Shown here: positions 1 through 64,000 of the stretch, in pieces
How the letters are laid out: each line of letters opens with the position of its first letter
Position numbering within the stretch: position 1 is the stretch's first letter
Source: Curtobacterium sp. BH-2-1-1
GTDB lineage: Bacteria > Actinomycetota > Actinomycetes > Actinomycetales > Microbacteriaceae
Assembly: GCF_001806325.1 (NCBI RefSeq)
Contig: NZ_CP017580.1
Location: 1,054,001-1,118,000, forward strand
Direction of reading: 5' to 3'
DNA: 64,000 bases
Notes under the pieces: model-generated
The model's database searches: none
What the model saw: the letters and a program-made list of their open reading frames with translations, nothing else
Told to the model about the DNA's origin: nothing
Program-made: the position numbers and the translations under genes

Positions 1-57
1 GACATCGAGTCCCAGAAGGACAGCGCGGCTTCGACCAACCTGTCGACGGAGGCGTGA
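1..57 (+). CDS. C-terminal tail of an upstream gene (partial)
   Basis: An open frame runs from the first base to a TGA at 55-57. It encodes 18 residues rich in Ser, Thr, Ala and charged residues, so it looks like a flexible C-terminus. The next gene starts 2 bases after this stop and its ribosome binding site lies inside this tail, so the two are probably cotranscribed. Too little is present to name the protein. Confidence 0.5.
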   Translation, partial: DIESQKDSAASTNLSTEA

Positions 58-59
58 GC

Positions 60-827
60 ATGAGCGACGCGACCACCCGCGGCACCGCCGTCGTCACCGG
101 AGGCACGCAGGGCATCGGCTTCGCGATCGCCACGACGCTGCGCGACCAAGGGTGGCGCGTCGCGATCCTTGGACGCACAGAGACGACCGGCCGAGCGGCT
201 GCGGAGCAGCTCGGCCCGGGGCACCGCTTCGTCCAGTGCGACGTTGGGGACGAGTCTCGGATCCCTGCAGCGTTCGCCGAAGTCGAGCAGGAACTCGGAC
301 CGATCGGGCTTCTCGTCAACAATGCGGGCGTCGGCCGCGCTGCAACCCTCGATCAGCTCGAGAGCAGCGAGTGGGACGACCTGATGGCTGTCGACCTGAA
401 AGCTGCTTGGCTCTGCGCTAAGGCTGCGCTACCCGGCATGGCTTCGCTTGGTGGTGGATCGATCGTGAACATCGCGTCGATCCACGCGCACCTTACACGC
501 AAGGGGCTGTTCCCCTACGCAGCGGCCAAGGCCGGGATGCTCGGGCTGACTCGATCGATGGCACTGGAACTGGCGGATCAGGCGATCCGAGTGAATGCGG
601 TCTGTCCCGGGTACATCAGGACACCGCCGATGGTGGCGCAGTACCAGGCGATGGAGCACCCCGACGAAGCATGGGATCACCTCCAGCAGATTCACCCGCT
701 GGGCCGCATCGGAGAGCCGGAAGAAATCGCATCGGTGGTGGCCTTCCTCGCGTCGCCCGGTGCTGCATACGTGACCGGTGCCGCCTGGGACGTCGACGGA
801 GGACTCGGTGCCCGATTCGCCTCCTGA
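60..827 (+). CDS. SDR family NAD(P)-dependent oxidoreductase
   Basis: A 255-residue classical short-chain dehydrogenase, probably acting on a hydroxyl or keto group of a small metabolite. The cofactor motif TGGTQGIG is at residues 13-20, NNAG at 87-90, and the catalytic Ser140, Tyr153 and Lys157 (YAAAK) are all present. The C-terminus ends in the typical TGAAWDVDGG segment. The ATG at 60 is chosen because GGAGG at 48-52 lies 7 bases upstream; a GTG at 54 would be too close to it. It leads a three-gene unit with a YCII-like protein and a TetR regulator. The substrate cannot be read from sequence. Confidence 0.9.
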   Translation: MSDATTRGTAVVTGGTQGIGFAIATTLRDQGWRVAILGRTETTGRAAAEQLGPGHRFVQCDVGDESRIPAAFAEVEQELGPIGLLVNNAGVGRAATLDQLESSEWDDLMAVDLKAAWLCAKAALPGMASLGGGSIVNIASIHAHLTRKGLFPYAAAKAGMLGLTRSMALELADQAIRVNAVCPGYIRTPPMVAQYQAMEHPDEAWDHLQQIHPLGRIGEPEEIASVVAFLASPGAAYVTGAAWDVDGGLGARFAS

Positions 828-1113
828 GCGCGCAACGCTGTACGTCGTCCAATACAGCTGGCCCATCGAGCGAGACACCGAAGTTCGCGCCGCTTATCCC
901 CGTCACCGCGCTGACCTCGACCGTCTCGGTGACGCCGGCGGTCTCTGGATGATCGGAACACTCCCAGAAGTGTCGGGCCGGACGTCGGCGATAGCAGTCT
1001 TCCGATCCAAGGAGTCCGCTGAGGACTTCCGGCGCAATGACCCGCTGTTCACGGCTGACCTCGTGTCAGCCACGGCGGTGCTCACCTGGAAGCCGATCAC
1101 GTTCGCTCCGTGA
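808..1113 (+). CDS. YCII-related domain protein
   Basis: About 101 residues with the compact alpha-beta look of YCII/dimeric alpha-beta-barrel proteins. It has an early beta strand (YVVQYSW), an R-xx-H-xx-D segment, a central GLWMIGTLPE strand and a C-terminal PxxxADL segment. Family members are small enzymes or stress proteins of mostly unknown substrate. The GTG at 808 is chosen because GGAGGA at 798-803 lies just upstream. This start overlaps the end of the SDR gene by 20 bases, so the two are likely translationally coupled. The stop overlaps the next gene's GTG. It may act on the same metabolite as the SDR (inference). Confidence 0.7.
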   Translation: MPDSPPERATLYVVQYSWPIERDTEVRAAYPRHRADLDRLGDAGGLWMIGTLPEVSGRTSAIAVFRSKESAEDFRRNDPLFTADLVSATAVLTWKPITFAP

Positions 1114-1718
1114 ACGACCAACGAATGAAGATCCGCGCGGATGCGGCCCGCAATACCGAACGAGTCTTGCGGGCCGCGAGCCGCTGCTTTGCCGAGCACG
1201 GCGCGAACGTTCCGCTCGAAGAAGTCGCCAAGACTGCCGGGCTAGGTGTCGCGACCGTGCATCGGCGCTTCGGTGGGCGGACGCGCCTGGCGAGCACTGT
1301 CTTCGTACACGCGCTCCGGGACCTCAACGCCTCAATCGCAGTCATCGCCGAGTTCCCCGAGCCGGCAGGAGCACTTCGCCTCTGCCTCCAAGAACTGTTT
1401 GAAAGGCGCGCGGCCGACCGCTCGCTCATCGATGCGATAGCTGGAACCGACGTCTCCGACATCGCCCTCGAGCGGGAGCGCGCGCATCTCAAGGCCCAGC
1501 TCAACCACGTCGTTGACCGTGCTGCGTCTGAGGGCAAACTCCGGAATGAGCTGGAGAGCGACGACATCCTCCCCCTGGCGCTCATGGTCGGAACGGTTGC
1601 CGACTCACCTCGCCTGACTGGCGCAACTTCGTGGCGCCGATACGCCAACCTCATCCTCGATGCCTTCTTCGACGAGGACCCGGTCTCACCGGGCCAGGCT
1701 CACGCAAAACGACCCTAA
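1110..1718 (+). CDS. TetR/AcrR family transcriptional regulator
   Basis: A 202-residue regulator. The N-terminal helix-turn-helix covers roughly residues 10-60, with the typical ILRAA-like first helix, ACFAEHGANV-like turn and a recognition helix around GVATVHRRFGGR. The remaining two thirds are helical, as expected for a TetR ligand-binding domain. The GTG start at 1110 overlaps the stop of the YCII-like gene in a GTGA, so it is coexpressed with the SDR unit and probably autoregulates it. No clear palindromic operator was seen because the promoter lies left of the window. Confidence 0.9.
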   Translation: MNDQRMKIRADAARNTERVLRAASRCFAEHGANVPLEEVAKTAGLGVATVHRRFGGRTRLASTVFVHALRDLNASIAVIAEFPEPAGALRLCLQELFERRAADRSLIDAIAGTDVSDIALERERAHLKAQLNHVVDRAASEGKLRNELESDDILPLALMVGTVADSPRLTGATSWRRYANLILDAFFDEDPVSPGQAHAKRP

Positions 1719-1967
1719 AGGTCGGCCTTCGATAGATTCGGCTGCTGCCAGCCGAGGCGAGTCCCAGCGGGATGCCCCAGGCGCGCGCCCTGTGTCAATC
1801 ACATACTCGAGCATCGTGCGGTCACACCCACAAAGCTGAGCTCCCGGATCGTAGACGCCAACGCGTTGCTGCCGCGTCCCTGACCCAGTAGCAGGAAAGC
1901 CGCTGGCCCGCGGAAGTTGACGGTCAGGCCGCCTTCACCGGGGGGGGTATGCGCGCATCCTGCCGCG
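1719..1967. other. Convergent intergenic stretch with an 8-G run
   Basis: About 250 bases separate the TetR gene from the convergent ketopantoate-reductase-like gene. No open frame with a convincing start was found. It contains a run of eight G at 1940-1947, followed by a stretch matching one at 12126-12137 upstream of the second recombinase-like gene. No hairpin with a U-tract was seen. Confidence 0.4.
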
Positions 1968-2879
1968 TCACTGGCGACCGCTGAGGAGAGCGTGAACTGT
2001 CTCTAATCGAGGAGCTGCCATTCCGGATTGCCGTGCATGATCGAGTAGCGCGCCGGTCAGGAATTGGAATTCGCTCGGCCGTCCGCGTGAGACGTCGACC
2101 TCCAACGACGTCCGGTGCGCCGGCGGTATCTGCGCGAGACGGGCGAACATCGCGTTGCTTTCGCCGAGGCTGATGGGCACACCGGTCGCACGGGCTACCG
2201 TGATGCCCTCAAGGAGAATTTCTCGGAGGAGTCCGCCGATCATTGGAACGTCACGCACTGAAACCGTCCGTGAGGTGAGGGCGGTGACAGAACTGATGGC
2301 GGAGTTCATGATCAGCTTCCGCCAGCTCGCAGACTCGAAGTCCGTACCAATTGTGATGTCGACGAGGTCGCTGAACAGTGCTGCAAACTGCCGTGCCGCG
2401 GTAGTTTCAGGAAGGGCGAGGCTGCCGTAGTCGTGGATTGTGACCTGGTTCTCGCCCATCCGCTCCGCTGCGGTGTAAACCACGGTCGGCGTCACTCGTG
2501 ACGCGGGCACCCAGGGGGCCACCCGCGAGGCGTGATCAATCCCGTTCTGCGCCATGACGATACGTGTGCGCGGCGTAACGAGGCGTTCGAGCCAGGGCCC
2601 AATCGTCTCCGTATCCTGCGCTTTGGTGGCGACCACCACCCAGTCAACCGGTTGCGCCTCCTCGGCCCCCGCCCAGACCGTTCCACGGAGCTGATGCTCT
2701 CGTCCCGACAGTGACACCGAGATCGGGGCGGATGTGCGACGGCAGAGGAAAAGTCGAGCGCGTTTACTCAGCGCATCCCCGAGAGTCGCCCCGATCGCGC
2801 CGGCACCTACAATCGCCACCGAGGCACGACTTTCCCCATCGAAGCTCGAAGAGCGTTCATCGTTACCGTCAGACTGCAT
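1968..2879 (-). CDS. Ketopantoate reductase (ApbA/PanE)-like oxidoreductase
   Basis: A 303-residue NADP-binding protein. The Rossmann motif GAGAIG is near residue 26, followed by CRR for the cofactor phosphate. KAQDT near residue 87 and QNGID near 112 fit the ApbA/PanE fold. The C-terminal helical domain contains a KLIMNSAISS stretch, matching the family's conserved K-x(2,3)-N-x(3)-N/S-x-x-S helix. PanE makes pantoate for coenzyme A, but many homologues in catabolic clusters act on other 2-keto acids. Next to a sugar-acid-like cluster, such a role is as likely as true pantoate synthesis. The ATG at 2879 is preceded by a weakly purine-rich leader. Confidence 0.75.
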   Translation of the reverse strand: MQSDGNDERSSSFDGESRASVAIVGAGAIGATLGDALSKRARLFLCRRTSAPISVSLSGREHQLRGTVWAGAEEAQPVDWVVVATKAQDTETIGPWLERLVTPRTRIVMAQNGIDHASRVAPWVPASRVTPTVVYTAAERMGENQVTIHDYGSLALPETTAARQFAALFSDLVDITIGTDFESASWRKLIMNSAISSVTALTSRTVSVRDVPMIGGLLREILLEGITVARATGVPISLGESNAMFARLAQIPPAHRTSLEVDVSRGRPSEFQFLTGALLDHARQSGMAAPRLETVHALLSGRQ

Positions 2880-3075
2880 CTACCTACTCTTTCTCAAGCC
2901 TTCTAATCGCCGAGAAGCGCCGACTGGTTAACGTCTCGAATAGCCTTGTACTGCGCTGATCTACTTGCCCCACGCCCCTAACGCTCCCCTGCCCAGGAAT
3001 TGGCAAGTCGTCACCCAGGAAGGCAGCACTAACATGACGAGCCGTGGGCGGCGCTCTCAACGATTGATTGCCGTG

Positions 3076-3318
3076 TCACTCCGGCGAAACCCTGTTATCG
3101 GTTGGAAGATGTCGTTCAGCATCTGCCACAGTCCGATGCGGACCGTCGGCGAAACTCGTGAAATCTCCCCATTCCCGCAGCAAGGCGACATCCCACAGGC
3201 CACTCGCAGTGATTCTTGCTGCGTGTTCAGGTTGCACGGAAGGACCGGCAGCGAATCCTTGAATGTCGAAGGGAGCGAATTCTCCGAGGTCGGTTTCTGC
3301 GTTCGCCAACCACTTCAT
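3076..3318 (-). CDS. Small hypothetical protein coupled to the pyruvate oxidase gene
   Basis: An 80-residue frame whose ATG (3318-3316) overlaps the TGA of the pyruvate oxidase gene (3317-3315) in an ATGA, the usual arrangement for translational coupling. The product is acidic, contains two Trp, and has no signal peptide, membrane segment or motif that I recognise. It could be a real small partner or a decayed remnant of a longer gene. The overlap geometry is the only support. Confidence 0.4.
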   Translation of the reverse strand: MKWLANAETDLGEFAPFDIQGFAAGPSVQPEHAARITASGLWDVALLREWGDFTSFADGPHRTVADAERHLPTDNRVSPE

Positions 3319-5048
3319 CGCAGGATCCGGCGTGCGACGTTCGTGGTCACGAGGTCGAGCAGTTCATCGCCAGCCCCGGACATGATGGTCCGGATGGCGT
3401 AGAGGGAGAAGCCCTTCGCCTGCTCGAGCGTTATCGCCGGCGGGATGGAAAGTTCCTGCCGTGCCGTGATCACTTCGATCAGCGCCGGGCCGTCGTGTTC
3501 GAACGCTTCGCGCATCGCTTCGGGGAGGTCGTCTGGGTGTTCAACTCTGACCGCGTGCAGGCCGACGGCGCGGGCGACGGCCGAGAAGTCCGGGTTGATC
3601 AAGTCGGTGCCCCAGTTCACGATCCCTGCGGCCTTCATCTCCACCTCCACGAAGTTGAGCGCCCCGTTGTTGAAGACCACGACCTTGACCGGAAGCTGCA
3701 TCTGAATCAGTGTGAGCAGCTCGCCCATCAGCATGGCGAGACCCCCGTCTCCGGCCATCGCGACGACCTGCCGGCGTTCGTACGCGGCCTGGGCACCGAT
3801 CGCATGGGGAAGAGCGTTTGCCATGGTCCCGTGGTTGAAGGAGCCGATGATTCGTCGTTGCCCGTTCATCGTGAGGTAACGCGCAGCCCACACGACCGGC
3901 GAACCGACGTCCACGGTGAACACCGCGTCCTCTGCGGCCGTGTCGTCGAGAACTTTCGCTACGTACTCCGGGTGGATGGGTGTCCGGTTGTGATCGTTGA
4001 GGGCGAACCGGTCTAGCTGCTTCCGCGTGCGCACGTAATGCCGTTGCGCTTCGCGTACGTGGCTGTCGTCTCGGCCTGCAGCGATGAGCGGCAGCAGCGC
4101 CGCCGCGGTATCGCGGACCGTTCCGACCAGCCCCAGGGTCAACTCTGCCCGACGCCCGAGGTGCTCACCGCGCACGTCGACCTGGATGTACGTCTTCGTG
4201 GGCAGGAATTGCCGGTATGGGAAATCGGTACCGAGCATGAGCACGACTTCCGCGTCTTCGATGGCCTTGTAGCCGGACGCGAACCCGAGCAGACCGGTCA
4301 TCCCAACGTCGTTCGGGTTGTCCCACTCGAGGGCATCTTTGCTGCGAAGAGTGTGCACGACGGGGGCTTCGAGTACGGCGGCGAGGGCCATCACTTCGCT
4401 GCGAGCTCCCGCGCAGCCCGCGCCACCCAAGATCGTTACGCGGCTTGCACCGTTGAGGAGTTCGGCCGCTCGCCGCAGTTCACCGTCGGAGGGCTGGACA
4501 ACTGGTTCGGCCGCTCGCACCGGCGCCGGAAGCGCCTTGGGCTCGGTCTTGGACAAGAAGACCTCGCCGGGAACGATGACGACGGCGACGCCTCGCTTCT
4601 CGATAGCAGTGCGTATTGCGATTTCGAAAACATGTGACGCCATTTCAGGCGTGCTGATGAGTTCGGTGTACTCCGAGCATTCCGCGAAAACTGCCTGCGG
4701 GTGGGTCTCCTGAAAGTACTGGCCTCCGATTTCCGCACCCGGAATCTGCGCGGCGATCACCAGAACGGGCACTCGGCTGCGCTGGGCGTCGTACAATCCG
4801 TTGACTAGATGGGTGTTGCCGGGGCCGCAGCTGCCGACACAAACGGCGAGTTCCCCGGTGAGGCCAGCGTCCGCAGCCGCAGCGAAGGCAGCAGCCTCTT
4901 CGTGTCGAACATGCACCCAGTCGAAGCTGCCGTCGCGACGCATGGCGTCGGTGAAGCCGTTGAGACTGTCGCCGGGAAGTCCGTATACGCGTCGAACGCC
5001 GGCTTGTTTGAGCGTGTGCACCATGTTGTCGGCAACTGTTGTGGCCAT
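3315..5048 (-). CDS. poxB: Pyruvate dehydrogenase (quinone) / pyruvate oxidase, TPP-dependent
   Basis: A 577-residue thiamine diphosphate enzyme close in length to PoxB (572). It would decarboxylate pyruvate to acetate and pass electrons through FAD to membrane quinones. The N-terminal PYR domain has YGLPGDSLNG and the catalytic Glu region RHEEAA. A central domain contains GGAGC. The PP domain has MAGDGGLAMLMGE followed by VVFNN, the TPP/Mg site. The ATG at 5048 is chosen because similarity begins there; the frame stays open far upstream but is Arg/Pro-rich and unlike the family. It lies downstream of the MDR gene and is coupled to a small gene behind it. Confidence 0.9.
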   Translation of the reverse strand: MATTVADNMVHTLKQAGVRRVYGLPGDSLNGFTDAMRRDGSFDWVHVRHEEAAAFAAAADAGLTGELAVCVGSCGPGNTHLVNGLYDAQRSRVPVLVIAAQIPGAEIGGQYFQETHPQAVFAECSEYTELISTPEMASHVFEIAIRTAIEKRGVAVVIVPGEVFLSKTEPKALPAPVRAAEPVVQPSDGELRRAAELLNGASRVTILGGAGCAGARSEVMALAAVLEAPVVHTLRSKDALEWDNPNDVGMTGLLGFASGYKAIEDAEVVLMLGTDFPYRQFLPTKTYIQVDVRGEHLGRRAELTLGLVGTVRDTAAALLPLIAAGRDDSHVREAQRHYVRTRKQLDRFALNDHNRTPIHPEYVAKVLDDTAAEDAVFTVDVGSPVVWAARYLTMNGQRRIIGSFNHGTMANALPHAIGAQAAYERRQVVAMAGDGGLAMLMGELLTLIQMQLPVKVVVFNNGALNFVEVEMKAAGIVNWGTDLINPDFSAVARAVGLHAVRVEHPDDLPEAMREAFEHDGPALIEVITARQELSIPPAITLEQAKGFSLYAIRTIMSGAGDELLDLVTTNVARRILR

Positions 5049-5313
5049 GAGGATCGGTCCTGTCTTCGGGGTCGGGAGGACTTCGGCCCTCGCGGAGGTG
5101 GCTAGAAAGAGCTTTGGCGTTGTCGGCAGAGGCTGGCGTGCGCGTCGGCCTCTGGGCGGGGTTGAAGCTCGTGCGGCGCACGACTCGTAGGTTTGGCAGT
5201 GCTGATGACAGGGGCACGGCTGAGCCGGCACGGCGCGCGGGAGTTCGCCATTGCCGGCTTGCCTGGTACAGGTGCGATCGTCTCGTGGGGAGAAGGCCTG
5301 CCGCTTCTTGGGC

Positions 5314-6330
5314 CTACCCGCCGATATCGACGAGGACTTTGCCCACAACGTGCCGCTCGACTGCTTCGTGCGCAGCGACCAAACCGGCCAGCGGGAATCG
5401 AACCAGCGGCAACCCGGCGTCTGCTCCGACTCGCAAGGCGTGGTCAGCGACGGCGGCTCTCACAGCTCGAATTGCCGCATTTTTCTGTTCGCCGCTTGTC
5501 GTGTAGGTCAAAATGAATGCGATTTGCACGTTCTTCGTCATCGCCGGGCGGGTAGGGATCTGAGTGATGCTGCGGGTACCGCCGGTGTAGATCGCGATGC
5601 CCCCTCCGGGAGCGATGACCTCGATATCGGTGGGGAGGTTCTCAGCAGCGTTGACCTCGACGATGATGTCGACTCCGCGGGGCGCGAGGGTCCGAATGGC
5701 TGATGTGACGTCGGTGTCGCGGTAGTTCACGACATGGTCGGCGCCGGCCTTCGTCGCCAACTCCGCTTTCTGCTGGCTGCTGACGGTGGAGATCACCCTT
5801 GCCCCTGCCCAGGACGCCAGTTCGATGGCCGCATGTCCGACTTCTCCGGCGCCCCCCGTGACAAGGACGATTCGGTCACTCAACGCGCCAGGGTGCAGCT
5901 CGTCGGGGTCTGAACCGAAGGCGGTCAACGCACGGTGGGCAGTGAGCGCCGGGATGCCAAGGGACGCACCGACGTCGAAGCTGACGTTGTCTGGCAGGGA
6001 GACCACTTGGCGCTCCGGAAGGACGACGTACTCCTGCGTGGTGCCTTCGGCGCGGTTCCATGCAGCGTCCCAAACCCAAACTCGGTCGCCGGGCCTAACA
6101 TTTTGGACGTCGCGTCCAACGGCATCGACTGTTCCGGCCCCGTCCTGCCCGGGAACCTGGGGATTGGCAGTTGTACCGCTTCCACGTCGACGTGCGTCCA
6201 CATCGGTCGGGTTGACGCCGGCTACGGCCAGGCGCACCCGGACGTGGCCCGGTTCCACCGCGGGTACCGGCCGCTCAATGAGTTCGAGAACGCCGGGGGG
6301 CCCTGGCTGAAAGTAGGCGATGGACTTCAT
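5314..6330 (-). CDS. NADPH:quinone reductase-like MDR oxidoreductase
   Basis: A 338-residue zinc-independent medium-chain dehydrogenase/reductase. The GroES-like domain has GVNPTDVDAR and PGQDGAGTV. The Rossmann domain has VTGGAGEVGHAAIELA around residues 158-173. No zinc-ligand Cys cluster is present, placing it with quinone oxidoreductases. The ATG at 6330 overlaps the stop of the upstream beta-propeller gene in an ATGA, so the two are coupled. It may reduce a quinone or enone made in the same pathway (inference). Confidence 0.85.
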   Translation of the reverse strand: MKSIAYFQPGPPGVLELIERPVPAVEPGHVRVRLAVAGVNPTDVDARRRGSGTTANPQVPGQDGAGTVDAVGRDVQNVRPGDRVWVWDAAWNRAEGTTQEYVVLPERQVVSLPDNVSFDVGASLGIPALTAHRALTAFGSDPDELHPGALSDRIVLVTGGAGEVGHAAIELASWAGARVISTVSSQQKAELATKAGADHVVNYRDTDVTSAIRTLAPRGVDIIVEVNAAENLPTDIEVIAPGGGIAIYTGGTRSITQIPTRPAMTKNVQIAFILTYTTSGEQKNAAIRAVRAAVADHALRVGADAGLPLVRFPLAGLVAAHEAVERHVVGKVLVDIGG

Positions 6331-7403
6331 CAGGCGACCGCCGTCAGACGGATGGGTGCTGCGTCGACCGGTGTCCGGATGATCAGGTAAGGGAGGACGC
6401 GGTCGTCAATATCCCCATTGAAAAGCGGCGACCGGGGCAGCTGATTCACGCTGACGTAGAGGTGACCGTTTGCGGCGAGAGCGAGCGTGTCTGGCCAGAG
6501 AACGGCCGGACCGTGCACGAGGGTCGACCAGTTTCCGTCGGCGTCCAGCTTGACGACGGCCGAGTGCTCATAGGCGGTCATGTACAGGCCGCCCGCCGCA
6601 TCGGACTCGAGGCCGTCGGAGGCAGGCTTGTCGCCGTGGTCGATGACGGTCGCTGCGACTGCGTCGTCGTTTAGGGACCGGTCTAGGAGCGCTTCGGTCG
6701 CGACGGAGTACAGCCGACGGCTGGAGAGCGGGCAGTAGTAGATCCGGGACCCGTCGGCGCTGATGGCGATGCCGTCGGCTCCGACTCGGTAGCCCTCGCG
6801 GATGACACCTTGGACCGTGGCGCGGAACTGATCCGTAGCCTTCGTTGAGTTGTGCCCGCGCAGCCGAGACCAGGACTCTCCGGAAGCGAGGTCGATGATG
6901 ATCAGTGCTCCGACGGGCTGAGAATCGGTGATGTACGCGTATCCGCCCGCACCACGCGAGAAGTCGAACCGAACGTCGTTTAGGTAGGTCGTGGCGGTGA
7001 CGGCATCTGCAGATGGCTCGACGACGCGGACAATCTCGTTCGTTGCCAAGTCGACCTGCACAAGCTTGGGGCCGGACGGCACGAATGCGTCGAACTTCGG
7101 AGCTCCGGTGTCGAGGAGCCAGAGCGTGTTGTCTGGGGCGACGATCACGCTCTGGACAGATACCAGCTTCCCGTCGCCCGGGCCCTCAGACCAAACGTTC
7201 ACCGCAGCGTTCGGGTACGCGACAGGGATGCCGTCGATGATCTCCGCGACTGTGAACGGGACGTCGTCGCCCCAGCGAGGGAACGAGACAAACACGCGGT
7301 CGTCGTCCGAAACGGTGAGGCCGGTCGGCATGTTCGTCGTGATCTCAGCGACGACGTCGTAGTCGTCCGCAACCCAGGTGCCGAGTGGAGTGGGGTTTGT
7401 CAT
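6330..7403 (-). CDS. Major royal jelly/SMP-30-type beta-propeller protein
   Basis: A 357-residue protein with family-typical blades: LWLLDTG, YLNDVRFD, YITDS, GADGIAISADG and a C-terminal SVNQLPRSP-like stretch near LYVSVN. Bacterial relatives of the yellow/royal jelly family are annotated as lactonase-like or dopachrome-conversion-like and are mostly untested. There is no signal peptide, so it is probably cytoplasmic. The ATG at 7403 is preceded by AAGGAG 8-9 bases upstream; the frame stays open far upstream but is antisense to the racemase-like gene. Its position after an enolase-superfamily sugar-acid-type enzyme suggests a lactone hydrolase (inference). Confidence 0.8.
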   Translation of the reverse strand: MTNPTPLGTWVADDYDVVAEITTNMPTGLTVSDDDRVFVSFPRWGDDVPFTVAEIIDGIPVAYPNAAVNVWSEGPGDGKLVSVQSVIVAPDNTLWLLDTGAPKFDAFVPSGPKLVQVDLATNEIVRVVEPSADAVTATTYLNDVRFDFSRGAGGYAYITDSQPVGALIIIDLASGESWSRLRGHNSTKATDQFRATVQGVIREGYRVGADGIAISADGSRIYYCPLSSRRLYSVATEALLDRSLNDDAVAATVIDHGDKPASDGLESDAAGGLYMTAYEHSAVVKLDADGNWSTLVHGPAVLWPDTLALAANGHLYVSVNQLPRSPLFNGDIDDRVLPYLIIRTPVDAAPIRLTAVA

Positions 7404-7450
7404 CGGATGCTCCTTGTTCGAAGTGCGAGGATTGTTAGGTAGGCCGGGAG

Positions 7451-8557
7451 TCAGCCAGTGGTGGCGCTGTGGAGGAGATGTCGTGCGACCTGTTCCTCGT
7501 CCCAGTCGATGCCGGCGCCGGGCTTGTCCGGAGTTGCGATGTGTCCATCGACGGGTCTGAGTGGGTCTGCGAGGATCGGGTCCGCCCAATCGACCCATTC
7601 GAGCCAGTGGGCAGTGCTGCTCGTGCGTAAGAGGTGGACTGCGAACTCGGGGTAGAGGTGGTTCGAGAGTTGGACTCCGGCCGCGGCGGCGAGTCCAGCG
7701 GTTCGTATCCAGCCGGTGACACCGCCGATGCGTTCCAGGTCCGCCATGGCGTAATGCACCGAGCCGGCGGCAGCCAGGTTGTACAGGTCGCGGGCTCCGT
7801 AGAAGTTTTCGCCCACCTGCAGCGGCGTGCGAACGCTCCGTGCAAGAGCTGCATATCCGTGAACGTCGCTGTAGTCGATCGGCTCCTCGAACCAGTAGAG
7901 GCCTTGGTCGTCGAGTTCGTGGCAGCGTCGTATTGCGTCGCCAACGCCGAAGGCTTGATTGAAGTCGACCATCAGGTCCACGCCGTCGCCGATCGCGTCC
8001 CTGACTGAACGGATTGCGCGCAGGTCGTCGGCGAGGTGCTCGTTGCCGAGACGAAGCTTCACTGCGGTGAACCCGCCGTCGGCGAGTAGCTCCGCAGCCT
8101 CCTCGCCGAGCGTGTTCGGGTCGTGACGCCACAGGCCGTTGCTGTTGTAGGCACGAAACGTTCCGATGGAGCCTCCGAGGAGCTCCACAAGCGGCAGGTT
8201 CGCCGCGCGTCCGAGAGCGTCCCACATGGCCATGTCGATGGCGCTCCGAGCGATGGCCGAGATACCCGTCTCGCCGATCGGATTGAGCGCGGCCGCCGAG
8301 GCGTCGAACGCGTCCACGGCGCCGGTCGCACGCCCTTTGAGCAGGTCGCCGACGGCTACGACTTCGCGGACGATAGATGGTAGCGCCGAGGCGTTGTACG
8401 GGGAGACATAACTGCGGCCGGTCACTCCTTCTTCGAACGTGATGTCGATAAGGACAAGTGGCCACTGCTCGAACCGGCCGATCGCGGCAATGACCGTCCG
8501 CCTAAGCGGCACCGATACGGCGCGGACCTGCAGGGAGTGCACAGTGAGGTTCGCCAT
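7451..8557 (-). CDS. Mandelate racemase/muconate lactonizing enzyme family protein
   Basis: A 368-residue enolase-superfamily protein with N-terminal capping domain and TIM-like barrel. Metal ligands are Asp198, Glu224 and Glu250. The base dyad is Asp273/His300, and Glu320 sits in TAHWLE. All are offset by exactly three from the known mandelate racemase residues (195, 221, 247, 270, 297, 317). The second active-site motif is Lys167-Leu-Arg169 where mandelate racemase has Lys164-x-Lys166, so one lysine base is an arginine. GGVTGWIR is also shared. It probably racemises or dehydrates a 2-hydroxy acid. It heads the - strand catabolic cluster, 47 bases before the propeller gene. Confidence 0.9.
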   Translation of the reverse strand: MANLTVHSLQVRAVSVPLRRTVIAAIGRFEQWPLVLIDITFEEGVTGRSYVSPYNASALPSIVREVVAVGDLLKGRATGAVDAFDASAAALNPIGETGISAIARSAIDMAMWDALGRAANLPLVELLGGSIGTFRAYNSNGLWRHDPNTLGEEAAELLADGGFTAVKLRLGNEHLADDLRAIRSVRDAIGDGVDLMVDFNQAFGVGDAIRRCHELDDQGLYWFEEPIDYSDVHGYAALARSVRTPLQVGENFYGARDLYNLAAAGSVHYAMADLERIGGVTGWIRTAGLAAAAGVQLSNHLYPEFAVHLLRTSSTAHWLEWVDWADPILADPLRPVDGHIATPDKPGAGIDWDEEQVARHLLHSATTG

Positions 8558-8735
8558 TGTTGCCGTCCTGTTCGATGGGCGCCCGCTCTCACGGGCTGTC
8601 TTCCCTTCGGACGCTAAGACGTTCCGGGCGCTTCATCGTGTCCCTGCCACGGTCATCGATCGCACCTGACCCGGCACCTCCCGTCATCGCGCGGATGCGC
8701 CGGGGAACGGGCGCGGAGATACCCCTGTCAGGGCC

Positions 8736-8918
8736 ATGCTCGCCTGTCCAAAACCCACGGTCGAAGTGCGTGTGGCCGACGTCCCGCTTCATCCCGCGTC
8801 GACTGCCGCGATCGCCGGCGTCGTCCGGGCGCTCGTCGACACCGCCGAGAAGTGGCTCATCGCCCGGGCACGTGCGAGCCGCAGGTCCCCGTTGGAGCTG
8901 CTGCCGCGCGCCCGTTAG
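8736..8918 (+). pseudogene. Remnant of a glutamate-cysteine ligase type 2 (YbdK/EgtA-like) gene
   Basis: A 60-codon frame whose core PTVEVRVADVPL followed by AAIAGVVRALVDTA matches the segment near the C-terminus of carboxylate-amine ligases of the GCS2 family. A complete gene would be about 360-400 codons, and no matching N-terminal part precedes it in any frame. I read it as a decayed fragment at the junction between the catabolic cluster and the mobile region. The family call comes from remembered motifs and needs a search. Confidence 0.5.
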
Positions 8919-9030
8919 ACGCCAGCCGCCCGTCGGGCGAATGCGGCGCGCGGCACACCCGGTGAAAACAGGGAACAACTTGCTGCTTTATGCCACGCTG
9001 GAAGGAATCCCCCACGATATGGAGCAGCGC

Positions 9031-9381
9031 ATGGCACAGAAAGTAACCACCCACCTCGTCGACGACCTTTCCGGCGACGTCATCGAACCCGGCAACGGAC
9101 GCACTATTCAGTTCGGCTTCGACGGCAGCAACTACGAGATCGACCTCAGCGACGACAACGCCGACAAGTTCCGTGAAGCGTTCTCCGACTACATCGCCGC
9201 AGCCCGCAAGGTCTCCGGTCGCAGCACTCGCACGTCGTCCGCATCCCCGGCGGCGCAGGGGCGCAGCAACCCCGGCGAGTTGGCGAAAATCCGCGAATGG
9301 GCCGCCGCGAACGGTCACGAGGTTGCCGCCCGTGGCCGGATCAGCCAGCAGGTCCGCGACGCGTACGCCGCGGCGACCTGA
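9031..9381 (+). CDS. lsr2: Lsr2-family nucleoid-associated protein
   Basis: A 116-residue Lsr2 homologue. This xenogeneic silencer coats AT-rich, often acquired, DNA in actinobacteria. The N-terminal dimerisation half starts AQKVTTHLVDDL and includes FGFDGSNYEIDLS. A Ser/Ala/Pro linker follows. The C-terminal DNA-binding half has IREWAAANGHEV and the minor-groove hook ARGRI, with the RGR motif. The ATG at 9031 has GGAG at 9021-9024; an ATG at 9019 is possible but has no site. It sits at the left edge of the mobile gene group, so it may be an island-borne paralogue. Confidence 0.92.
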   Translation: MAQKVTTHLVDDLSGDVIEPGNGRTIQFGFDGSNYEIDLSDDNADKFREAFSDYIAAARKVSGRSTRTSSASPAAQGRSNPGELAKIREWAAANGHEVAARGRISQQVRDAYAAAT

Positions 9382-9384
9382 CCG

Positions 9385-9516
9385 ATGGCTGATCGGACGT
9401 CCTCATTGATCACCTCCGACATCTCCCGCAGCGAAGTGAGGCCCACGGACCTGGCCCGGCTCGAACGGGCAACCACCCTCGCTATGCTGCGGGCAGGACG
9501 CAGCCTTAACGGGTAG
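9385..9516 (+). CDS. Possible small protein downstream of lsr2
   Basis: A 43-codon frame begins 3 bases after the lsr2 stop and ends at a TAG (9514-9516). It is predicted mostly helical and charged, with no known motif. No ribosome binding site is visible, so it would rely on termination-reinitiation after lsr2. It may be a small gene or the remains of one. Confidence 0.25.
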   Translation: MADRTSSLITSDISRSEVRPTDLARLERATTLAMLRAGRSLNG

Positions 9517-9608
9517 ATGCGCCTTGGGCGGGTTCATGTCGACAGGGACTGCTGCAGGTTCGGTGGATTCCTAGGGAGTAAGGCGTTGACTCCTGCTGGA
9601 AGGAGTAA

Positions 9609-10178
9609 CTAGCGGGTCTCCGCTCGCCTACGCGGCAGCCGCTTCCGTCCAGTGGTCGTCCCAGCTGGGCGGTTCCGCCACTGTCCTTCCTCGGTCTTCT
9701 TCTTTGAGCGCGGAGCGGAGCGGTGTCCACTGAGGGCGCAGTCGGGGCAGCCGGTCGCGTGCTTGGAGGTGTGATTGTCCGGGCGCACTGAGAACGCCCC
9801 GTGTCTGCGGCAGCTCACCGCGACGTCGGTTCGCGCGTCCACGTAGGCGACGTCGGTGTAGTCGTACCGGTCGCCGTGCGTAGCCAGAGCCTTCGCAACG
9901 AAGCGCTTCCGACGAATATTCGTCTGCGCGTTGAACCCTCTGCAGTCTCGGCATCCCTGGCCGCGCTGCGGGCCCCAGGGCGTTTCGCGGACTCGGCGGT
10001 GCTCGCGCGGGGTTTGCTCGAAGGGTCCGTGGTCGGGGCAGATGATGGTGACCTTGGTATCGCCGTTGACGTAGCCGAGCATGACGTGCGCGTAGTCGTA
10101 TCGGCTGTCGTGGAGCTTCGTCGCGAAGTTGATGAACTCGGCGGCTCGTTCTTCACGGGTGGCGGTGCGGTAGTTCAA
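9609..10178 (-). CDS. Duplicated zinc-ribbon protein (DUF723-like repeats)
   Basis: A 189-residue protein with two copies of a domain having the pattern YDY-x(n)-CxxHG-x-F-x(n)-H-x(n)-CxxC. Copy one spans about residues 14-80, with RYDYAHV, CPDHGPF and CRDC. Copy two spans about 93-147, with RYDYTDV, CRRHGAF and CPDC. Such repeats occur in phage and mobile-element proteins of unknown role, often near homing-type nucleases. The basic C-terminal tail (RSKKK) could bind nucleic acid. The start is TTG at 10178 with GGAGG five bases upstream. The family name is from memory. Confidence 0.65.
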   Translation of the reverse strand: MNYRTATREERAAEFINFATKLHDSRYDYAHVMLGYVNGDTKVTIICPDHGPFEQTPREHRRVRETPWGPQRGQGCRDCRGFNAQTNIRRKRFVAKALATHGDRYDYTDVAYVDARTDVAVSCRRHGAFSVRPDNHTSKHATGCPDCALSGHRSAPRSKKKTEEGQWRNRPAGTTTGRKRLPRRRAETR

Positions 10179-10617
10179 GGGGTCCTCCAGGAGTCGTTGT
10201 CCTGGAGCTATGCCGGTACGCCCGAACCAGCTGGGGAAGTCGGCTCGGAGCGGTCCTTGAAGGCCGGGTCGGTCTACTTCTCGGCGTTCCTCACGTCAGG
10301 GTGCGGCCGTCAGGCATAGCCGTGGCATGCTTTCGCTCCCTACCGCCGTTCGAGCGGTGCTCCGCTCACCGAGTTCGACCGAGCACCTCGTCGTGCCGAA
10401 CCAGGAGAGCGTCACGTCCGCGACCGCCCTAGGGCGGCCGATGGGCGCCGCCTTCGGCCGTCCGTTCCCACGTCAAGGTCCCGTCGAGCGCTGCTCGCAC
10501 GTCCAATGTTGGGAACCGGCGCCGCTCACCCTCGGCGACTCAACGCTCGGGGCACGAAGCTCGAACGCAGACGAGGGCTCGCTTGTCGCGCAGCTTCGCC
10601 CGGAGCCCGTCCAGGCG
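10179..10617. other. Divergent control region left of the first recombinase-like gene
   Basis: About 440 bases lie between the divergent zinc-ribbon gene and the likely start of the first recombinase-like gene. The + frame is open from 10327, but its first 97 codons lack similarity to the paralogous protein, so I treat them as non-coding or leader. An 8-base inverted pair, GCTATGCC (about 10206-10213) and GGCATAGC (about 10311-10318), lies here. Its role is unknown. Confidence 0.3.
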
Positions 10618-11520
10618 ATGCGGAAGTATCGGAGCCAGTCGGTTCCCGCGGACCGGTGGGCCAACATCGAGCCGTTCGTGCTGGACGCTGTCGCGCTCGT
10701 CGCGCCCGCGTGTGCCTACCTTGCTGAGCGGCTGATGGTCGCGGTGACGCCGTACGTTGACTGGGTCGTGCACGTCAACGGGATTCAGAAGGTCGCGAAC
10801 GTGTTTCACCCGGTGTTGATTCGCCGGTACGTCTCCCGCGACGACCTCCACCTCAAGGACAAGACGCGCCGCGACTACCGGTCCTTCCTGCTCCGGATCT
10901 CGGAGGTCGTCCTCCCCGACGAGGGTCCGATCGAGTTTGCGCCGTTGAACGGGCAGTCCGTCACTGCCCCGTACACCGACCTCGAACTGAACCTGCTGGA
11001 GTCCTGGGCGCGTGGGCAGTCCACGGCACTGCGACGTCGAGGTGCTGGCGCAGTCCTCGCACTGGGAGCAGGTGCTGGGCTTGACCCGTGGGAGATGCAG
11101 CACCTCCGGCGCAGCGACGTGCGCGTTGACCGTGACGGAGCGCTCGTCGACGTACGGGCTGGGACGCCGAGGTTGGTGCCCGTGCTCAAACGATGGGAGC
11201 AGCTCCTCATTGACTCCCTCGCGGACGTGCCGGACGACGCATGGGTGCTTGGCGGGGAGGACAGAAAGACGACCTACAACTTCGTCACGCCGTTCATCAA
11301 CCACACCGACTTCGGCAACGAACCGAAGCCAGTCCCCACGCGAATGCGCGCTACGTGGATCACCACGCACCTCGCTGGCGGCACGCACGCCGGGGAGCTC
11401 ATGGCTGCCGGCGGACTGCGCAAGCCCGAGCACTTGGTCACGTCCCTGCGGCACATTCCGACGATGGACGCTTCCGAGCACCGTCGACGGATCCTCGGCG
11501 AAGCACGCGAAGTTCGGTAA
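10618..11520 (+). CDS. Tyrosine-recombinase-like protein lacking catalytic residues (paralogue 1)
   Basis: About 300 residues, clearly paralogous to the protein encoded at 12559-13449 (shared VDWVV-VNG, FHPV-IRRY, LLESWA-GQST and GNEP-PV-TRMR-TW). Residues 140-170 fit the tyrosine-recombinase box I (AVLALGAGAGL-x4-E-x2-LRRSDV), but the invariant Arg is Asp156. Box II keeps Arg244 with Thr for His. A His279 is in the LGH position, yet the nucleophile position, nine residues on, is His288 rather than Tyr. It is therefore probably not a recombinase but a DNA-binding or regulatory relative. The ATG at 10618 is chosen by alignment with the paralogue; its ribosome site is weak. Confidence 0.7.
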   Translation: MRKYRSQSVPADRWANIEPFVLDAVALVAPACAYLAERLMVAVTPYVDWVVHVNGIQKVANVFHPVLIRRYVSRDDLHLKDKTRRDYRSFLLRISEVVLPDEGPIEFAPLNGQSVTAPYTDLELNLLESWARGQSTALRRRGAGAVLALGAGAGLDPWEMQHLRRSDVRVDRDGALVDVRAGTPRLVPVLKRWEQLLIDSLADVPDDAWVLGGEDRKTTYNFVTPFINHTDFGNEPKPVPTRMRATWITTHLAGGTHAGELMAAGGLRKPEHLVTSLRHIPTMDASEHRRRILGEAREVR

Positions 11521-11525
11521 CGCCA

Positions 11526-12095
11526 TCAGAGGACACGGAACCGTGCGGCCCGGAGCTGCTGCTCGCGTTCGGGCAGCAGGCTGCCGCGGGCGTGCTGGGC
11601 GCGTTGCTGGGCGACCCACCGTCCGATCGTCACCTCGGCAGGGTCGGCCGCGCGACGACGCGGCGGTCGCTGATGATCGGCCCAGAACTGCTGGTGCGCG
11701 GCGAGCATCGCGGACCACTGCGCGTCCCGAGGGTTCCAGGCGAAGCCCGGCACCGCTTCAAGTCGTCGCACCTGGTACGAGCAGTAGCCTCCCGCAGCGC
11801 CGACCTGCCGGAAGTAGGTGAGGGCGTCGACGAGGGTCTGCTCGGCGGTCGCAGGGCGAGGACGGGTCGAGTCGGCGCGGGGCATCCGTCCGTGCTCGTC
11901 GACGAACTCGTCGAGGTCGTGCACTCGGTCGGTCCAGCGTCGTACGAACGTTTCGACCTCGACGGCGTCATCGGTGTCGGCGAGGTAGAACGCGACGCCG
12001 CGTCGTTGGTCGAGGGTGAGTGTCAGGGCTGGCTGCGCTGCGTGGTCGGCGTACTCGCCGTGGAGCGCTGCGAGCGCCGTGGTCGGGGTGGGCAT
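11526..12095 (-). CDS. Helicase-associated (HA) domain protein
   Basis: A 189-residue protein with repeated helical modules of the helicase-associated type. Its parts include FVDEHGRMPR near residue 65 and a C-terminal IGRWVAQQRAQ-x4-LLPEREQQL module, the hallmark W-x3-QR and L-x2-ER spacing. These domains accompany helicases or occur alone on actinobacterial mobile elements and are thought to bind nucleic acid. The ATG at 12095 has AGAGGA just upstream. It lies antisense between the two recombinase-like paralogues, so it is either cargo or an insertion that separated them. Confidence 0.7.
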   Translation of the reverse strand: MPTPTTALAALHGEYADHAAQPALTLTLDQRRGVAFYLADTDDAVEVETFVRRWTDRVHDLDEFVDEHGRMPRADSTRPRPATAEQTLVDALTYFRQVGAAGGYCSYQVRRLEAVPGFAWNPRDAQWSAMLAAHQQFWADHQRPPRRRAADPAEVTIGRWVAQQRAQHARGSLLPEREQQLRAARFRVL

Positions 12096-12558
12096 GTGGT
12101 CCTCTCCGAGGCCGGCGGTCGGCCTCGGAGGGGGTATGCGCGGAACGGGCGTGATCTTGGAGGACGCGCGGGTCGCAGACGAGCGGGGTCCGCAAACAGG
12201 ACCAATCCGGCCGCGAAGATCACTACGTTTTCTGCGTCCCCGAAGCAGAGAGCCGCCCGGATCGCATGCACATCGCCAGCGTCACGCGTACGACGCCGAC
12301 GGCACCGTCACATGTGCGAGCAAGCGGCGACACGCCCGGGGTGACGCGACCGTTCGCGTCGGCGGCGCCCCCCGACCATCCGCGCGGGCATGCCGATCCG
12401 CCGGCAGCGAGATCGGAATCTGGAGCGCCCTCCCACAGCTCATCTCACTTCGCCTGCATAGGCCGGGCATGCCTAGCCAGATGCTCCGGTCACCGCGTCA
12501 GTACATCGCCGCGATGCTGCGCGTCCTCCTGTCGTTCCTCGCACGCGGAGGAACACCG
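12096..12558. other. Intergenic region upstream of the second recombinase-like gene
   Basis: Some 460 bases lie between the divergent HA-domain gene and the GTG at 12559. The frame upstream of 12559 is open but shows no similarity to the paralogue and is rich in Arg, Pro and Ser, as expected of shadow frames. A stretch at 12126-12137 also occurs after the eight-G run near 1944. The region must hold the promoter for the recombinase-like/transposase unit, but no clear -35/-10 pair was seen. Confidence 0.35.
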
Positions 12559-13449
12559 GTGAAGTACGTCCCGACGTTCGCGGCCGACCGATGGGGCGTT
12601 GTCCGCGACTTCGTGGTCAGCGCAGTCGCCGAGGCGGCAGCGCCCATTGCTCAGCCAGCCGACCGGCTCATCGTCGTCGCGGCACCGTTCGTCGACTGGG
12701 TCGTCAACGTCAACGGATACCCGGCGAAGACCGCCGTCGTGTTTCACCCCGTCATCATCCGGCGCTACATCACCCGCACCGACGTCACCTGGTCGGACAC
12801 CACGCGTCGCACATACCGGTCGGCGCTGATGCGCATGTCCGAAGTCCTCGTCGGCGAGGTGCCGCTGGAGTTCGCACCGACGACTCCGCAGAACACCGCA
12901 GCACCCTACGACGACCTCGACCTGCACCTCCTCGAAAGCTGGGCGACGGGCCAGTCGACCACGGCACGACGTCGCAGCGCCGGCGTCGTCCTCGCGCTGT
13001 GCACCGGAGCGGGTCTCAAGGCGAACGAGCTCCTCCAAGTCCGCCGCCAAGACATCCTCGCTGACGCCGAGGGCATCCTCGTCGCTGTCAACGCGGGAGC
13101 CCGGACCGTTCCGCTCCTGGCGCGCTTCGAAACGCTCCTGCTCAACTCCATCGTCGAGGTCGAGCCGGAGCAGTGGGTGTTCGGATCCCCGAAGCGCGTC
13201 AAGCACGGCATCAGCACCCTCACCACGTTCCTCTACGACACCGACCGCGGCAACGAACCAGACCCCGTCACCACCCGCATGCGGAACACCTGGCTCATCA
13301 CGCACCTCATCGCTCGCACCGACATGCGCGCCCTCATGACCGCCGCCGGCGTCACCAAATTCGAACACCTCGACCAGCTCGTCGCTCATGTCCCCGCGCT
13401 CGACGCGGCCTCGTACCGCCGTCAGCTCCGCACGGAGGCCGCACGATGA
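12559..13449 (+). CDS. Tyrosine-recombinase-like protein with partly conserved active site (paralogue 2)
   Basis: A 296-residue paralogue of the protein at 10618-11520. Box I reads VVLALCTGAGL-K154-x2-E-x2-QVRRQDI, so the first catalytic Arg is Lys154. Box II keeps Arg242, with Thr239 in place of His. His277 and Tyr286 have exactly the nine-residue spacing of the LGH...Y segment in active recombinases. Some activity therefore remains possible here, unlike in paralogue 1. The GTG at 12559 has GGAGG at 12547-12551. The stop overlaps the transposase ATG in an ATGA, so the two proteins are made together, probably as parts of one transposition system. Confidence 0.7.
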   Translation: MKYVPTFAADRWGVVRDFVVSAVAEAAAPIAQPADRLIVVAAPFVDWVVNVNGYPAKTAVVFHPVIIRRYITRTDVTWSDTTRRTYRSALMRMSEVLVGEVPLEFAPTTPQNTAAPYDDLDLHLLESWATGQSTTARRRSAGVVLALCTGAGLKANELLQVRRQDILADAEGILVAVNAGARTVPLLARFETLLLNSIVEVEPEQWVFGSPKRVKHGISTLTTFLYDTDRGNEPDPVTTRMRNTWLITHLIARTDMRALMTAAGVTKFEHLDQLVAHVPALDAASYRRQLRTEAAR

Positions 13450-15268
13450 CCGCGCCGAAGCCGAAGCACCACGACTTCGAAGACGCCGAACGCTGGATGG
13501 CCGAAGACTTCGGCATCACCATGTCGAAGTACATCCGCATAGGCGACGTGTTCCCACTCGAGCTCGCCACCCACGTCCCACTACGCGTGTTCGAACGCGG
13601 CTGCATCCGTGAGCGGCTTGAACGCTGGAAACGCGAAAGCATGAAGTCAACTCGCGGCCGGAAAGCTCACATCTCCGAGACCAGCGTCACAATGTTGATG
13701 TTCATCACGATGCGCTCACGGCGCAGCATCAGCATTCAGCAGATGACCGAAGTGCTGATGGCGATGACCACCAGTCAGCGCGAGGCTATCGGCATCCTCA
13801 AATTCACACCGCACCAAGCGACGCTGTACCGGCGCATCTGGGAAGCAATTCAGCGTCTGCGGAAGCTCGTCGACCGCCACCCAGGGCCACGCCGGAAAGC
13901 GCTGACTCCCGAAGAACTCGCCATCGAACTCGCAGACCTGCGCGGCCCGGAGGAGATGGCCGTTCGAGCCGCCCGCATGCTCGAACTCTCGAACCAAATC
14001 ATTGAAGGCTCCGTGCTGATGATGAACCGTGAAGTCCGACGACGATTCCGCGGCGCAATCGCCATCGACGAGACCTTTGCCGAGGTCTCCGGTCGACAGA
14101 AGAGCGGGAAGAACCTCAAGCCCGGCGACAAGCTCTCGACGAACTACGACTGCGGCTGGTATGGACGTGAAGGCAGCCATGACCCCGACGTCGACGGCGG
14201 CAAGAAGTACAAGTTCGGGTGGGAGCTCGAGTTCGCCGTGATGACGCGCGACCCCAGCGAAACCGAAGCAGCCTATCCGCTCCTCCTTCTATCAACCAGT
14301 GGACACAAGCCGGGCGCGCTTCGGGGCCATGGGCTCTTCCTCTACGAGTCCGCGGCGAACCGCGGCCACAAGATCAACACGGTCATCGGCGACCGCGCGT
14401 ACTTGCCCGGTGCCGACCCCGACGACCTGCAGCGCCCCTCGCAGCCGCGGGCGTGAAAGTGGTCATGGACTACAAGGATGTCGAGGAAGAGATTGGAAAG
14501 CAGGCCTTCTACGCCGACGGCCGGCACAACCTCATCATGGTCGCCGGGAGTTGGCACCTCGCGTTCATGCCGGAAGCTCTCGTGACCGCCGAGGCAGACT
14601 GGCGCAAACTCGTGAAAGCAACCGAATCGCTGCCCGATAAGGAACGCAAAAACAGGCGAGCTGAGGGCAAGGCGCTTCTCGTCCAGCGACGCGCAGAACG
14701 GAGTAAGTACCGGCTCACACCCCGCAGTGGCTACGACCTCACCGGCGCACGCCAGTACACGTACCCCGACTTCAAGGACCCGTCCGTCTACGACGAGTCC
14801 ACGAAGAAGTTCATCCCGGTCTCCATCCCGGGAAAGACTGTGAAGATTCCTGGCGTGCTGCACGACGACAAGGGTGTCAAGCACCAGAAGCACCTCAAGT
14901 ACGGTCAGGAGTTCGAGTACAAGTCCGATGTTTGGCGCGCCTGGTACGGCAAGCGCAACAACATCGAGAACGGAAACTCCCGACTCAAAGATGCTGATCG
15001 CGAAGCGCTTGGCATCCCGATGAAGCGACGCATGCGCGGCCCGTGGGCCGTCGAGATCGCCGGCGCGATGGCGGCCGCCAGCGCGAACATCACCCGCATC
15101 ATCGACTGGCTCAAGGCACGACTCGCACTTGCCTCGATGAACCGCATGAACAGAACGAGCGCCGCGCTCTTCGAACCCGGTATCGACAAGCTCACCGTCG
15201 CTGACCACGACGAACGGAACGAGTTCAACAGGCTCGCTCAAATCGACAGCCTCAGACTCATCGCGTAG
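13446..15268 (+). pseudogene. DDE-type transposase interrupted by a one-base frameshift
   Basis: Two abutting frames make one transposase of about 607 residues. Part one (13446-14456, 336 residues) carries the first acidic residue in IAIDET (Asp208) and the second in VIGDRAY (Asp316). Part two, in the -1 frame from about 14429 to 15268, carries NNIENGNSRLKD, whose Glu (codon 14966-14968) fits the third DDE residue, and a basic C-terminus. Restoring one C to the four-C run at 14435-14438 rejoins the frames exactly. This could be mutation, sequencing error or programmed slippage. The fold resembles IS4/IS1182-type enzymes, but I cannot name the family. The ATG overlaps the upstream stop. Confidence 0.75.
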
Positions 15269-15327
15269 CAGCCACGCGGACACCGAACTTAACAGCTCAC
15301 GAAGACGACCAGCCAGCTGGTCGCGAT

Positions 15328-15357
15328 GCCCCCTGCCCCGAAACCGAGGCAGGGGGC
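15328..15357 (+). terminator. Hairpin after the transposase gene
   Basis: A perfect 10-bp stem (15328-15337 with 15348-15357) encloses a 10-base loop, 60 bases after the transposase stop. There is no T-tract, which is common for actinobacterial terminators. It could end transcription from the element or mark its right end. A small palindrome, CCAGCTGG, lies just left of it at 15314-15321. Confidence 0.5.
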
Positions 15358-15504
15358 ACTTGTGCATTTCGGTGCGCCGCCGAGAGGGCGATCGCCGTGC
15401 GTTTGCCCCCCGCACCGCGCGGTCGATGCTCGCATGAAGCGTCCCGGATACCGATTGCTCGAATATTCTCAACGAGATCGCTCAAAAAAACGATCTCCCC
15501 CCAG

Positions 15505-15576
15505 CTCCGCCTCCAGGATTCGAACCCGGACCTAACGGCACCAAAGGCCGTCGTGCTGCCATTACACCAAGGCGGA
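15505..15576 (-). tRNA. tRNA-Gln (anticodon TTG)
   Basis: Read on the - strand, 72 bases fold as a complete tRNA. The 7-bp acceptor stem pairs TCCGCCT with AGGCGGA, followed by discriminator G. The D-arm is GTGTAATGGCAGCAC. The anticodon stem is ACGGC/GCCGT around the loop CTTTGGT, with anticodon TTG. The T-arm has GGTTCGAATCC. The CCA is not encoded. It lies directly beside the end of the mobile region, a common integration target. Confidence 0.95.
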
Positions 15577-15656
15577 ACGCGCACGGAGGCGCCCGTCCAT
15601 CCTCCCACGACCGCGGCGGCTGGCCGTGCAGCCCCTGCTTCCGCCAAGATGGTGGG

Positions 15657-16151
15657 ATGCCGCAGGAGGACGAGGTCGACCGCATCGTCGCGGCGTGGGG
15701 TCGCGAGCGCGCCGACCTGGACTTCGGCCCGCTCGAGGTCCTGTCCCGCGTCGACCGGCTCGCCCGACACCTCGACCGTGCACGGCGTGCGGCGTTCGAC
15801 GCGAGCGACGTCGAGCCGTGGGAGTTCGACGTCCTGTCGGCACTGCGGCGGGCGGGTGAGCCGTACGAGCTGAGCCCGAAGACGCTCCTCCAGCAGACGC
15901 TGGTGTCGAGCGGCACGATGACGAACCGGGTGGACCGGCTGGCTGCCCGCGGGCTCGTCGCGCGTCGGACCGACCCGAAGGACGGCCGGGGCATCCTCGT
16001 GTCGTTGACCGCCGACGGGCGTGCAGCGGTGGACGCCGCGATCGCGGACCTGCTCGCCGCCGAGCGGGCCATCCTCGCGGGGGTGTCCGACACCGAGCAG
16101 GACCAGCTGTCGGGGTTGCTCCGACGCCTCATCCTCGGGCTCGGCGACTGA
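15657..16151 (+). CDS. MarR family transcriptional regulator
   Basis: A 164-residue winged-helix regulator. The HTH core is LSPKTLLQQTLVSSGTMTNR, followed by the wing with RTDPKDGRGILVSLT (D-x-R-G motif), and long dimerisation helices at both ends. LLQQTLVSS places it in the subgroup that binds near drug or small-ligand genes. The ATG at 15657 follows a GGTGGG purine stretch. It starts the core-like region right of tRNA-Gln. The target is unknown; the next gene is the carboxypeptidase, 93 bases on. Confidence 0.88.
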   Translation: MPQEDEVDRIVAAWGRERADLDFGPLEVLSRVDRLARHLDRARRAAFDASDVEPWEFDVLSALRRAGEPYELSPKTLLQQTLVSSGTMTNRVDRLAARGLVARRTDPKDGRGILVSLTADGRAAVDAAIADLLAAERAILAGVSDTEQDQLSGLLRRLILGLGD

Positions 16152-16244
16152 CCCGACCGCCGAGCGGCTTCATCCGTTCGGCCGAGTCCACGGGCCGGGC
16201 TTCGGTCGTCGGGTCGATGTGCGACGAAGCCGGCTCCGGCCACG

Positions 16245-17579
16245 ATGATCGACGTGCCCAGACTCCGCGCCCTCATCCGTCGCCGCCGCTCCACCCTGCT
16301 CTTCGTGCTGGTGCTCCTGCTGCTGGCGGCGGGCATCACGGCCACGACCTCGGCCATCGGTGCGCAGCGCCAGGCGAAGGCGGCGGGCGAGCTCTGCACC
16401 GCGGACGACCTCGCCGCCCGCTGGCACCACGGTGCGCTGTTCCTCGACGCGCGATCGGCCCGGACGGGGAAGACGGTCCTGACGCACCGGGGTGACGAGC
16501 CGACGCAGACCGGCAGCACGATGAAGGTCGTCACGGCAGCCGCGGCGGTGTCCGCGCTGGGACCCGACCGCCGGTTCACGACCCGGGTCGTCGCCGGCAC
16601 CGATCCGGACGCGGTCGTGCTGGTCGGCGGCGGCGATCCGACCCTGAGCCGGCTGCCGTCCGGTCAGGACAGCGTCTACCCGCACGCACCGCACCTCGAC
16701 GACCTGGCGCGGCAGGTGCTCGAGGCTCGTGCAGGGCAGCCGGTGACCTCGGTGCAGGTCGACACCAGCCTGTTCGACGGGCCGGCGTGGCACCCGAGCT
16801 GGCCGGAGAGCGCCCGGACCAGCGGCAGCGTCTCGAACATCACGTCGCTCATGGTCGACGGCGACCGCGACGACCCGACCGAGTCGTACTCGCTGCGGAG
16901 TGCCGGAGCGGTCGCGCGCGCGGCGACGGCGTTCGCGGCACTCCTCGGGCCGGACGTCCGGGTGGACACGAACTCGGTGCCGGCGCCGTCCGGCGCGCAG
17001 GTGCTCGGGACCGTGCGGTCGGCGACGGTGTCGGAGCTGGTCGGGATGCTGCTCACGGACTCCGACGACACCCTCGCCGAGGTGCTCGCCCGTCACGTCG
17101 CCATCGCCGAGGGTGCCGGCCGCTCCTTCGATGCCGTGCAGGCCGGGAGCACGAGGGCCCTGGTGCGCTACGGGGTGCCGACCGGAGGCCTGCGCCTCGT
17201 CGACGGCTCGGGCCTCAGCCCCGACAACCGGGTACCCGCCTCGGCGCTCACCACGCTGATGCGCGCGGTCGCTTCGAAGCAGGACGGCCTCGGTCCGGTC
17301 GACGCCGGACTCGCGGTCGCGGGACGGACGGGCACGCTCGGCGACGACGGCCGGTTCACCGGCGCCGCAGCGGACGCCCGCGGGCACGTCCGCGGCAAGA
17401 CCGGGACGCTCGACGACATGTACGGCCTGACCGGGGTGACCGACGAGGTCGGCGGTGACCGCATCGTTTTCACGGTCTTCGCCGAGGGCACGAGCGACCC
17501 GGGCGCGCGGAAGGAGATCGACGCCCTGGCAGCGGCGTTGTGGCGGTGCGGCGGACACGCTCCGGCACTGCGGGGGTAG
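16245..17579 (+). CDS. dacB: D-alanyl-D-alanine carboxypeptidase/endopeptidase (PBP4, peptidase S13)
   Basis: A 444-residue low-molecular-weight penicillin-binding protein that trims peptidoglycan stem peptides outside the membrane. An N-terminal hydrophobic segment (about residues 17-37) serves as signal or anchor. The catalytic motifs are GSTMK (Ser in S-x-x-K, about residue 91), SDD in the SDN position (about residue 270) and GKTGTL (about residue 384). The order and spacing fit the S13 family. The ATG at 16245 sits in GATG after a moderate purine stretch. The downstream VOC gene starts 10 bases after the stop. Confidence 0.92.
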   Translation: MIDVPRLRALIRRRRSTLLFVLVLLLLAAGITATTSAIGAQRQAKAAGELCTADDLAARWHHGALFLDARSARTGKTVLTHRGDEPTQTGSTMKVVTAAAAVSALGPDRRFTTRVVAGTDPDAVVLVGGGDPTLSRLPSGQDSVYPHAPHLDDLARQVLEARAGQPVTSVQVDTSLFDGPAWHPSWPESARTSGSVSNITSLMVDGDRDDPTESYSLRSAGAVARAATAFAALLGPDVRVDTNSVPAPSGAQVLGTVRSATVSELVGMLLTDSDDTLAEVLARHVAIAEGAGRSFDAVQAGSTRALVRYGVPTGGLRLVDGSGLSPDNRVPASALTTLMRAVASKQDGLGPVDAGLAVAGRTGTLGDDGRFTGAAADARGHVRGKTGTLDDMYGLTGVTDEVGGDRIVFTVFAEGTSDPGARKEIDALAAALWRCGGHAPALRG

Positions 17580-17589
17580 CCTCCGGCCC

Positions 17590-18030
17590 ATGCACGCGAT
17601 CACCCTGGCCGTCGCTGACGTCGCACGTTCGGCGGAGTTCTACCGCGCCCTGCTCGGGATCGAGGGCAGCGGCGTCATCGGCACCGAGTACCCGCCGACC
17701 GAGACCGAGGCGGGCGGCACCACGGCGATGTTCACCCTCGACGACGGTCTGATCGTCAGCGTCTACGGGCGGGACGACATGGCGAAGGACTCCGGGGTGG
17801 CACTCGCCGACGGCCCCGCGGCGACGATCGGGCACTTCGTCGACAGGCAGGCCGACGCCGAAGCGTTCCTCGACCGGGCCCGGATCGCCGGCGCGACGAT
17901 GCTCGCGGCGCCGTACACACGGCCGTGGGGCATGTGGTCCGGCTTCTTCCAGGACCCGGACGGCCACCTGTGGGAGGTCGTCGCGAACCCCGGTGGCGGG
18001 GCCCCCGAGGTTGCGAAGCCAGCGGAGTAG
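17590..18030 (+). CDS. VOC (glyoxalase/bleomycin-resistance) family protein
   Basis: A 146-residue protein with two beta-alpha-beta-beta-beta modules. The first has ITLAVADVARSAEFYRALLG and the second ends DPDGHLWEVVANP, the usual metal-ligand Glu strand. VOC proteins use a metal for isomerisation, dioxygenation or antibiotic binding; the substrate is not evident. The ATG at 17590 is chosen because the first VOC strand follows at once. It is close behind dacB and converges with the ABC-F gene six bases later. Confidence 0.85.
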   Translation: MHAITLAVADVARSAEFYRALLGIEGSGVIGTEYPPTETEAGGTTAMFTLDDGLIVSVYGRDDMAKDSGVALADGPAATIGHFVDRQADAEAFLDRARIAGATMLAAPYTRPWGMWSGFFQDPDGHLWEVVANPGGGAPEVAKPAE

Positions 18031-18036
18031 CGCGCC

Positions 18037-19908
18037 TCAGACCCCGAGCAGCTCCGCGACCTCGAGCCAACGCTCCTCGAGCTGCTCGATCTCGGCCTCG
18101 TGCGCGGCGAGCTTCGCCTGCAGCTCCCCGAGCCCGGCGTAGTCCGACTGGTCGTGGGTGGCGAAGTCGTCGAGCAGCTTCTTCCGGTCGGCACCGACCT
18201 TCGCGATCTTGCGGTCGAGCGCCGACATCTCCTTCTCGGCCGTCCGACGCTCCGCGCCCGACAAGCCCGAGGCGGCCCCGGCCGACGCGCCGGGACCGGC
18301 CGTGGCGGTGGACCCGGCCACGGCGCCGGCCGAGCCGGTCCCGCCAGCCGTGTCGGGCCTCCCGGCAGACGCGGCGGCAGCCGCTGACGCGGTCCCGCCA
18401 CCGGTGCCGGCCGCACGGAGCCGCATGTACTCGTCGACGCCGCCCGGCAGGTGCCGCAGGTGCCCGCCGAGCACGGCGTACTGCTGGTCGGTCACGCGCT
18501 CGAGCAGGTACCGGTCGTGGCTCACGACGAGGAGGGTGCCGGGCCAGGTGTCGAGCAGGTCCTCCATGGCGGCGAGCATGTCGGTGTCGAGGTCGTTCGT
18601 GGGCTCGTCGAGGATCAGGACGTTCGGCTCGTCGAGCAGGATGAGCATGAGCTGCAGGCGGCGCTTCTGGCCACCGCTGAGGTCCTTCACCGGCGTGGAG
18701 AGCTGCGCCGAGGTGAAGCCGAGCCGCTCGAGCAGCTGGGACGGCGTCATCTCCTTGCCGTCGGCGACGTAGCTCGTCTTCTTGCGGGCGACGACCTCGC
18801 GGACGCGGTCGTCGGCGAACTGCGCGAGGTCGGCGAGCTGCTGGTCGAGGACGGCGACCTGCACGGTCTTGCCGGTCTTCACGCGGCCGCTCGTGGGCTG
18901 CAGGCGCCCGGACACGAGGCTCAGCAGGGTCGACTTGCCGGCACCGTTCGGGCCGAGGATGCCGGTGCGCTCCCCCGGCGCGATCCGCCACTCGATGCGG
19001 TCGAGGATCTCGGTGCCGTCGAACGAGACGCTGACGTCGAGCAGGTCGACGACGTCCTTGCCGAGGCGTGCGGTGGCGGTCTTCGCGAGGGCGACCGTGT
19101 CGCGGATCGGCGGCACGTCGTCGATGAGGGCGTTCGCCGCGTCGATGCGGAACTTCGGCTTGCTCGTGCGGGCCGGGGCGCCGCGGCGGAGCCATGCGAG
19201 CTCCTTGCGGGCCAGGTTCTGCCGGCGCTGCTCGCTCGCGGCGGCCTGCCGGTCACGCTCGACACGCTGGAGGATGTACGCCGCGTAGCCGCCCTCGAAC
19301 GGGTCGACGACGCCGTCGTGGACCTCCCACGTGTCGGTCGACACCGCGTCGAGGAACCACCGGTCGTGCGTCACGACCACCATGCCGCCCTGGTTCGCGG
19401 ACCACCGGCGGTTGATGTGCTCGGCGAGCCACTGGATGCCCTCGACGTCGAGGTGGTTCGTGGGCTCGTCGAGGAACAGGACGTCCCAGTCGCCGACGAG
19501 CAGGCGCGCGAGGGCGACACGGCGGCGCTGGCCACCGCTCAGCTCGTCCACCGACACGTCCCACGGGATGTCCGACACGAGGCCGCCGATGATGTCGCGG
19601 ATCTTCGGGTCACCGGCCCACTCGTGCTCTGCGAGGTCCCCCACGACGACGGTGCCGACGGTCTCGCCCGCGGGCAGGATGTCGCGCTGGTCGAGGTACC
19701 CGACGGTCAGGCCGCGGCGGTGCGTGACGCGGCCGCCGTCCGGTTCGAGGCGCTGGGACAGCAGGGCGAGGAGGGTCGACTTGCCGTCGCCGTTCCGGCC
19801 GACCACGCCGATGCGGTCGCCCTCGTCGATGCCGAGGGTGACGTTGTCGAAGACGACCTTGGTGGGGAACTCGAGATGCAGGTTCTCGGCGCCGAGGAGA
19901 TGAGCCAC
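18037..19908 (-). CDS. ABC-F family ATP-binding protein
   Basis: A 623-residue soluble protein with two ABC ATPase domains and no membrane segments, as in ABC-F translation factors that act at the ribosome. Domain one has Walker A GRNGDGKS, signature LSGGQRRRV and LDEPTNHLD. Domain two has GPNGAGKS, LSGGQKRRL and LDEPTNDLD. A charged linker with KFRIDAANALI lies between them. The C-terminal extension is an Ala/Gly-rich stretch and then a coiled coil, ending EERWLEVAELLG, similar to Uup. It may be a housekeeping Uup-like factor rather than an antibiotic-resistance member. Confidence 0.93.
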   Translation of the reverse strand: MAHLLGAENLHLEFPTKVVFDNVTLGIDEGDRIGVVGRNGDGKSTLLALLSQRLEPDGGRVTHRRGLTVGYLDQRDILPAGETVGTVVVGDLAEHEWAGDPKIRDIIGGLVSDIPWDVSVDELSGGQRRRVALARLLVGDWDVLFLDEPTNHLDVEGIQWLAEHINRRWSANQGGMVVVTHDRWFLDAVSTDTWEVHDGVVDPFEGGYAAYILQRVERDRQAAASEQRRQNLARKELAWLRRGAPARTSKPKFRIDAANALIDDVPPIRDTVALAKTATARLGKDVVDLLDVSVSFDGTEILDRIEWRIAPGERTGILGPNGAGKSTLLSLVSGRLQPTSGRVKTGKTVQVAVLDQQLADLAQFADDRVREVVARKKTSYVADGKEMTPSQLLERLGFTSAQLSTPVKDLSGGQKRRLQLMLILLDEPNVLILDEPTNDLDTDMLAAMEDLLDTWPGTLLVVSHDRYLLERVTDQQYAVLGGHLRHLPGGVDEYMRLRAAGTGGGTASAAAAASAGRPDTAGGTGSAGAVAGSTATAGPGASAGAASGLSGAERRTAEKEMSALDRKIAKVGADRKKLLDDFATHDQSDYAGLGELQAKLAAHEAEIEQLEERWLEVAELLGV

Positions 19909-19962
19909 CCGTCAAGGGTAGGCGGCGTGGCCGGGTGGTCGGTGCGGGGTGCGTTCCGCAGC

Positions 19963-20023
19963 GTGCGAGGTTCCTGGCTCCGTGCGACGGGCTGCGGGTC
20001 GCACGGAGGGCGGGACCTCGCAC
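19963..20023. repeat. Nested palindrome, GTGCGAGGT family, copy 1
   Basis: Outer arms GTGCGAGGT (19963-19971) and ACCTCGCAC (20015-20023) enclose a perfect inner 11-bp pair (19978-19988 with 19998-20008). The outer arms recur at 55837-55897. It lies between the ABC-F gene start and the next stop, both on the - strand, so it could end transcription or be a REP-type repeat. Confidence 0.6.
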
Positions 20024-20065
20024 CGTGCGTCCGTCAGGGGTGCGGCGCGGGTCGGGAGGCGCTGG

Positions 20066-20464
20066 TCAGGTCCCGGTGGTCGGCTCGCCCTCGCCGGCGG
20101 CTTCCTTCGCCCGCTTGAGGCGCGCCTGCGCCTCCCAGTACTCGATCTCGCGCTCGAGCTCGGCGAGCTCCTGCTCCGTGCCGCTCACCCGCTTGTCGCC
20201 GTGGGCGTTGCGGGCATCGCCGAGCGTGGCGTACCGGTCTTCGTGGCGAGCTGGCTCGAGGTACCGGCCGTGGTTCCGCTCGCCCGGCGCCCAGTCGTGT
20301 CCGACGGCGAACCAGACGATGCTGCCGACGACGGGGACGAGGACCACGAGGAGTACCCAGGCGAACTTCGGGAGCCCACGGATCTGGTCGTCGGTCTTCG
20401 TCAGGATGTCGATCAGGGCGAAGACCAGCAGGACCACGCCGGCCCCGTACAACAGCACGCTCAT
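20066..20464 (-). CDS. Membrane protein with phospholipase-D N-terminal-type (PLDc_N) domain
   Basis: A 132-residue protein. Residues 5-22 and 34-55 are two hydrophobic helices separated by a short charged loop, with the conserved VPVVGSIVWFAVG pattern of PLDc_N domains. The cytoplasmic tail contains a charged coiled coil, ELAELEREIEYWEAQARLKR. Such free-standing domains are common in actinobacteria, have no phospholipase active site, and their role is unknown. It lies left of the molybdenum-cofactor operon on the same strand, separated by about 105 bases. Confidence 0.8.
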   Translation of the reverse strand: MSVLLYGAGVVLLVFALIDILTKTDDQIRGLPKFAWVLLVVLVPVVGSIVWFAVGHDWAPGERNHGRYLEPARHEDRYATLGDARNAHGDKRVSGTEQELAELEREIEYWEAQARLKRAKEAAGEGEPTTGT

Positions 20465-20569
20465 GGTCTCGGATTCTATGGATCGGCTAGGAACCGTCGC
20501 TACGCCCCGAACGCGTGGCGCGGTTGCGATCCGGCAACGGTCCGCTGCGGGGATCCACAGGGTCGTCCG

Positions 20570-21013
20570 TCAGAGGGCGGCGACCCACTCGTCGGAGCCG
20601 TCGGTGAAGCGCTGGTGCTTCCAGATCGGCACCCGCTCCTTCACGAGGTCGACGAGCGCACCGCAGGCGGCGAACGCCTCGGCCCGGTGCGGGGACGACA
20701 CGGCTGCGGCGAGCGCCACGTCCCCGATGCCGAGCGCGCCCACGCGGTGCAGCACGGCGATGCGGACCTCGGGGTGGGCGTCCGCGATGGTCCGGGCCAC
20801 CTCGGCGATGACCTCGCCGGCGCTCGGGTGCCGCTCGTACTCGAGCGCGGTCACGCCCTTGCCGCCGTCGTGGTCGCGGACGACCCCGGCGAAGGTGACG
20901 ACGGCACCGTCCTGGTCGGTGGCGACGACGGCCGAGACCTCGTCGACGGTGATCGAGCGGTCCACGATGTCGGCCACCACGACCCGGTCGCGAGCCGCCG
21001 CAGCGTCCGTCAC
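20570..21013 (-). CDS. moaE: Molybdopterin synthase catalytic subunit MoaE
   Basis: A 147-residue MoaE homologue, the large subunit that uses MoaD thiocarboxylate to put dithiolene sulfur into precursor Z. Motifs include GAVVTFAGVVRDHDGG, the YE-x(n)-A-x(2)-I region, HRVGALGIGDVALAAAVSSPHR, and the catalytic-lysine segment ERVPIWKHQ near the C-terminus. It is last in the four-gene MoCo operon. Its ATG overlaps the mogA stop in an ATGA. No moaD is seen beside it. Confidence 0.95.
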   Translation of the reverse strand: MTDAAAARDRVVVADIVDRSITVDEVSAVVATDQDGAVVTFAGVVRDHDGGKGVTALEYERHPSAGEVIAEVARTIADAHPEVRIAVLHRVGALGIGDVALAAAVSSPHRAEAFAACGALVDLVKERVPIWKHQRFTDGSDEWVAAL

Positions 21014-21522
21014 GAGGCGCTCCGCGGGGCGTGGCCCTCGCCCGAGACCTGGGCGAGGACGTGGTCGAGCAGGCCGTCGAGGACCGCGAGTCCGTCAGCG
21101 ACACCGCCGCGGGACCCGGGGAGCGTGACGATCAGGGTGCCGCCGCCGGCGATCCCCGCGATGCCACGACTGAGCAGCGCGGTCGGTCCTGCTCCGGCGA
21201 GTCCGCGGCGCCGGATCTCCTCGGTGATGCCGGGGAGCTCGAGGTCGATGAGCGGTGCGATCGCCTCGGGCGTGCGGTCGGTCGGGGTGACGCCGGTCCC
21301 GCCCGTGGTGATCACGACCCGGGCGTCCGACAGGAGTTCGGCGGAGACCGTCTCGGCGATCGGGCCGCCGTCGGGCACGATGACCGGCTCGGCCACGGTG
21401 AAGGCTCGCTCGCGGAGCCAGCCCGCGATGACGGGACCGGTCCGGTCGAGCGCGAAGTCGACGGACGCCTGGGTCGACACCACCACGACGGCCGCCCGGC
21501 CCCTGGTCGGCTGCGAGGTCAT
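21010..21522 (-). CDS. mog: Molybdopterin adenylyltransferase (MogA/MoaB family)
   Basis: A 170-residue MogA/MoaB-type protein that adenylylates molybdopterin before metal insertion. The fingerprint includes VIVPDGG, VVITTGGTGVTPTDRTPEAI and LPGSRGGVADGL. It overlaps the neighbouring genes on both sides by four bases, so its translation is coupled to moaC and moaE. MogA-type and MoaB-type members cannot be told apart by eye. Confidence 0.93.
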   Translation of the reverse strand: MTSQPTRGRAAVVVVSTQASVDFALDRTGPVIAGWLRERAFTVAEPVIVPDGGPIAETVSAELLSDARVVITTGGTGVTPTDRTPEAIAPLIDLELPGITEEIRRRGLAGAGPTALLSRGIAGIAGGGTLIVTLPGSRGGVADGLAVLDGLLDHVLAQVSGEGHAPRSAS

Positions 21523-22013
21523 CGGTTGCTCCAGTCCCCCGAGCGTCCGCCGTGCTTCTCGAGCACCCGGACGTCCGTGATCGTGGCCGTGCGGTCGACG
21601 GCCTTCACCATGTCGTACACGGTCAGGGCCGCGATGCTCGCGCCGGTCAGCGCTTCCATCTCGACGCCGGTCCGTGAGGTCGTCCGCACGGACACCTCGA
21701 CGACGACGCGGTCGTCGTCGCCGGTGATGTCGACCTCGACCCCGGCGATCGGCAGCGGGTGGCAGAGCGGGATGAGGTCGGAGGTCTTCTTCACCGCCAT
21801 GATCGCCGCGATGCGGGCGGTGCCGATCACCTCGCCCTTGGGCAGCGAGCCGTCGAGGATGCGGGCGACGACGTCGGGGCGGGTGACGAGGGTCGCGGTC
21901 GCGGTGGCGGACCGCGCGGTGACGTCCTTCTCGGAGACGTCGACCATGTGGGCGGTGCCGTCGGCGCGGACGTGCGAGAGTTCGTCGCCGCCGGGCAGAG
22001 TCGGGTCGGTCAT
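21519..22013 (-). CDS. moaC: Cyclic pyranopterin monophosphate synthase MoaC
   Basis: A 164-residue MoaC. It converts the MoaA product to cyclic pyranopterin monophosphate, the first stable MoCo intermediate. Signature segments are HMVDVSEKDVTAR, KKTSDLIPLCHPLPI, and GVEMEALTGAS followed by TVYDMVKA. The length is normal. The ATG overlaps the moeA stop. moaA, which acts just before it, is absent from this operon and must lie elsewhere. Confidence 0.96.
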   Translation of the reverse strand: MTDPTLPGGDELSHVRADGTAHMVDVSEKDVTARSATATATLVTRPDVVARILDGSLPKGEVIGTARIAAIMAVKKTSDLIPLCHPLPIAGVEVDITGDDDRVVVEVSVRTTSRTGVEMEALTGASIAALTVYDMVKAVDRTATITDVRVLEKHGGRSGDWSNR

Positions 22014-23239
22014 CGGAGGCTCCAGACGGTCAGCGGGTCACCGGGCGCCACCGTGGCGGTGCCGATCGGGACGTGGACGAGGTGCGTGGCGGTGGCGTAG
22101 TGCGCGAGCAGGTGCGAGCTGGGGCCCCCGACGAAGTGCACGCGGCCGTCCTCGACCCGGCCGCGCCGGACCTGGTGCTTGCCCTCGGGCGAGGTCGCGG
22201 TGTCCGCAGCGGGCAGCACCGCGGCGACGCGGTCGTCGGGGATCCCGGCGTCCGCCGCCAGGAGCGGGCGGAGGAAGACCTCGAACGAGACGAGCGCCGA
22301 CACGGGGTTGCCGGGGAAGGACACCACGGGGACCGGACGCCCGGCGAGTTCGACGGTGCCGAACGCCTGCGGGCCGCCGGGCTGCATCGCGACGGGGGTG
22401 ACGGCGAGACCCCGCGGTTCGAGGGCCTGCCGCACGACCTCGTACGCCCCGGCGCTGATGCCACCCGTGGTGAGCACGAGGTCGGCCCAGTCCCCCACCG
22501 CATCGTCGAGGGCCGCGACGAAGGTCGATTCGTCGTCCGGCACCCGCACCGACCGCGAGGCCACTCCGACCTCGGCGAGCGCCGCCCGCAGTGCGATCCC
22601 GTTGGCGTCGCCGATCGTGGCGTCACCGGCGCCCTGGAGTTCGGAGCCGGTGGACACGACGAGGACCCGGAGCTGCCGGACGACGTCGACCGTCGAGACC
22701 CCGGCCGCGGCGAGCGTCCCGAGCACCGCGGGGGTCACGGCAGCGCCGGCAGGAGCCAGCTCGCCCCCGCTCGGCAGGTCGGTGCCCGTCGCCCGGACGA
22801 AGGTCCCGGGGGCGAGGTCGTCCGGCACCGTGACCTCGGCCAAGGCCAGCGCCGCGGGGAACGCCCCGGGGTCGGTGGCCTCGACCGGGAACACCGCGTC
22901 AGCGCCGAACGGGATGCGCGCCCCCGTCATGATCGGCGCAGCGGTCCCGAGGCCCAGCGCCGAGGGCATCGTCCCCGCCGGGATCGGGGCGGCCACCCGC
23001 AGCACGCGACCGGCGTCGGCGGCACGGACGGCGAAGCCGTCCATCTGGCTGTTGTCGAACGGCGGGAGCGGCACGGGTGCGACGACGGCACGTGCGAGCA
23101 CGCGGTGCCCCCGTCCGCCGCCGGCACCGGTGGCGAGGTCGTCGATGTCCCGTGCCTCCGGGACCGCGGAGCGCCTGGCGGACAGGACCGGCGCGACCAG
23201 GGCCGCGATCTCGTCACGGTGCTGACCGATCGTTCGCAC
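22010..23239 (-). CDS. moeA: Molybdopterin molybdenumtransferase MoeA
   Basis: A 409-residue MoeA that inserts molybdate into adenylylated molybdopterin. Features are PPFDNSQMDGFAV near residue 55, GTAAPIMTGARIP, the VVSTGSEL motif, DLVLTTGGISAGAYE, and the C-terminal VSFPGNPVSALVSFE. The GTG at 23239 is chosen because GGAGG lies five bases upstream; the open frame extends further but crosses into the divergent promoter region. It is the first gene of moeA-moaC-mogA-moaE. Confidence 0.94.
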   Translation of the reverse strand: MRTIGQHRDEIAALVAPVLSARRSAVPEARDIDDLATGAGGGRGHRVLARAVVAPVPLPPFDNSQMDGFAVRAADAGRVLRVAAPIPAGTMPSALGLGTAAPIMTGARIPFGADAVFPVEATDPGAFPAALALAEVTVPDDLAPGTFVRATGTDLPSGGELAPAGAAVTPAVLGTLAAAGVSTVDVVRQLRVLVVSTGSELQGAGDATIGDANGIALRAALAEVGVASRSVRVPDDESTFVAALDDAVGDWADLVLTTGGISAGAYEVVRQALEPRGLAVTPVAMQPGGPQAFGTVELAGRPVPVVSFPGNPVSALVSFEVFLRPLLAADAGIPDDRVAAVLPAADTATSPEGKHQVRRGRVEDGRVHFVGGPSSHLLAHYATATHLVHVPIGTATVAPGDPLTVWSLR

Positions 23240-23346
23240 GTGCGCCTCCGAACAGGTGAGAAGTGTGCCCGCTCCCGGTCCGGCCGGGGGCGGTCCCAGT
23301 AGCGTAACGAGCGCGCAGAACGCGCCGAGGACCATTCGGAGGACCT
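23240..23346. promoter_or_regulatory. Divergent promoter region between moeA and the nucleoside phosphorylase
   Basis: The 107 bases between the two divergent starts must carry both promoters. The ribosome sites (GGAGG for moeA, GGAGGA at 23338-23343 for the phosphorylase) flank it. No strong consensus -10 or conserved MoCo-riboswitch architecture was recognised. Confidence 0.4.
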
Positions 23347-24258
23347 GTGGAGAACGACGTGACCACGACCGGGGCTGTGGACGAGACGCGCATCGGGGTG
23401 ATCGGCGGTTCGGGCCTCTACGAGCTGTTCGAACCCGGCACCGCGGACGAGATCGACGTCGACACCCCGTTCGGCGCCACGTCGAGCCCGATCAGCATCG
23501 GCACGATGGCCGGCAAGCGCGTCGCGTTCCTCACCCGGCACGGCCGCGCGCACTCCGTCGCCCCGCACCGCATCAACCACCGCGCGAACCTGTGGGCGCT
23601 GCGGTCGCTCGGGGTCCGCGCCGTGGTGTCGTCGAGCGCCGTCGGCGGGCTGCACCCCGACTACGCCCCGGGGACCTTCGTCGTGACCGACCAGCTGATC
23701 GACCGCACGTGGGGCCGCGCGGACACGTTCTTCGAGGACGCCGTGCAGCACCTCTCCTTCGCGGACCCGTTCGACCCGGTGCTCCGACGCGTCGCGATCG
23801 GTGCGATCGAGCGCCTCGACGTGCCGTTCCGCCCGACGGGCACGTGCGTGGTGATCCAGGGGCCGCGGTTCTCGACGCGTGCGGAGTCCGTCTGGATGCG
23901 CGAGGCCGGCGGCCACACGATCAACATGACGATGACACCGGAGGTGCCCCTCGCGGCCGAGCTCGGCATCGGGACGGTGAACCTCTCGTTCGTGACCGAC
24001 GCCGACGCCGGACTGGCCCCGTCCGAGGCGGAGGCGGAAGCGCAGGCAGCCGCCGGAACCAGCGAGGCCCCGGTCACGCACGGCATGGTGATGGAGCGCC
24101 TAGCCCGCGCGAACGAGGTGATCGTCCGCGCGATCGGCTCGATCGTGGCGGCGATCCCGGACGACTACACCCCGCGCGAGCTCGTCCCGGCCGAGGCGAG
24201 CGCGAGCGCCATGACGAGCGCACGGCCTGCAGCAGCGACCACGGGAGCCACCGCGTGA
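23347..24258 (+). CDS. S-methyl-5'-thioadenosine/purine nucleoside phosphorylase (PNP/MTAP family)
   Basis: A 303-residue phosphorylase that would cleave methylthioadenosine or purine nucleosides with phosphate. N-terminal IGVIGGSGLYELF, TRHGRAHSVAPHRINHRANLW (kept short here), VSSSAVGGLHPD, and the ENM-like NMTMTPEVPLAAELGI core fit the MTAP subfamily. The C-terminus has an extra Ala/Thr-rich tail. The GTG at 23347 follows GGAGGA directly, and the stop overlaps the epimerase GTG, so the two are coupled. Specificity (MTA versus purine nucleosides) is not certain. Confidence 0.9.
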   Translation: MENDVTTTGAVDETRIGVIGGSGLYELFEPGTADEIDVDTPFGATSSPISIGTMAGKRVAFLTRHGRAHSVAPHRINHRANLWALRSLGVRAVVSSSAVGGLHPDYAPGTFVVTDQLIDRTWGRADTFFEDAVQHLSFADPFDPVLRRVAIGAIERLDVPFRPTGTCVVIQGPRFSTRAESVWMREAGGHTINMTMTPEVPLAAELGIGTVNLSFVTDADAGLAPSEAEAEAQAAAGTSEAPVTHGMVMERLARANEVIVRAIGSIVAAIPDDYTPRELVPAEASASAMTSARPAAATTGATA

Positions 24259-25325
24259 CCCGCCTGCTCGTCACCGGCGGCGCCGGCTTCATCGGCTCCG
24301 CCATCGTCCGCCGCGCCCGGGCCGAGGGCCACGAGGTGCGCGTGCTCGACTCCCTCCGCGACGACGTGCACGGCGACCCCGCCGAGGTCGTCACCGCCCA
24401 CCAGCAGCAGGGCATCGAGTTCGTGCACGGCGACGTCCGCGACCGGGTCGCCCTCGACGCGGCCCTCGACGGTGTGGACGTGGTGTGCCACCAGGCCGCC
24501 AAGGTCGGCCTCGGCGTCGACTTCCAGGACGCCCCGGACTACGTCTCGACGAACGACGCGGGCACGGCCCACGTGCTCGCCGGCATGGACCGCCACGGCA
24601 TCGGCCGGCTCGTGGTCGCGAGCTCGATGGTCGTCTACGGCGAGGGGGCGTACACGACCGCCGCCGGCGAGCCCGTGCGCCCGCCCGCCCGTCGCCGTGC
24701 CGACCTCGACGCCGGTGAGTTCGACCCGATCGGCCCGGACGGCACGCCGCTCTTGCCCGGCCTGATCGACGAGTCCGCCGCGCTCGACCCCCGCAACGTG
24801 TACGCGCAGACGAAGGTCGCGCAGGAGCACCTCGCGTCGTCGTGGGCGCGCGCCACCGGAGGCCGCGCGATCGCCCTGCGCTACCACAACGTCTACGGGC
24901 CGGGCATGCCCGCGAACACGCCGTACGCCGGGGTCGCCTCGCTGTTCCGCTCGGCGCTCGCCCGCGGCGAGGCCCCCCGCGTCTTCGAGGACGGCCGCCA
25001 GCGTCGCGACTTCGTGCACGTCGACGACGTCGCCGGCGCGAACGCCGCGTCGATCGCCGCGACGGCGGAGCTCCCGGCGGAGAGCTTCCGTGCGTACAAC
25101 GTCGGCTCCGGCGTCGTGCACACCATCGGCGAGATGGCGGCCGCGATCGCCGGTCCCGAGGGGCCGCGACCGGTCGTCACGGGCGAGTACCGCCTCGGGG
25201 ACGTCCGGCACGTGACGGCGTCGTCGGACCGGATCGCCGCCGAGCTCGGGTGGCGTGCCGAGGTCGACTTCGAGCGCGGCATGCGGGAGTTCGCGACGGC
25301 GCCGCTGCGCGCCGCGGTGCAGTAG
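24255..25325 (+). CDS. NAD-dependent epimerase/dehydratase (nucleotide-sugar type)
   Basis: A 356-residue extended SDR. The cofactor motif TGGAGFIGSA is at residues 7-16. ASSMVVYGEG gives the Ser and the Y-x3-K catalytic pair is in YAQTK. RYHNVYGPGM and RRDFVHVDDV are typical of sugar-nucleotide epimerases. An atypical loop of about 30 residues (PPARRRADLDAGEFDPIG region) precedes the catalytic Tyr. The GTG start overlaps the phosphorylase stop in a GTGA. With the GT2, DUF2064 and methyltransferase genes downstream it could supply an activated sugar (inference). Confidence 0.88.
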   Translation: MTRLLVTGGAGFIGSAIVRRARAEGHEVRVLDSLRDDVHGDPAEVVTAHQQQGIEFVHGDVRDRVALDAALDGVDVVCHQAAKVGLGVDFQDAPDYVSTNDAGTAHVLAGMDRHGIGRLVVASSMVVYGEGAYTTAAGEPVRPPARRRADLDAGEFDPIGPDGTPLLPGLIDESAALDPRNVYAQTKVAQEHLASSWARATGGRAIALRYHNVYGPGMPANTPYAGVASLFRSALARGEAPRVFEDGRQRRDFVHVDDVAGANAASIAATAELPAESFRAYNVGSGVVHTIGEMAAAIAGPEGPRPVVTGEYRLGDVRHVTASSDRIAAELGWRAEVDFERGMREFATAPLRAAVQ

Positions 25326-25746
25326 GCCGCGGGCCACTCGCCGGCGCCGCCGCGAGCGGGCGCGCCCGCGAGCGGGCGGAATGCGTCGCCCGGGCTGAGC
25401 GGTCGAGCGGGCATGACTCGCCGCTCGCGTTCGTCGAGCGGGTGGAACCGGTCGCACCGCGGCCGCGAACGCGACGTTTCGTGCCCGCTCGGCGACCGGG
25501 CTGGCGGGCAGGCAGGCGGGCAGGCGGGCCAGCGGGCAGGAGCGCGACCGCCTGGAGGCGCGGCGCCGGTCCCCGAAACCGGCGCCGCGCCTCCAGGCCG
25601 GCACCCCCACCGCGTGACGCGTCCGCCCGACGCCCCACCTGCGTGTCCCCGGATCAGGGGTGGCCCGCCACCGAGAGTGCGCGGAACGTCCATCGGGGGA
25701 CGCCGATCCTGTACCCCGACCGCTCATCACGTGTTGTGTCGTAGGC
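25326..25746. other. Intergenic region with G-rich short repeats and a long palindrome
   Basis: About 420 bases with no convincing gene. The first part repeats GCGAGCGGGCG-like and CGGGCAGG-like units (25360-25545), a likely slippage-prone tract. It is followed by the perfect palindrome at 25551-25597. The end must carry the promoter for the glycosyltransferase trio, but no clear hexamers were seen. Confidence 0.5.
25551..25597. repeat. Palindromic repeat, GAGGCGCGG family, copy 1
   Basis: Perfect 20-base arms (25551-25570 and 25578-25597) with a 7-base loop. The arm core GGAGGCGCGG/CCGCGCCTCC is shared with copies near 39566, 42115, 44951, 53853 and 63576. It lies between two genes on the same strand, so a terminator role is possible. 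Recurrence suggests a REP-type dispersed element. Confidence 0.75.
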
Positions 25747-26586
25747 ATGGAACGACAGCCGGCCCACGAGACCGACCGCCCCGCCCCGCCGACGCGCGCG
25801 GCGGGAGCCGACACCAGTCGTTCCGACGCTCCGCACCGAATGGGCGACATGAACGTCGACGTCATCCTCCCCTGTCTCGACGAGGCCGATGCCCTCCCCG
25901 AGGTCCTGGGCCGACTCCCGCGCGGCTACCGCGCGATCGTCGTCGACAACGGCTCGACCGACGGCTCCGCCGACGTCGCCCGGGCCCACGGCGCCCTCGT
26001 CGTGACCGAACCGGTGAAGGGCTTCGGCTCGGCCTGCGCCGCCGGGGTCGCCGCCGCCACGGCCGAGTACGTCGCCTTCTGCGACGCCGACGCCTCGATG
26101 GACCCGGCCGAGCTCGTCCCGCTCGTCGCCCGCGTGGCCACAGGACACACCGACCTCGCCCTCGGACGCCGCGTGCCGACCACGCCAGGTGCCTGGGCAC
26201 CGCACGCCCGGTTCGCCAACCGCGTCCTCGCGGTCCTCATGCGTCGCGCGACCGGGTACCGCCTGCGCGACCTCGGCCCGATGCGCGTGATGCGTCGCGC
26301 GGACCTGGTCTGCCTCGACCTGCGGGATCGCCGCAGCGGCTACCCGCTCGAGATGGTCCTCGCGGCGCACGCCGCCGGGTGGCGCGTCGACGAGTCAGAC
26401 ATCGGGTACGCGCAGCGCATCGGCGACAGCAAGGTCACCGGCACGCTCCGCGGCACCGTCAACGCCGTCAAGGACATGTCGCGTCTGCTGCGCGAGTACC
26501 GCCGGGAGGCGCGACCCACCGTCGTCGCACCCGCTCCGGTCCGCCACGTGGCTGGCCCCACCCACTCCGAGGAGGTCCACTCATGA
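25747..26586 (+). CDS. Glycosyltransferase family 2
   Basis: A 279-residue GT-A glycosyltransferase that would transfer a sugar from a nucleotide donor. VDVILPCLDEADALPEVL starts the fold, IVVDNGSTDGSADVA follows, and the metal-binding DADASMD (D-x-D) is near residue 118. LRDLGPMRVMRR and a C-terminal basic tail are present. The ATG at 25747 is tentative; an ATG at 25849, directly before the first strand, is the alternative, and neither has a strong ribosome site. Its stop overlaps the DUF2064 start. No membrane helices are seen. Confidence 0.88.
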   Translation: MERQPAHETDRPAPPTRAAGADTSRSDAPHRMGDMNVDVILPCLDEADALPEVLGRLPRGYRAIVVDNGSTDGSADVARAHGALVVTEPVKGFGSACAAGVAAATAEYVAFCDADASMDPAELVPLVARVATGHTDLALGRRVPTTPGAWAPHARFANRVLAVLMRRATGYRLRDLGPMRVMRRADLVCLDLRDRRSGYPLEMVLAAHAAGWRVDESDIGYAQRIGDSKVTGTLRGTVNAVKDMSRLLREYRREARPTVVAPAPVRHVAGPTHSEEVHS

Positions 26587-27215
26587 CGACCGACATCACC
26601 GTCGCGGTGGTCGCGAAGGAGTGCCTGCCCGGCCGGGTCAAGACCCGCCTGACGCCGGCGCTCACCCCCGAGGGTGCCGCACGGGTCGCCGCCGCGAGCC
26701 TCGCGGACACGCTGGCGACCGTCCGTGCGCTGCCCGCCGCCCGACGGGTGCTGTTCTACGACGGCACGGTGCTGCCGACCGGCGCCGAGGGCTTCGACGT
26801 CATCCACCAGACCACGGGCGGCCTCGACGAGCGGCTCGGTGCACTGTTCGACACCGTCGAGGGCCCGACGCTGCTCGTCGGCATGGACACGCCGCAGTTC
26901 GGGCCGGCCGACGTCGCACCGGTGTTCGACGAGCCGCAGCGCGACGCCTGGTTCGGCCCGGCCGAGGACGGCGGCTTCTGGTCCCTCTACCTGCGCGACC
27001 CGGACGGCGACCTGCTCCGCGGCGTGCCGATGTCGCAGGACGACACCGGTGCGGTCCAGTTCGAACGCCTGACCGACGCCGGGCTCGACGCGGGCACCCT
27101 CGGGGTCCTGCTCGACGTCGACACCGTGCCGGATGCCGAGCGCGTCGCCGACCTCGTACCAGACTCCGCGTTCGCCGCCGCACTGCAGGCCGAGACCACG
27201 GGGGCACTCCGATGA
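26583..27215 (+). CDS. DUF2064 family protein (nucleotidyltransferase-like fold)
   Basis: A 210-residue protein of the DUF2064/TIGR04282 group, which has a glycosyltransferase-A-like fold related to CofC/MobA nucleotidyltransferases. KECLPGRVKTRLTP is the family's N-terminal K-x-P-x-x-G-x-x-KTRL motif, and GMDTPQ and GPAEDGGFWSLYL are the active-site segments. It is coupled by ATGA overlaps to the GT2 gene before it and the methyltransferase after it. Its reaction is unknown. Confidence 0.85.
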   Translation: MTTDITVAVVAKECLPGRVKTRLTPALTPEGAARVAAASLADTLATVRALPAARRVLFYDGTVLPTGAEGFDVIHQTTGGLDERLGALFDTVEGPTLLVGMDTPQFGPADVAPVFDEPQRDAWFGPAEDGGFWSLYLRDPDGDLLRGVPMSQDDTGAVQFERLTDAGLDAGTLGVLLDVDTVPDAERVADLVPDSAFAAALQAETTGALR

Positions 27216-27874
27216 CCATGGAAGCACCCGTCTCCTTCGGGGCCGGCGGTGGCGAACCGTACGCGCGTGCGCTCCGCACCGACGGTCGCATCCGGCTGAC
27301 GGACACCTCCCGACCGGACCGGGCGGTCACGCTCGACGTCGGCCGCTGGAGCGCCGCGGCGGACCGCATCGACCGGTCGCTCCTCGACGGTGCGGACGGC
27401 CCGGTGATCGACATCGGCTGCGGGCCGGGGCGGATGCTCGTCGCCGCGCGCACCCTCGGCATCCCGTCGCTCGGCGTGGACGTCTCCGCCGACGCCGTGG
27501 CGATCGCCCGACGCTCCGGCGGGACGGCGATCCAGGGCTCGGTCTTCGACCCGGTCCCCGACGAGGGGCACTGGGACACGGCGCTCGTGATCGACGGGAA
27601 CATCGGCATCGGTGGCGACCCGGCGGCCCTGCTCGCCCGGTGCCGCGAGATCGTGCGCGTCGGCGGCCGCGTGGTCGTCGAGACCCACGTCGACCGCACC
27701 GCCGACCGGGTGTACACCGCCCGCGTGGTGGATGCCGACGGCCACCAGAGCGCGGGCTTCCCGTGGGCCGAGGTGGGCGTCGACGCCCTGCTCGACCACG
27801 CCGAGACGGTCGGCCTGGTGGCGAAGCAGAGCTGGACCGCCGAGGGCCGGACCTTCTGCGAGCTGCTCGCCTGA
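27212..27874 (+). CDS. Class I SAM-dependent methyltransferase
   Basis: A 220-residue methyltransferase. VIDIGCGPGRMLVAA is motif I for SAM binding (residues about 66-80), LGVDVSADAV is motif II, and ALVIDGNIGIGGDP is the motif IV region. It is the last gene of the coupled GT2-DUF2064-methyltransferase unit. The substrate is probably the product of the preceding two enzymes (inference). The start ATG overlaps the previous stop. Confidence 0.85.
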   Translation: MTMEAPVSFGAGGGEPYARALRTDGRIRLTDTSRPDRAVTLDVGRWSAAADRIDRSLLDGADGPVIDIGCGPGRMLVAARTLGIPSLGVDVSADAVAIARRSGGTAIQGSVFDPVPDEGHWDTALVIDGNIGIGGDPAALLARCREIVRVGGRVVVETHVDRTADRVYTARVVDADGHQSAGFPWAEVGVDALLDHAETVGLVAKQSWTAEGRTFCELLA

Positions 27875-27879
27875 GCATT

Positions 27880-27915
27880 CCTTCTTTTGTGTCATGCAAA
27901 AGAAGGAGGTAGTGT
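27880..27915 (+). promoter_or_regulatory. Promoter overlapped by a palindromic operator
   Basis: An inverted repeat CCTTCTTTTG/CAAAAGAAGG (27880-27889 and 27897-27906, 7-base spacer) stands out as AT-rich in GC-rich surroundings. It overlaps a possible promoter: TTGTGT (27887-27892), 17 bases, then TAGTGT (27910-27915). AAGGAGG follows at 27903-27909. A repressor bound to the palindrome would block this promoter. The likely target is the small gene at 27993. Confidence 0.5.
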
Positions 27916-27992
27916 GGTGGTCATGAAGCCGACGGCGTCGCGGTCGCCGGCCCGGTGACCGACGACCCTCGGCACGACGACGAGGAGCATCC

Positions 27993-28238
27993 ATGCAGAA
28001 CCGTCAGAACCCCCTGGGCGGCGCGTACGTGACCGGCCTCGAGAACCGTGACGAGCTCGGCGCCTACGCTGTGGACGCCGCCCGGCGACCGATCGGCACC
28101 TACACCGGAACCGGGATCGGTCGCGCACTCGGCCGCTTCGTCGAGACGCAGTCCCGTCGGCCCGCCACCGCGACGTCCTCGACGCGCACGGCCACCGGTT
28201 CGCTGCGGACCGCGACGGGCTCGTTCCGCACGGCCTGA
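27993..28238 (+). CDS. Small hypothetical protein
   Basis: An 81-residue protein with GAGGAG about seven bases before the ATG. It is polar. It has an N-terminal GGAYVTGLENRDELGAYAVD segment and a C-terminal Ser/Thr/Arg tail with the repeated TATGSLRTATGSFRT motif. No signal peptide or membrane helix is present and I do not recognise a family. It stands alone behind the operator-controlled promoter at 27880-27915. Confidence 0.6.
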   Translation: MQNRQNPLGGAYVTGLENRDELGAYAVDAARRPIGTYTGTGIGRALGRFVETQSRRPATATSSTRTATGSLRTATGSFRTA

Positions 28239-28391
28239 CGCCGTCCCCGTACCGCGAGCGGTCGTCCACCCGGGGTGTCCCCCTTTCTCCCCGGTGCGGA
28301 CGGCCGCTCGCTCCTCGTCCACAGGCGCGCTCGTCGTCCACAGGCGCGACGTTCCTGGGCGTGCCGACCCGTGCGATGCCAGGATGGACGC

Positions 28392-30011
<1,620 letters not shown>

Positions 30012-30023
30012 GGTCTCGCGCGG

Positions 30024-30959
30024 ATGGGGTGGTTCGGCCGGAAGCACGACGATCGGCACGACGAGCCCGCCCCGACGCTCGTGGTGCTCGCGCAACGAGC
30101 CCTCGCCGAGCGCGGCATGGAGACCACGGTCGAGGTGCCGGCCGGTGAGCAGGCTCGTCTGGTCGGCACCGACGGCCGGGTCTTCCTGCTCGAGAACCTC
30201 GCGGCGCAGGTGCACGGCGAGACCCCGGACGTGCAGGCCGACATGGTCGCCGAGCACTTCGACCGGATGATCCAGGCGTACAGCGAGCCGGCACCCGAGG
30301 AGCTCGGCGCCGACGAGCTGCGGCAGCGCATCCGACTGCGGATCCTGCCGGACCGCAGCGCGGACGGCAGCACGGGCCTCGGCGCCGGGCCGTCCGACCC
30401 GACCGACCTCGACTACGCCCGACCGTTCGCTCCCGGGCTGGTGCTCGGGCTGTGCGTCGACTACCCGACGATGGTGAGCACGCTGTCGGGTCCGACCCTG
30501 CCGCGGCTCGCCCTCGGCATCGACGAGCTCTTCGCCTTCGGGCAGCTGGGCACCGACGACGAACCGGTGGACGAGCACGCCGAGATCGCCCCCGGGGTGT
30601 TCATCGTCGAGGGCGAGTCCCTGTTCGTCGCGTCGAAGGCGGTCAACCTCCCGGCGCTCTTCGGTGCCGCCGGGTTCGGCACGGTGTTCGCGATCCCGCA
30701 CCGGCACCTCCTGCTCGCCGTCCCGATCCGTGACGCGTCGAGCATCACCTCGGTGCAGATGCTCGCCAGCCTGGTCGTGCAGGTGCTCACGGACGGCGAG
30801 CACGGCCTGCCCGGCGGGGTGCTGAGCCCCCTGCTGTACTTCTCGCGCAACGGCCGGGTCAGCGCGGTGTCCGGCTTCGACGACGAGACGGGCGCGATGC
30901 GCATCGAGGTGGACGAGCGGTTCCAAGAAGCCCTCGAACAGGCCGCCGCAGCGTCCTGA
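30024..30959 (+). CDS. Hypothetical protein, loosely DUF1444/YtpQ-like
   Basis: A 311-residue soluble protein with an acidic, even composition and no signal peptide. An LRLRILPD-like strand and the later FAPGLVLGLCVDYP, ALFGAAGFGTVFAIPHRHLLL and QMLASLVVQVL segments recall DUF1444-type proteins, but I could not confirm this. It lies 12 bases after pgm, so cotranscription is likely. Function unknown. Confidence 0.7.
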   Translation: MGWFGRKHDDRHDEPAPTLVVLAQRALAERGMETTVEVPAGEQARLVGTDGRVFLLENLAAQVHGETPDVQADMVAEHFDRMIQAYSEPAPEELGADELRQRIRLRILPDRSADGSTGLGAGPSDPTDLDYARPFAPGLVLGLCVDYPTMVSTLSGPTLPRLALGIDELFAFGQLGTDDEPVDEHAEIAPGVFIVEGESLFVASKAVNLPALFGAAGFGTVFAIPHRHLLLAVPIRDASSITSVQMLASLVVQVLTDGEHGLPGGVLSPLLYFSRNGRVSAVSGFDDETGAMRIEVDERFQEALEQAAAAS

Positions 30960-31106
30960 CGCACCGCACGCCACGCTCGGGCGTACTGTGACGGCGTCGG
31001 GAGCGCTCACGAGGGCGTTCCGACAGACGCCACCGAAACCGGTGCCGGTGCTGCCGATCCACTCAGGAACCCACTCCGGCGCGACCCTTCACCTTGCGGC
31101 AGATGT

Positions 31107-31129
31107 AACTTTGCAGCCAGCGCAAAGTT
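31107..31129. promoter_or_regulatory. TetR-type operator upstream of the DHA2 efflux pump
   Basis: AACTTTGC and GCAAAGTT form a perfect inverted pair with a 7-base spacer, ending 17 bases before the efflux gene ATG. Palindromes of this form upstream of DHA2 pumps are commonly bound by TetR repressors. It overlaps TGTAACT (31104-31110), which resembles a -10 element. No tetR gene is adjacent, so the regulator would be encoded elsewhere. Confidence 0.6.
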
Positions 31130-31146
31130 TCCGGGAGACCCTGCAC

Positions 31147-33633
31147 ATGACCCAGACCGCGACCGCACCCGCGGCACCCACCACCTCGTCCAACGCCGTG
31201 ATGAACCACCGGCAGATCCTGCTGGTCATCTACGGCCTGATGGCGGGGATGTTCCTCGGCGCCCTCGACCAGACGATCGTCGGCACCGCGATCCGCACGA
31301 TCGGCGACGACCTGCACGGCCTCGACCAGCAGGCCTGGGTGACGACCGGCTACCTCATCGCGTCGACGATCACGACGCCGATCTACGGCAAGCTGTCCGA
31401 CATCTTCGGCCGGCGTCCGCTGTTCCTCACCGCGATCGGCATCTTCATCGTCGGGTCGTTCGCCGCGTCGTTCTCGACCTCGATGCTCATGCTCGCCGGC
31501 TTCCGCGCACTGCAGGGCCTCGGCGCCGGCGGTCTGATGTCCCTGCCGCTCGCCATCATGGGCGACATGCTCGCCCCGCGCGAGCGCGCCAAGTACCAGG
31601 GCTACTTCCTGGCGGTCTTCGGCATCTCGAGCGTCATCGGCCCGCTGGTCGGCGGTGTCTTCGCCGGGGCGGACCAGCTGCTGTTCATCGCCGGGTGGCG
31701 CTGGGTGTTCCTGATCAACGTGCCGATCGGCATCATCGCGCTGTTCATGGTGCTGACGTTCCTGCACCTGCCGAAGTTCGGCGACCGCGGCAAGCCCCGG
31801 ATCGACTGGTGGGGCGCGACGCTCGTCATCGTGACCCTGGTGCCGCTGCTCCTCATCGCCGAGCAGGGCCGCGAGTGGGGCTGGGACTCCCCCGGCGCCT
31901 TCGCCTGCTACGCGATCGGTGCGCTCGGGCTCATCGCGTTCATCATCGTCGAACGGGCGATGGGCGACGACGCGATCCTGCCGCTGAAGCTGTTCGGCTC
32001 GCGGGTGTTCTCGATGTCGGCGATCCTGTCCGTCCTCGTCGGCTTCGGCATGTTCGGCGCGATGCTCACCATCCCGCTGTACCTGCAGATCGTGAAGGGC
32101 GTCACCCCGACCGAGTCCGGGTTCGCGATGCTCCCGATGGTGCTCGGTCTGATGATCTCGTCGATCGCCTCGGGTCAGATCATCTCGCGGACCGGCAACT
32201 ACCAGGTCTTCCCGATCACCGGCACGGCGTTCACGGCCATCGGGTTCACCGTCCTGACCTTCCTCACCGCCGATCGCCCGCTCTGGTTCCTGATGCTCGG
32301 CATGTTCGGCATCGGCCTGGGGCTCGGGCAGCTCATGCAGACCCTGACCCTGGCGGCGCAGAACTCCGTCAGCCCGCGGGACATCGGCGTCGCGACGAGC
32401 GCCGCCACGTTCTTCCGCCAGATCGGCGGCACCATGGGTACCGCCGTACTGCTGTCCGTCCTGTTCACGCTCATGCCGACGAACATCACGACGGCGATGC
32501 AGAACGAGGGCGACCTGAAGAGCGCCCTGAACGCCGCACTCACCCCGTCGGTCGCGAACGCGTCGGACAACAAGGGCGTGATGGACCAGATCTGGAACAA
32601 GATCGTCGACCCGGTGCAGCAGAACGTCCAGGACGGTCTCGACAAGGGCGCTGCCCAGGCCAAGGAGGCCGCGGACGCCGCCGTCACGAAGCAGGTCACC
32701 GCTGCCGTCCAGCAGCAGGTCGCGGCCGGCACGGTCCCCGAGGCTTCGGCGGATACGGTCATCGCCCAGCAGGTCGCCGCCGCGAAGCCCGCCGCCGAGC
32801 AGCAGGCACTCGAGACCGCCGCGTCGAAGGCGAACGCCGAGGTCGTGGACGGCTCGCTGCAGGTGGACTACTCGAACGCCGACCAGCGCCAGAACGTCGT
32901 CGACGAGGTCGCTCCGACGCTCGTCAAGCAGCTCAAGAGTGGTGACTCGAGCGCGAGTTCCTCGACCAGCTCGTCGACGAGCGACACGTCGTTCCTCAAC
33001 GGCGCGGACAAGCGCCTCACCCGGCCGTTCCTCGTCGGGTTCAGCGACTCCGCCGTGGTCGTCTACTACGTCGGCCTCGCCGTGATCCTGCTCGCCTTCG
33101 TGCTCACCTGGTTCTTCCGCGTTCCGCCGCTCCGGAAGGTCTCGGCACTGCAGGAGCAGGCGAACACCGAGCGCGCGGACAACGAGCGGGCGACCGCCGA
33201 CGCGGACCGCCTGACCGTGGACGCCCAGCACGCAGCCGCCCGTACGGGATCGCTCGTCTCGCCGGACACCGGCTCGATGGCGGTCGTCCCGACCTCGCCG
33301 GACGTCGTCTCGCAGCCGCGCTCGGCCGGTTCCGCGGTCGGCGTCGGTGTCGGTGTCGGGCAGTCGACGACCCGGTCGGCCGGTTCAGCCGGCGGTCCCA
33401 CCACCGTCTCCCTCGACGGCACCCGCGCACCACTGCCCGACGCGACCACGCACGGCGCGCACTCCGCCGCCGCGCCGGTCGACGAGCCGCCCACCACCAC
33501 GGGCGCGATCCGCACCCGAGCCGCGCACGCCGCGACGGACGCGACCACGGACACCACCGCCGGCGACGCTGCGGAGGCGAGCCGCACCTCCAGGCCCGAC
33601 GAGCACGGGCACGGGCGTCACTCAGCCGAGTAG
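31147..33633 (+). CDS. DHA2-family MFS drug efflux transporter with large insertion and long tail
   Basis: An 828-residue EmrB/QacA-type transporter; usual members have about 500 residues. Thirteen membrane helices run to about residue 445. Motif A is GKLSDIFGRRP and motif C the GLGAGGLMSLP region. An external, Ala/Gln/Asp-rich, helix-prone insertion of about 165 residues (449-615) precedes the last helix (about 632-658). A low-complexity cytoplasmic tail of some 170 residues follows. Proton-driven drug export is expected. The ATG at 31147 is directly downstream of the palindromic operator. The start of similarity at MNHRQILL supports it. Confidence 0.9.
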   Translation: MTQTATAPAAPTTSSNAVMNHRQILLVIYGLMAGMFLGALDQTIVGTAIRTIGDDLHGLDQQAWVTTGYLIASTITTPIYGKLSDIFGRRPLFLTAIGIFIVGSFAASFSTSMLMLAGFRALQGLGAGGLMSLPLAIMGDMLAPRERAKYQGYFLAVFGISSVIGPLVGGVFAGADQLLFIAGWRWVFLINVPIGIIALFMVLTFLHLPKFGDRGKPRIDWWGATLVIVTLVPLLLIAEQGREWGWDSPGAFACYAIGALGLIAFIIVERAMGDDAILPLKLFGSRVFSMSAILSVLVGFGMFGAMLTIPLYLQIVKGVTPTESGFAMLPMVLGLMISSIASGQIISRTGNYQVFPITGTAFTAIGFTVLTFLTADRPLWFLMLGMFGIGLGLGQLMQTLTLAAQNSVSPRDIGVATSAATFFRQIGGTMGTAVLLSVLFTLMPTNITTAMQNEGDLKSALNAALTPSVANASDNKGVMDQIWNKIVDPVQQNVQDGLDKGAAQAKEAADAAVTKQVTAAVQQQVAAGTVPEASADTVIAQQVAAAKPAAEQQALETAASKANAEVVDGSLQVDYSNADQRQNVVDEVAPTLVKQLKSGDSSASSSTSSSTSDTSFLNGADKRLTRPFLVGFSDSAVVVYYVGLAVILLAFVLTWFFRVPPLRKVSALQEQANTERADNERATADADRLTVDAQHAAARTGSLVSPDTGSMAVVPTSPDVVSQPRSAGSAVGVGVGVGQSTTRSAGSAGGPTTVSLDGTRAPLPDATTHGAHSAAAPVDEPPTTTGAIRTRAAHAATDATTDTTAGDAAEASRTSRPDEHGHGRHSAE

Positions 33634-33641
33634 CGACGCGG

Positions 33642-34568
33642 TCAGCCCGTCGATGCGTCCGACGGGCTGACCACGTCGAACGACGCCCCCGGCAGTCGTC
33701 GGCGCATCACGTCGACCGCGACCGGGTTGTCGTCCACGAGCACGAACCGCCGGCCGAGCGCGCGGGCCACCGCGCCTGTCGTCCCGCTGCCGGCGAAGAA
33801 GTCGAGGACCCAGTCGCCCTCGCGGGAGGACGCCTGCACGATGCGGCGGAGCACGCCCTCGGGCTTCTGCGTCGGGTAGCCGGTCTTCTCCTTGCCGGTC
33901 GGCGACACGATCGTGTGCCACCAGACGTCCGTCGGGAGCTTGCCGCGCGCACGCTTCTCGGGCGTGACGAGTCCCGGCGCCATGTAGGGCTCACGATCGA
34001 CAGCCTCGGAGTCGAACCAGTACCGCGACGGGTCCTTGACGTAGACGAGGATCGTGTCGTGCTTCGTCGGCCACCGTGACCGGGACTTCGCACCGAAGTC
34101 GTACGCCCAGACGATCTCGTTGAGGAAGGACTCCCGGCCGAACAGGGCGTCGAGCAGCACCTTGGCGTAGTGCGACTCGCGGTAGTCGAGGTGGAGGTAG
34201 AGGGTGCCGTCCTCGGCGAGGAGCCGCCACGCCTCGAGCAGCCGCGGTTCGAGGAACGACCAGTAGTCCTCGAACCGGTCGTCGAAGCGCATGAGGTCGC
34301 CGCGGACGCGCTCGTAGGAGCTCCCCCGGAAGCCCGTCACCCGCTCACGTCGGCGATCGGCAGCTGCGGCCTCGTCGCCGACCGTCGGCTCGCGGACCGC
34401 GGCGCTCGCGTGCCGACGCTGGTAGCGGCCGGTGTTGAACGGCGGGTCGAGGTACACGAGCGTGAACGAGCCGTCCGCCAGGGTCGGCAGGACGTCGAGG
34501 TTGTCGCCGAGGACCACCCGGTCCGGGCCTCGATCGTCGCCGCTGTGCACGGGACCATTCTGGTCCAC
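33642..34568 (-). CDS. Site-specific DNA methyltransferase (N6-adenine/N4-cytosine, beta group)
   Basis: A 308-residue DNA methyltransferase. The catalytic motif IV, LDPPFNTG, comes early (about residue 40) and the SAM motif, LDFFAGSGTTG, near the C-terminus (about 256), the order of the beta group. GYPTQKPEGVLRRIV is motif X-like. DPPF fits N6-adenine or N4-cytosine modification. No restriction endonuclease, specificity subunit or repair gene lies nearby, so it appears to be an orphan. It converges with the efflux gene eight bases away. Confidence 0.9.
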   Translation of the reverse strand: MDQNGPVHSGDDRGPDRVVLGDNLDVLPTLADGSFTLVYLDPPFNTGRYQRRHASAAVREPTVGDEAAAADRRRERVTGFRGSSYERVRGDLMRFDDRFEDYWSFLEPRLLEAWRLLAEDGTLYLHLDYRESHYAKVLLDALFGRESFLNEIVWAYDFGAKSRSRWPTKHDTILVYVKDPSRYWFDSEAVDREPYMAPGLVTPEKRARGKLPTDVWWHTIVSPTGKEKTGYPTQKPEGVLRRIVQASSREGDWVLDFFAGSGTTGAVARALGRRFVLVDDNPVAVDVMRRRLPGASFDVVSPSDASTG

Positions 34569-34604
34569 GCGGCGTCCCGTCCCCGCGGAGCCCGCGGGCC
34601 GGGC

Positions 34605-35987
34605 TCAGCCGCAGGTCACCTGGGAGATCGTCGCGTCGTCGTCCGGCAGCCACGCGCCGCCCGCCCAGACGTCCACCGGTTCGCCCGCGCGCAGTGCCGT
34701 CGCCACCACGAGGTCGTGCGGACCGGGCAGCGTCGCGACTTCCTCGTCGACCGAGAACTGCACGGTCGCCGAGTCGCAGGACGCCTCGGGGGTGACCTCC
34801 CACCCGGCGCAGCCGTAGTCGACGCAGCCGTCCGGCCAGGAGCCGTCGGCGTCCTCGGCGTCGGAGTCGAGCGCGACCCGGGTCAGCGCCACGGGGTGCT
34901 CCGGTGCGGTGGAGCAGGTGACGTCGCGGATGCCGCCCCACTCCTCGGACCCCTGCTCGGTGAGGACGAGCGGTCGCCCGGAGGTCAGCACGACCGTGCG
35001 GGTGTCGGTGCGCACGTCGTCACCGCCCTCGGTGGCGGAGAACCCGACCGTGACCCGGGCCGGCCCGTCGCACTCGCTGTCGATCTGCCACGACCAGCAG
35101 CCGTCCGCGAAGTCGATCGCTCCGCAGGTCGCCTGCCACGTCTCGTCGTCGCCGATGAACGACGCGGTGACCGTGCCGTCGTCCGAGGTCCACGGTGCCT
35201 GGTCCCCCGCGTCCGGTGCGTCCTGGTCCGGTGCGTCGTCGTCCGGGCCGCTGTCGTCCGGGACGCTGCCGTCAGGTGCGGTGTCCTGGAGCCCGTACGC
35301 GAGCGTCTGTCCGTCGCTCTGCAGCGCACGGACGACCGGGTCGACGGCCGTCGTCGCGCCGACGACGAGCAGGAGCGCGGCGGCACCGGCCGTCACGGCG
35401 ACGACCGTACGGGTGCGGTGGCGCAGCGGCGAACGCTCCGGTGCTGTGTCCGCCACGGCGAACGGCCGCACGGTGGGCATCCCCCACGCCGCCGACTCCC
35501 AGGCGGCCACGGCTGCGTCCTGGTCGAGCTCCGGGAACGCCGCCCGTGCCCGCGCCGGGACCTCCGTCCGCCGCCACACCGCCGCATCGTCCCGGATCGA
35601 GGCCGCGGTCCGGTCAGCGAGCTCGCCCGCCCGCGCGGAGCACACCACCAGCACCGCGATCCCGGCCACGAGCGGCAGGAGTCCGACCACGGCCAGACCA
35701 CCGAGCGCCGCGACGACGATGACCGCGGCGAGCGCGAGGAGCGCCACCACGAGGCCGATCCACTGCGCGAGGCGGAGGCGGCGGGCGGCGGCCGGCACGA
35801 AGCCCCGGAACGACCGCGGGACCGGGGCCCAGAAGCGCCAGTCCTCGGGTGCGGGCGGGATCCCCGGTGCGGGCGACCACCCCGGTGCGGGCTCGGCGGC
35901 CTGGTGCAGTTCCACCCACTCGGCGGAGGGTGTCGGCCACCCGGGAGGCGTCCGGAAGCGGAACGGCGGCGTCGTCTCGTGCTGCAC
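34605..35987 (-). CDS. Hypothetical membrane protein with secreted Cys-rich domain
   Basis: A 460-residue protein. The N-terminal 70 residues are Pro/Trp-rich, followed by two adjacent membrane helices (about 75-115), a cytoplasmic stretch and a third helix (about 206-224). After an Asp/Pro-rich linker (about 235-270) there is an external domain with eight or so Cys (for example TCGAIDFADGCW and GCVDYGCAGW) that may form disulfides. No family recognised. Function unknown; a surface sensor or wall-associated role is conceivable. Confidence 0.7.
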   Translation of the reverse strand: MQHETTPPFRFRTPPGWPTPSAEWVELHQAAEPAPGWSPAPGIPPAPEDWRFWAPVPRSFRGFVPAAARRLRLAQWIGLVVALLALAAVIVVAALGGLAVVGLLPLVAGIAVLVVCSARAGELADRTAASIRDDAAVWRRTEVPARARAAFPELDQDAAVAAWESAAWGMPTVRPFAVADTAPERSPLRHRTRTVVAVTAGAAALLLVVGATTAVDPVVRALQSDGQTLAYGLQDTAPDGSVPDDSGPDDDAPDQDAPDAGDQAPWTSDDGTVTASFIGDDETWQATCGAIDFADGCWSWQIDSECDGPARVTVGFSATEGGDDVRTDTRTVVLTSGRPLVLTEQGSEEWGGIRDVTCSTAPEHPVALTRVALDSDAEDADGSWPDGCVDYGCAGWEVTPEASCDSATVQFSVDEEVATLPGPHDLVVATALRAGEPVDVWAGGAWLPDDDATISQVTCG

Positions 35988-36056
35988 GATCAGACCCTAG
36001 CCCGGCGTCCAGCGCGCACACAGGCCCTTCTTCGGGAGGGGCGTAGCGTCTGCTCC

Positions 36057-36344
36057 ATGGCGACACCCGAGGTCCGGAACGACACCGACAAGCAGCAGTA
36101 CTCCCTCGTCGAGGACGGCGAGGTGATCGGCTTCGCGGCGTACGAGGTCGACGGCGACGAGATCCGCTTCGTCCACACCGAGGTGGACCCCGCGCACCGC
36201 GGCGGTGGTCACGCCTCGATCCTCGTCGAGCACGCACTGGACGACGTCCGCTCGGGGTCCTCGCGTCGGGTCGTCCCGCAGTGCAGCTACGTCGCGGCCT
36301 GGATCGAGCGGCACCCGGACTACCAGGAGCTCACGACCCGCTGA
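36057..36344 (+). CDS. GNAT-like N-acetyltransferase (YjdJ type)
   Basis: A 95-residue short GNAT protein of the DUF/YjdJ group. The core has GEVIGFAAYEVDGDEIRF, a HTEV-DPAHRGGG acetyl-CoA loop and the C-terminal CSYVAAWIERHPDY segment. These small acyltransferases act on unknown amine substrates. The ATG at 36057 is chosen by family length. The gene is monocistronic, divergent from the preceding membrane protein. Confidence 0.85.
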   Translation: MATPEVRNDTDKQQYSLVEDGEVIGFAAYEVDGDEIRFVHTEVDPAHRGGGHASILVEHALDDVRSGSSRRVVPQCSYVAAWIERHPDYQELTTR

Positions 36345-36383
36345 CGCGGCTCGCGCGTTGCCGGCTCCCGCCAGGACGAGTCG

Positions 36384-36713
36384 TCAGTACGACCGGTCGT
36401 GCGTCCCGGCCCGCACCGCGTGCCGACCGGCGCTGCGCACCGCCGGCACCTTGATGAGGACACTCCCGCTGAGCAGGTCGTGATCGTCGTCCGCCGGTGT
36501 CGGTGCCTCCCTCGGGAGGCGCGACTGCCGTTCGTACTCCGCTTGCGTCTCGTGACGGGTCGGCGCGAACACCTCGTCCATCATCGAGACCACACCGCCG
36601 GATCCGCCGCTGCGCGTGGCCTTGTTCGACAGGTCGATCCACCCCACGCGATCGGCGATCCACATCACGATGGCCGCGGCGGCCACCGCCCCCAGGAGGA
36701 TCAACCAGTTCAC
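36384..36713 (-). CDS. Small membrane protein (DUF6191-like)
   Basis: About 109 residues from a GTG at 36713. An N-terminal membrane helix (WLILLGAVAAAAIVMWIADR) is followed by a polar tail with MDEVFAPTRHETQAEYERQ. The F-x-P-x-x-x-x-x-Q-x-E pattern recalls DUF6191 proteins of actinobacteria. An ATG at 36749 is the alternative start. There is no clear ribosome site for either. Function unknown. Confidence 0.55.
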   Translation of the reverse strand: MNWLILLGAVAAAAIVMWIADRVGWIDLSNKATRSGGSGGVVSMMDEVFAPTRHETQAEYERQSRLPREAPTPADDDHDLLSGSVLIKVPAVRSAGRHAVRAGTHDRSY

Positions 36714-36897
36714 GCACACGACGCTACGTCGGCGATCGGACGGGGACATCCGCCGCGCGGAGGATTCTCACGATCCACATGGCTCGTTCTTCAGGACGAC
36801 ACCCACACTGGTCCTGCGGCCGCCCGGAACCCCCCTCTCCGGGCGGCCGACCACGTGCGCCAGGGCGCGTTCCAGCGCTGCGTGCCAGGATGGCGAC

Positions 36898-38469
36898 GTG
36901 CTCGACGACGCAGACCGGGACCTCATGCGGGCGTTCGCCCGCTACATCGAGAAGGCGAACGAACTCGCCGCCGCGGAACAGCAGGCGGTGACCACACCGA
37001 TCGGTGAACGGATCGGCGCCCACCTCGGCGTCGACCCGCAGTCGGTCCCCGTGGTCACCGAGGAGTTCCCCGACCACCGCCTCGTCGACGCGGACATCGC
37101 CCTCGAGGAGCTCGCCGGCACCGACCCCGACGCCCTCGTCGGCATCGCGGGCGACGACAGCCGGTTCCACAGCTCCGTCAGCGAGTTCATCGCGAACCCC
37201 CACATGCGGTGGGCGCCCGGCCCCGTGAGCTACGCCACCCGGGCCACCGGTGCCGACACCACCCGTCGGGTCGTGTCGTTCGGCCTCCGGTTCCTCACCT
37301 TCGACGGCGCTCCGGTCGCGGTCGTCCAGCGGTCGGCCAAGCCGGAGTACGGCCGTGGCCGCGCCAGCCTCGAGATCCTGTCGCCCGACCAGGACGCCGC
37401 CACCGCGTTCCTGCTCCGCCTCCGTGCCCTGATGATCGAGCGGAGCGTCCTGCGCGGGCAGGTCCTCTCGTTCGTGCAGTCGGAGTACGGGTCCGATGCC
37501 GGGGCGACGTTCCTCCGCCGGCCCGAGGTCGACGCCGACGACGTCGTCCTCGGCGAGGGCGTGCTCGACGAGGTGGTCGACCACGTCGTGGGGATCGGCG
37601 AGCAGCGTGCGGCCCTCCTCGCGGCCGGACAGCACCTCAAGCGCGGTGTGCTCCTCTACGGCCCTCCCGGGACGGGCAAGACGCTCACGATCCGGCACCT
37701 CCTCACCCGGACGACCGGGGTCACCGCGATCCTGCTCACCGGCTCGAGCATCGCGGCGATCGGTGCCGCGGCCGAGATCGCCCGGACGTTCCAGCCGTCA
37801 CTCGTCGTGATGGAGGACATCGACCTCGTCGCGATGGAACGCCACAGCTCCCCGCAGCCGCTGCTGTTCGAGGTGCTCGACGCCCTCGACGGGCTCGACG
37901 GCGACGCGGACGTCGCCTTCGTGATGACCACGAACCGGGTGTCCGTGCTCGAACGCGCCCTCGCGGACCGTCCTGGCCGGGTCGACCTCGCCGTGGAGAT
38001 CCCGCTCCCCGCCCTGCCCGAGCGCGTCCGGCTCTTCCGCCGGTACGCCGGTTCGCTGCCCTTCTCCGAGGCCGCCCTCGCCGAGGCGGCCGAGCGTGCC
38101 GAGGGCACGACGGGCTCCTTCGCCAAGGAGCTCATGCGGCGGAGCGTCCTCGGTGCGGCCCTGCGCGGTGCCGACCCCGCGGACGTCGACCTGCGTGCAG
38201 CGCTCGACTCGCTGCTCACCGAGCGGAGCGCCCTGACCCGGAAGCTGCTCGGAACCCGCTCCGCCGACGACACCGACGAGCCCGACGACGACGAGGAGGA
38301 CGACGCCGAGCACGAGGTCACCTTCAGTGGCTCGTACGTCGCGCCCGTGAACCAGGCCTTCCTCCGCCCGGGCCGGTCGTCGGGCGCCGTCGACCTCGTC
38401 CTCCGCGCTCCCGCCGACGACGACGACACCGACGACGACGACGACGAGGACGATCAGCCCAGTTCGTAG
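36898..38469 (+). CDS. AAA+ ATPase
   Basis: A 523-residue protein. An N-terminal substrate or adaptor domain (about 1-225) is followed by one AAA+ module: Walker A YGPPGTGKT near residue 255, Walker B VVMEDIDLV near 303, sensor 1 VMTTNR near 347, and an arginine-finger-like DRPGRVD. The C-terminal 70 residues are strongly acidic with Asp/Glu runs (TDEPDDDEEDD and DDTDDDDDEDD). This layout resembles stand-alone ATPases related to proteasomal or Cdc48/BCS1-like unfoldases. The GTG at 36898 has AGGA eight bases upstream. Partner unknown. Confidence 0.88.
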   Translation: MLDDADRDLMRAFARYIEKANELAAAEQQAVTTPIGERIGAHLGVDPQSVPVVTEEFPDHRLVDADIALEELAGTDPDALVGIAGDDSRFHSSVSEFIANPHMRWAPGPVSYATRATGADTTRRVVSFGLRFLTFDGAPVAVVQRSAKPEYGRGRASLEILSPDQDAATAFLLRLRALMIERSVLRGQVLSFVQSEYGSDAGATFLRRPEVDADDVVLGEGVLDEVVDHVVGIGEQRAALLAAGQHLKRGVLLYGPPGTGKTLTIRHLLTRTTGVTAILLTGSSIAAIGAAAEIARTFQPSLVVMEDIDLVAMERHSSPQPLLFEVLDALDGLDGDADVAFVMTTNRVSVLERALADRPGRVDLAVEIPLPALPERVRLFRRYAGSLPFSEAALAEAAERAEGTTGSFAKELMRRSVLGAALRGADPADVDLRAALDSLLTERSALTRKLLGTRSADDTDEPDDDEEDDAEHEVTFSGSYVAPVNQAFLRPGRSSGAVDLVLRAPADDDDTDDDDDEDDQPSS

Positions 38470-38491
38470 GTCTGCCGTCCGGCCTCGAACC

Positions 38492-39541
38492 TCAGGGGAC
38501 GCGCTCGAGCCACTCCCGCGTCGCGAACTTCGACGCCACGAGTTCCTGCGCCCGCCGCCGCTCGTCCGCGGTCACGTGCCCCTCGTGCGCCCCGTACAGC
38601 TTCGTGAAGGTCGCGATGAGCCGGTCGATGATCTCCGCACGGGTGAGCCCGGTCTGCGAGCGCAGCGGGTCGACGCGCTTCGCAGCCGAGGTCGTCCCCT
38701 TGTCGCTCATCTTCTCGCGACCGATGCGGAGCACCTGCACCATCTTCTCGCCGTCCATGTCGTAGCTCATGGTGGCGTGGTGCAGCAGCGATCCGGTGCC
38801 GAGCCGCTTCTGTGCTGCGCCGCCGATCTTGCCCTTGGTCGACGAGATGTCGTTGAGGGGCTGGTAGTAGGCCTCGATGCCGAGGGACTTCAGCGCCTCG
38901 ATCACCCACTCGTCGAGGTACGCGTACGAGTCGGCGAAGGTCATGCCCTGCACGAGGTCGGTCGGCACGTACAGCGAGTACGAGATGATCGCGCCGGCGT
39001 CCATGAACATCGCGCCGCCGCCGGAGATCCGACGCACGACCTCGACGCCGTACTTCGCGGCACCCTCGGGGTCGACCTCGTTCTTGAGGGACTGGAACGA
39101 CCCGATGACGACGGCCGGCTGGTCCCACTCCCAGATGCGGAGGGTCGGGCCCCGGCGACCGGCCCCGACCTCTTCGGTGAGGACCTGGTCGAGCGCGAGG
39201 TGCTCGTTCGGGCTGATCGGCCCCTCGTGGATGATCTCCCAGTCGTACTCACGCCAGGTCGACGCGCGCGACAGGGCACGGCGGACGGCGACCCCGACGG
39301 ACTCGGGCGTGAACCCGAGCAGGACGGCGTCCTCCGGCAATGCGGCACGGACGGCGGCGGCGATGCCCGCGGCGTCGGTCGTGGCCGGCAGCCCGTCCAC
39401 GGCGGCGTCGATGAGCGGCAGCGCGTCGTCCGGTTCGAGGAAGAAGTCCCCGGCGAGCCGGAACTGGTCGATCACCCCGTCGACGACCTCGAGGTCGACG
39501 ACGACCAGCTTGCCTCCCGGGACCTTGTACTCACCGTGCAC
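38492..39541 (-). CDS. lplA: Lipoate-protein ligase A with accessory domain at the N-terminus
   Basis: A 349-residue protein. Residues 1-85 look like the small accessory (LplB-type) domain, with VPGGKLVVVDLEVVDGVI and GDFFLEPDDAL. The catalytic BPL/LplA domain follows, with VVIGSFQ, RRISGGGAMFMD (the R-R-x-S-G-G-G lipoyl-binding loop) and the adenylate lysine region SSTKGKIGGAAQKR. In classical LplA the accessory domain is C-terminal, so the order is swapped. It would attach lipoate to E2 or GcvH proteins. The start ATG at 39541 precedes the accessory domain directly. Confidence 0.88.
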   Translation of the reverse strand: MHGEYKVPGGKLVVVDLEVVDGVIDQFRLAGDFFLEPDDALPLIDAAVDGLPATTDAAGIAAAVRAALPEDAVLLGFTPESVGVAVRRALSRASTWREYDWEIIHEGPISPNEHLALDQVLTEEVGAGRRGPTLRIWEWDQPAVVIGSFQSLKNEVDPEGAAKYGVEVVRRISGGGAMFMDAGAIISYSLYVPTDLVQGMTFADSYAYLDEWVIEALKSLGIEAYYQPLNDISSTKGKIGGAAQKRLGTGSLLHHATMSYDMDGEKMVQVLRIGREKMSDKGTTSAAKRVDPLRSQTGLTRAEIIDRLIATFTKLYGAHEGHVTADERRRAQELVASKFATREWLERVP

Positions 39542-39565
39542 ACCACGAGCCTACGCCGCGTCGGA

Positions 39566-39605
39566 CGGGAGGCGCGGGGCGGCGCCGCCCCGCGCCTCCT
39601 GGCCG
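39566..39605. repeat. Palindromic repeat, GAGGCGCGG family, copy 2
   Basis: A loopless perfect palindrome with 16-base arms (39568-39583 and 39584-39599) plus outer GACGG/CCGTC pairing. The core GGGAGGCGCGG/CCGCGCCTCC matches copy 1. It lies between the alpha/beta hydrolase start side and lplA, both on the - strand. Confidence 0.75.
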
Positions 39606-39620
39606 TCAGCCGGTACCGTC

Positions 39621-40496
39621 TCAGGACGTGCGCGCGACCGCCCGGTCCAGCCACGCGACCAGGTCCGCGACGACCTCGTCGCGGTTGGTCTCGTTGTAGA
39701 CCTCGTGCCGCGCCCCCTCGTACACCCGCACGGTGACGTCGGAGAGCCCACCGCGCCGCCGGTACGCCTGCGCGAGGCGCTCGACCGACCGCGGGCCGCC
39801 GAGCGAGTCCTCGGAGCCGACCTGCAGCAGCATCGGCAGGTCGTGCGCGATGCCCCGACGCGGGACCCCGAGCAGCCTGAGGGCGTCCCGCAGCCCGAAG
39901 AGGCCGATGACGTCCGCCTCGACCGCGAGCGGGTCGGCCGCGACGGCCTCGATGACCGCCCGGTCCCGGGTGAGCCACTCGAACTTCGTCGGCCCCGAGC
40001 CCGCGTGCCGGGCGTTCAGGTCACCGCTGTTCATCCACCCCGGCAACCGGTACGCGCTCGCGGAGAGGACCACCCCGTCGTAGGAGCCGGATGACGTGTT
40101 CACGATCCGCTGGGCCATGAGCGAGCCCCACGAGTGGCCGAGCAGCACGAGCGGGACGCCGGGGGTGTCCTCGCGCGCGACGGCACTCATCTGCTCGACG
40201 GCCGCGATCGCGGCCCGCAGGCCGCCGGGGCCGAGCCGTCCGAGCTTGGCGTGGTCGCCGTCCCACTGCGCGAGGCCGGTCCGACCGTGCCCGCGGTGGT
40301 CGTTCGCGTGCACGGTCCAGCCCGCGCAGACGAGGTCCTGCGCGAGCGGCTCGTACCGGAGTCCGTGCTCGCCGACCCCGTGCGCGATCTGCACGATGCC
40401 CTTCGGACGCGCCGCACGCCAGGTCGAGTAGACGATCTCGACGCCGTGCGCGTCGGTGAACGAGGCGTCGCCTCGCGCTGCGGAGAAGGTGGGCAC
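39621..40496 (-). CDS. Alpha/beta hydrolase (monoacylglycerol lipase-like, S33)
   Basis: A 291-residue alpha/beta hydrolase. IVQIAHGVGEHGLRYEPLA carries the HG oxyanion motif of the lysophospholipase/monoacylglycerol-lipase group. The nucleophile elbow is LGHSWGS, the acid lies in VGSEDSLGG, and the catalytic His is in GARHEVYNE. There is no signal peptide, so it is cytoplasmic. The ATG at 40496 is the natural start. Substrate probably an acylglycerol or other lipid ester. Confidence 0.9.
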   Translation of the reverse strand: MPTFSAARGDASFTDAHGVEIVYSTWRAARPKGIVQIAHGVGEHGLRYEPLAQDLVCAGWTVHANDHRGHGRTGLAQWDGDHAKLGRLGPGGLRAAIAAVEQMSAVAREDTPGVPLVLLGHSWGSLMAQRIVNTSSGSYDGVVLSASAYRLPGWMNSGDLNARHAGSGPTKFEWLTRDRAVIEAVAADPLAVEADVIGLFGLRDALRLLGVPRRGIAHDLPMLLQVGSEDSLGGPRSVERLAQAYRRRGGLSDVTVRVYEGARHEVYNETNRDEVVADLVAWLDRAVARTS

Positions 40497-40594
40497 GTGA
40501 GCATCCTCGCAGACGGGTCGGACGCAGCCAGGTGGCCGCCGGTGTTCACCCGGCGTTCACGCAGCGGGTTCGGAGCAGGCCTAGCGTCTCGCGC

Positions 40595-41737
<1,143 letters not shown>

Positions 41738-41748
41738 AGGGGACGACG

Positions 41749-42018
41749 ATGGACATCGACTTCACCAGCATCGGCACCGTCGCGGGGGTCGGCTTCGTGG
41801 CCGCGGTCGGCGTGGTGCTCCTCTACACGCTCGGGCTGCGGCTGCTCGGCACCGGCCAACCGGTCGACGCCGAGGGCGAGCACCCCCAGTACGCGCAGGA
41901 GACCCCGCGGTCCGGCCACACGCCCCCGCTCGCGCTGGCGGGTGCCGGGCTGTGCTTCGCGGTCTGCATCGCTGCCGTGCTCTTCGGCATCTGGATGACG
42001 ATCCCGCAGTTCCACTGA
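41749..42018 (+). CDS. Small two-helix membrane protein downstream of pit
   Basis: An 89-residue protein with two predicted helices, about residues 10-33 and 61-84, joined by a polar loop containing GEHPQYAQETPRSG. The ribosome site AAGGGGACG precedes the ATG at 41749. Small proteins like this often follow actinobacterial PiT genes and may be an accessory subunit; no function is established. Confidence 0.75.
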   Translation: MDIDFTSIGTVAGVGFVAAVGVVLLYTLGLRLLGTGQPVDAEGEHPQYAQETPRSGHTPPLALAGAGLCFAVCIAAVLFGIWMTIPQFH

Positions 42019-42053
42019 GCGCCGCGCGGGTGCGCGGGCGCGCGTGCGCGCTT

Positions 42054-42106
42054 GGTGAGCAGAAATGGTCGGGTCCGCACGCCGGGCCCGACCTCTTCTG
42101 CTCACC
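42054..42106. repeat. Palindrome, GGTGAGCAGAA family, copy 1
   Basis: Arms begin GGTGAGCAGAA and end TTCTGCTCACC, with a mostly paired interior (GGTCGGGTCCG / CGGGCCCGACC). It is a slightly mismatched version of the copy at 42227-42279. Confidence 0.75.
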
Positions 42107-42114
42107 ATGCGTGC

Positions 42115-42166
42115 CGGGAGGCGCGGCTCGCGTGTGCAGACCCGCTCACGCCCGCCGCGCCTCCCG
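42115..42166. repeat. Palindromic repeat, GAGGCGCGG family, copy 3
   Basis: CGGGAGGCGCGG (42115-42126) pairs perfectly with CCGCGCCTCCCG (42155-42166), enclosing a 28-base loop. Confidence 0.7.
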
Positions 42167-42226
42167 TCCGATGGCGCGGGCGCGCGAACGCCCGCGCACC
42201 CCGCAGGCGCGCGCAGGCGCGCGCTC

Positions 42227-42279
42227 GGTGAGCAGAAATGGTCGGGTCCGCACGCCGGACCCGACCATTTCTGCTCACC
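42227..42279. repeat. Palindrome, GGTGAGCAGAA family, copy 2 (perfect)
   Basis: Perfect 24-base arms (42227-42250 and 42256-42279) with a 5-base loop. It shares nearly all bases with copy 1. A shortened relative lies at 63544-63567. Confidence 0.8.
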
Positions 42280-42337
42280 ATGCTGCGCCGGCGCCGCGCC
42301 GGCGCGCGCAGGCGCGCCCGCGCACGGACGCAGCGCC

Positions 42338-43090
42338 TCAGTGGGCGCTGTAGCCGCCGTCGACCAGGTGGTAGCTGCCGCTGATGAAGGACGCCTTGTC
42401 GCTGAGCAGGAACAGCACCAGGGCCGCGACCTCGGCATCGGTGCCGAGGCGCTTCGCCGCGTGCTCGGCCTCGAGCGCGGTGAGCGCCTCGGGCGAGAGC
42501 GACGCGCGCACGAGCGGCGTGTCGATGAAGCCCGGGCCGACCGCGTTCGTCCGGACGCCCTGCGCCGTGTACTCGAGGGCGGCGACCTTCGTGAGGCCGA
42601 CCAGCGCGTGCTTCGACGCCACGTAGGCGGCGTTCTGCGCGATGCCGACCGAGCCGAGCACCGACGACATGTTCACGATCGCGCCACCGCCGGCGGCGAC
42701 CATCGCGGGGATCTCGTAGCGGAGGCCGTAGAACACCCCGTCGAGGTCCACCGCACGCACGCGGTCCCACGCGGCGACGTCGTACTCGCCGATGGGCTGC
42801 GGTGCGGCGCCGATGCCGGCGTTGTTGACGGCGAGGTGCAGGGCTCCGTAGGTGTCCACGGCGAACTGCACCATGCGCTCGTTGTCGGCGGCGACGGCCG
42901 AGTTGGCCTCGAACGCACTCGCGGTCCCGCCGGCTTCCGCGATCGACGTCACGACCCGCTGTGCGGAGTCGAGCTTGATGTCGGTGACGACGACCGTCGC
43001 GCCCGCAGCGGCGAGCTCCTTCGCGACGGCCTCGCCGATGCCGCTGCCGCCACCGGTGACGATGGCGACCTTGCCCTCGAACTCGGACAT
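42338..43090 (-). CDS. SDR family oxidoreductase
   Basis: A 250-residue classical short-chain dehydrogenase. Cofactor motif TGGGSGIG at residues 12-19, NNAGIG, catalytic Ser in NMSSVLGS, and Y-x3-K in YVASK; C-terminal SGSYHLVDGGYSAH. VVTDIK suggests NAD preference (Asp after the second strand). It is divergent from a marR gene with palindromes between them, so it is probably under that regulator. Substrate unknown. Confidence 0.92.
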   Translation of the reverse strand: MSEFEGKVAIVTGGGSGIGEAVAKELAAAGATVVVTDIKLDSAQRVVTSIAEAGGTASAFEANSAVAADNERMVQFAVDTYGALHLAVNNAGIGAAPQPIGEYDVAAWDRVRAVDLDGVFYGLRYEIPAMVAAGGGAIVNMSSVLGSVGIAQNAAYVASKHALVGLTKVAALEYTAQGVRTNAVGPGFIDTPLVRASLSPEALTALEAEHAAKRLGTDAEVAALVLFLLSDKASFISGSYHLVDGGYSAH

Positions 43091-43113
43091 GATTCCTTCT
43101 CTCTGGACAACAC

Positions 43114-43163
43114 CTGTTGTTCAACAGCACGATACACCCGAAATCCAGTTCGTTCGCTGAACT
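43114..43163. promoter_or_regulatory. Paired palindromes in the SDR/MarR divergent promoter
   Basis: Two inverted repeats lie between the divergent starts: CTGTTG-TT-CAACAG (43114-43127) and AGTTC-7-GAACT (43147-43163). The latter lies just upstream of TAGGCT (43171-43176), a possible -10 for marR. These are reasonable MarR operator candidates, one per promoter. Confidence 0.5.
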
Positions 43164-43184
43164 AATTTGCTAGGCTAACGACCT

Positions 43185-43595
43185 GTGACCGACGCCACCG
43201 ACCTCCGCATCGCGGTGAACCGCCTCTCCCGCACGCTCCGTGCGCAGAAGGCCGACACCACCGTCAGCGATGCCCAGTTCTCCGCGCTCGCCCGACTGCA
43301 CCGCGACGGCCCGATGACCCTCGCCGAACTCAGCCGGCAGGACGGCGTCACCCCACCGTCGATGACGAAGACGATCGCCGTCCTCGTCGAGCGCGGCCTC
43401 GTCTCGAAGGGCGACCACGGCGACGACCGCCGCAAGGTCCTGCTCGGGGCGACCGGTGCCGGTGCCGCGTTCGTCGAGGAGACCCGTCGTCGTCGGGACG
43501 GCTGGCTCACCCCGCGGCTCGCCGAGCTCACCGACGCAGAACGGCGGACCCTCGCGGACGCCACCGAGATCATGAGGAGGCTGGCCCAGCAGTGA
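43185..43595 (+). CDS. MarR family transcriptional regulator
   Basis: A 136-residue MarR. The winged helix contains MTLAELSRQDGVTPPSMTKT, then VERGLVSKGDHGDDRRKVLL with the D-D-R-R wing. Terminal helices serve dimerisation. The GTG at 43185 is eight bases after the TAGGCT element, so the message may have a very short leader. The stop overlaps the MFS start in a GTGA. It probably controls both the exporter and the divergent SDR gene. Confidence 0.9.
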   Translation: MTDATDLRIAVNRLSRTLRAQKADTTVSDAQFSALARLHRDGPMTLAELSRQDGVTPPSMTKTIAVLVERGLVSKGDHGDDRRKVLLGATGAGAAFVEETRRRRDGWLTPRLAELTDAERRTLADATEIMRRLAQQ

Positions 43596-44938
43596 CCGCC
43601 ATGTTCCGCTCCCTGTCCGGCCGCAACTACCGCATCTGGTTCGCCGGCGCCCTGGTGTCCAACGTCGGCACCTGGATGCAGCGCACCGCCCAGGACTGGA
43701 TCGTCCTGACGAAGCTGTCCGACAACGACGCCATCGCGGTCGGCATCACGATGGCCCTGCAGTTCGGTCCGCAGCTGCTCCTCCTGCCCCTGACCGGGCT
43801 CGCCGCCGACCGGTTCGACCGGCGCAAGATGCTCATGCTGACGCAGGGGCTGATGGGCGCCCTCGGCCTGGGGCTCGGCATCATGGTGCTGACCGACACC
43901 GCCACGATCTGGTCGCTCTACGGGTTCGCCCTCGCGCTCGGCATCGTCGCCGCGTTCGACACCCCGATCCGCCAGGCCTTCGTGTCCGACGTCGTGCAGG
44001 GCGAGAACGTCGCCAACGCCGTGGCGCTCAACTCGGCCTCCTTCAACGCCGCCCGGCTCATTGGCCCCGCGGTCGCCGGCGTGCTCATCGCGGCGATCGG
44101 CTCCGGCTGGGTGTTCGTCATCAACGCCGCGTCGTTCCTGGCCGTGCTCATCGCGCTCCGCTTCGTCGACCCCGCACAGCTCGCCGAGCGGATCCGGCCG
44201 AAGCGCGGCAAGGGGCAGATCCTCGCGGGCTTCCAGTACGTGCGGACGCGGCCGGACATCATCGTCGTGCTCTGCATGATCTTCGTCGTCGGGACCTTCG
44301 GCGTGAACTTCCCGATCTTCACCTCGACCATGGCCCGCGTCGAGTTCCACAAGGGGGCGGGCGAGTTCGGCCTGCTCAACTCGGTCATGGCGATCGGTTC
44401 GGTCGCCGGCGCCCTGCTGTCCGCACGCCGCGACCGCCCGCGGATGCGCACGCTCGTCGTCGCCTCCGCCGGGTTCGGCCTGGCATGCGTCGCGGCCGCC
44501 GTCGCCCCGACGTACTGGTCGTTCGCGATCGTCCTGGTGTTCGTCGGGCTCGCGTCGCTGACGTTCATGACGACCGCGAACGCCCTCGTCCAGACCACCA
44601 CGAAGCCCGCGATGCGCGGACGGGTGATGGCCCTCTACATGGCGATCTTCGCGGGCGGCACCCCCATCGGCGCCCCGATCGTCGGCGCCGTCGCCGACGC
44701 GTGGGGTCCACGCTGGGCCATCGCGGTCGGCGCGGCATCGGGGTTCGTGGCCCTGGCGATCGCGCTCGTGTGGCTCATCCGGTACGAGCGCTTCCGGGTG
44801 CGGTACGACGCGGACACCCGGCTGCACCTGGCGATCACGCACGCGGTGCCGGTCGTGGGGACCCGCGCATCGCGCGCGGCGCTGCGGCAGGACCTGGAGC
44901 GCGACGAGGCGGTCGCGGACCGGTCCAGCGCGGTCTGA
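43592..44938 (+). CDS. MFS transporter (DHA3/EntS-like)
   Basis: A 448-residue permease of the MFS_3 group with 12 predicted helices. RNYRIWFAGALVSNVGTWMQRTAQDW is the group's N-terminal signature (shown only as RIWFAGALVSNVG here for the key part), with a motif-A loop DRFDRRKML. AMRGRVMALYM is the second-half loop. It probably exports a siderophore or drug-like compound. It is coupled to the upstream marR, which likely derepresses it in response to the substrate. Confidence 0.9.
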   Translation: MTAMFRSLSGRNYRIWFAGALVSNVGTWMQRTAQDWIVLTKLSDNDAIAVGITMALQFGPQLLLLPLTGLAADRFDRRKMLMLTQGLMGALGLGLGIMVLTDTATIWSLYGFALALGIVAAFDTPIRQAFVSDVVQGENVANAVALNSASFNAARLIGPAVAGVLIAAIGSGWVFVINAASFLAVLIALRFVDPAQLAERIRPKRGKGQILAGFQYVRTRPDIIVVLCMIFVVGTFGVNFPIFTSTMARVEFHKGAGEFGLLNSVMAIGSVAGALLSARRDRPRMRTLVVASAGFGLACVAAAVAPTYWSFAIVLVFVGLASLTFMTTANALVQTTTKPAMRGRVMALYMAIFAGGTPIGAPIVGAVADAWGPRWAIAVGAASGFVALAIALVWLIRYERFRVRYDADTRLHLAITHAVPVVGTRASRAALRQDLERDEAVADRSSAV

Positions 44939-44950
44939 CGTGACCGCCTG

Positions 44951-44996
44951 ACGGACGGGAGGCACGGGTCGGCCCCGCACCGCGCCTCCCGTCCGT
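44951..44996. repeat. Palindromic repeat, GAGGCGCGG family, copy 4
   Basis: Perfect 13-base arms (44951-44963, ACGGACGGGAGGC, and 44984-44996) flank a 20-base partly paired loop. It sits between the convergent MFS and Alpha-E genes, 13 bases after the MFS stop. Confidence 0.7.
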
Positions 44997-45037
44997 CGTC
45001 ACGTCCGTCCAGGGCGCGGTCCGGCACACGGGTTCGG

Positions 45038-45083
45038 GCGCGGCTCAGCGCGCGGGTTCAGCGCGGCTCAGCGCGCGGGTTCG
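45038..45083. repeat. 23-bp tandem duplication at the end of the Alpha-E gene
   Basis: A unit starting GCGCGGCTCAGCGCGCGGGTTC is present twice in tandem (45038-45060 and 45061-45083). The second copy includes the stop codon (45068-45070) and last codons of the gene; the first lies just after the stop. Confidence 0.65.
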
Positions 45084-45964
45084 GGGGCGGCGAAGACGCG
45101 TTCGTCGAGGGCCTGCACCACCAGGTCCGCCGCCGCCGCGAGCCGCTCCCCCGCGGCGCGGGCTGCCAGCACCGCGCCGTCGTCGGACACCGACTCGAGG
45201 CCCGCCCGGGTGTCCGCGAACGCACGCACCTCGTCGGCGATGCACGACGGCGCCACGTCGGCGAGGCACTCGTCCGCCCGCCGCGCGAGGAACCGCAGCG
45301 ACCGCGGACTGTGCTCGTCCAGGAGCAGGAACGCCGCGGCGTCCTCCGGCCCGGGCGTGTGGTGGTCGCGGCCGCGCTGGAACGCCTCGCCGGCGCCGCA
45401 CGCCCGGAGCGCCGTCGTCCAGGACGCACCCGACTCCGGGTCGAGCAGCCCCGACGCGAGCAGGCGCGCCGTGGCCGAACACCGCTGCAGCGCACGGCCG
45501 AGCGTGAAGAACTCCCAGACCTCGTCGTGACTCGCATCGGCCTCGACGACCCCGATCGCCAGGGCGCTGCGCTCCCGCACCCACGCCAGGAACTCGTGGG
45601 CACGATCGGGTGCGACCTTGCGGGGCATCCGCGACCGGGTGACGTTGAGGCAGTCCCACAGTTCGGTGGAGACGACCTCGCGAGCACGCCGGGCGTTGTC
45701 CCGCGCGACCGCGACGGCCGACGCGATGGACGCCGGTTCGTGCCGGTCGAGGGCGAGGGAGTCGATCGTCGAGGCCCGGTCCGGGTCGTTCGCCGGTCCC
45801 GCGGCCCCCACGACCGCCCGGAGCTCGGCGGCGACCGCCCGGTCGTGCTCGACCCCGGCGGGCTCACCGCGGGCGACGTACACGTCGAGCATGCGCGCGA
45901 CGACCTCGGCCCGTTCCACGGCGCTCCCGACGTGGAACACGCTCCCCGCGAGTCGGCTCAGCAC
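45068..45964 (-). CDS. Alpha-E domain (DUF403) protein
   Basis: A 298-residue all-helical protein. The N-terminal LSRLAGSVFHVGSAVERAEVVARMLDVYVA-type stretch (key parts LSRLA, VERAE, ARMLDV) is the Alpha-E signature. RSLRFLARRADE and a late helix LAAAADLVVQALDE complete it. Alpha-E proteins usually sit with a circularly permuted ATP-grasp and a transglutaminase-like gene in a putative peptide-ligating system; neither is seen here. The GTG at 45964 is chosen because AGGAG lies seven bases upstream and the signature begins at once. Confidence 0.8.
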   Translation of the reverse strand: MLSRLAGSVFHVGSAVERAEVVARMLDVYVARGEPAGVEHDRAVAAELRAVVGAAGPANDPDRASTIDSLALDRHEPASIASAVAVARDNARRAREVVSTELWDCLNVTRSRMPRKVAPDRAHEFLAWVRERSALAIGVVEADASHDEVWEFFTLGRALQRCSATARLLASGLLDPESGASWTTALRACGAGEAFQRGRDHHTPGPEDAAAFLLLDEHSPRSLRFLARRADECLADVAPSCIADEVRAFADTRAGLESVSDDGAVLAARAAGERLAAAADLVVQALDERVFAAPEPAR

Positions 45965-46125
45965 GTCGGCTCCTGCATGCCGTGAACCTACTGACCGGGG
46001 ATTGCGAGGGTGTTTCGTCGCCGCGTCACGGGTGTTGCGGCTCGGCTCGGACCCCGCTGGTGCGCCCGTGTGCCGGGTCCGATCCTGGACGTCTGGCGTG
46101 CGTCCCCGGTCCACTCTCCGCGCTC

Positions 46126-46158
46126 GCTAGACAATCTAACTAGAGCGTCTAGCATTGT
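46126..46158 (+). promoter_or_regulatory. Promoter/operator of the downstream marR, possibly leaderless
   Basis: GCTAGAC (46126-46132) and GTCTAGC (46147-46153) form a perfect inverted pair, with a second interleaved pair ACAAT/ATTGT (46131-46135, 46154-46158). TAGACA (46128-46133) and TAGCAT (46150-46155), 16 bases apart, fit a promoter. The start point would then fall on or next to the ATG at 46163. No ribosome site is present, suggesting a leaderless, autoregulated message. Confidence 0.5.
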
Positions 46159-46162
46159 GACC

Positions 46163-46693
46163 ATGAGTACCGAGGTGACGACGAGCGCCGCGGGGTTCTG
46201 GTACGGCGAGGATTCCCGGGTCGACGCGGTGGACGTGCTGAACGCACTCCGCAGGTACCGGAGCGCCGAGAGCGCAGCACAGCGACGCGCGCGCGAGGCA
46301 CTGGGCATCGGCGAGAACGCCCTGCTCGCCCTCCGCGCACTCCTCGACGCCGAGGAAGCCGGCCGCACGGTCAACGCGAAGGACCTCGCCGAACACCTCG
46401 ACATCACCCCGGCGTCGACGTCGGCGCTCGTCGACCGGCTCGTGCGGAGCGGGCACGTCGAACGCCACCCGGACCCGAACGACCGTCGCGGCGTCATCCT
46501 GACCGCGTCCGGTGGCTCGATGCGCCAGGTACTCCGGGTGATCGACCAGCTCGACTCCCGCGCGGTCGAGGCGACCGAGCACCTGTCGACCGACGACATG
46601 GCCGTCATCGTGTCGTTCCTCGACGAGATGGTCCGCGTCGTGGACGGCGTCGACGTCGCCGGTCGTGGGCACCGCGTCAGCCGGTCCGCGTAG
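46163..46693 (+). CDS. MarR family transcriptional regulator
   Basis: A 176-residue MarR. The winged helix has VNAKDLAEHLDITPASTSALVDRL (core DITPASTSALVD) and the wing ERHPDPNDRRGVIL. Long N- and C-terminal helices serve dimerisation. The ATG at 46163 lies right behind a palindromic promoter without a ribosome site. A small gene follows. Ligand and other targets unknown. Confidence 0.9.
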   Translation: MSTEVTTSAAGFWYGEDSRVDAVDVLNALRRYRSAESAAQRRAREALGIGENALLALRALLDAEEAGRTVNAKDLAEHLDITPASTSALVDRLVRSGHVERHPDPNDRRGVILTASGGSMRQVLRVIDQLDSRAVEATEHLSTDDMAVIVSFLDEMVRVVDGVDVAGRGHRVSRSA

Positions 46694-46702
46694 CCTGCTG
46701 GC

Positions 46703-46963
46703 ATGGCAGACACGGGCACCGACGGCACCGCGACGCCCGCGCCGCACGACCCCGAGGACGACATGCCCCTGGCGGAGCTCGACGCCCGGGCCCGTGCGGA
46801 CGCCGCACTCCGTCGGATCCAGGCCGGGGCCGATCCCGCGCGCGAGGCGTTCGACCTCGCCAACACGATGAACGACGAGACCGTGGGTCGCCTGACGAGC
46901 GCGCTCCGACGGTTCCTCGGACGGGACGGGCGCCGCACGGCCCGGCGTGACGACCTGCGCTAG
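46703..46963 (+). CDS. Small hypothetical protein
   Basis: An 86-residue charged protein with a disordered N-terminus (Thr/Asp/Pro-rich) and a helical centre, LAELDARARADAALRRIQ, ending in an Arg-rich tail RFLGRDGRRTARRDD. It starts nine bases after the marR stop. Its last four bases overlap the convergent dehydrogenase gene. No family recognised. Confidence 0.65.
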   Translation: MADTGTDGTATPAPHDPEDDMPLAELDARARADAALRRIQAGADPAREAFDLANTMNDETVGRLTSALRRFLGRDGRRTARRDDLR

Positions 46964-47808
46964 AACGCCGTGCCGACAGCCGCGATGTCGTCGCCGCCGT
47001 GTCCAGCAGCGCTGGCGTCGGCGTAGACCCGGCCCAGTGCGTCGAGCAGGACCGTCGACACCCCCGTGCTGCGCGCGGCGTCGGTGATGAGGCCGATGTC
47101 CTTCCGGAGACCGTCGAGCGCGAACTGCGCCGGGAACGATCCCTCGATGATCGACCCGCCCTTGGCGTGCGCGTAGGCCGAGTCGCTGGCGCTGCCGTCG
47201 ATCGCCTCGAGGAAGAGCGCCGGGTCCAGCCCGAGCGACTTCGCGACCGCGAGCGACTGCCCGGTCGCGGCCGTGATGGACGCGATCCAGGCGTTCGCCG
47301 CGAGCTTGAGCGCGGTCCCGGCACCGACCTGGTCCCCCGCACGCACGGTCTTCGCGCCGATCGCGTCGAGCACCGGGTCGATGCGGTCGAGCACGTCCGC
47401 GGGGCCGGCGGCGAGCATCGTCAGGGTGCCCTGCTCAGCGGGGGCCTTCGTGCCGAGCATCATCGCCTCGACGAGGGTGATCCCGTACTTCGCGGCGAGC
47501 TGCACGACGGTCTCGGTGCCGGCGACGCCGATCGTGGAGCACTGCACCCACACGGCGTCGGTCGGGGCATCGCCCGCGGAGGCCTCGAGGACGTCCACCA
47601 CCGCGTCCGTGTCGAAGAGCGTGAGCAGCACGACCTCGGCATCGGCCACCGCTGCACCGGGGTCGTTCGCCACGGTCGCACCCTGCTCACCCAGCGGAGC
47701 GGCCTTGTCAGCGCTCCGGTTCCACACGGTCACCGTGTGGCCCTCGCGGAGCAGCGACCCAGCCACCCCGGCACCCATCGCCCCGGTCCCCAGTACCGTC
47801 ACCCGCAC
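46960..47808 (-). CDS. NAD(P)-dependent beta-hydroxyacid dehydrogenase (3-hydroxyisobutyrate dehydrogenase family)
   Basis: A 282-residue beta-hydroxyacid dehydrogenase. The Rossmann motif VLGTGAMGAGVAGSL is at the N-terminus, then VWNRS. The substrate-binding region is CSTIG (usually STxxP) and the catalytic Lys is in LKLAANAW, the G-x-x-x-K-x-x-x-N motif. It would oxidise a 3-hydroxy acid or reduce a semialdehyde. It overlaps the end of the + small gene by four bases. Confidence 0.9.
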   Translation of the reverse strand: MRVTVLGTGAMGAGVAGSLLREGHTVTVWNRSADKAAPLGEQGATVANDPGAAVADAEVVLLTLFDTDAVVDVLEASAGDAPTDAVWVQCSTIGVAGTETVVQLAAKYGITLVEAMMLGTKAPAEQGTLTMLAAGPADVLDRIDPVLDAIGAKTVRAGDQVGAGTALKLAANAWIASITAATGQSLAVAKSLGLDPALFLEAIDGSASDSAYAHAKGGSIIEGSFPAQFALDGLRKDIGLITDAARSTGVSTVLLDALGRVYADASAAGHGGDDIAAVGTAF

Positions 47809-47868
47809 GCGCGTCTCCGTCCCTGCGCCGCACCGTGCGGTCGCCCGTTCGACGGTACGCGCCGTCGA

Positions 47869-48867
47869 TCAGAGCAGTCCGCGGTCCCGGAGCCACACCG
47901 CCGGATCGACCGCCACCCCACCGTGGAGGACCTCGAAGTGCAGGTGCGACCCGGTCGAGACGCCGGTGTTCCCCACGGCACCGATGCGCTGCCCTGCCGT
48001 CACGGTCTGCCCCACCCGGACACCGATCTGGGAGAGGTGCCCGTACCGGGTCTGGGAGCCGTCGGCGTGCTGCAGCAGGACCTGGTTCCCGTACCCGCCG
48101 ACGACCCCGGCGGACACCACGCGTCCGGACATCGCCGCGACGACGGCCGTCCCCTCGCGCGCGGCGAAGTCGAGCCCCCGGTGGTTCGTCGAACAGGCAC
48201 CGCAGCCGCTGACCCACCGCGAGCCGAAGCCGCCCGCTGCCGGGATCGTCCCCGCGACGGGCCTGGCCGCCGAGGCGCCGGGAGCCGGCTCGGACGTCGG
48301 AGCCGCTGCCGCACGACGCTCGGGTGGCCTGCCGATCGCGAAGCCGTCCCGCTCGGCCCGGGCGGTCGACGTCGCCGAGGTCGTGTACTCCTGCACGTCG
48401 AGCGCGGGGAGCACCGACGTCGCGCTCGCTGCGGTCGCCGTCTGCGGTGTGGCGACGGTGACGAACAGGCACGCGGCGACGGCGGTGGCGGTGAGCGGGA
48501 CGGCCCGGGCGGACGCGAAGGCGGAGCCGATCGAGCGCAGCGGCAGCGTGATCGCCTGGGTGACGGCATGCCCGAGGGCAGTGGGGCGGATCGCGGGCTG
48601 GTCCGTGCGCAGCGTCCGTCGCGACGGCAGGGGCTGGGGGTTCCCTGCGCTGGTGGAGACCGGGGCGGCGGGAGGGGACACCGCCGCCCCGGTGGTCGAG
48701 TGGGAGACGGCTTCGGTGCCGGGCCCGGTGGCCGGGTCCGCCGCCGCAGGCTCTGCCGCACGGCGAGCACGACGGGTGGGGAGCGGCTCGACCCCGGCCG
48801 GGGCGTTCGCCGCGTGGCGAGCGGCGCCCCGCGGGCGCATCGGCAGGCGGTCCGTCGTGGTGGACAT
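47869..48867 (-). CDS. M23 family metallopeptidase (peptidoglycan endopeptidase-like)
   Basis: A 332-residue protein. A long Pro/Thr/Ala-rich cytoplasmic N-terminus (about 1-120) precedes one membrane helix (about 122-143), a linker, and an LytM/M23 domain. The zinc and catalytic motifs are NHRGLDF (H-x3-D), GHLSQIGV and HLHFEV. Two Cys (SGCGACS) near the domain start may pair. It probably cleaves or remodels peptidoglycan cross-bridges outside the cell. The ATG at 48867 is used. Confidence 0.9.
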   Translation of the reverse strand: MSTTTDRLPMRPRGAARHAANAPAGVEPLPTRRARRAAEPAAADPATGPGTEAVSHSTTGAAVSPPAAPVSTSAGNPQPLPSRRTLRTDQPAIRPTALGHAVTQAITLPLRSIGSAFASARAVPLTATAVAACLFVTVATPQTATAASATSVLPALDVQEYTTSATSTARAERDGFAIGRPPERRAAAAPTSEPAPGASAARPVAGTIPAAGGFGSRWVSGCGACSTNHRGLDFAAREGTAVVAAMSGRVVSAGVVGGYGNQVLLQHADGSQTRYGHLSQIGVRVGQTVTAGQRIGAVGNTGVSTGSHLHFEVLHGGVAVDPAVWLRDRGLL

Positions 48868-48887
48868 CGGCTTCGTCGAGGGCCGGC

Positions 48888-49247
48888 TCAGGCGCGGACG
48901 ACGCCGTCGCGGGCGATGCGGTCGAGCTCGGTCACGACGGCGTCCACCACGGCGCGGGTGATCGCGTCGGCGACGGCCTCGACCAGGACGAGCTGCTCCG
49001 GAGCCACCGCGTGGGCGGTCGTCGCGGCGACCACGCGCGTCGGGATGGCCTCGATCGCGGCGACGAGCGACGCCGGGACGAACACGGGGCCCTGCGGCTC
49101 GACCGGGGCGGTCATCGGCGAGGTCGGCGCGGGGGCGAACGTGGCCCGGGAGATGGTCGGCGCGCTCGGAGCTGCCGGTGCCGCCGGAGCGGGGGTCGGC
49201 CGTTCGGCACGGCGGGCGATGGAGTCGAAGAGCGGCGTGGAGGACAT
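48888..49247 (-). CDS. Hypothetical Ala/Pro-rich protein
   Basis: About 119 residues. The N-terminal half is Ala/Pro/Thr-rich and likely disordered, and the C-terminal half (VPASLVAAIEAIPTRVV and VLVEAVADAITRAVVDAVVTELDR) is helical. No signal peptide. The ATG at 49247 is chosen because GGAAGG lies nine bases upstream. It lies 20 bases before the M23 gene and is probably cotranscribed. No family recognised. Confidence 0.65.
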   Translation of the reverse strand: MSSTPLFDSIARRAERPTPAPAAPAAPSAPTISRATFAPAPTSPMTAPVEPQGPVFVPASLVAAIEAIPTRVVAATTAHAVAPEQLVLVEAVADAITRAVVDAVVTELDRIARDGVVRA

Positions 49248-49381
49248 GCTGCTTGCCTTCCGATCAGGTGGTCGGGCGTCCCGTTCTCGGGCGGGACGCG
49301 GTCGGAGTGTGCCCCTGGGCACGACTCCATTCAACCACCAGTATTTCAGATGTGCAATAGCATGTTTCGTGTATGCGCTCG

Positions 49382-50122
49382 TCAGTCGGGCTCGACCGCG
49401 GCCGTCGGGTCGTCGCGGCGGAGGACCTGCCGTACCCGTTCGACGATCGTCGCCGGCGGGTTGTTGTAGGCGTTCGCGGGCTCCTGTCCGCTGAGCTCCT
49501 GGATCGCCGCCATCACGGCGTCCGTCGCGTGACGACGAGCCCGGCCGGACGAGGCCTCGCCGAAGCCGGAGAGGTCGAGCGGCGTACCGAACTCGACCGT
49601 GACCTTCGCGAGCTTCGGGACGCGCGACCCCACCGGCTGGACGTCCTGGGTGCCGGTGAGAGCGACGGGCACCACGGGTGCACCACTCGTCAGGGCCAGC
49701 CAGGCCACCCCGGTGCGGCCCCGGTAGAGGCGGCCGTCGAGGGACCGGGTGCCCTCGGGGTAGATCGCGAACGCATCGCCCGCCCGGAGCCGCTCGAGCC
49801 CGAGGTCGAGGGCCTCCTGCGCCGCCGAACCCGCACCCCGCTCGACACCGATCGCGCCGATGCCCTCGAAGAAGCCCCGCGTCACCGAGCCCCGGAAGCC
49901 CTTGCCCGTGAAGTACTCCTTCTTCGCGAGGAAGAACACCTTCCGCGGGGCGAGGAGGCCGATCGTCGGGGAGTCGATGAACGAGCGGTGGTTGCTCGCG
50001 AGGATCACCGGTCCACGCTTCGGGATGTTCTTCCGACCGATGATCCGCGGCCGCCAGATCATGCGAGCGAGCGGCGCCACGAAGGCACGGCTCAGCGTGG
50101 TGTACTTCGACGATCCGGACAC
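49382..50122 (-). CDS. plsC: 1-acyl-sn-glycerol-3-phosphate acyltransferase (PlsC family)
   Basis: A 246-residue lysophosphatidate acyltransferase-type protein. The catalytic motif I is SNHRSFIDSP (N-H-x4-D), motif II GFFEGIGAIGVERG, motif III YPEGTRSLDG, and motif IV VVPVALTGT. It would acylate position 2 of lysophosphatidic acid at the membrane. The GTG at 50122 is chosen because GGAGG lies five bases upstream; a longer frame exists but lacks a site. It follows recQ on the same strand after 79 bases. Confidence 0.9.
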   Translation of the reverse strand: MSGSSKYTTLSRAFVAPLARMIWRPRIIGRKNIPKRGPVILASNHRSFIDSPTIGLLAPRKVFFLAKKEYFTGKGFRGSVTRGFFEGIGAIGVERGAGSAAQEALDLGLERLRAGDAFAIYPEGTRSLDGRLYRGRTGVAWLALTSGAPVVPVALTGTQDVQPVGSRVPKLAKVTVEFGTPLDLSGFGEASSGRARRHATDAVMAAIQELSGQEPANAYNNPPATIVERVRQVLRRDDPTAAVEPD

Positions 50123-50155
50123 ACGGGCCTCCTCGTGACGGGAGTCTCCGAGTGT

Positions 50156-50206
50156 AGTGATCGCGACCCCGATCGCATGCCCGCCACGGAATGTGTCGCG
50201 ATCACT
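50156..50206. terminator. Inverted repeat at the recQ stop
   Basis: AGTGATCGCGAC (50156-50167) pairs perfectly with GTCGCGATCACT (50195-50206), with a 27-base spacer. The right arm includes the recQ stop codon. It could be a terminator hairpin or an operator for plsC. Confidence 0.4.
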
Positions 50207-52049
50207 CGGCCGCGGCGACGACGTCGAGCACCGCACGGCCGTAACGCTCGAGCTTCGCCCCGCCGACGCCGGAGATCTCGGCGAGTTGGTCTTCGTCCGA
50301 CGGCTTCACCGCCGCGATGCCCCGCAGCGTCGCGTCGTTGAAGACCACGTACGCCGGGACGCCCTGTTCGCGGGCCTGGGCCGCACGCCAGGCGCGCAGG
50401 GCCTCGAACAACCCGAGGGCTTCCTGCGGCATGTCCGTCACGACGGTCCGGCGGTTGCGGGAGGCCCGGGGTGCCTTCACCGGGTCGCGCCGCATCCGGA
50501 CCTGCACGCGGCCGCCGAGGACGTCGGCGCTCGTCGGGCTCAGGACGACCGTGCCGAACCCGTCGCCGGACACCGCCGCGTAGCCCTGCGCGAGGATCTG
50601 TCGGGCGACGGTGCGCCACTCCGCCTCGCCCAGGTCGCTGCCGATGCCGAACGTGGCGAGGGACTCGTGCCGGAGCTCCTGCACGCGAGGCGACTGCTTG
50701 CCGACGAGGATGTCCACGAGGTGCGAGACGCCGTACCGCTGCCCGCGTTCACGGTCGAGCCGGACCACGGTGGAGAGGAACTTCTGCGCCGGGACCGTGC
50801 CGTCCCACGACTCGGGCGGGGCGATGCACGTGTCGCAGTTGCCGCACGCCGTGCTCTCCTGCCCGAAGTACGCGAGCAGCCGGACGCGCCGGCACTCGAT
50901 GGTCTCGCACAGGGCGAGCATCGCGTCGAGGTGCGCGCTGAGCTGCCGACGGTGCGCGGCGTCGCCCTCGGACTGGTCGATCATCCGGCGCTGCTGCACG
51001 ACGTCGTTCAGGCCGTACGCCAGCCAGGCGGTCGATGGGAGCCCGTCGCGCCCGGCACGACCGGTCTCCTGGTAGTAGCCCTCGACCGACTTCGGCAGGT
51101 CGAGGTGCGCCACGAACCGGACGTCCGGCTTGTCGATCCCCATGCCGAACGCGATGGTGGCGACCATGACGACGCCGTCCTCGCGCAGGAACGCGGACTG
51201 GTTCCGTTCCCGCACCTTGGCGTCGAGACCGGCGTGGTAGGGCAGCGCCGGGATCCCCTGCTCGGACAGCGCGGCCGCGGTGCGCTCGACCGAGTTGCGG
51301 GAGAGGCAGTACACGATGCCGGCGTCGCCGCTGTGCTCGGTGCGGATGAAGGTGAGGAGCTGCTGGAGCGCCCCGGTCTTCGGTTCGATGCGGTACTGGA
51401 TGTTCGGCCGGTCGAAGTCGGCGACGAAGTGCGCGGCGTCGTCGAGGCCGAGGCGGGCGGAGATCTCGCGGTGGGTCTGCGGCGTCGCGGTGGCGGTCAG
51501 GGCGATGCGCGGCACGGTCGGCCAGCGCTCGTGCAGGACGCTGAGCTCGAGGTAGTCCGGTCGGAAGTCGTGGCCCCACTGGGCGACGCAGTGCGCCTCG
51601 TCGATGGCGAACAGGGCGATCTGCGCGCGGTCGAGCAGTGCGCGCGTGGACTCGAGCCGGAGCCGCTCGGGCGCGAGGTAGAGCATGTCGACCTCGCCCG
51701 AGACCACGGCGCGTTCGACCCGGGCACGTTCGTCCGGCCCCTGCGTGGAGTTGAGGAACGCGGCCTTGACGCCGTTCGCCGCGAGGGCGTCGACCTGGTC
51801 CTGCATGAGCGCGATGAGCGGCGACACGACCACGCCGACGCCGTCCCGCACGAGCGCCGGCACCTGGTAGCAGAGCGACTTGCCACCGCCGGTCGGCATG
51901 AGGACGAGTGCGTCGCCCCCGGTGACGATCTGGTCGATGATCGAGGCCTGTTCGCCCCGGAAGTCGTCGTAGCCCCACACGCGGTGCAGGACGTCGAGCG
52001 CGGCGGCTCGGGAAGCAGACACGGCGGCGGTCGCGGGCGTGGTGCTCAT
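50202..52049 (-). CDS. recQ: ATP-dependent DNA helicase RecQ
   Basis: A 615-residue RecQ helicase for recombination and replication repair. [20 protein letters not shown] with PTGGGKS (motif I), [17 protein letters not shown] (motif II and aromatic loop), TATATP (III), [17 protein letters not shown] (V) and [10 protein letters not shown] (VI) are all present. The zinc-binding Cys cluster is ECRR then CGNCDTC, followed by a winged helix and a C-terminal HRDC domain (about 535-612). Start ATG at 52049. Confidence 0.96.
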
Positions 52050-52058
52050 GCCACGAGC

Positions 52059-53201
52059 CTACGGCCGACCGACGACACCCACGGCGTTGTCCACAGGCGC
52101 TGCGTCCGCCCCGTCGGCCGAGCCGGCCGTCTCGTCGAGGCGGGCCGGGGCGCTCGCCCAGCCCGTGCCTCCTGGACCGAACCAGCGCCCGCCACCCGCC
52201 CAGACCGGTGTCGGACCACGGAACCGCGGTGCGGCCGCGCCCGCGAACCGGCGGTCGAGGCGGCGCCACCGGGCGAGCACCTCGACCATGCCCCAGTAGA
52301 GCAGCGAGGTACCGAGCGTGACGAGCCAGCCGCCGATGGTCCCGTTGGCGTCCTGCGACGAGAGGTCGATCCCCGACCACCCCGGCGCCTGCAGCACGAA
52401 GATCATGATGTTGTTGAAGGCGTGCTGCAGCACGGTCGCCTCGAGGCCGCCGGTCCGCAGCACGATGATCGCGGCGATGAGGCCGAACGACCCGACGTCG
52501 AGGATGCCCCAGACGTTGTAGCCGTTCGGGATGTGCAGCAGGGCGAACACGACGGTCGACACCGCGACGGCGAGGACCGTGCCCACGATGCGGACCGGGA
52601 TCCACGAGCCGATGGTCTGCATGAGGAAGCCGCGGAAGATGTACTCCTCCGCTGCGCCCTGGAACGGCACGAGCACGATGACGAGCACGAGCGTCGTGGT
52701 CAGCGTGCCGAGGGACACCGTCGATTGGCCGATCGCGGCGTGGTTCCAGGCGAAGCCACCGTCCGTCGTGATCATCCCGCCGTCCCAGAAGAGCCCGGTC
52801 TGCACGACGAACATGATCGCCGCGATGACGAGCGTCGGGATGAGACACCAGGCCGTCCAGCCCCAGCGCACCCGGAACCGCGTGGACGACAGGATCCCGG
52901 CGGGACCGACGCGCGCGATCTTCACCGCGAGCAGGATGCCCGGTAGCAGGACCACGAGGGACACGAGCGACAGCGACAGCACCACCGGGTCGGTGGGGTC
53001 GAGCGCCCCGCTCGCGAGGTCGTTCTGCAGGTCGATGACCCCCTGCGGCCCCTGGTTCGCGCCGATCGGCACGAAGTACGCGACGGCGATGATCACCTGC
53101 GAGACGAAGTACCAGCCGGCGAGGAACGCCAGCGCCACGAGCGGGCGCCACCACCTCCAGCGTGCGTCGACACGGGGCAGGCGGTGGTAGGGAACGCTCA
53201 C
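52059..53201 (-). CDS. CPBP family intramembrane glutamic endopeptidase
   Basis: A 380-residue membrane protein with about eight helices. Active-site motifs are the EEYIFRGF (E-E-x3-R), the FALLHIP His and HAFNN, all as in the CAAX/CPBP Abi family. The soluble C-terminus is Gly/Trp/Pro-rich (about 325-380). Family members cleave within membranes or act in peptide self-immunity; the target is unknown. It ends 10 bases before recQ and is probably cotranscribed with it. Confidence 0.88.
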   Translation of the reverse strand: MSVPYHRLPRVDARWRWWRPLVALAFLAGWYFVSQVIIAVAYFVPIGANQGPQGVIDLQNDLASGALDPTDPVVLSLSLVSLVVLLPGILLAVKIARVGPAGILSSTRFRVRWGWTAWCLIPTLVIAAIMFVVQTGLFWDGGMITTDGGFAWNHAAIGQSTVSLGTLTTTLVLVIVLVPFQGAAEEYIFRGFLMQTIGSWIPVRIVGTVLAVAVSTVVFALLHIPNGYNVWGILDVGSFGLIAAIIVLRTGGLEATVLQHAFNNIMIFVLQAPGWSGIDLSSQDANGTIGGWLVTLGTSLLYWGMVEVLARWRRLDRRFAGAAAPRFRGPTPVWAGGGRWFGPGGTGWASAPARLDETAGSADGADAAPVDNAVGVVGRP

Positions 53202-53228
53202 GCCACGCAGGCTACCGGGCCGGGCAGG

Positions 53229-54182
53229 ATGGGAGCCGTGCTCACCGTCGTCCTCGGCCTGTCCGGCGCGCTCGTCTACGGGTTCGCCGACTTCCTCGGC
53301 GGCCTCGCGTCACGTCGAGTCCGTGCGGTGACGGTCGCCGCCGTCGCCGCGGCGGTCGGGATCGTGCCCCTGCTGGTCGGGCTCGTCGTGGTCGGTGGCG
53401 CGTTCGGTGCGGAGTCCGTCCTGTGGGGCGCGGTCGCGGGGGTGTCCGGAGGCGTCGGCGTCCTCCTCCTCTACCGCGCGCTGGCGATCGGCCCGATGAG
53501 CGTGCTCTCACCGCTGACCGCCGTCTTCGCCGCCGTCGTGCCCGTCCTGGTGGCGGTGTTGCGCGGGACGGCGTTGTCGGGCCTCGCAGTGGTCGCGCTG
53601 GTGGTGGCGGTCCTCGCGGTGGTCCTGGTGGCGTCGGTGCGGGACACGTCGGGTGCGCGGGTGACCGCGGTGGGGCTCGTGACGGCGGCGGTCGCGGGGT
53701 GCGGCTTCGGCGGGATCGTGCTCGCGTACGACATGACGCCGTCGGACGCGGGGGTGGCGCCGTTGGTCGTGTCGCGGGTGCTGCAGGCGGTGCTGCTCGG
53801 GACGGCGGCGGTCGTGGTGACGCGGCGGGCCGCGGTCGCGGGGCAGGGCCCTGGAGGCGCGGCAGACCCCGCGAGGTCGGCCGACGCTCCGGGGTCTGCC
53901 GCGCCTCCCGGCATCCGTGGTGGCGGACGCTGGCCGGCTCGCCTGGTGTGGACGGTGGTCGCCTGCGGCGTCCTCGACGCCGCGGCGAACGTCTTCATCC
54001 AGGCGGGGCTGCACTCGAGTGAGGACCCGGCGACCCTGCCCGTGGTGAGCGTGCTCAACGCGCTGTACCCGATCGGGACGGTCGTGCTCGCCGGGATCGT
54101 GCTCCGGGAGCGGCTGACGCCCGTGCAGTGGGCCGGGATCGTGCTGGCGTTCGGTGCCGCGGTGGGGCTGGCGCTCGCGTAG
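53229..54182 (+). CDS. EamA/DMT family transporter with in-frame palindromic insertion
   Basis: A 317-residue drug/metabolite transporter with about ten helices in two EamA repeats (LLLYRALAIGPMSVLSPLTAV and VSVLNALYPIGTVVLAGIVL; key parts YRALAIGP and ALYPIGT). Between the repeats is a Gly/Pro/Ala-rich loop (about residues 206-240) encoded by an 18-bp-arm palindrome of the GAGGCGCGG family. The substrate is unknown; exporters of amino acids or metabolites are common. The ATG at 53229 opens the first helix. Very GC-rich throughout. Confidence 0.85.
   Translation: MGAVLTVVLGLSGALVYGFADFLGGLASRRVRAVTVAAVAAAVGIVPLLVGLVVVGGAFGAESVLWGAVAGVSGGVGVLLLYRALAIGPMSVLSPLTAVFAAVVPVLVAVLRGTALSGLAVVALVVAVLAVVLVASVRDTSGARVTAVGLVTAAVAGCGFGGIVLAYDMTPSDAGVAPLVVSRVLQAVLLGTAAVVVTRRAAVAGQGPGGAADPARSADAPGSAAPPGIRGGGRWPARLVWTVVACGVLDAAANVFIQAGLHSSEDPATLPVVSVLNALYPIGTVVLAGIVLRERLTPVQWAGIVLAFGAAVGLALA
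53853..53908. repeat. Palindromic repeat, GAGGCGCGG family, copy 5 (inside a gene)
   Basis: Perfect 18-base arms (53853-53870 and 53891-53908) with a 20-base loop, fully inside the EamA gene. The same core arms occur in the intergenic copies. The reading frame stays open and adds a flexible loop to the protein. Confidence 0.75.
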
Positions 54183-54205
54183 GTCGGGCGCAGCGCCGCA
54201 CTGGG

Positions 54206-54273
54206 CGAGTCTCGCCTGGGCGGACAGTTTCGTGCTCGCAGGGCCGCGAAAGTGTCCGCGGAGCCGAGACTCG
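54206..54273. repeat. Nested palindrome between convergent genes
   Basis: Outer arms CGAGTCTCG/CGAGACTCG (54206-54214, 54265-54273) enclose inner 13-base arms (54220-54232, 54247-54259) with one mismatch. It lies between the convergent EamA and GNAT genes, so it may be a bidirectional terminator or a further REP-like unit. Confidence 0.6.
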
Positions 54274-54291
54274 GGGCGGCCGGAGCGGGCG

Positions 54292-54729
54292 TCAGGCGTC
54301 GGGGATGAGCCGCTTGCCGAGCGAGACCGTGCGGTCGTCGGTGTAGCCGAGTGCCTCGTAGAAGCCGATGACCTGCTCGTTGCCGGCCCGGACCTGCAGG
54401 TTGAGCTTCGGGCAGCCGAGGTCCGTCAGCAGTCGCTCGAACTCCGCCATGAACGCGCGCCCGAGCCCCGAGCCCTGCAGGTCCGGCCGCACCGCCAGGT
54501 AGTTCACCCAGCCGCGGTGCCCGTCGAACCCGGCCATGCCCGCTCCGACGACCGGGTGGGCGGGATCCTCGGTGTCCTCGGCGACCAGGAACAGCTCGGG
54601 CTGCACGGTCAGCTTGCGGGCGATGTCGCGGCGGGGGTCGTTCCACGGGCGGACGAGACCGCAGGCCTGCCACAGGGCGACGACGGCTTCGGTGTCGGCC
54701 GGGTCGAACCGGCGGAGGACGTGCTGCAT
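54292..54729 (-). CDS. GNAT family acetyltransferase (YpeA-like)
   Basis: A 145-residue GNAT enzyme. RRFDPADTEAVVALWQACGL is the YpeA-type N-terminus. The acetyl-CoA loop is VRPDLQGSGLGRAFM (R/Q-x-x-G-x-G), followed by LNLQVRAGNEQVIGFYEALGY. The ATG at 54729 is preferred over a GTG three bases upstream. The gene faces the sortase unit. The substrate (protein or metabolite amine) is not evident. Confidence 0.9.
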   Translation of the reverse strand: MQHVLRRFDPADTEAVVALWQACGLVRPWNDPRRDIARKLTVQPELFLVAEDTEDPAHPVVGAGMAGFDGHRGWVNYLAVRPDLQGSGLGRAFMAEFERLLTDLGCPKLNLQVRAGNEQVIGFYEALGYTDDRTVSLGKRLIPDA

Positions 54730-54734
54730 CACTT

Positions 54735-54747
54735 CACCGTAACGGTG
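54735..54747. promoter_or_regulatory. Short perfect palindrome in the GNAT/sortase divergent region
   Basis: CACCGT-A-ACGGTG, six-base arms around one base, lies six bases upstream of the GNAT start. A TGATAG element (54785-54790) further right could be a -10 for the sortase gene. Operator role is only a possibility. Confidence 0.35.
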
Positions 54748-54825
54748 CTGTGGACAACCTCGTCACGGGGTCGTCGTCGTGATCTGATAGACCTGTCCGA
54801 CCACCCCATCCGGATCAGGAGCCCC

Positions 54826-55629
54826 GTGACCGCACACGAGACACTCCCGTCGCGCCGAGACCGCCGCGACGGTGCGGCCGGTGCTGCACGACGGGCACCG
54901 CGTCGCCGCCAGACCGTGGGTGGCGCCATCGTCTCGCTCATCGCCGAGCTGCTCATCATCGCGGGCGCCGGCACCGGGCTGTACGTGGTGTGGACGGCGT
55001 GGTGGACGGACGTCGTCGCGGTCAACGAGCAGACGAAGCTCGTCGACGGCCTCGGGCAGAAGGACGTTTCGGGGACCGGCACCGAGCACCGCGGGCCCGC
55101 TCCCGTGCTCGCCGAGCCGCCGAACGTCACCGATGTCTTCGGCACGATGCAGATCCCCCGGTTCGGCAAGGACTACGAGCGCCCGATCGGCGAGGGCACC
55201 GACCGCGAGAAGGTCCTCAACACGATCGGCCTCGGCCACTACCAGGACACCGCGATGCCGGGCGCCGAGGGCAACTTCGCGGTCGCCGGGCACCGGGTGA
55301 CCTACGGCAAGCCGCTCAACCAGATCGCCGAGCTCAAGACCGGCGACGACGTCGTGGTGCGGGTGACCGACGCGAAGACGAAGTTCGACGTCTGGTACGT
55401 CTACAAGGTCACCGACTCGCAGATCGTCACGCCCGACCACGTCGAGACCATCGCCCCGGTGCCGAACAAGCCCGGGGTCGAGCCGACGGCCGACGACCGC
55501 TGGCTGACCCTGACCGCGTGCCACCCAATGTGGTCGGCGAAGGAGCGGTACGTCACGCACGCCAAGCTCGACTACTGGATGCCTGCGTCGGAGGGCACCC
55601 CGAAGGAACTCTCGGAGACGTCGAAGTGA
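54826..55629 (+). CDS. Class E sortase
   Basis: A 267-residue sortase. Basic cytoplasmic residues precede one membrane helix (about 33-58). The external sortase fold has MQIPRFGKDYERPI, the catalytic His in FAVAGHRVTYG, the Cys in TLTACHPMW and the Arg in AKERYVTHA, in the class E arrangement. Class E sortases attach LAXTG-type proteins to the wall of high-GC bacteria. The GTG at 54826 has AGGAG four bases upstream. The stop overlaps a small membrane gene. Confidence 0.93.
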   Translation: MTAHETLPSRRDRRDGAAGAARRAPRRRQTVGGAIVSLIAELLIIAGAGTGLYVVWTAWWTDVVAVNEQTKLVDGLGQKDVSGTGTEHRGPAPVLAEPPNVTDVFGTMQIPRFGKDYERPIGEGTDREKVLNTIGLGHYQDTAMPGAEGNFAVAGHRVTYGKPLNQIAELKTGDDVVVRVTDAKTKFDVWYVYKVTDSQIVTPDHVETIAPVPNKPGVEPTADDRWLTLTACHPMWSAKERYVTHAKLDYWMPASEGTPKELSETSK

Positions 55630-55802
55630 TCTTCCCGTTCGTCTGGCGCATCCTGCCCGGCCCCGCGGCGCTCAAGGTGATCGAGTTGCTCGTGCTCCTC
55701 GCGGCGATCGTGTGGGTCCTGTTCACGTTCGTGTTCCCGTGGGTCGCTGCGGACATCCTGCCGCCGCCGGACGGCACGGTGGACGTGTCGCCGTCGCCCT
55801 GA
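55626..55802 (+). CDS. Small membrane protein coupled to the sortase
   Basis: A 58-residue protein starting at a GTG that overlaps the sortase stop in a GTGA. One long hydrophobic helix (about residues 16-42, with VIELLVLLAAIVWVLFTFV as its core) is followed by a short Pro/Asp-rich outer tail. Small single-helix proteins often follow class E sortases in actinobacteria; their function is unknown. The coupling supports a shared role. Confidence 0.75.
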   Translation: MIFPFVWRILPGPAALKVIELLVLLAAIVWVLFTFVFPWVAADILPPPDGTVDVSPSP

Positions 55803-55836
55803 CGCGCGGGGTTGCGCAGCGTCCTGGATCCGCACC

Positions 55837-55897
55837 GTGCGAGGTTTCGCTGACGGTGGGACGACCGGGGCCTCGCACTGAGCGCGGGACCTCGCAC
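55837..55897. repeat. GTGCGAGGT-family repeat, copy 2
   Basis: GTGCGAGGT (55837-55845) and ACCTCGCAC (55889-55897) match the outer arms of the element at 19963-20023. A third, inner CCTCGCAC lies at 55870-55878. Located between convergent genes. Confidence 0.55.
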
Positions 55898-55920
55898 GTT
55901 GGCGGGGCGGGTGCGTGCGC

Positions 55921-56027
<107 letters not shown>

Positions 56028-59009
56028 TCAGACCGTGGTCGTCACCCGGGATCCGCCGTCGGACGTGCGCCGCACGGCGATGCGCTCCGGGATCCGCTGC
56101 TTGAGCTCCTCGACGTGACTGACGATCCCGACCTGGCGGCCGCCCGCGGTCAGACGAGACAACTGCCCGATCACGTCGTCGAGCGTCTCGGGGTCGAGCG
56201 TGCCGAACCCCTCGTCGACGAACAGCGTGCCGAGGGAGACCCCGCCCGCCTCGGCCTGGACGACGTCGGCGAGACCGAGCGCGAGGCACAGCGACACCGT
56301 GAAGGTCTCGCCGCCGGACAGGCTGCGGGGATCGCGCACGGTGTCGGTCGTCTGGTCGTGCACGGCGAGCGCGAGGCCCGTGCGCCGTGCACGTGAGCCG
56401 GACTCCCGCTCGTCGGAGGTCTCCAGCGTGAACCGGCCCGCGAGCATCGCCCGCAACCGGTCGTTGGCCGCGGCGACGACGTCCTCGAAGCGGCGCATGA
56501 GCACGTAGGTGCCGAGGGTGATCCCGGTGGGGTTGGCTGCTGCGACCCCGGCGGCGACGTCGGCGAGTCGCACCACGGCACGGCTGCGGGCGGACGTGTC
56601 GTCGCGGGCGCGGACCGCGGCGTCCAGCTCGGCTGCGCACCGTTCCGACGCGACGGCCTGGTCGACCGCCGACGTGGCCGCGCGGACGGCTGCCTCGGCC
56701 GCGGCTGCGGCTGCGATAGCGTCCCGTGCTGCGCGGGCTCCGGCGAGGTCGAGTGCTGCCGGGTCGTCGTCGGCCGCAGCGACGACCGCCGGTTCGGCGA
56801 GTCCCGCATCGACGACCGCGCGAGCCTGGTCGGCAGAGGCGACCTCGGCCCGGAGTGCTTCGGCGTCCGCTCGGTCGAGGACCCCGGCGCGGGCGGAGGC
56901 GACGTCGTCGAACCCCTGCTCGGCGAGGACCCGCTCCACCTCGGCCGCACGTTCGCGGACGTCTGCTGCTGCCGAGTCCGCGCGGCTGTCGGCCTGGAGC
57001 ACCGCCTCGAGTCGACCGACGAGCGCGTCGAGCGACTCGACCCCCTGGCGCAGGGTCTCCGGCGCATCGTCGAGGTGTTCGGCCACGCGTTCGATCGCGG
57101 CCGACACCGCCGACTCGTCCTGCTCGAGGCGCTCGGCATCTGCTGCGGCTGCTCCGGCGAGGACGGCGCGTTCGGCGTCGACCTCGTTCCGCTGCCGTTC
57201 GAGGGTGCGCGTTCCCTCGTCGTGTGCGGCCCGCTGTTGTTCGAGGTCGCGCACGCGGACGGCCGCGTCGTGCGCCGCCGTGACGGCTGCGTCGGCCGCC
57301 GCCGCGAGGGCGTCGACGGTGTCGTCGTCGACGTCACCGAGGACCTGCACGAGCCGAGCGAGCTCAGCCCGTTCGAGTGCGAGGGCCGTCGCGGCGTCGC
57401 CGAGGGCTCGCTCGGCACGCCGGGCACGTTCGGCCGCGGCCTCGATCGCCTCGGTCGTGGGGTGGTCGTCCTGCGGTGTCGCGACGACCGGGTGCTCCGT
57501 CGCCCCGCACACCGGGCACGGGTCGCCCGGCAGGAGTGCGGCGCCGAGCTCTCCGGCGAGTCCGGCGATGCGGCGCTCCCGCAACTGCTGCTCGACCCGG
57601 ACGAGCTCGTGGGCGGTGGCGCGGGCGGCGACGACGGTCTGCTCGGCACCCTGCACGCCCCGTTCGGACGCAGCCCGGGCGACGAGGTCGGCCCGGAGCG
57701 CACGCACACGCTCGACCTCGAGCCGGGCGGCCTCGGACCCGGCGGCCAGCGCGGCGGCGGCCCGGGCGTCCTCGACGATGCGGGCGCGTTCGGCGGGGCG
57801 GGCATCGAGCGCGGTGTCGAGCTCGGCGAGGCGTTCGGTGAGCAGGGTTCCGCGAGCGACGGCATCGGTGATCGCCTGACGCCTGCCGGGGAGCGCCCGT
57901 TCGAGGTCGATGCGGTGCCGGACCGCGGCGAGGCACTCGGTCACGGCGGTCCGCTGGTGGGCGAGGGCGTCTCGGTCGGTCGTCACGCCGTGCTGTGCGC
58001 GGAGGGCGTCCGCGGCCGCGGCCGCGTGGTCGGAGCGGGCGCGTGCGGCGTCGAGCCCGTCGGCGACGACCGCGACGCGGGCAGCACGTTCGCTCGACGC
58101 CAGGCGCACGCGGGCCGCGGCGACCCCGTCGGCACCCGCGTCGAGTTCCGCACGACGTGCGACGAGGACGGCGCGGCGGTCCAGTGCGGCTGCACGAGCA
58201 GTGACCGACTGCTCGTGCGCCGCCGCAGCAGCGGCCGCGTGCGACGCGGTGGCGCGAGCGGACTCGGCAGCGTCGGCGGTCGCTCGGAGTGCCGCGACGG
58301 TCGCGGGGACGTCGGACTCGTCCGGCTCGTCGACACCCGCGGCCTGGGCGAACCGGTTCAGGGCGTCGCGGACCCGGGCGTCGGCGCCCTCGACCTCGGC
58401 CAGGACGGCGCGACGGCGGACAGCGAGTTCGTCGGCCGTCCGGTCGTAGACCTGCGTGCCGAACAACGACTGCAGCAGCTTGCGGCGGTCTTCGCCGGGA
58501 GACCGCAGGAACCGGGCGAACTCGCCCTGGGGCAGGACGACGGTCTGCAGGAACTGCGCCTTGTCGAGGCCGATGATCCGGGCGATCTCGACCGCGACTT
58601 CTGGGATGCGCGAGGACATCGGCTCACCGGCCACGTCGGCCGGCCCGGCGAGGCGGAACAACTGCGCGGAGGCCTGCTGCTTCACGGTGCCGGTCCCCCG
58701 CTGCTTCGGGCGCTGGTACTGCGGCGTGCGTCGGACGCGGTACACACCGGCACCGGTCTCGAACACGAGCTCGACGAAGGGCTCGACCGCGGGGTCGGCG
58801 TGCTGGCTGTGCAACCGGTCGTCGCTCGCGTCGGCACCGGCCAGTCCGCCGTAGAGGGCGAACACCACGGCGTCGATGATCGTCGACTTGCCGGAACCCG
58901 TCGGCCCTTCGAGCAGGAACACCCCGGAGGCGGCGAGCGCGGCGAAGTCGATCGACACGAGTTCCGGGTAGGGGCCGATCGCGCGGAGTTCGAGCCGGTG
59001 CAGGTACAT
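56028..59009 (-). CDS. sbcC: Exonuclease subunit SbcC (Rad50-like SMC ATPase)
   Basis: A 993-residue SMC-like ATPase that with SbcD cleaves hairpins and DNA ends. The N-terminal Walker A is EGPTGSGKST (about residue 34) with QFLQTVVLPQGEFARFLR after it. Two very Ala/Arg-rich coiled-coil arms flank a zinc hook CPVCG near residue 498. The C-terminal half has signature LSGGETFTVSLCLALGL and Walker B LFVDEGFGTLD. The start overlaps the sbcD stop in an ATGA. The gene ends inside a tandem-repeat tract. Confidence 0.95.
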   Translation of the reverse strand: MYLHRLELRAIGPYPELVSIDFAALAASGVFLLEGPTGSGKSTIIDAVVFALYGGLAGADASDDRLHSQHADPAVEPFVELVFETGAGVYRVRRTPQYQRPKQRGTGTVKQQASAQLFRLAGPADVAGEPMSSRIPEVAVEIARIIGLDKAQFLQTVVLPQGEFARFLRSPGEDRRKLLQSLFGTQVYDRTADELAVRRRAVLAEVEGADARVRDALNRFAQAAGVDEPDESDVPATVAALRATADAAESARATASHAAAAAAAHEQSVTARAAALDRRAVLVARRAELDAGADGVAAARVRLASSERAARVAVVADGLDAARARSDHAAAAADALRAQHGVTTDRDALAHQRTAVTECLAAVRHRIDLERALPGRRQAITDAVARGTLLTERLAELDTALDARPAERARIVEDARAAAALAAGSEAARLEVERVRALRADLVARAASERGVQGAEQTVVAARATAHELVRVEQQLRERRIAGLAGELGAALLPGDPCPVCGATEHPVVATPQDDHPTTEAIEAAAERARRAERALGDAATALALERAELARLVQVLGDVDDDTVDALAAAADAAVTAAHDAAVRVRDLEQQRAAHDEGTRTLERQRNEVDAERAVLAGAAAADAERLEQDESAVSAAIERVAEHLDDAPETLRQGVESLDALVGRLEAVLQADSRADSAAADVRERAAEVERVLAEQGFDDVASARAGVLDRADAEALRAEVASADQARAVVDAGLAEPAVVAAADDDPAALDLAGARAARDAIAAAAAAEAAVRAATSAVDQAVASERCAAELDAAVRARDDTSARSRAVVRLADVAAGVAAANPTGITLGTYVLMRRFEDVVAAANDRLRAMLAGRFTLETSDERESGSRARRTGLALAVHDQTTDTVRDPRSLSGGETFTVSLCLALGLADVVQAEAGGVSLGTLFVDEGFGTLDPETLDDVIGQLSRLTAGGRQVGIVSHVEELKQRIPERIAVRRTSDGGSRVTTTV

Positions 59010-60172
59010 CAGCGGTCCCCCTCGCGCTGGAGGGCCAGGGCAGCCGCTTCGTACGCCTCGGTCAGGATCGCGCGGTCGTCGTCGTCCGGCACTGTGCCGG
59101 TGGCGAACGACACGAAGTCGGCTGCCACCTCGACCGGGTCGGACGTCGCCGTGACCGCACGGGCGGCGGCACGCTCGGCGCGGTCGGCCGGCTCGTGCGT
59201 GATGGCGAGGGCGTGGGGGAAGTGGTCCTTCACCCGGGCGTACATCCGTTCCGGGTGGACGGTGTCCGTCACGGCGACGCGGACCCAGGCGTCCGCCGCC
59301 GACCGGTGCGCCCCGGACTCGATCCCGTCGATCGTGGCCCGGACGTCGACGAGCCGCCGCGGCACGGGCGCCGGCACGAGCTCGGCCGTCACCTGCCCGG
59401 AGTCGTCGAGGTCGACGACCGTGACGGACTTCTGCTGGTGCCGCTCGCCGAACGAGAACGCGAGCGGCGAGCCCGCGTACCGCACGCGGTCGCCGTCCCC
59501 CACGCGCTGCGGCCCGTGCAGGTGCCCGAGCGCGACGTAGTCGATGCCGTCGAACACGGCACGCGCCACCCGGTCGACCCCGCCGACGCGGATGTCCTGC
59601 TCACTGTCGCTCGGTTCGGTCCCGCCGACGAACGCGTGGGCCACGACGACGCTGCGCGTACCGGGCCGCTGGGCGAGATCGGCGCGGACGCGGTCCATCG
59701 CCGCACCGACGACGGCCTGGTGCGAGCGGGCGAGCGGCTCGTCGGGCACCGCCGCGAGGGCGTACCGGGTGAGGTCGGGGTGCAGGTACGGGATGCCGTA
59801 CACCGCGACGGGCCCGTCGGCGTCGTCGACGAGGACCGGGGTGGCGATGCCTGCGGGTTCGGCGAGGATCCGCACCCGCGGGTCCATCACGCCGGCACCG
59901 AAGCCGAGTCGTGCGGCGGAGTCGTGGTTGCCCGGGGTGATGACGACCGTGGCCGTCTCGGCCAGCCGTTCGAGCACCCGGGACAGCATCCGGACGGCGT
60001 CGACCGGCGGGATGGCACGGTCGTAGACGTCCCCGGCGACGACGACGAGGTCGACCGCACGCGCCCGTGCCTGGTCGACGAGCCAGTCGAGGAAGGCCGC
60101 CTGGTGCTCGAGCAGGTCGGCACCCAGCAGTGTGCGGCCGAGGTGCCAGTCGCCGGTGTGCAGGATGCGCAT
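59009..60172 (-). CDS. sbcD: Exonuclease subunit SbcD (Mre11-like nuclease)
   Basis: A 387-residue Mre11-type phosphoesterase. Metal motifs are HTGDWHLGRT, VVAGDVYDRA, TPGNHDS, VVAHAFVGG and ALGHLHGPQ, in the canonical order. A capping domain of about 120 residues follows. It supplies the Mn-dependent nuclease of the SbcCD complex. The stop overlaps the sbcC start, so the subunits are made together. Confidence 0.96.
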   Translation of the reverse strand: MRILHTGDWHLGRTLLGADLLEHQAAFLDWLVDQARARAVDLVVVAGDVYDRAIPPVDAVRMLSRVLERLAETATVVITPGNHDSAARLGFGAGVMDPRVRILAEPAGIATPVLVDDADGPVAVYGIPYLHPDLTRYALAAVPDEPLARSHQAVVGAAMDRVRADLAQRPGTRSVVVAHAFVGGTEPSDSEQDIRVGGVDRVARAVFDGIDYVALGHLHGPQRVGDGDRVRYAGSPLAFSFGERHQQKSVTVVDLDDSGQVTAELVPAPVPRRLVDVRATIDGIESGAHRSAADAWVRVAVTDTVHPERMYARVKDHFPHALAITHEPADRAERAAARAVTATSDPVEVAADFVSFATGTVPDDDDRAILTEAYEAAALALQREGDR

Positions 60173-60233
60173 GCGGTCACGGTAGCGCCGGCCGGGGACA
60201 TCGCCGGGTGCCCCGCGGCGACCTGTGGAGAAC

Positions 60234-61466
60234 TCAGGCGCAACTGAGGTTGGTACCGATGAGGGCCGTCTGGATCCGGGCGGTCGCGGTGCTCGTCGAC
60301 GTCCAGTTCCCGAGGTAGTTCACGCGGACGGTGACGGTGTACACCTGGCCGAGGTTGAGGAGACCGGAGCCGACGACGCGCACGGGCGAGGTCGACTGGG
60401 TGGCGAGCGCGGTCGTCCCGTTCATCACGGAGAACGAGGTCGCGGCCGGCCCGCCGTAGGTGAAGCCGATGTTCACGGAGCCGTCGCCGTTCGGCGTGCA
60501 GGCGAGCGCGGTGGCCTGCGGGACGGTGAGAGCGTCGAACGAGGTGGACGTGACGGTGGTCCGCGACCACGGCCCGGCGACGGCCTCTGCCGGCAGGAGG
60601 AACCCGGCCCCGCCCGCGAGCACGAGGACGGCGGCGGCGCCGCCGAGACGGCGGAACCGACGCGCTCGGCGGTCCGCGCGGCGGCGGGTACGGCGGCTCA
60701 CGACGACGGTGGGGGCGCTGGTGGGGGCCGTGGCGACGCGCGGGACGGAGTCGACCCCCGCCTCCTGGCCGTCACCGGCACCGGCGCTGTCACCCACGCC
60801 GACGCCCACGCCGACACCGCCACCGTCACGGACACGGACGCCGCCAGCGCCACCGTCCGGTCCGCCACCCGCGTCGCGCGACGCGTCGTCGTCCGACGAG
60901 CGCCCCGCCGGACCGACCAGCCGCCGCAGCGATCCGTCGACCGTGCAGAGCGCGAGCACCGCGACCAGACCGAGTGCCAGCATCCCGACCTTGCCCCACT
61001 CCCCCGCGCGGAGCCAGACGATCGGCGCACCGACGAACGGGACCCGCAGGAACGCGACACCGTGGACGGCCGACGGTTCGACGGGCGTGGAGTCCTGCCG
61101 GGGGTTGGCATCGCCCTTCGTGACGATCGTGCCGCGCGGACCGTCCTCGACGTAGCGGTGCATGCGGAGGTGCCCGGGCTGGTCCGGGTCGTCGACGAGC
61201 AGGACCTTGCCCATCCGGACGTCCCCGGCCGACACCGGGCGGGAGACCACGACGTCGCCGGGGGTGAGCCGCGGCTCCATCGATCCGGTCATCACGGTCG
61301 TCGGCTGCCAGCCGATGACGGCGGGAGCAGCCGCCCAGAGCGCGAGCCCGAGCAGGGTCGCGACGATGCCACGGGCGAGCGTGGCCACGACGACGCGCCC
61401 CCAGTCGACGGCGTCACGGAGCGCGTCGTGCGGCGTGGGACCGCCGTGCACTTCGATGCTGACCAT
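60234..61466 (-). CDS. SipW-type signal peptidase I fused to a secreted C-terminal domain
   Basis: A 410-residue protein. The first 180 residues are a signal peptidase I of the ER/SipW type: membrane helix about 30-50, catalytic Ser62 in TGSMEP, His103 in RMHRY in place of the usual Lys, and Asp119 in KGDAN; a second helix is about 160-177. A Gly/Asp-rich linker containing GVGVGVGVG joins a third hydrophobic segment (about 286-303) and a Thr/Ser-rich outer domain of about 105 residues resembling a fibronectin/Ig-like strand domain, ending in Cys. The adjacent TasA-like gene is the probable substrate. Confidence 0.85.
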   Translation of the reverse strand: MVSIEVHGGPTPHDALRDAVDWGRVVVATLARGIVATLLGLALWAAAPAVIGWQPTTVMTGSMEPRLTPGDVVVSRPVSAGDVRMGKVLLVDDPDQPGHLRMHRYVEDGPRGTIVTKGDANPRQDSTPVEPSAVHGVAFLRVPFVGAPIVWLRAGEWGKVGMLALGLVAVLALCTVDGSLRRLVGPAGRSSDDDASRDAGGGPDGGAGGVRVRDGGGVGVGVGVGDSAGAGDGQEAGVDSVPRVATAPTSAPTVVVSRRTRRRADRRARRFRRLGGAAAVLVLAGGAGFLLPAEAVAGPWSRTTVTSTSFDALTVPQATALACTPNGDGSVNIGFTYGGPAATSFSVMNGTTALATQSTSPVRVVGSGLLNLGQVYTVTVRVNYLGNWTSTSTATARIQTALIGTNLSCA

Positions 61467-61583
61467 GACTGCCTTCGACCGGGGGCGCGTTGTCGGACGG
61501 TGACGGACGGGCCCGCATCGGGCTCGGTCCCGGACGTCACGCGGAGGACACGGGAGCGTCGATCACGCTCCCGTGTCGCCGGC

Positions 61584-62183
61584 TCAGCTGTTCTGGGCTT
61601 CCCAGGTGAAGCCGAGGGCCGCGGTGCCGCCCTGCACGGTGTTCGGTGCGGTGCTCGAGACGGTGTAGGTGAAGCGGTAGACGCGCGACTCCGAGCCGCT
61701 GCCGGTCGGGGCCCAGCTGCCGACACCCGTGGCGAAGTTGGTCGAGGCCGTGCCGAAGCCCGCGACGGTACCGCTGTAGAGCGTGCCGTTGGTCGACGCC
61801 GCGGTGAAGCCGGTGCAGGAGCCGAAGCCGCCGCCCGTGCCCTGCTCGACGGTGAGGTTGATGTTCGACGCGAGGGCGTTCGTCGTGGCCGCGTTCGTGC
61901 CGTAGAGCTTCACGGTCGAGGGCAGCGTGCCGGTCGAGGTGACCGTGATGCAGTTCGCACCGGTCGAGCCGGGCTTGAGGCCGGTCGCGTTGAACAGCGC
62001 GGTGTTGTTGTCGTCGTCGGTGAGCGCGACGCTGCCGGCCGTCCAGTTGCTGGTCGGGTTGACCGTGGTGGCCGAGAAGGCCGAGTAGGACGCGGTCGAG
62101 ACGACGACACCCGAGGCCACGAGAGCGGCGGGGATGGCGATCCAGGCGGCGAGACGCGCAGCGCGCGGGGTGACACGGGACAT
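61584..62183 (-). CDS. TasA/camelysin-like secreted protein with SipW-type signal
   Basis: A 199-residue secreted protein. The signal peptide (about residues 9-32) is followed by the SipW-substrate motif STASYSAFSATTVNPTSNW and TAGSVAL, matching the T/S-x-A-x-F-x-(n)-N-x-F/W-x-A-G pattern. The mature part is Gly/Thr/Ser/Asn-rich and beta-prone, with two Cys. Relatives form biofilm fibres (TasA) or are camelysins (M73); no HExxH metal motif is seen, favouring a structural role. GGAGCTCCTG precedes the ATG. It lies 117 bases before the signal peptidase gene on the same strand. Confidence 0.8.
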   Translation of the reverse strand: MSRVTPRAARLAAWIAIPAALVASGVVVSTASYSAFSATTVNPTSNWTAGSVALTDDDNNTALFNATGLKPGSTGANCITVTSTGTLPSTVKLYGTNAATTNALASNINLTVEQGTGGGFGSCTGFTAASTNGTLYSGTVAGFGTASTNFATGVGSWAPTGSGSESRVYRFTYTVSSTAPNTVQGGTAALGFTWEAQNS

Positions 62184-62300
62184 GACGGAGCTCCTGATCC
62201 AAAGGGGCGCCGGGGTTCCGCGGTGGTTGGTCGCGACGGCGCCGTGGTTGCTACGACGATCAAGCTACTTGAGCGCCGTGTGGCTCACAAGGGAAGCTAC

Positions 62301-62338
62301 ACCCCCACAGTTGGGGGTACTTCAATCGGTGAGATACT
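62301..62338. promoter_or_regulatory. Operator/promoter region of the terminal marR
   Basis: ACCCCCA-CAGT-TGGGGGT (62301-62318) is a perfect inverted repeat. TTGGGG (62311-62316) and GATACT (62333-62338) are 16 bases apart and could be a promoter, placing the start point at about the ATG (62345). Similar TACTT(G/C) elements recur at about 62268, 62318 and 62335, possibly binding subsites. Confidence 0.45.
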
Positions 62339-62344
62339 TGTTCA

Positions 62345-62986
62345 ATGAGCAGCACGACGGCATACCCGTGCCGTCCCGCCGATCGCGCAGGCGATCACCC
62401 TCCCGAGAAGAGCCGCCCGATGACGGACACCACCACCGCGCTCGCGCGACCCCTCGACGCCGCGCAGCTCCCCCCTGCCCCCGTGTCGCCGACCGTCAGC
62501 ATCCCCGAGGTCGACCCGGACGGCGACGTCGCGACGCTGATGACGGCGTTCCGCGTGCTGCAGATGCAGCACGCGCGCGTCCTGCACCACGAGAGCTCCA
62601 CCCGCGGGCTGAACGCCACGGACGCCCGGTTCGTGTTCTTCCTCGCGTCCGCCGACGGCGAGGGGATCACGCCGAAGCAGGCCGGCGAGTACCTCGAGCT
62701 CTCCACGGGTGCCATGACGAGCCTGATCGACCGGCTCGAGAAGCGCGACCACATCGAGCGTCGCCCGAACCCCGACGACCGCCGCAGCATCCTCCTCCAC
62801 CTCACCCCGTCCGGGTCCGAGGTGGCGCGCGAGATCGGCGCCGTCTACTCGTCGGCGTTCCGCGAGGTCATCTCCCCCGGCGACCGCGCCGGCCTCGCCG
62901 ACGCCTTCGACCGGCTCGGCGCTGCGCTCGAACGCCACTCGCGATCGGTCTCCGTCGCGGGGACGATCGCCGGCCTGCAGCCGTGA
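62345..62986 (+). CDS. MarR family transcriptional regulator
   Basis: Up to 213 residues. A polar N-terminal extension of about 60 residues precedes the MarR fold: ITPKQAGEYLELSTGAMTSLIDRL (core LSTGAMTSLIDRL) and wing HIERRPNPDDRRSILLHL. The start may be the ATG at 62345, leaderless behind a palindromic promoter, or the ATG at 62420. It is divergent from the TasA-like gene and may control it together with itself (inference). Confidence 0.88.
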   Translation: MSSTTAYPCRPADRAGDHPPEKSRPMTDTTTALARPLDAAQLPPAPVSPTVSIPEVDPDGDVATLMTAFRVLQMQHARVLHHESSTRGLNATDARFVFFLASADGEGITPKQAGEYLELSTGAMTSLIDRLEKRDHIERRPNPDDRRSILLHLTPSGSEVAREIGAVYSSAFREVISPGDRAGLADAFDRLGAALERHSRSVSVAGTIAGLQP

Positions 62987-63022
62987 CGAACGGTGTCGGA
63001 CACCGCGCGTAGCGTTGCCGGC

Positions 63023-63532
63023 ATGACCCCCTCAGAACTCCTCATCGAAGCGTTCTCCCGCGTCCCCGCCACGGTCGAGCGCGCCGTCAGCGGGCTGTCG
63101 GAGGACCAGCTGGCCGCACGTCCGGCCGCCGGTGCGAACACCCTCGCCTGGCTCGCGTGGCACATCGCGCGCGGGCAGGACGCCCAGATCGCGGACCTCG
63201 CGGGCACCGAGCAGGTGTGGACGGCGGACGGCTGGGTGGAGCGGTTCGGACTGCCGTTCCCCGCCGAGGCGCTCGGCTACGGCATGTCGCGGGACGACGT
63301 CGGACGCGTCCGTGCCTCGGCGGACCTGCTGGTCGGCTACCTCCGCGCGGTGCACGACCGCACGGTCGCCTACGTCGGCACGCTCGCGCCGGCGGACTTC
63401 GACCCGGTGGTCGACGACGCGTGGGACCCGCCCGTCACGCGGGGCGCGCGGATCGTCAGCATCCTCGACGACTGCACGCAGCACGCCGGGCAGGCCGGGT
63501 ACGTGCGCGGGTTGCTCTTCTTCAACCGCTGA
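63023..63532 (+). CDS. DinB superfamily protein (DUF664-like)
   Basis: A 169-residue four-helix-bundle protein. WLAWHIARGQDAQI and DDCTQHAGQAGYVRGLL carry the spaced His residues that bind metal in DinB/mycothiol-maleylpyruvate-isomerase-type folds. Relatives are thiol-dependent transferases or stress proteins. The ATG at 63023 is chosen by family length. It ends before two palindromes and a convergent helicase gene. Confidence 0.85.
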   Translation: MTPSELLIEAFSRVPATVERAVSGLSEDQLAARPAAGANTLAWLAWHIARGQDAQIADLAGTEQVWTADGWVERFGLPFPAEALGYGMSRDDVGRVRASADLLVGYLRAVHDRTVAYVGTLAPADFDPVVDDAWDPPVTRGARIVSILDDCTQHAGQAGYVRGLLFFNR

Positions 63533-63543
63533 CGCGGCGCATC

Positions 63544-63567
63544 GTGAGCAGGAATGGTTCTGCTCAC
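63544..63567. repeat. Shortened palindrome of the GGTGAGCAGAA family, copy 3
   Basis: GTGAGCAG (63544-63551) and CTGCTCAC (63560-63567) flank GAATGGTT. Compared with the copies at 42054 and 42227, the central arms are missing, as if deleted. Confidence 0.6.
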
Positions 63568-63575
63568 CATGTGAC

Positions 63576-63617
63576 GGACGGGAGGCGCGGTGCCAGCTGG
63601 CACCGCGCCTCCCGTCC
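63576..63617. repeat. Palindromic repeat, GAGGCGCGG family, copy 6
   Basis: A 42-base perfect loopless palindrome (arms 63576-63596 and 63597-63617) containing GGGAGGCGCGG/CCGCGCCTCCC. It lies between the convergent DinB-like and helicase genes and ends 16 bases before the helicase stop. Confidence 0.75.
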
Positions 63618-63632
63618 TGCGTCCGCTCGCGA

Positions 63633-64000
63633 CTACCGCGCGGCGAGCTCCGCGACGATCCCGTCACCGGGGGCGGCGTCGACGAGGTCCGCCTCGATCT
63701 CCGCGTGCTCGAGGATGCCCTCGATCTTGCGGCGACGGCTGCGCGGGACGATCGTGACGACGGTGCCCTCCTTGCCGGCACGACCCGTGCGGCCCGAGCG
63801 GTGCATGTACGCCTTGTAGTCGTCGGGCGCGTCGGCCTGCACGACGAGCGACACGTCGTCCACGTGGATGCCACGGGCGGCGACGTCGGTCGCGACGAGC
63901 ACGTTCACGCGGCCGCTCGTGAGGAGCTGCAGGTTCCGCTGCCGGCGCGACTGGTTCAGATCGCCGTGGAGCGAGGTCGCGCGGATGCCGGCGTCCTCGA
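63633..64000 (-). CDS. DEAD-box RNA helicase, C-terminal part (runs off the window)
   Basis: About 122 C-terminal codons of a DEAD/DEAH-box helicase; the gene continues past base 64000. Helicase motifs present are LHGDLNQSRRQRNL (motif IV/Q-like), VNVLVATDVAARGIHVD (motif V) and YMHRSGRTGRAG (motif VI). The tail after motif VI is short, about 45 residues, acidic to neutral. It would unwind RNA duplexes in translation or decay. Confidence 0.93.
   Translation of the reverse strand, partial: EDAGIRATSLHGDLNQSRRQRNLQLLTSGRVNVLVATDVAARGIHVDDVSLVVQADAPDDYKAYMHRSGRTGRAGKEGTVVTIVPRSRRRKIEGILEHAEIEADLVDAAPGDGIVAELAAR

Follow-up and report, generated by a model that had tools for sequence, protein, structure and literature searches.

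An insertion at a tRNA gene is normally put down to a tyrosine integrase. What, then, is to be made of a locus in which two recombinase-like genes lead into a DDE transposase gene, with a tRNA gene just beyond it? The locus lies in Curtobacterium sp. BH-2-1-1, in a window (the whole stretch of DNA analysed) of 64,000 nucleotides. Proteins A (10618..11520, + strand, 300 residues) and B (12559..13449, + strand, 296 residues, GTG start) were characterized as tyrosine-recombinase-like by translation, alignment, and profile search; the DDE transposase gene (13446..15268, + strand) follows. An earlier note on this DNA, made from the sequence alone, had described A and B as paralogs and B as overlapping the transposase gene by four bases. 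Both descriptions hold: A and B share 148 of 291 residues (51%, E=4e-89), and the overlap is the ATGA at 13446-13449. Two features of the locus are absent from that note, namely a break in the transposase reading frame and a tRNA-Gln gene directly past the transposase. In our opinion, the three proteins probably mobilize a large, site-specific DDE transposon targeted to the 3' ends of tRNA genes, with A and B directing the DDE enzyme.

The recombinase-like proteins and the transposase

The tyrosine-recombinase fold proposed in the earlier note is borne out, at the level of sequence, by profile search. A profile built from 44 A/B relatives hits the XerC-like structure 4a8e over the catalytic domain (E=4.1e-12) and, over the same region, XerA (5hxy, 2.8e-6) and XerD (5dcf, 3.7e-5; 1a0p, 1.4e-4). 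Single-sequence matches are weak (B to PF00589, E=0.057; A to a PHROG integrase, 0.003), and 12 of the 44 members match PF00589 at E up to 0.01. By catalytic-domain homology, A and B are thus assigned to the tyrosine recombinase fold superfamily. Structure predictions, made from alignments consisting only of window and related-locus sequences, had pLDDT values of 45 for B (8 rows) and 35 for an intact transposase (4 rows).

Catalytic positions in the 44 proteins were mapped through one alignment to 4a8e. His is absent from both catalytic positions in all of them (with 2 gaps at the second position), the box-I Arg is present in 10/44, the second Arg in 44/44, and a Tyr lies within the nucleophile region in 18/44; the complete R...H-x-x-R...H...Y set occurs in none. 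In the window, box-I Arg is replaced by Asp in A and by Lys in B, and neither protein has a His aligned at the two catalytic positions or a Tyr aligned within the nucleophile region. The earlier description of the pair as degenerate agrees with the alignment, where all 44 proteins fall short of an active tyrosine recombinase, and A and B are apparently disarmed recombinases that lack an intact active site.

The DDE assignment is likewise sustained: the triad (D, D, and E) is found in 27/27 aligned transposase relatives (window codons 14067-14069, 14391-14393, and 14966-14968, + strand), and PF01609 is matched by 3/27 at E up to 0.01, one of which passes the family cut-off. Judged by triad and domain match, the enzyme is of the DDE_Tnp_1 or IS4 type. 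R-x3-E-x6-K is found in 21/27 relatives, and the full Y-2-R-3-E-6-K signature in just 5/27, which places the enzyme outside the IS4 family proper. Six relatives have an intact transposase in a single ORF of 607-614 residues. Comparison with these shows that the window gene is frameshifted near 14430 and split over two frames (13446-14456, then to 15268); because the gene is broken, the window copy, a tRNA-Gln member, is probably no longer active by itself.

Conservation of the trio beside tRNA genes

In addition to the trio, the window copy contains a zinc-ribbon-like gene (9609..10178, - strand; weak DUF723 match) that is conserved beside A, and the block common to the window and four tRNA-Gln relatives starts at its stop codon. 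A helicase-associated-domain (PF03457) protein is encoded between A and B (11526..12095, - strand), in a cargo slot that spans 0-12 kb in other elements. A strong hairpin lies 3' of the transposase (15328..15357, + strand) and had no terminator score in a pattern scan. The tRNA-Gln(TTG) gene (15504..15576, - strand), the target, has its 3' end toward the transposase.

The family and phylum searches scored three candidates per genome, so that genome counts are minimum values. Examination covered the 30 best family loci and 22 phylum loci. Among these, 38 near-full-length loci were found with the transposase profile alone. A same-strand recombinase-like ORF lies directly upstream of the transposase in 37/38, so the pair does travel together, as the earlier note had supposed, and a tRNA gene lies just downstream in 35/38. 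Over all loci the upstream ORF is present in 68/70, a count that includes genus loci partly picked by their A/B genes, for which reason the coupling was recounted without genus loci. Judged by this conservation of its sequences, the trio is a conserved machine.

A tRNA gene is located at most 1.5 kb downstream in 61/83 loci (38/47 for family and phylum loci), is convergent in 61/61, and lies a median of 232 nt from the transposase stop. The 83 loci are partly non-independent, since L005 and L102 look like one genome and several others are near-copies. The tRNA counts and the 68/70 coupling count leave out L213, L214, L235, L245, and L260 (second views of counted loci, or the window), L003, L006, L104-L109, and the short views L007-L069. 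The background is 15 tRNAs in 1.06 Mb across 53 other stretches, i.e., about 1% for any 1.5 kb in a given orientation. This is a better control than the absence of upstream tRNAs from 47 loci, which is a weak one because B occupies most of the upstream flank. Of the 22/83 loci with no tRNA downstream, one (L082) lies at a contig end, one (L081) has its tRNA 2.8 kb away, three (L086, L089, and L091) are inverted modules with the tRNA on the opposite side, three (L092, L096, and L097) have other orientations, and one (L099) has a read-through ORF extending as far as the tRNA; fragments are also among them, as are loci such as L080, L227, and L254 at which no tRNA was seen.

Element ends and target duplications

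The ends and target duplications proposed in the earlier note are present in 10/16 elements and in the window copy. The 10 elements (16-48 kb; 16-67 kb with the window copy) are bounded by terminal inverted repeats together with a host duplication of 5-7 bp at the tRNA 3' end. All lie directly against tRNA 3' ends and leave the tRNA whole; the inverted repeats are imperfect and usually begin with GGG. With duplication length fixed at 6 bp, 7/16 elements have an exact duplicate together with 13-16 of 16 terminal matches, which no permuted 6-mer (up to 300 per element) equals in those 7; most of these ends were already known when this test was run. Duplication length varies: G016 has 6 bp, with the inverted repeat one base out of register, G252 has 7 bp, and G013 has 5 bp, found against an empty site. 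The best fixed-6-bp candidate in G013 (p=0.037) lies at a different place from this empty-site end and was taken as chance. In 5/16 elements no far end was detected, and in G045 it is imperfect.

The window copy extends for about 66.8 kb, from G000:C1:1002703, outside the window, to 15500. End comparison places its tRNA-proximal end at 15455..15500 (+ strand), followed by the tRNA-side copy of the duplication, CCAGC (15501..15505, + strand), whose second copy is at G000:C1:1002698-1002702. At the left end lies a conserved block of about 100 bp, with 5-bp duplicates that match; the duplication is absent at five of the eight matches to this tRNA-Gln block. Inverted-repeat search alone gave nothing above chance for this end, and two candidates within the window, near 1763 and 10227 (p=0.12), were too weak to accept. 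Duplications at tRNA-Gln contain a different host triplet each time (CCAGC/CCAGC here, TCCGC/TCCGC in G008, and GGAGC/GGAGC in G063). At tRNA-Leu, comparison with empty sites revealed that the tRNA's own terminator has moved to the far end. The 39 tRNA-proximal ends have a self-match peak at lag 22 (0.45 vs 0.21-0.31).

By its terminal inverted repeats and short target duplication, the element is classed as a DDE transposon, a large and site-specific one.

Choice of target and comparison with known systems

In the mechanism that we propose, the DDE enzyme would bind the 22-bp-spaced repeats at the element ends and carry out cutting and joining. A and B would bind the tRNA gene in the manner of a tyrosine integrase at its attachment site, bringing the enzyme to a set position next to that gene, and different A/B pairs would lead to different tRNA targets. 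Of the roles suggested in the earlier note (DNA binding, target choice, and resolution), target choice would fit best. In some pairs, the target goes with B more closely than with the transposase. Thus, L004 and L098, both at tRNA-Gln, are 79-80% identical in B and 42% in DDE, while a tRNA-Lys element is 69% identical to L004 in DDE, 55% in the A-type protein, and 60% in the B-type protein (assigned by inference, being located some 20 kb from its DDE gene). A contrasts Gln and Lys weakly (60% vs 55%), and L071 and L078, which have a common target, are 94% identical in DDE and 62% in B. The trees require 20 changes of tRNA label for B and 19 for DDE and hence do not single out B.

This near-equality of the trees favors an unlikely alternative, in which the DDE protein itself recognizes the tRNA, while A and B bind the ends, regulate, or resolve intermediates; recombinase folds serve as resolvases too, and tRNA binding by A/B is a prediction. 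Against it, two tRNA-Gln subgroups keep B far more than DDE with the target unchanged, the tRNA-Lys element shows the reverse, and the degenerate active sites argue against resolution. It is very improbable that A and B are true site-specific recombinases with a short crossover, the inverted repeats being core arms and the DDE protein an accessory. In its favor, tyrosine integrases classically target tRNA 3' ends, short direct repeats would also arise from a short overlap between inverted arms, and some A/B proteins retain a Tyr in the nucleophile region; but the missing His residues, the scarce box-I Arg, the invariant DDE triad, and duplicated bases that follow each host's own flank all speak against this. 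That the trio is a mere passenger of islands inserted by another integrase is already disfavored and hardly credible: tRNA-Gln acts as a general hot spot for insertion in the genus, most compared loci have unrelated left sides, and one cargo ORF matches a recombination-directionality-factor-like family, yet it is the trio-bearing element itself that the duplications and inverted repeats bound, the distance from transposase stop to tRNA is nearly constant, and no other integrase or transposase family was found at 1e-5 among 53 of the 70 script-picked ORFs of three delimited elements (the other 17 being trio genes and small ORFs).

We return to A and B as putative target selectors. On balance, we favor the view that these elements form a new superfamily of DDE transposons that carry cargo, including defense genes, and occur across Actinomycetota, and that an exchangeable pair of disarmed tyrosine recombinases sets their target tRNA. 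Searches among open-licence papers turned up none that apparently describes such an element, and tblastn against plasmid and phage collections matched neither B nor an intact DDE relative. The elements, some of which carry anti-phage genes, appear to be an unrecognized source of tRNA-linked islands. The trio is a simple three-protein candidate for site-specific insertion and, if the proposal is correct, swapping of selector pairs may offer a natural source of insertion beside chosen tRNA genes.

Tyrosine-integrase islands at tRNA genes share with these elements the target and the fold of A/B. Here, in contrast, tRNA-linked insertion would be the work of a DDE transposon carrying apparently disarmed integrases, with terminal inverted repeats and short, host-dependent duplications. 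Insertion sequences of the IS4 superfamily (PF01609) share the DDE triad and, for most relatives, R-x3-E-x6-K, but the present elements measure tens of kb, have a fixed target and recombinase-like partners, and rarely show the full signature.

Tn7 and Tn7-like transposons carry large cargo, insert at a fixed place beside an essential gene, and have end repeats of about 22 bp and a duplication of about 5 bp. The present elements resemble Tn7 and tRNA-targeting Tn7-like/CAST elements in all of these respects except the transposase, which is of another family than TnsB (rve): the trio matches none of the Tn7-like families, and TnsC-, TniB-, or TniQ-type families were absent at 1e-5 from the 53 scanned ORFs. 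According to Faure et al. (2023; PMC10293859), tRNA targets occur among Tn7-like/CAST elements, and in Tn6022, which is Tn7-like, experiments showed that an inactivated tyrosine-recombinase domain, TnsF, is the target selector. As described there, TnsF is a zinc-finger protein of about 500 residues that partners TniQ and the Tn7 machinery and has comM as its target. The likeness is a DDE transposon with an inactivated recombinase domain, and by this analogy A and B would be repurposed target selectors. The differences from Tn6022 are two recombinase-like proteins of about 300 residues with no zinc-finger match in a family-profile search, one DDE_Tnp_1-type transposase, no TnsC/TniQ-type family in the parts scanned, and tRNA 3' ends as targets. 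If the selector role is correct, the TnsF principle has been invented twice independently, and these elements offer another system, made of unrelated components, in which to ask how a recombinase fold turns into a target selector.

The gene trio and its tRNA neighbours

Two tyrosine-recombinase-like paralogues, A (10618–11520, forward strand, 300 aa) and B (12559–13449, forward, 296 aa, GTG start), and a DDE transposase gene (13446–15268, forward) form a trio in the 3.80-Mb genome containing the window (G000); the named genomes closest to it are mainly Curtobacterium. A and B are 51% identical over 291 positions, in agreement with the paralogy proposed in the earlier note, and translation likewise bore out the four-base ATGA overlap it placed between B and the transposase gene. 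The transposase is intact in six relatives (607–614 aa); in the window copy, a frameshift near 14430 divides it into two frames. Beyond the transposase stop by 236 nt, at 15504, lies the end of a reverse-strand tRNA-Gln(TTG) gene. A zinc-ribbon-like gene with a weak DUF723 match (9609–10178, reverse) is kept beside A in the tRNA-Gln copies; the block common to four close relatives starts at its stop codon, and the element itself extends further. An ORF at 8557–9381 (forward), whose end we take to resemble the nucleoid silencer Lsr2, lies within this element.

Among 66 Curtobacterium genomes searched at 1e-5, the transposase profile matched in 33 and the A/B profile in 30. The transposase occurs at 1e-10 in at least 69 of 349 sampled genomes of the family (at least 33 of 85 genera) and at 1e-8 in at least 17 of 396 genomes sampled across the phylum, G000 included; these counts are lower bounds, three candidates having been scored per genome. 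The commonest gene order is A, variable cargo (0–12 kb), B, transposase, tRNA. In a tRNA-Ser(CGA) group (loci L071, L073, L077, L078 and L079) the predicted B proteins are 420–546 aa long and may carry an extra region, and at L093 and L094 the layout differs, with a recombinase-like gene on each side of the transposase and no tRNA adjacent.

A tRNA gene lies within 1.5 kb downstream at 61 of 83 transposase loci, always convergent and at a median of 232 nt from the stop; the background, from 15 tRNAs in 1.06 Mb over 53 other stretches, is about 1% for any 1.5-kb stretch in a given orientation. The family and phylum loci have a downstream tRNA in 38 of 47 cases and an upstream one in none, the latter being a weak control, as B occupies that flank. 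The labelled loci cover 17 kinds of tRNA, Ser(TGA) being represented by two hand-assigned loci only. The pairing of a recombinase-like gene with a DDE gene across actinobacterial genomes, suggested earlier, held at loci found through the transposase alone: among 38 near-full-length copies from the family and the phylum, a recombinase-like ORF immediately precedes the transposase in 37, and a tRNA follows it in 35. Over all near-full-length loci, the upstream ORF is present in 68 of 70.

A degenerate recombinase fold beside a DDE enzyme

Searched singly, A and B gave weak matches only; PF00589 (tyrosine recombinases) was matched by 12 of 44 relatives, Pfam and NCBIfam gave no above-cut-off match to the window trio, and PHROGs gave weak integrase matches only. 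The profile of the 44 relatives matched the XerC-like structure 4a8e at 4e-12, followed by XerA and XerD, which upholds the proposed tyrosine-recombinase-like fold; the AlphaFold models were of poor quality, and the assignment rests on sequence profiles. Read through one alignment of the 44 proteins to 4a8e, His is absent from both catalytic positions in all of them (a gap at the second position in two), the box-I Arg is kept in 10, the second Arg in 44, and a Tyr occurs somewhere in the nucleophile region of 18, neither window A nor window B among them. Since His is missing throughout, and the box-I Arg and Tyr mostly, the active site, judged from sequence, is degenerate in all 44, to unequal extent. 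The transposase D, D and E are invariant across 27 relatives, of which 21 have R-x3-E-x6-K and three match PF01609 (DDE_Tnp_1), one above the family cut-off; the transposase profile had zero matches in the PDB.

Element ends and target duplications

Conserved ends and target duplications, anticipated in the earlier note, were found as terminal inverted repeats with 5–7 bp host duplicates in 10 of 16 trio-bearing elements, here called delimited. At tRNA-Leu(CAG), four trio-bearing and seven trio-free sites were retrieved, and direct filled/empty pairs (G016 vs G000, G013 vs G064) show the native terminator of the empty genome moved to the far left of a 26.8- or 41.9-kb insert. The insert starts with GGG and ends with CCC, as an inverted repeat, and has on both sides CTGGT, which spans the tRNA CCA end. 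Other far ends were located by searching each element with its own right end: at tRNA-Pro, TTCGGT is duplicated in G044 (32.6 kb) and G006 (15.9 kb), and TTTGGT in G071 (25.3 kb, another genus); at tRNA-Ser, TGTGGC in G058 (34.9 kb) and G001 (27.4 kb), and CGTGGC in G060 (48.4 kb); at tRNA-Leu, ACCTGT in G230 (33.5 kb, another genus); and at tRNA-Ala, the 7-bp GTGAAGT in G252 (about 23 kb, another genus). G045 has the correct inverted repeat, but three additional bases next to the duplicate.

A later scripted test fixed the duplication at 6 bp and took at most 300 permuted 6-mers per element as control; of the 16 elements, 7 scored 13–16 terminal matches out of 16, a level equalled by no permuted 6-mer. 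G016 was significant with its repeat shifted by one base; G013 and G252, whose duplications measure 5 and 7 bp, failed for that reason; and the test was empty for G045, G051, G036, G028, G002 and G029.

Self-comparison of the tRNA-proximal ends of 39 copies and remnants (15 at tRNA-Gln, many near-copies) peaks at lag 22 (0.45 vs 0.21–0.31), a spacing that would resemble arrayed transposase sites. Just inside this end, a hairpin followed by a T-rich stretch can be recognized by eye in the Ser, Leu and Pro lineages, as if the element supplied a replacement terminator for the tRNA. The G058 far end abuts the apparent right end of a second element of this type, so that several may stack at a single tRNA. 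From three delimited elements (G006, G016, G071), 53 of the 70 ORFs picked by script were scanned; cargo among them included AbiJ-, TIR/Thoeris-, ApeA- and Schlafen-type proteins, acetyltransferase proteins and one recombination-directionality-factor-like protein, and at 1e-5 these 53 gave no match to any further integrase or transposase family, to TniB or to TniQ.

The scripted test found no end for the window copy, owing to a 5-bp duplication and a drifted repeat. G000 and G008 share, at 86% identity, a left-end block of about 100 bp, which starts GAGGTGTTCGG at G000:C1:1002703; there it is preceded by CCAGC, and an identical CCAGC follows the right end (window 15501–15505), which gives an element of about 66.8 kb, of which the window holds just the last 15.5 kb. 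With its transposase gene broken, this copy is probably immobile unless helped. The block also delimits a 7.4-kb remnant in G008 (TCCGC on both sides) and a 10.0-kb segment with no trio match in G063 (GGAGC on both sides), each matching 5/5; five other block matches (G056, G007, G003 and two in G015) gave 0–2/5 and are not paired with the present tRNA junction. The host triplet within the duplicate differs among G000, G008 and G063, the pattern that staggered cutting by a DDE enzyme produces. If A and B were instead a true site-specific recombinase with the DDE protein as accessory, an overlap brought along by the recombinase should not agree with the duplicated bases of each host; we regard this alternative as very improbable, and slightly more so since the window-copy duplication was found. 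The same finding slightly raised our confidence, which is fairly good, in a large site-specific DDE transposon with A and B as repurposed target selectors.

The tRNA-Gln region was matched in 66 of 66 genomes, and its left sides (37 sequences compared) are mostly unrelated, marking an insertion hot spot. The G063 and G008 segments (L141 and L106) are tRNA-Gln elements that have defined ends but lack an intact trio, either decayed or moved in trans. At L104–L108, beside tRNA-Gln, the transposase is reduced to its C-terminal part, a trace of past insertions, with a longer piece at L109; L148 and L159 have no trio match, yet element-like ends adjoin the tRNA.

Proposed target selection and relation to known systems

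Between two tRNA-Gln subgroups (twelve listed pairs), B is 75–79%, A 57–69% and the transposase 39–42% identical. A tRNA-Lys element, whose B-type protein lies about 20 kb from its transposase, shares with the tRNA-Gln locus L004 69% identity in the transposase, 55% in the A-type and 60% in the B-type protein. At transposase identities of 0.40–0.60, mean B identity is 0.47 for the same target (45 pairs) and 0.36 for different targets (20 pairs), the pairs being non-independent. Other comparisons count against this pattern: the tRNA labels require 20 changes on the tree of B and 19 on that of the transposase (about 41 for shuffled labels), so the trees do not tell which protein carries specificity, and L071 and L078, with a common target, share 94% in the transposase and 62% in B. 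That A and B would select the target is what we infer as the best reading of the sequences.

The open-licence literature searched yielded no paper describing such an element. TnsF in Tn6022 has been shown to be an inactive tyrosine recombinase that guides a DDE transposon (PMC10293859). The trio differs from it in its transposase, its paired selectors and its tRNA 3′-end targets, and the scanned parts of trio elements contain no TnsC or TniQ families. We class the trio element with site-specific DDE transposons that use a co-opted selector, probably as a case of independent origin.
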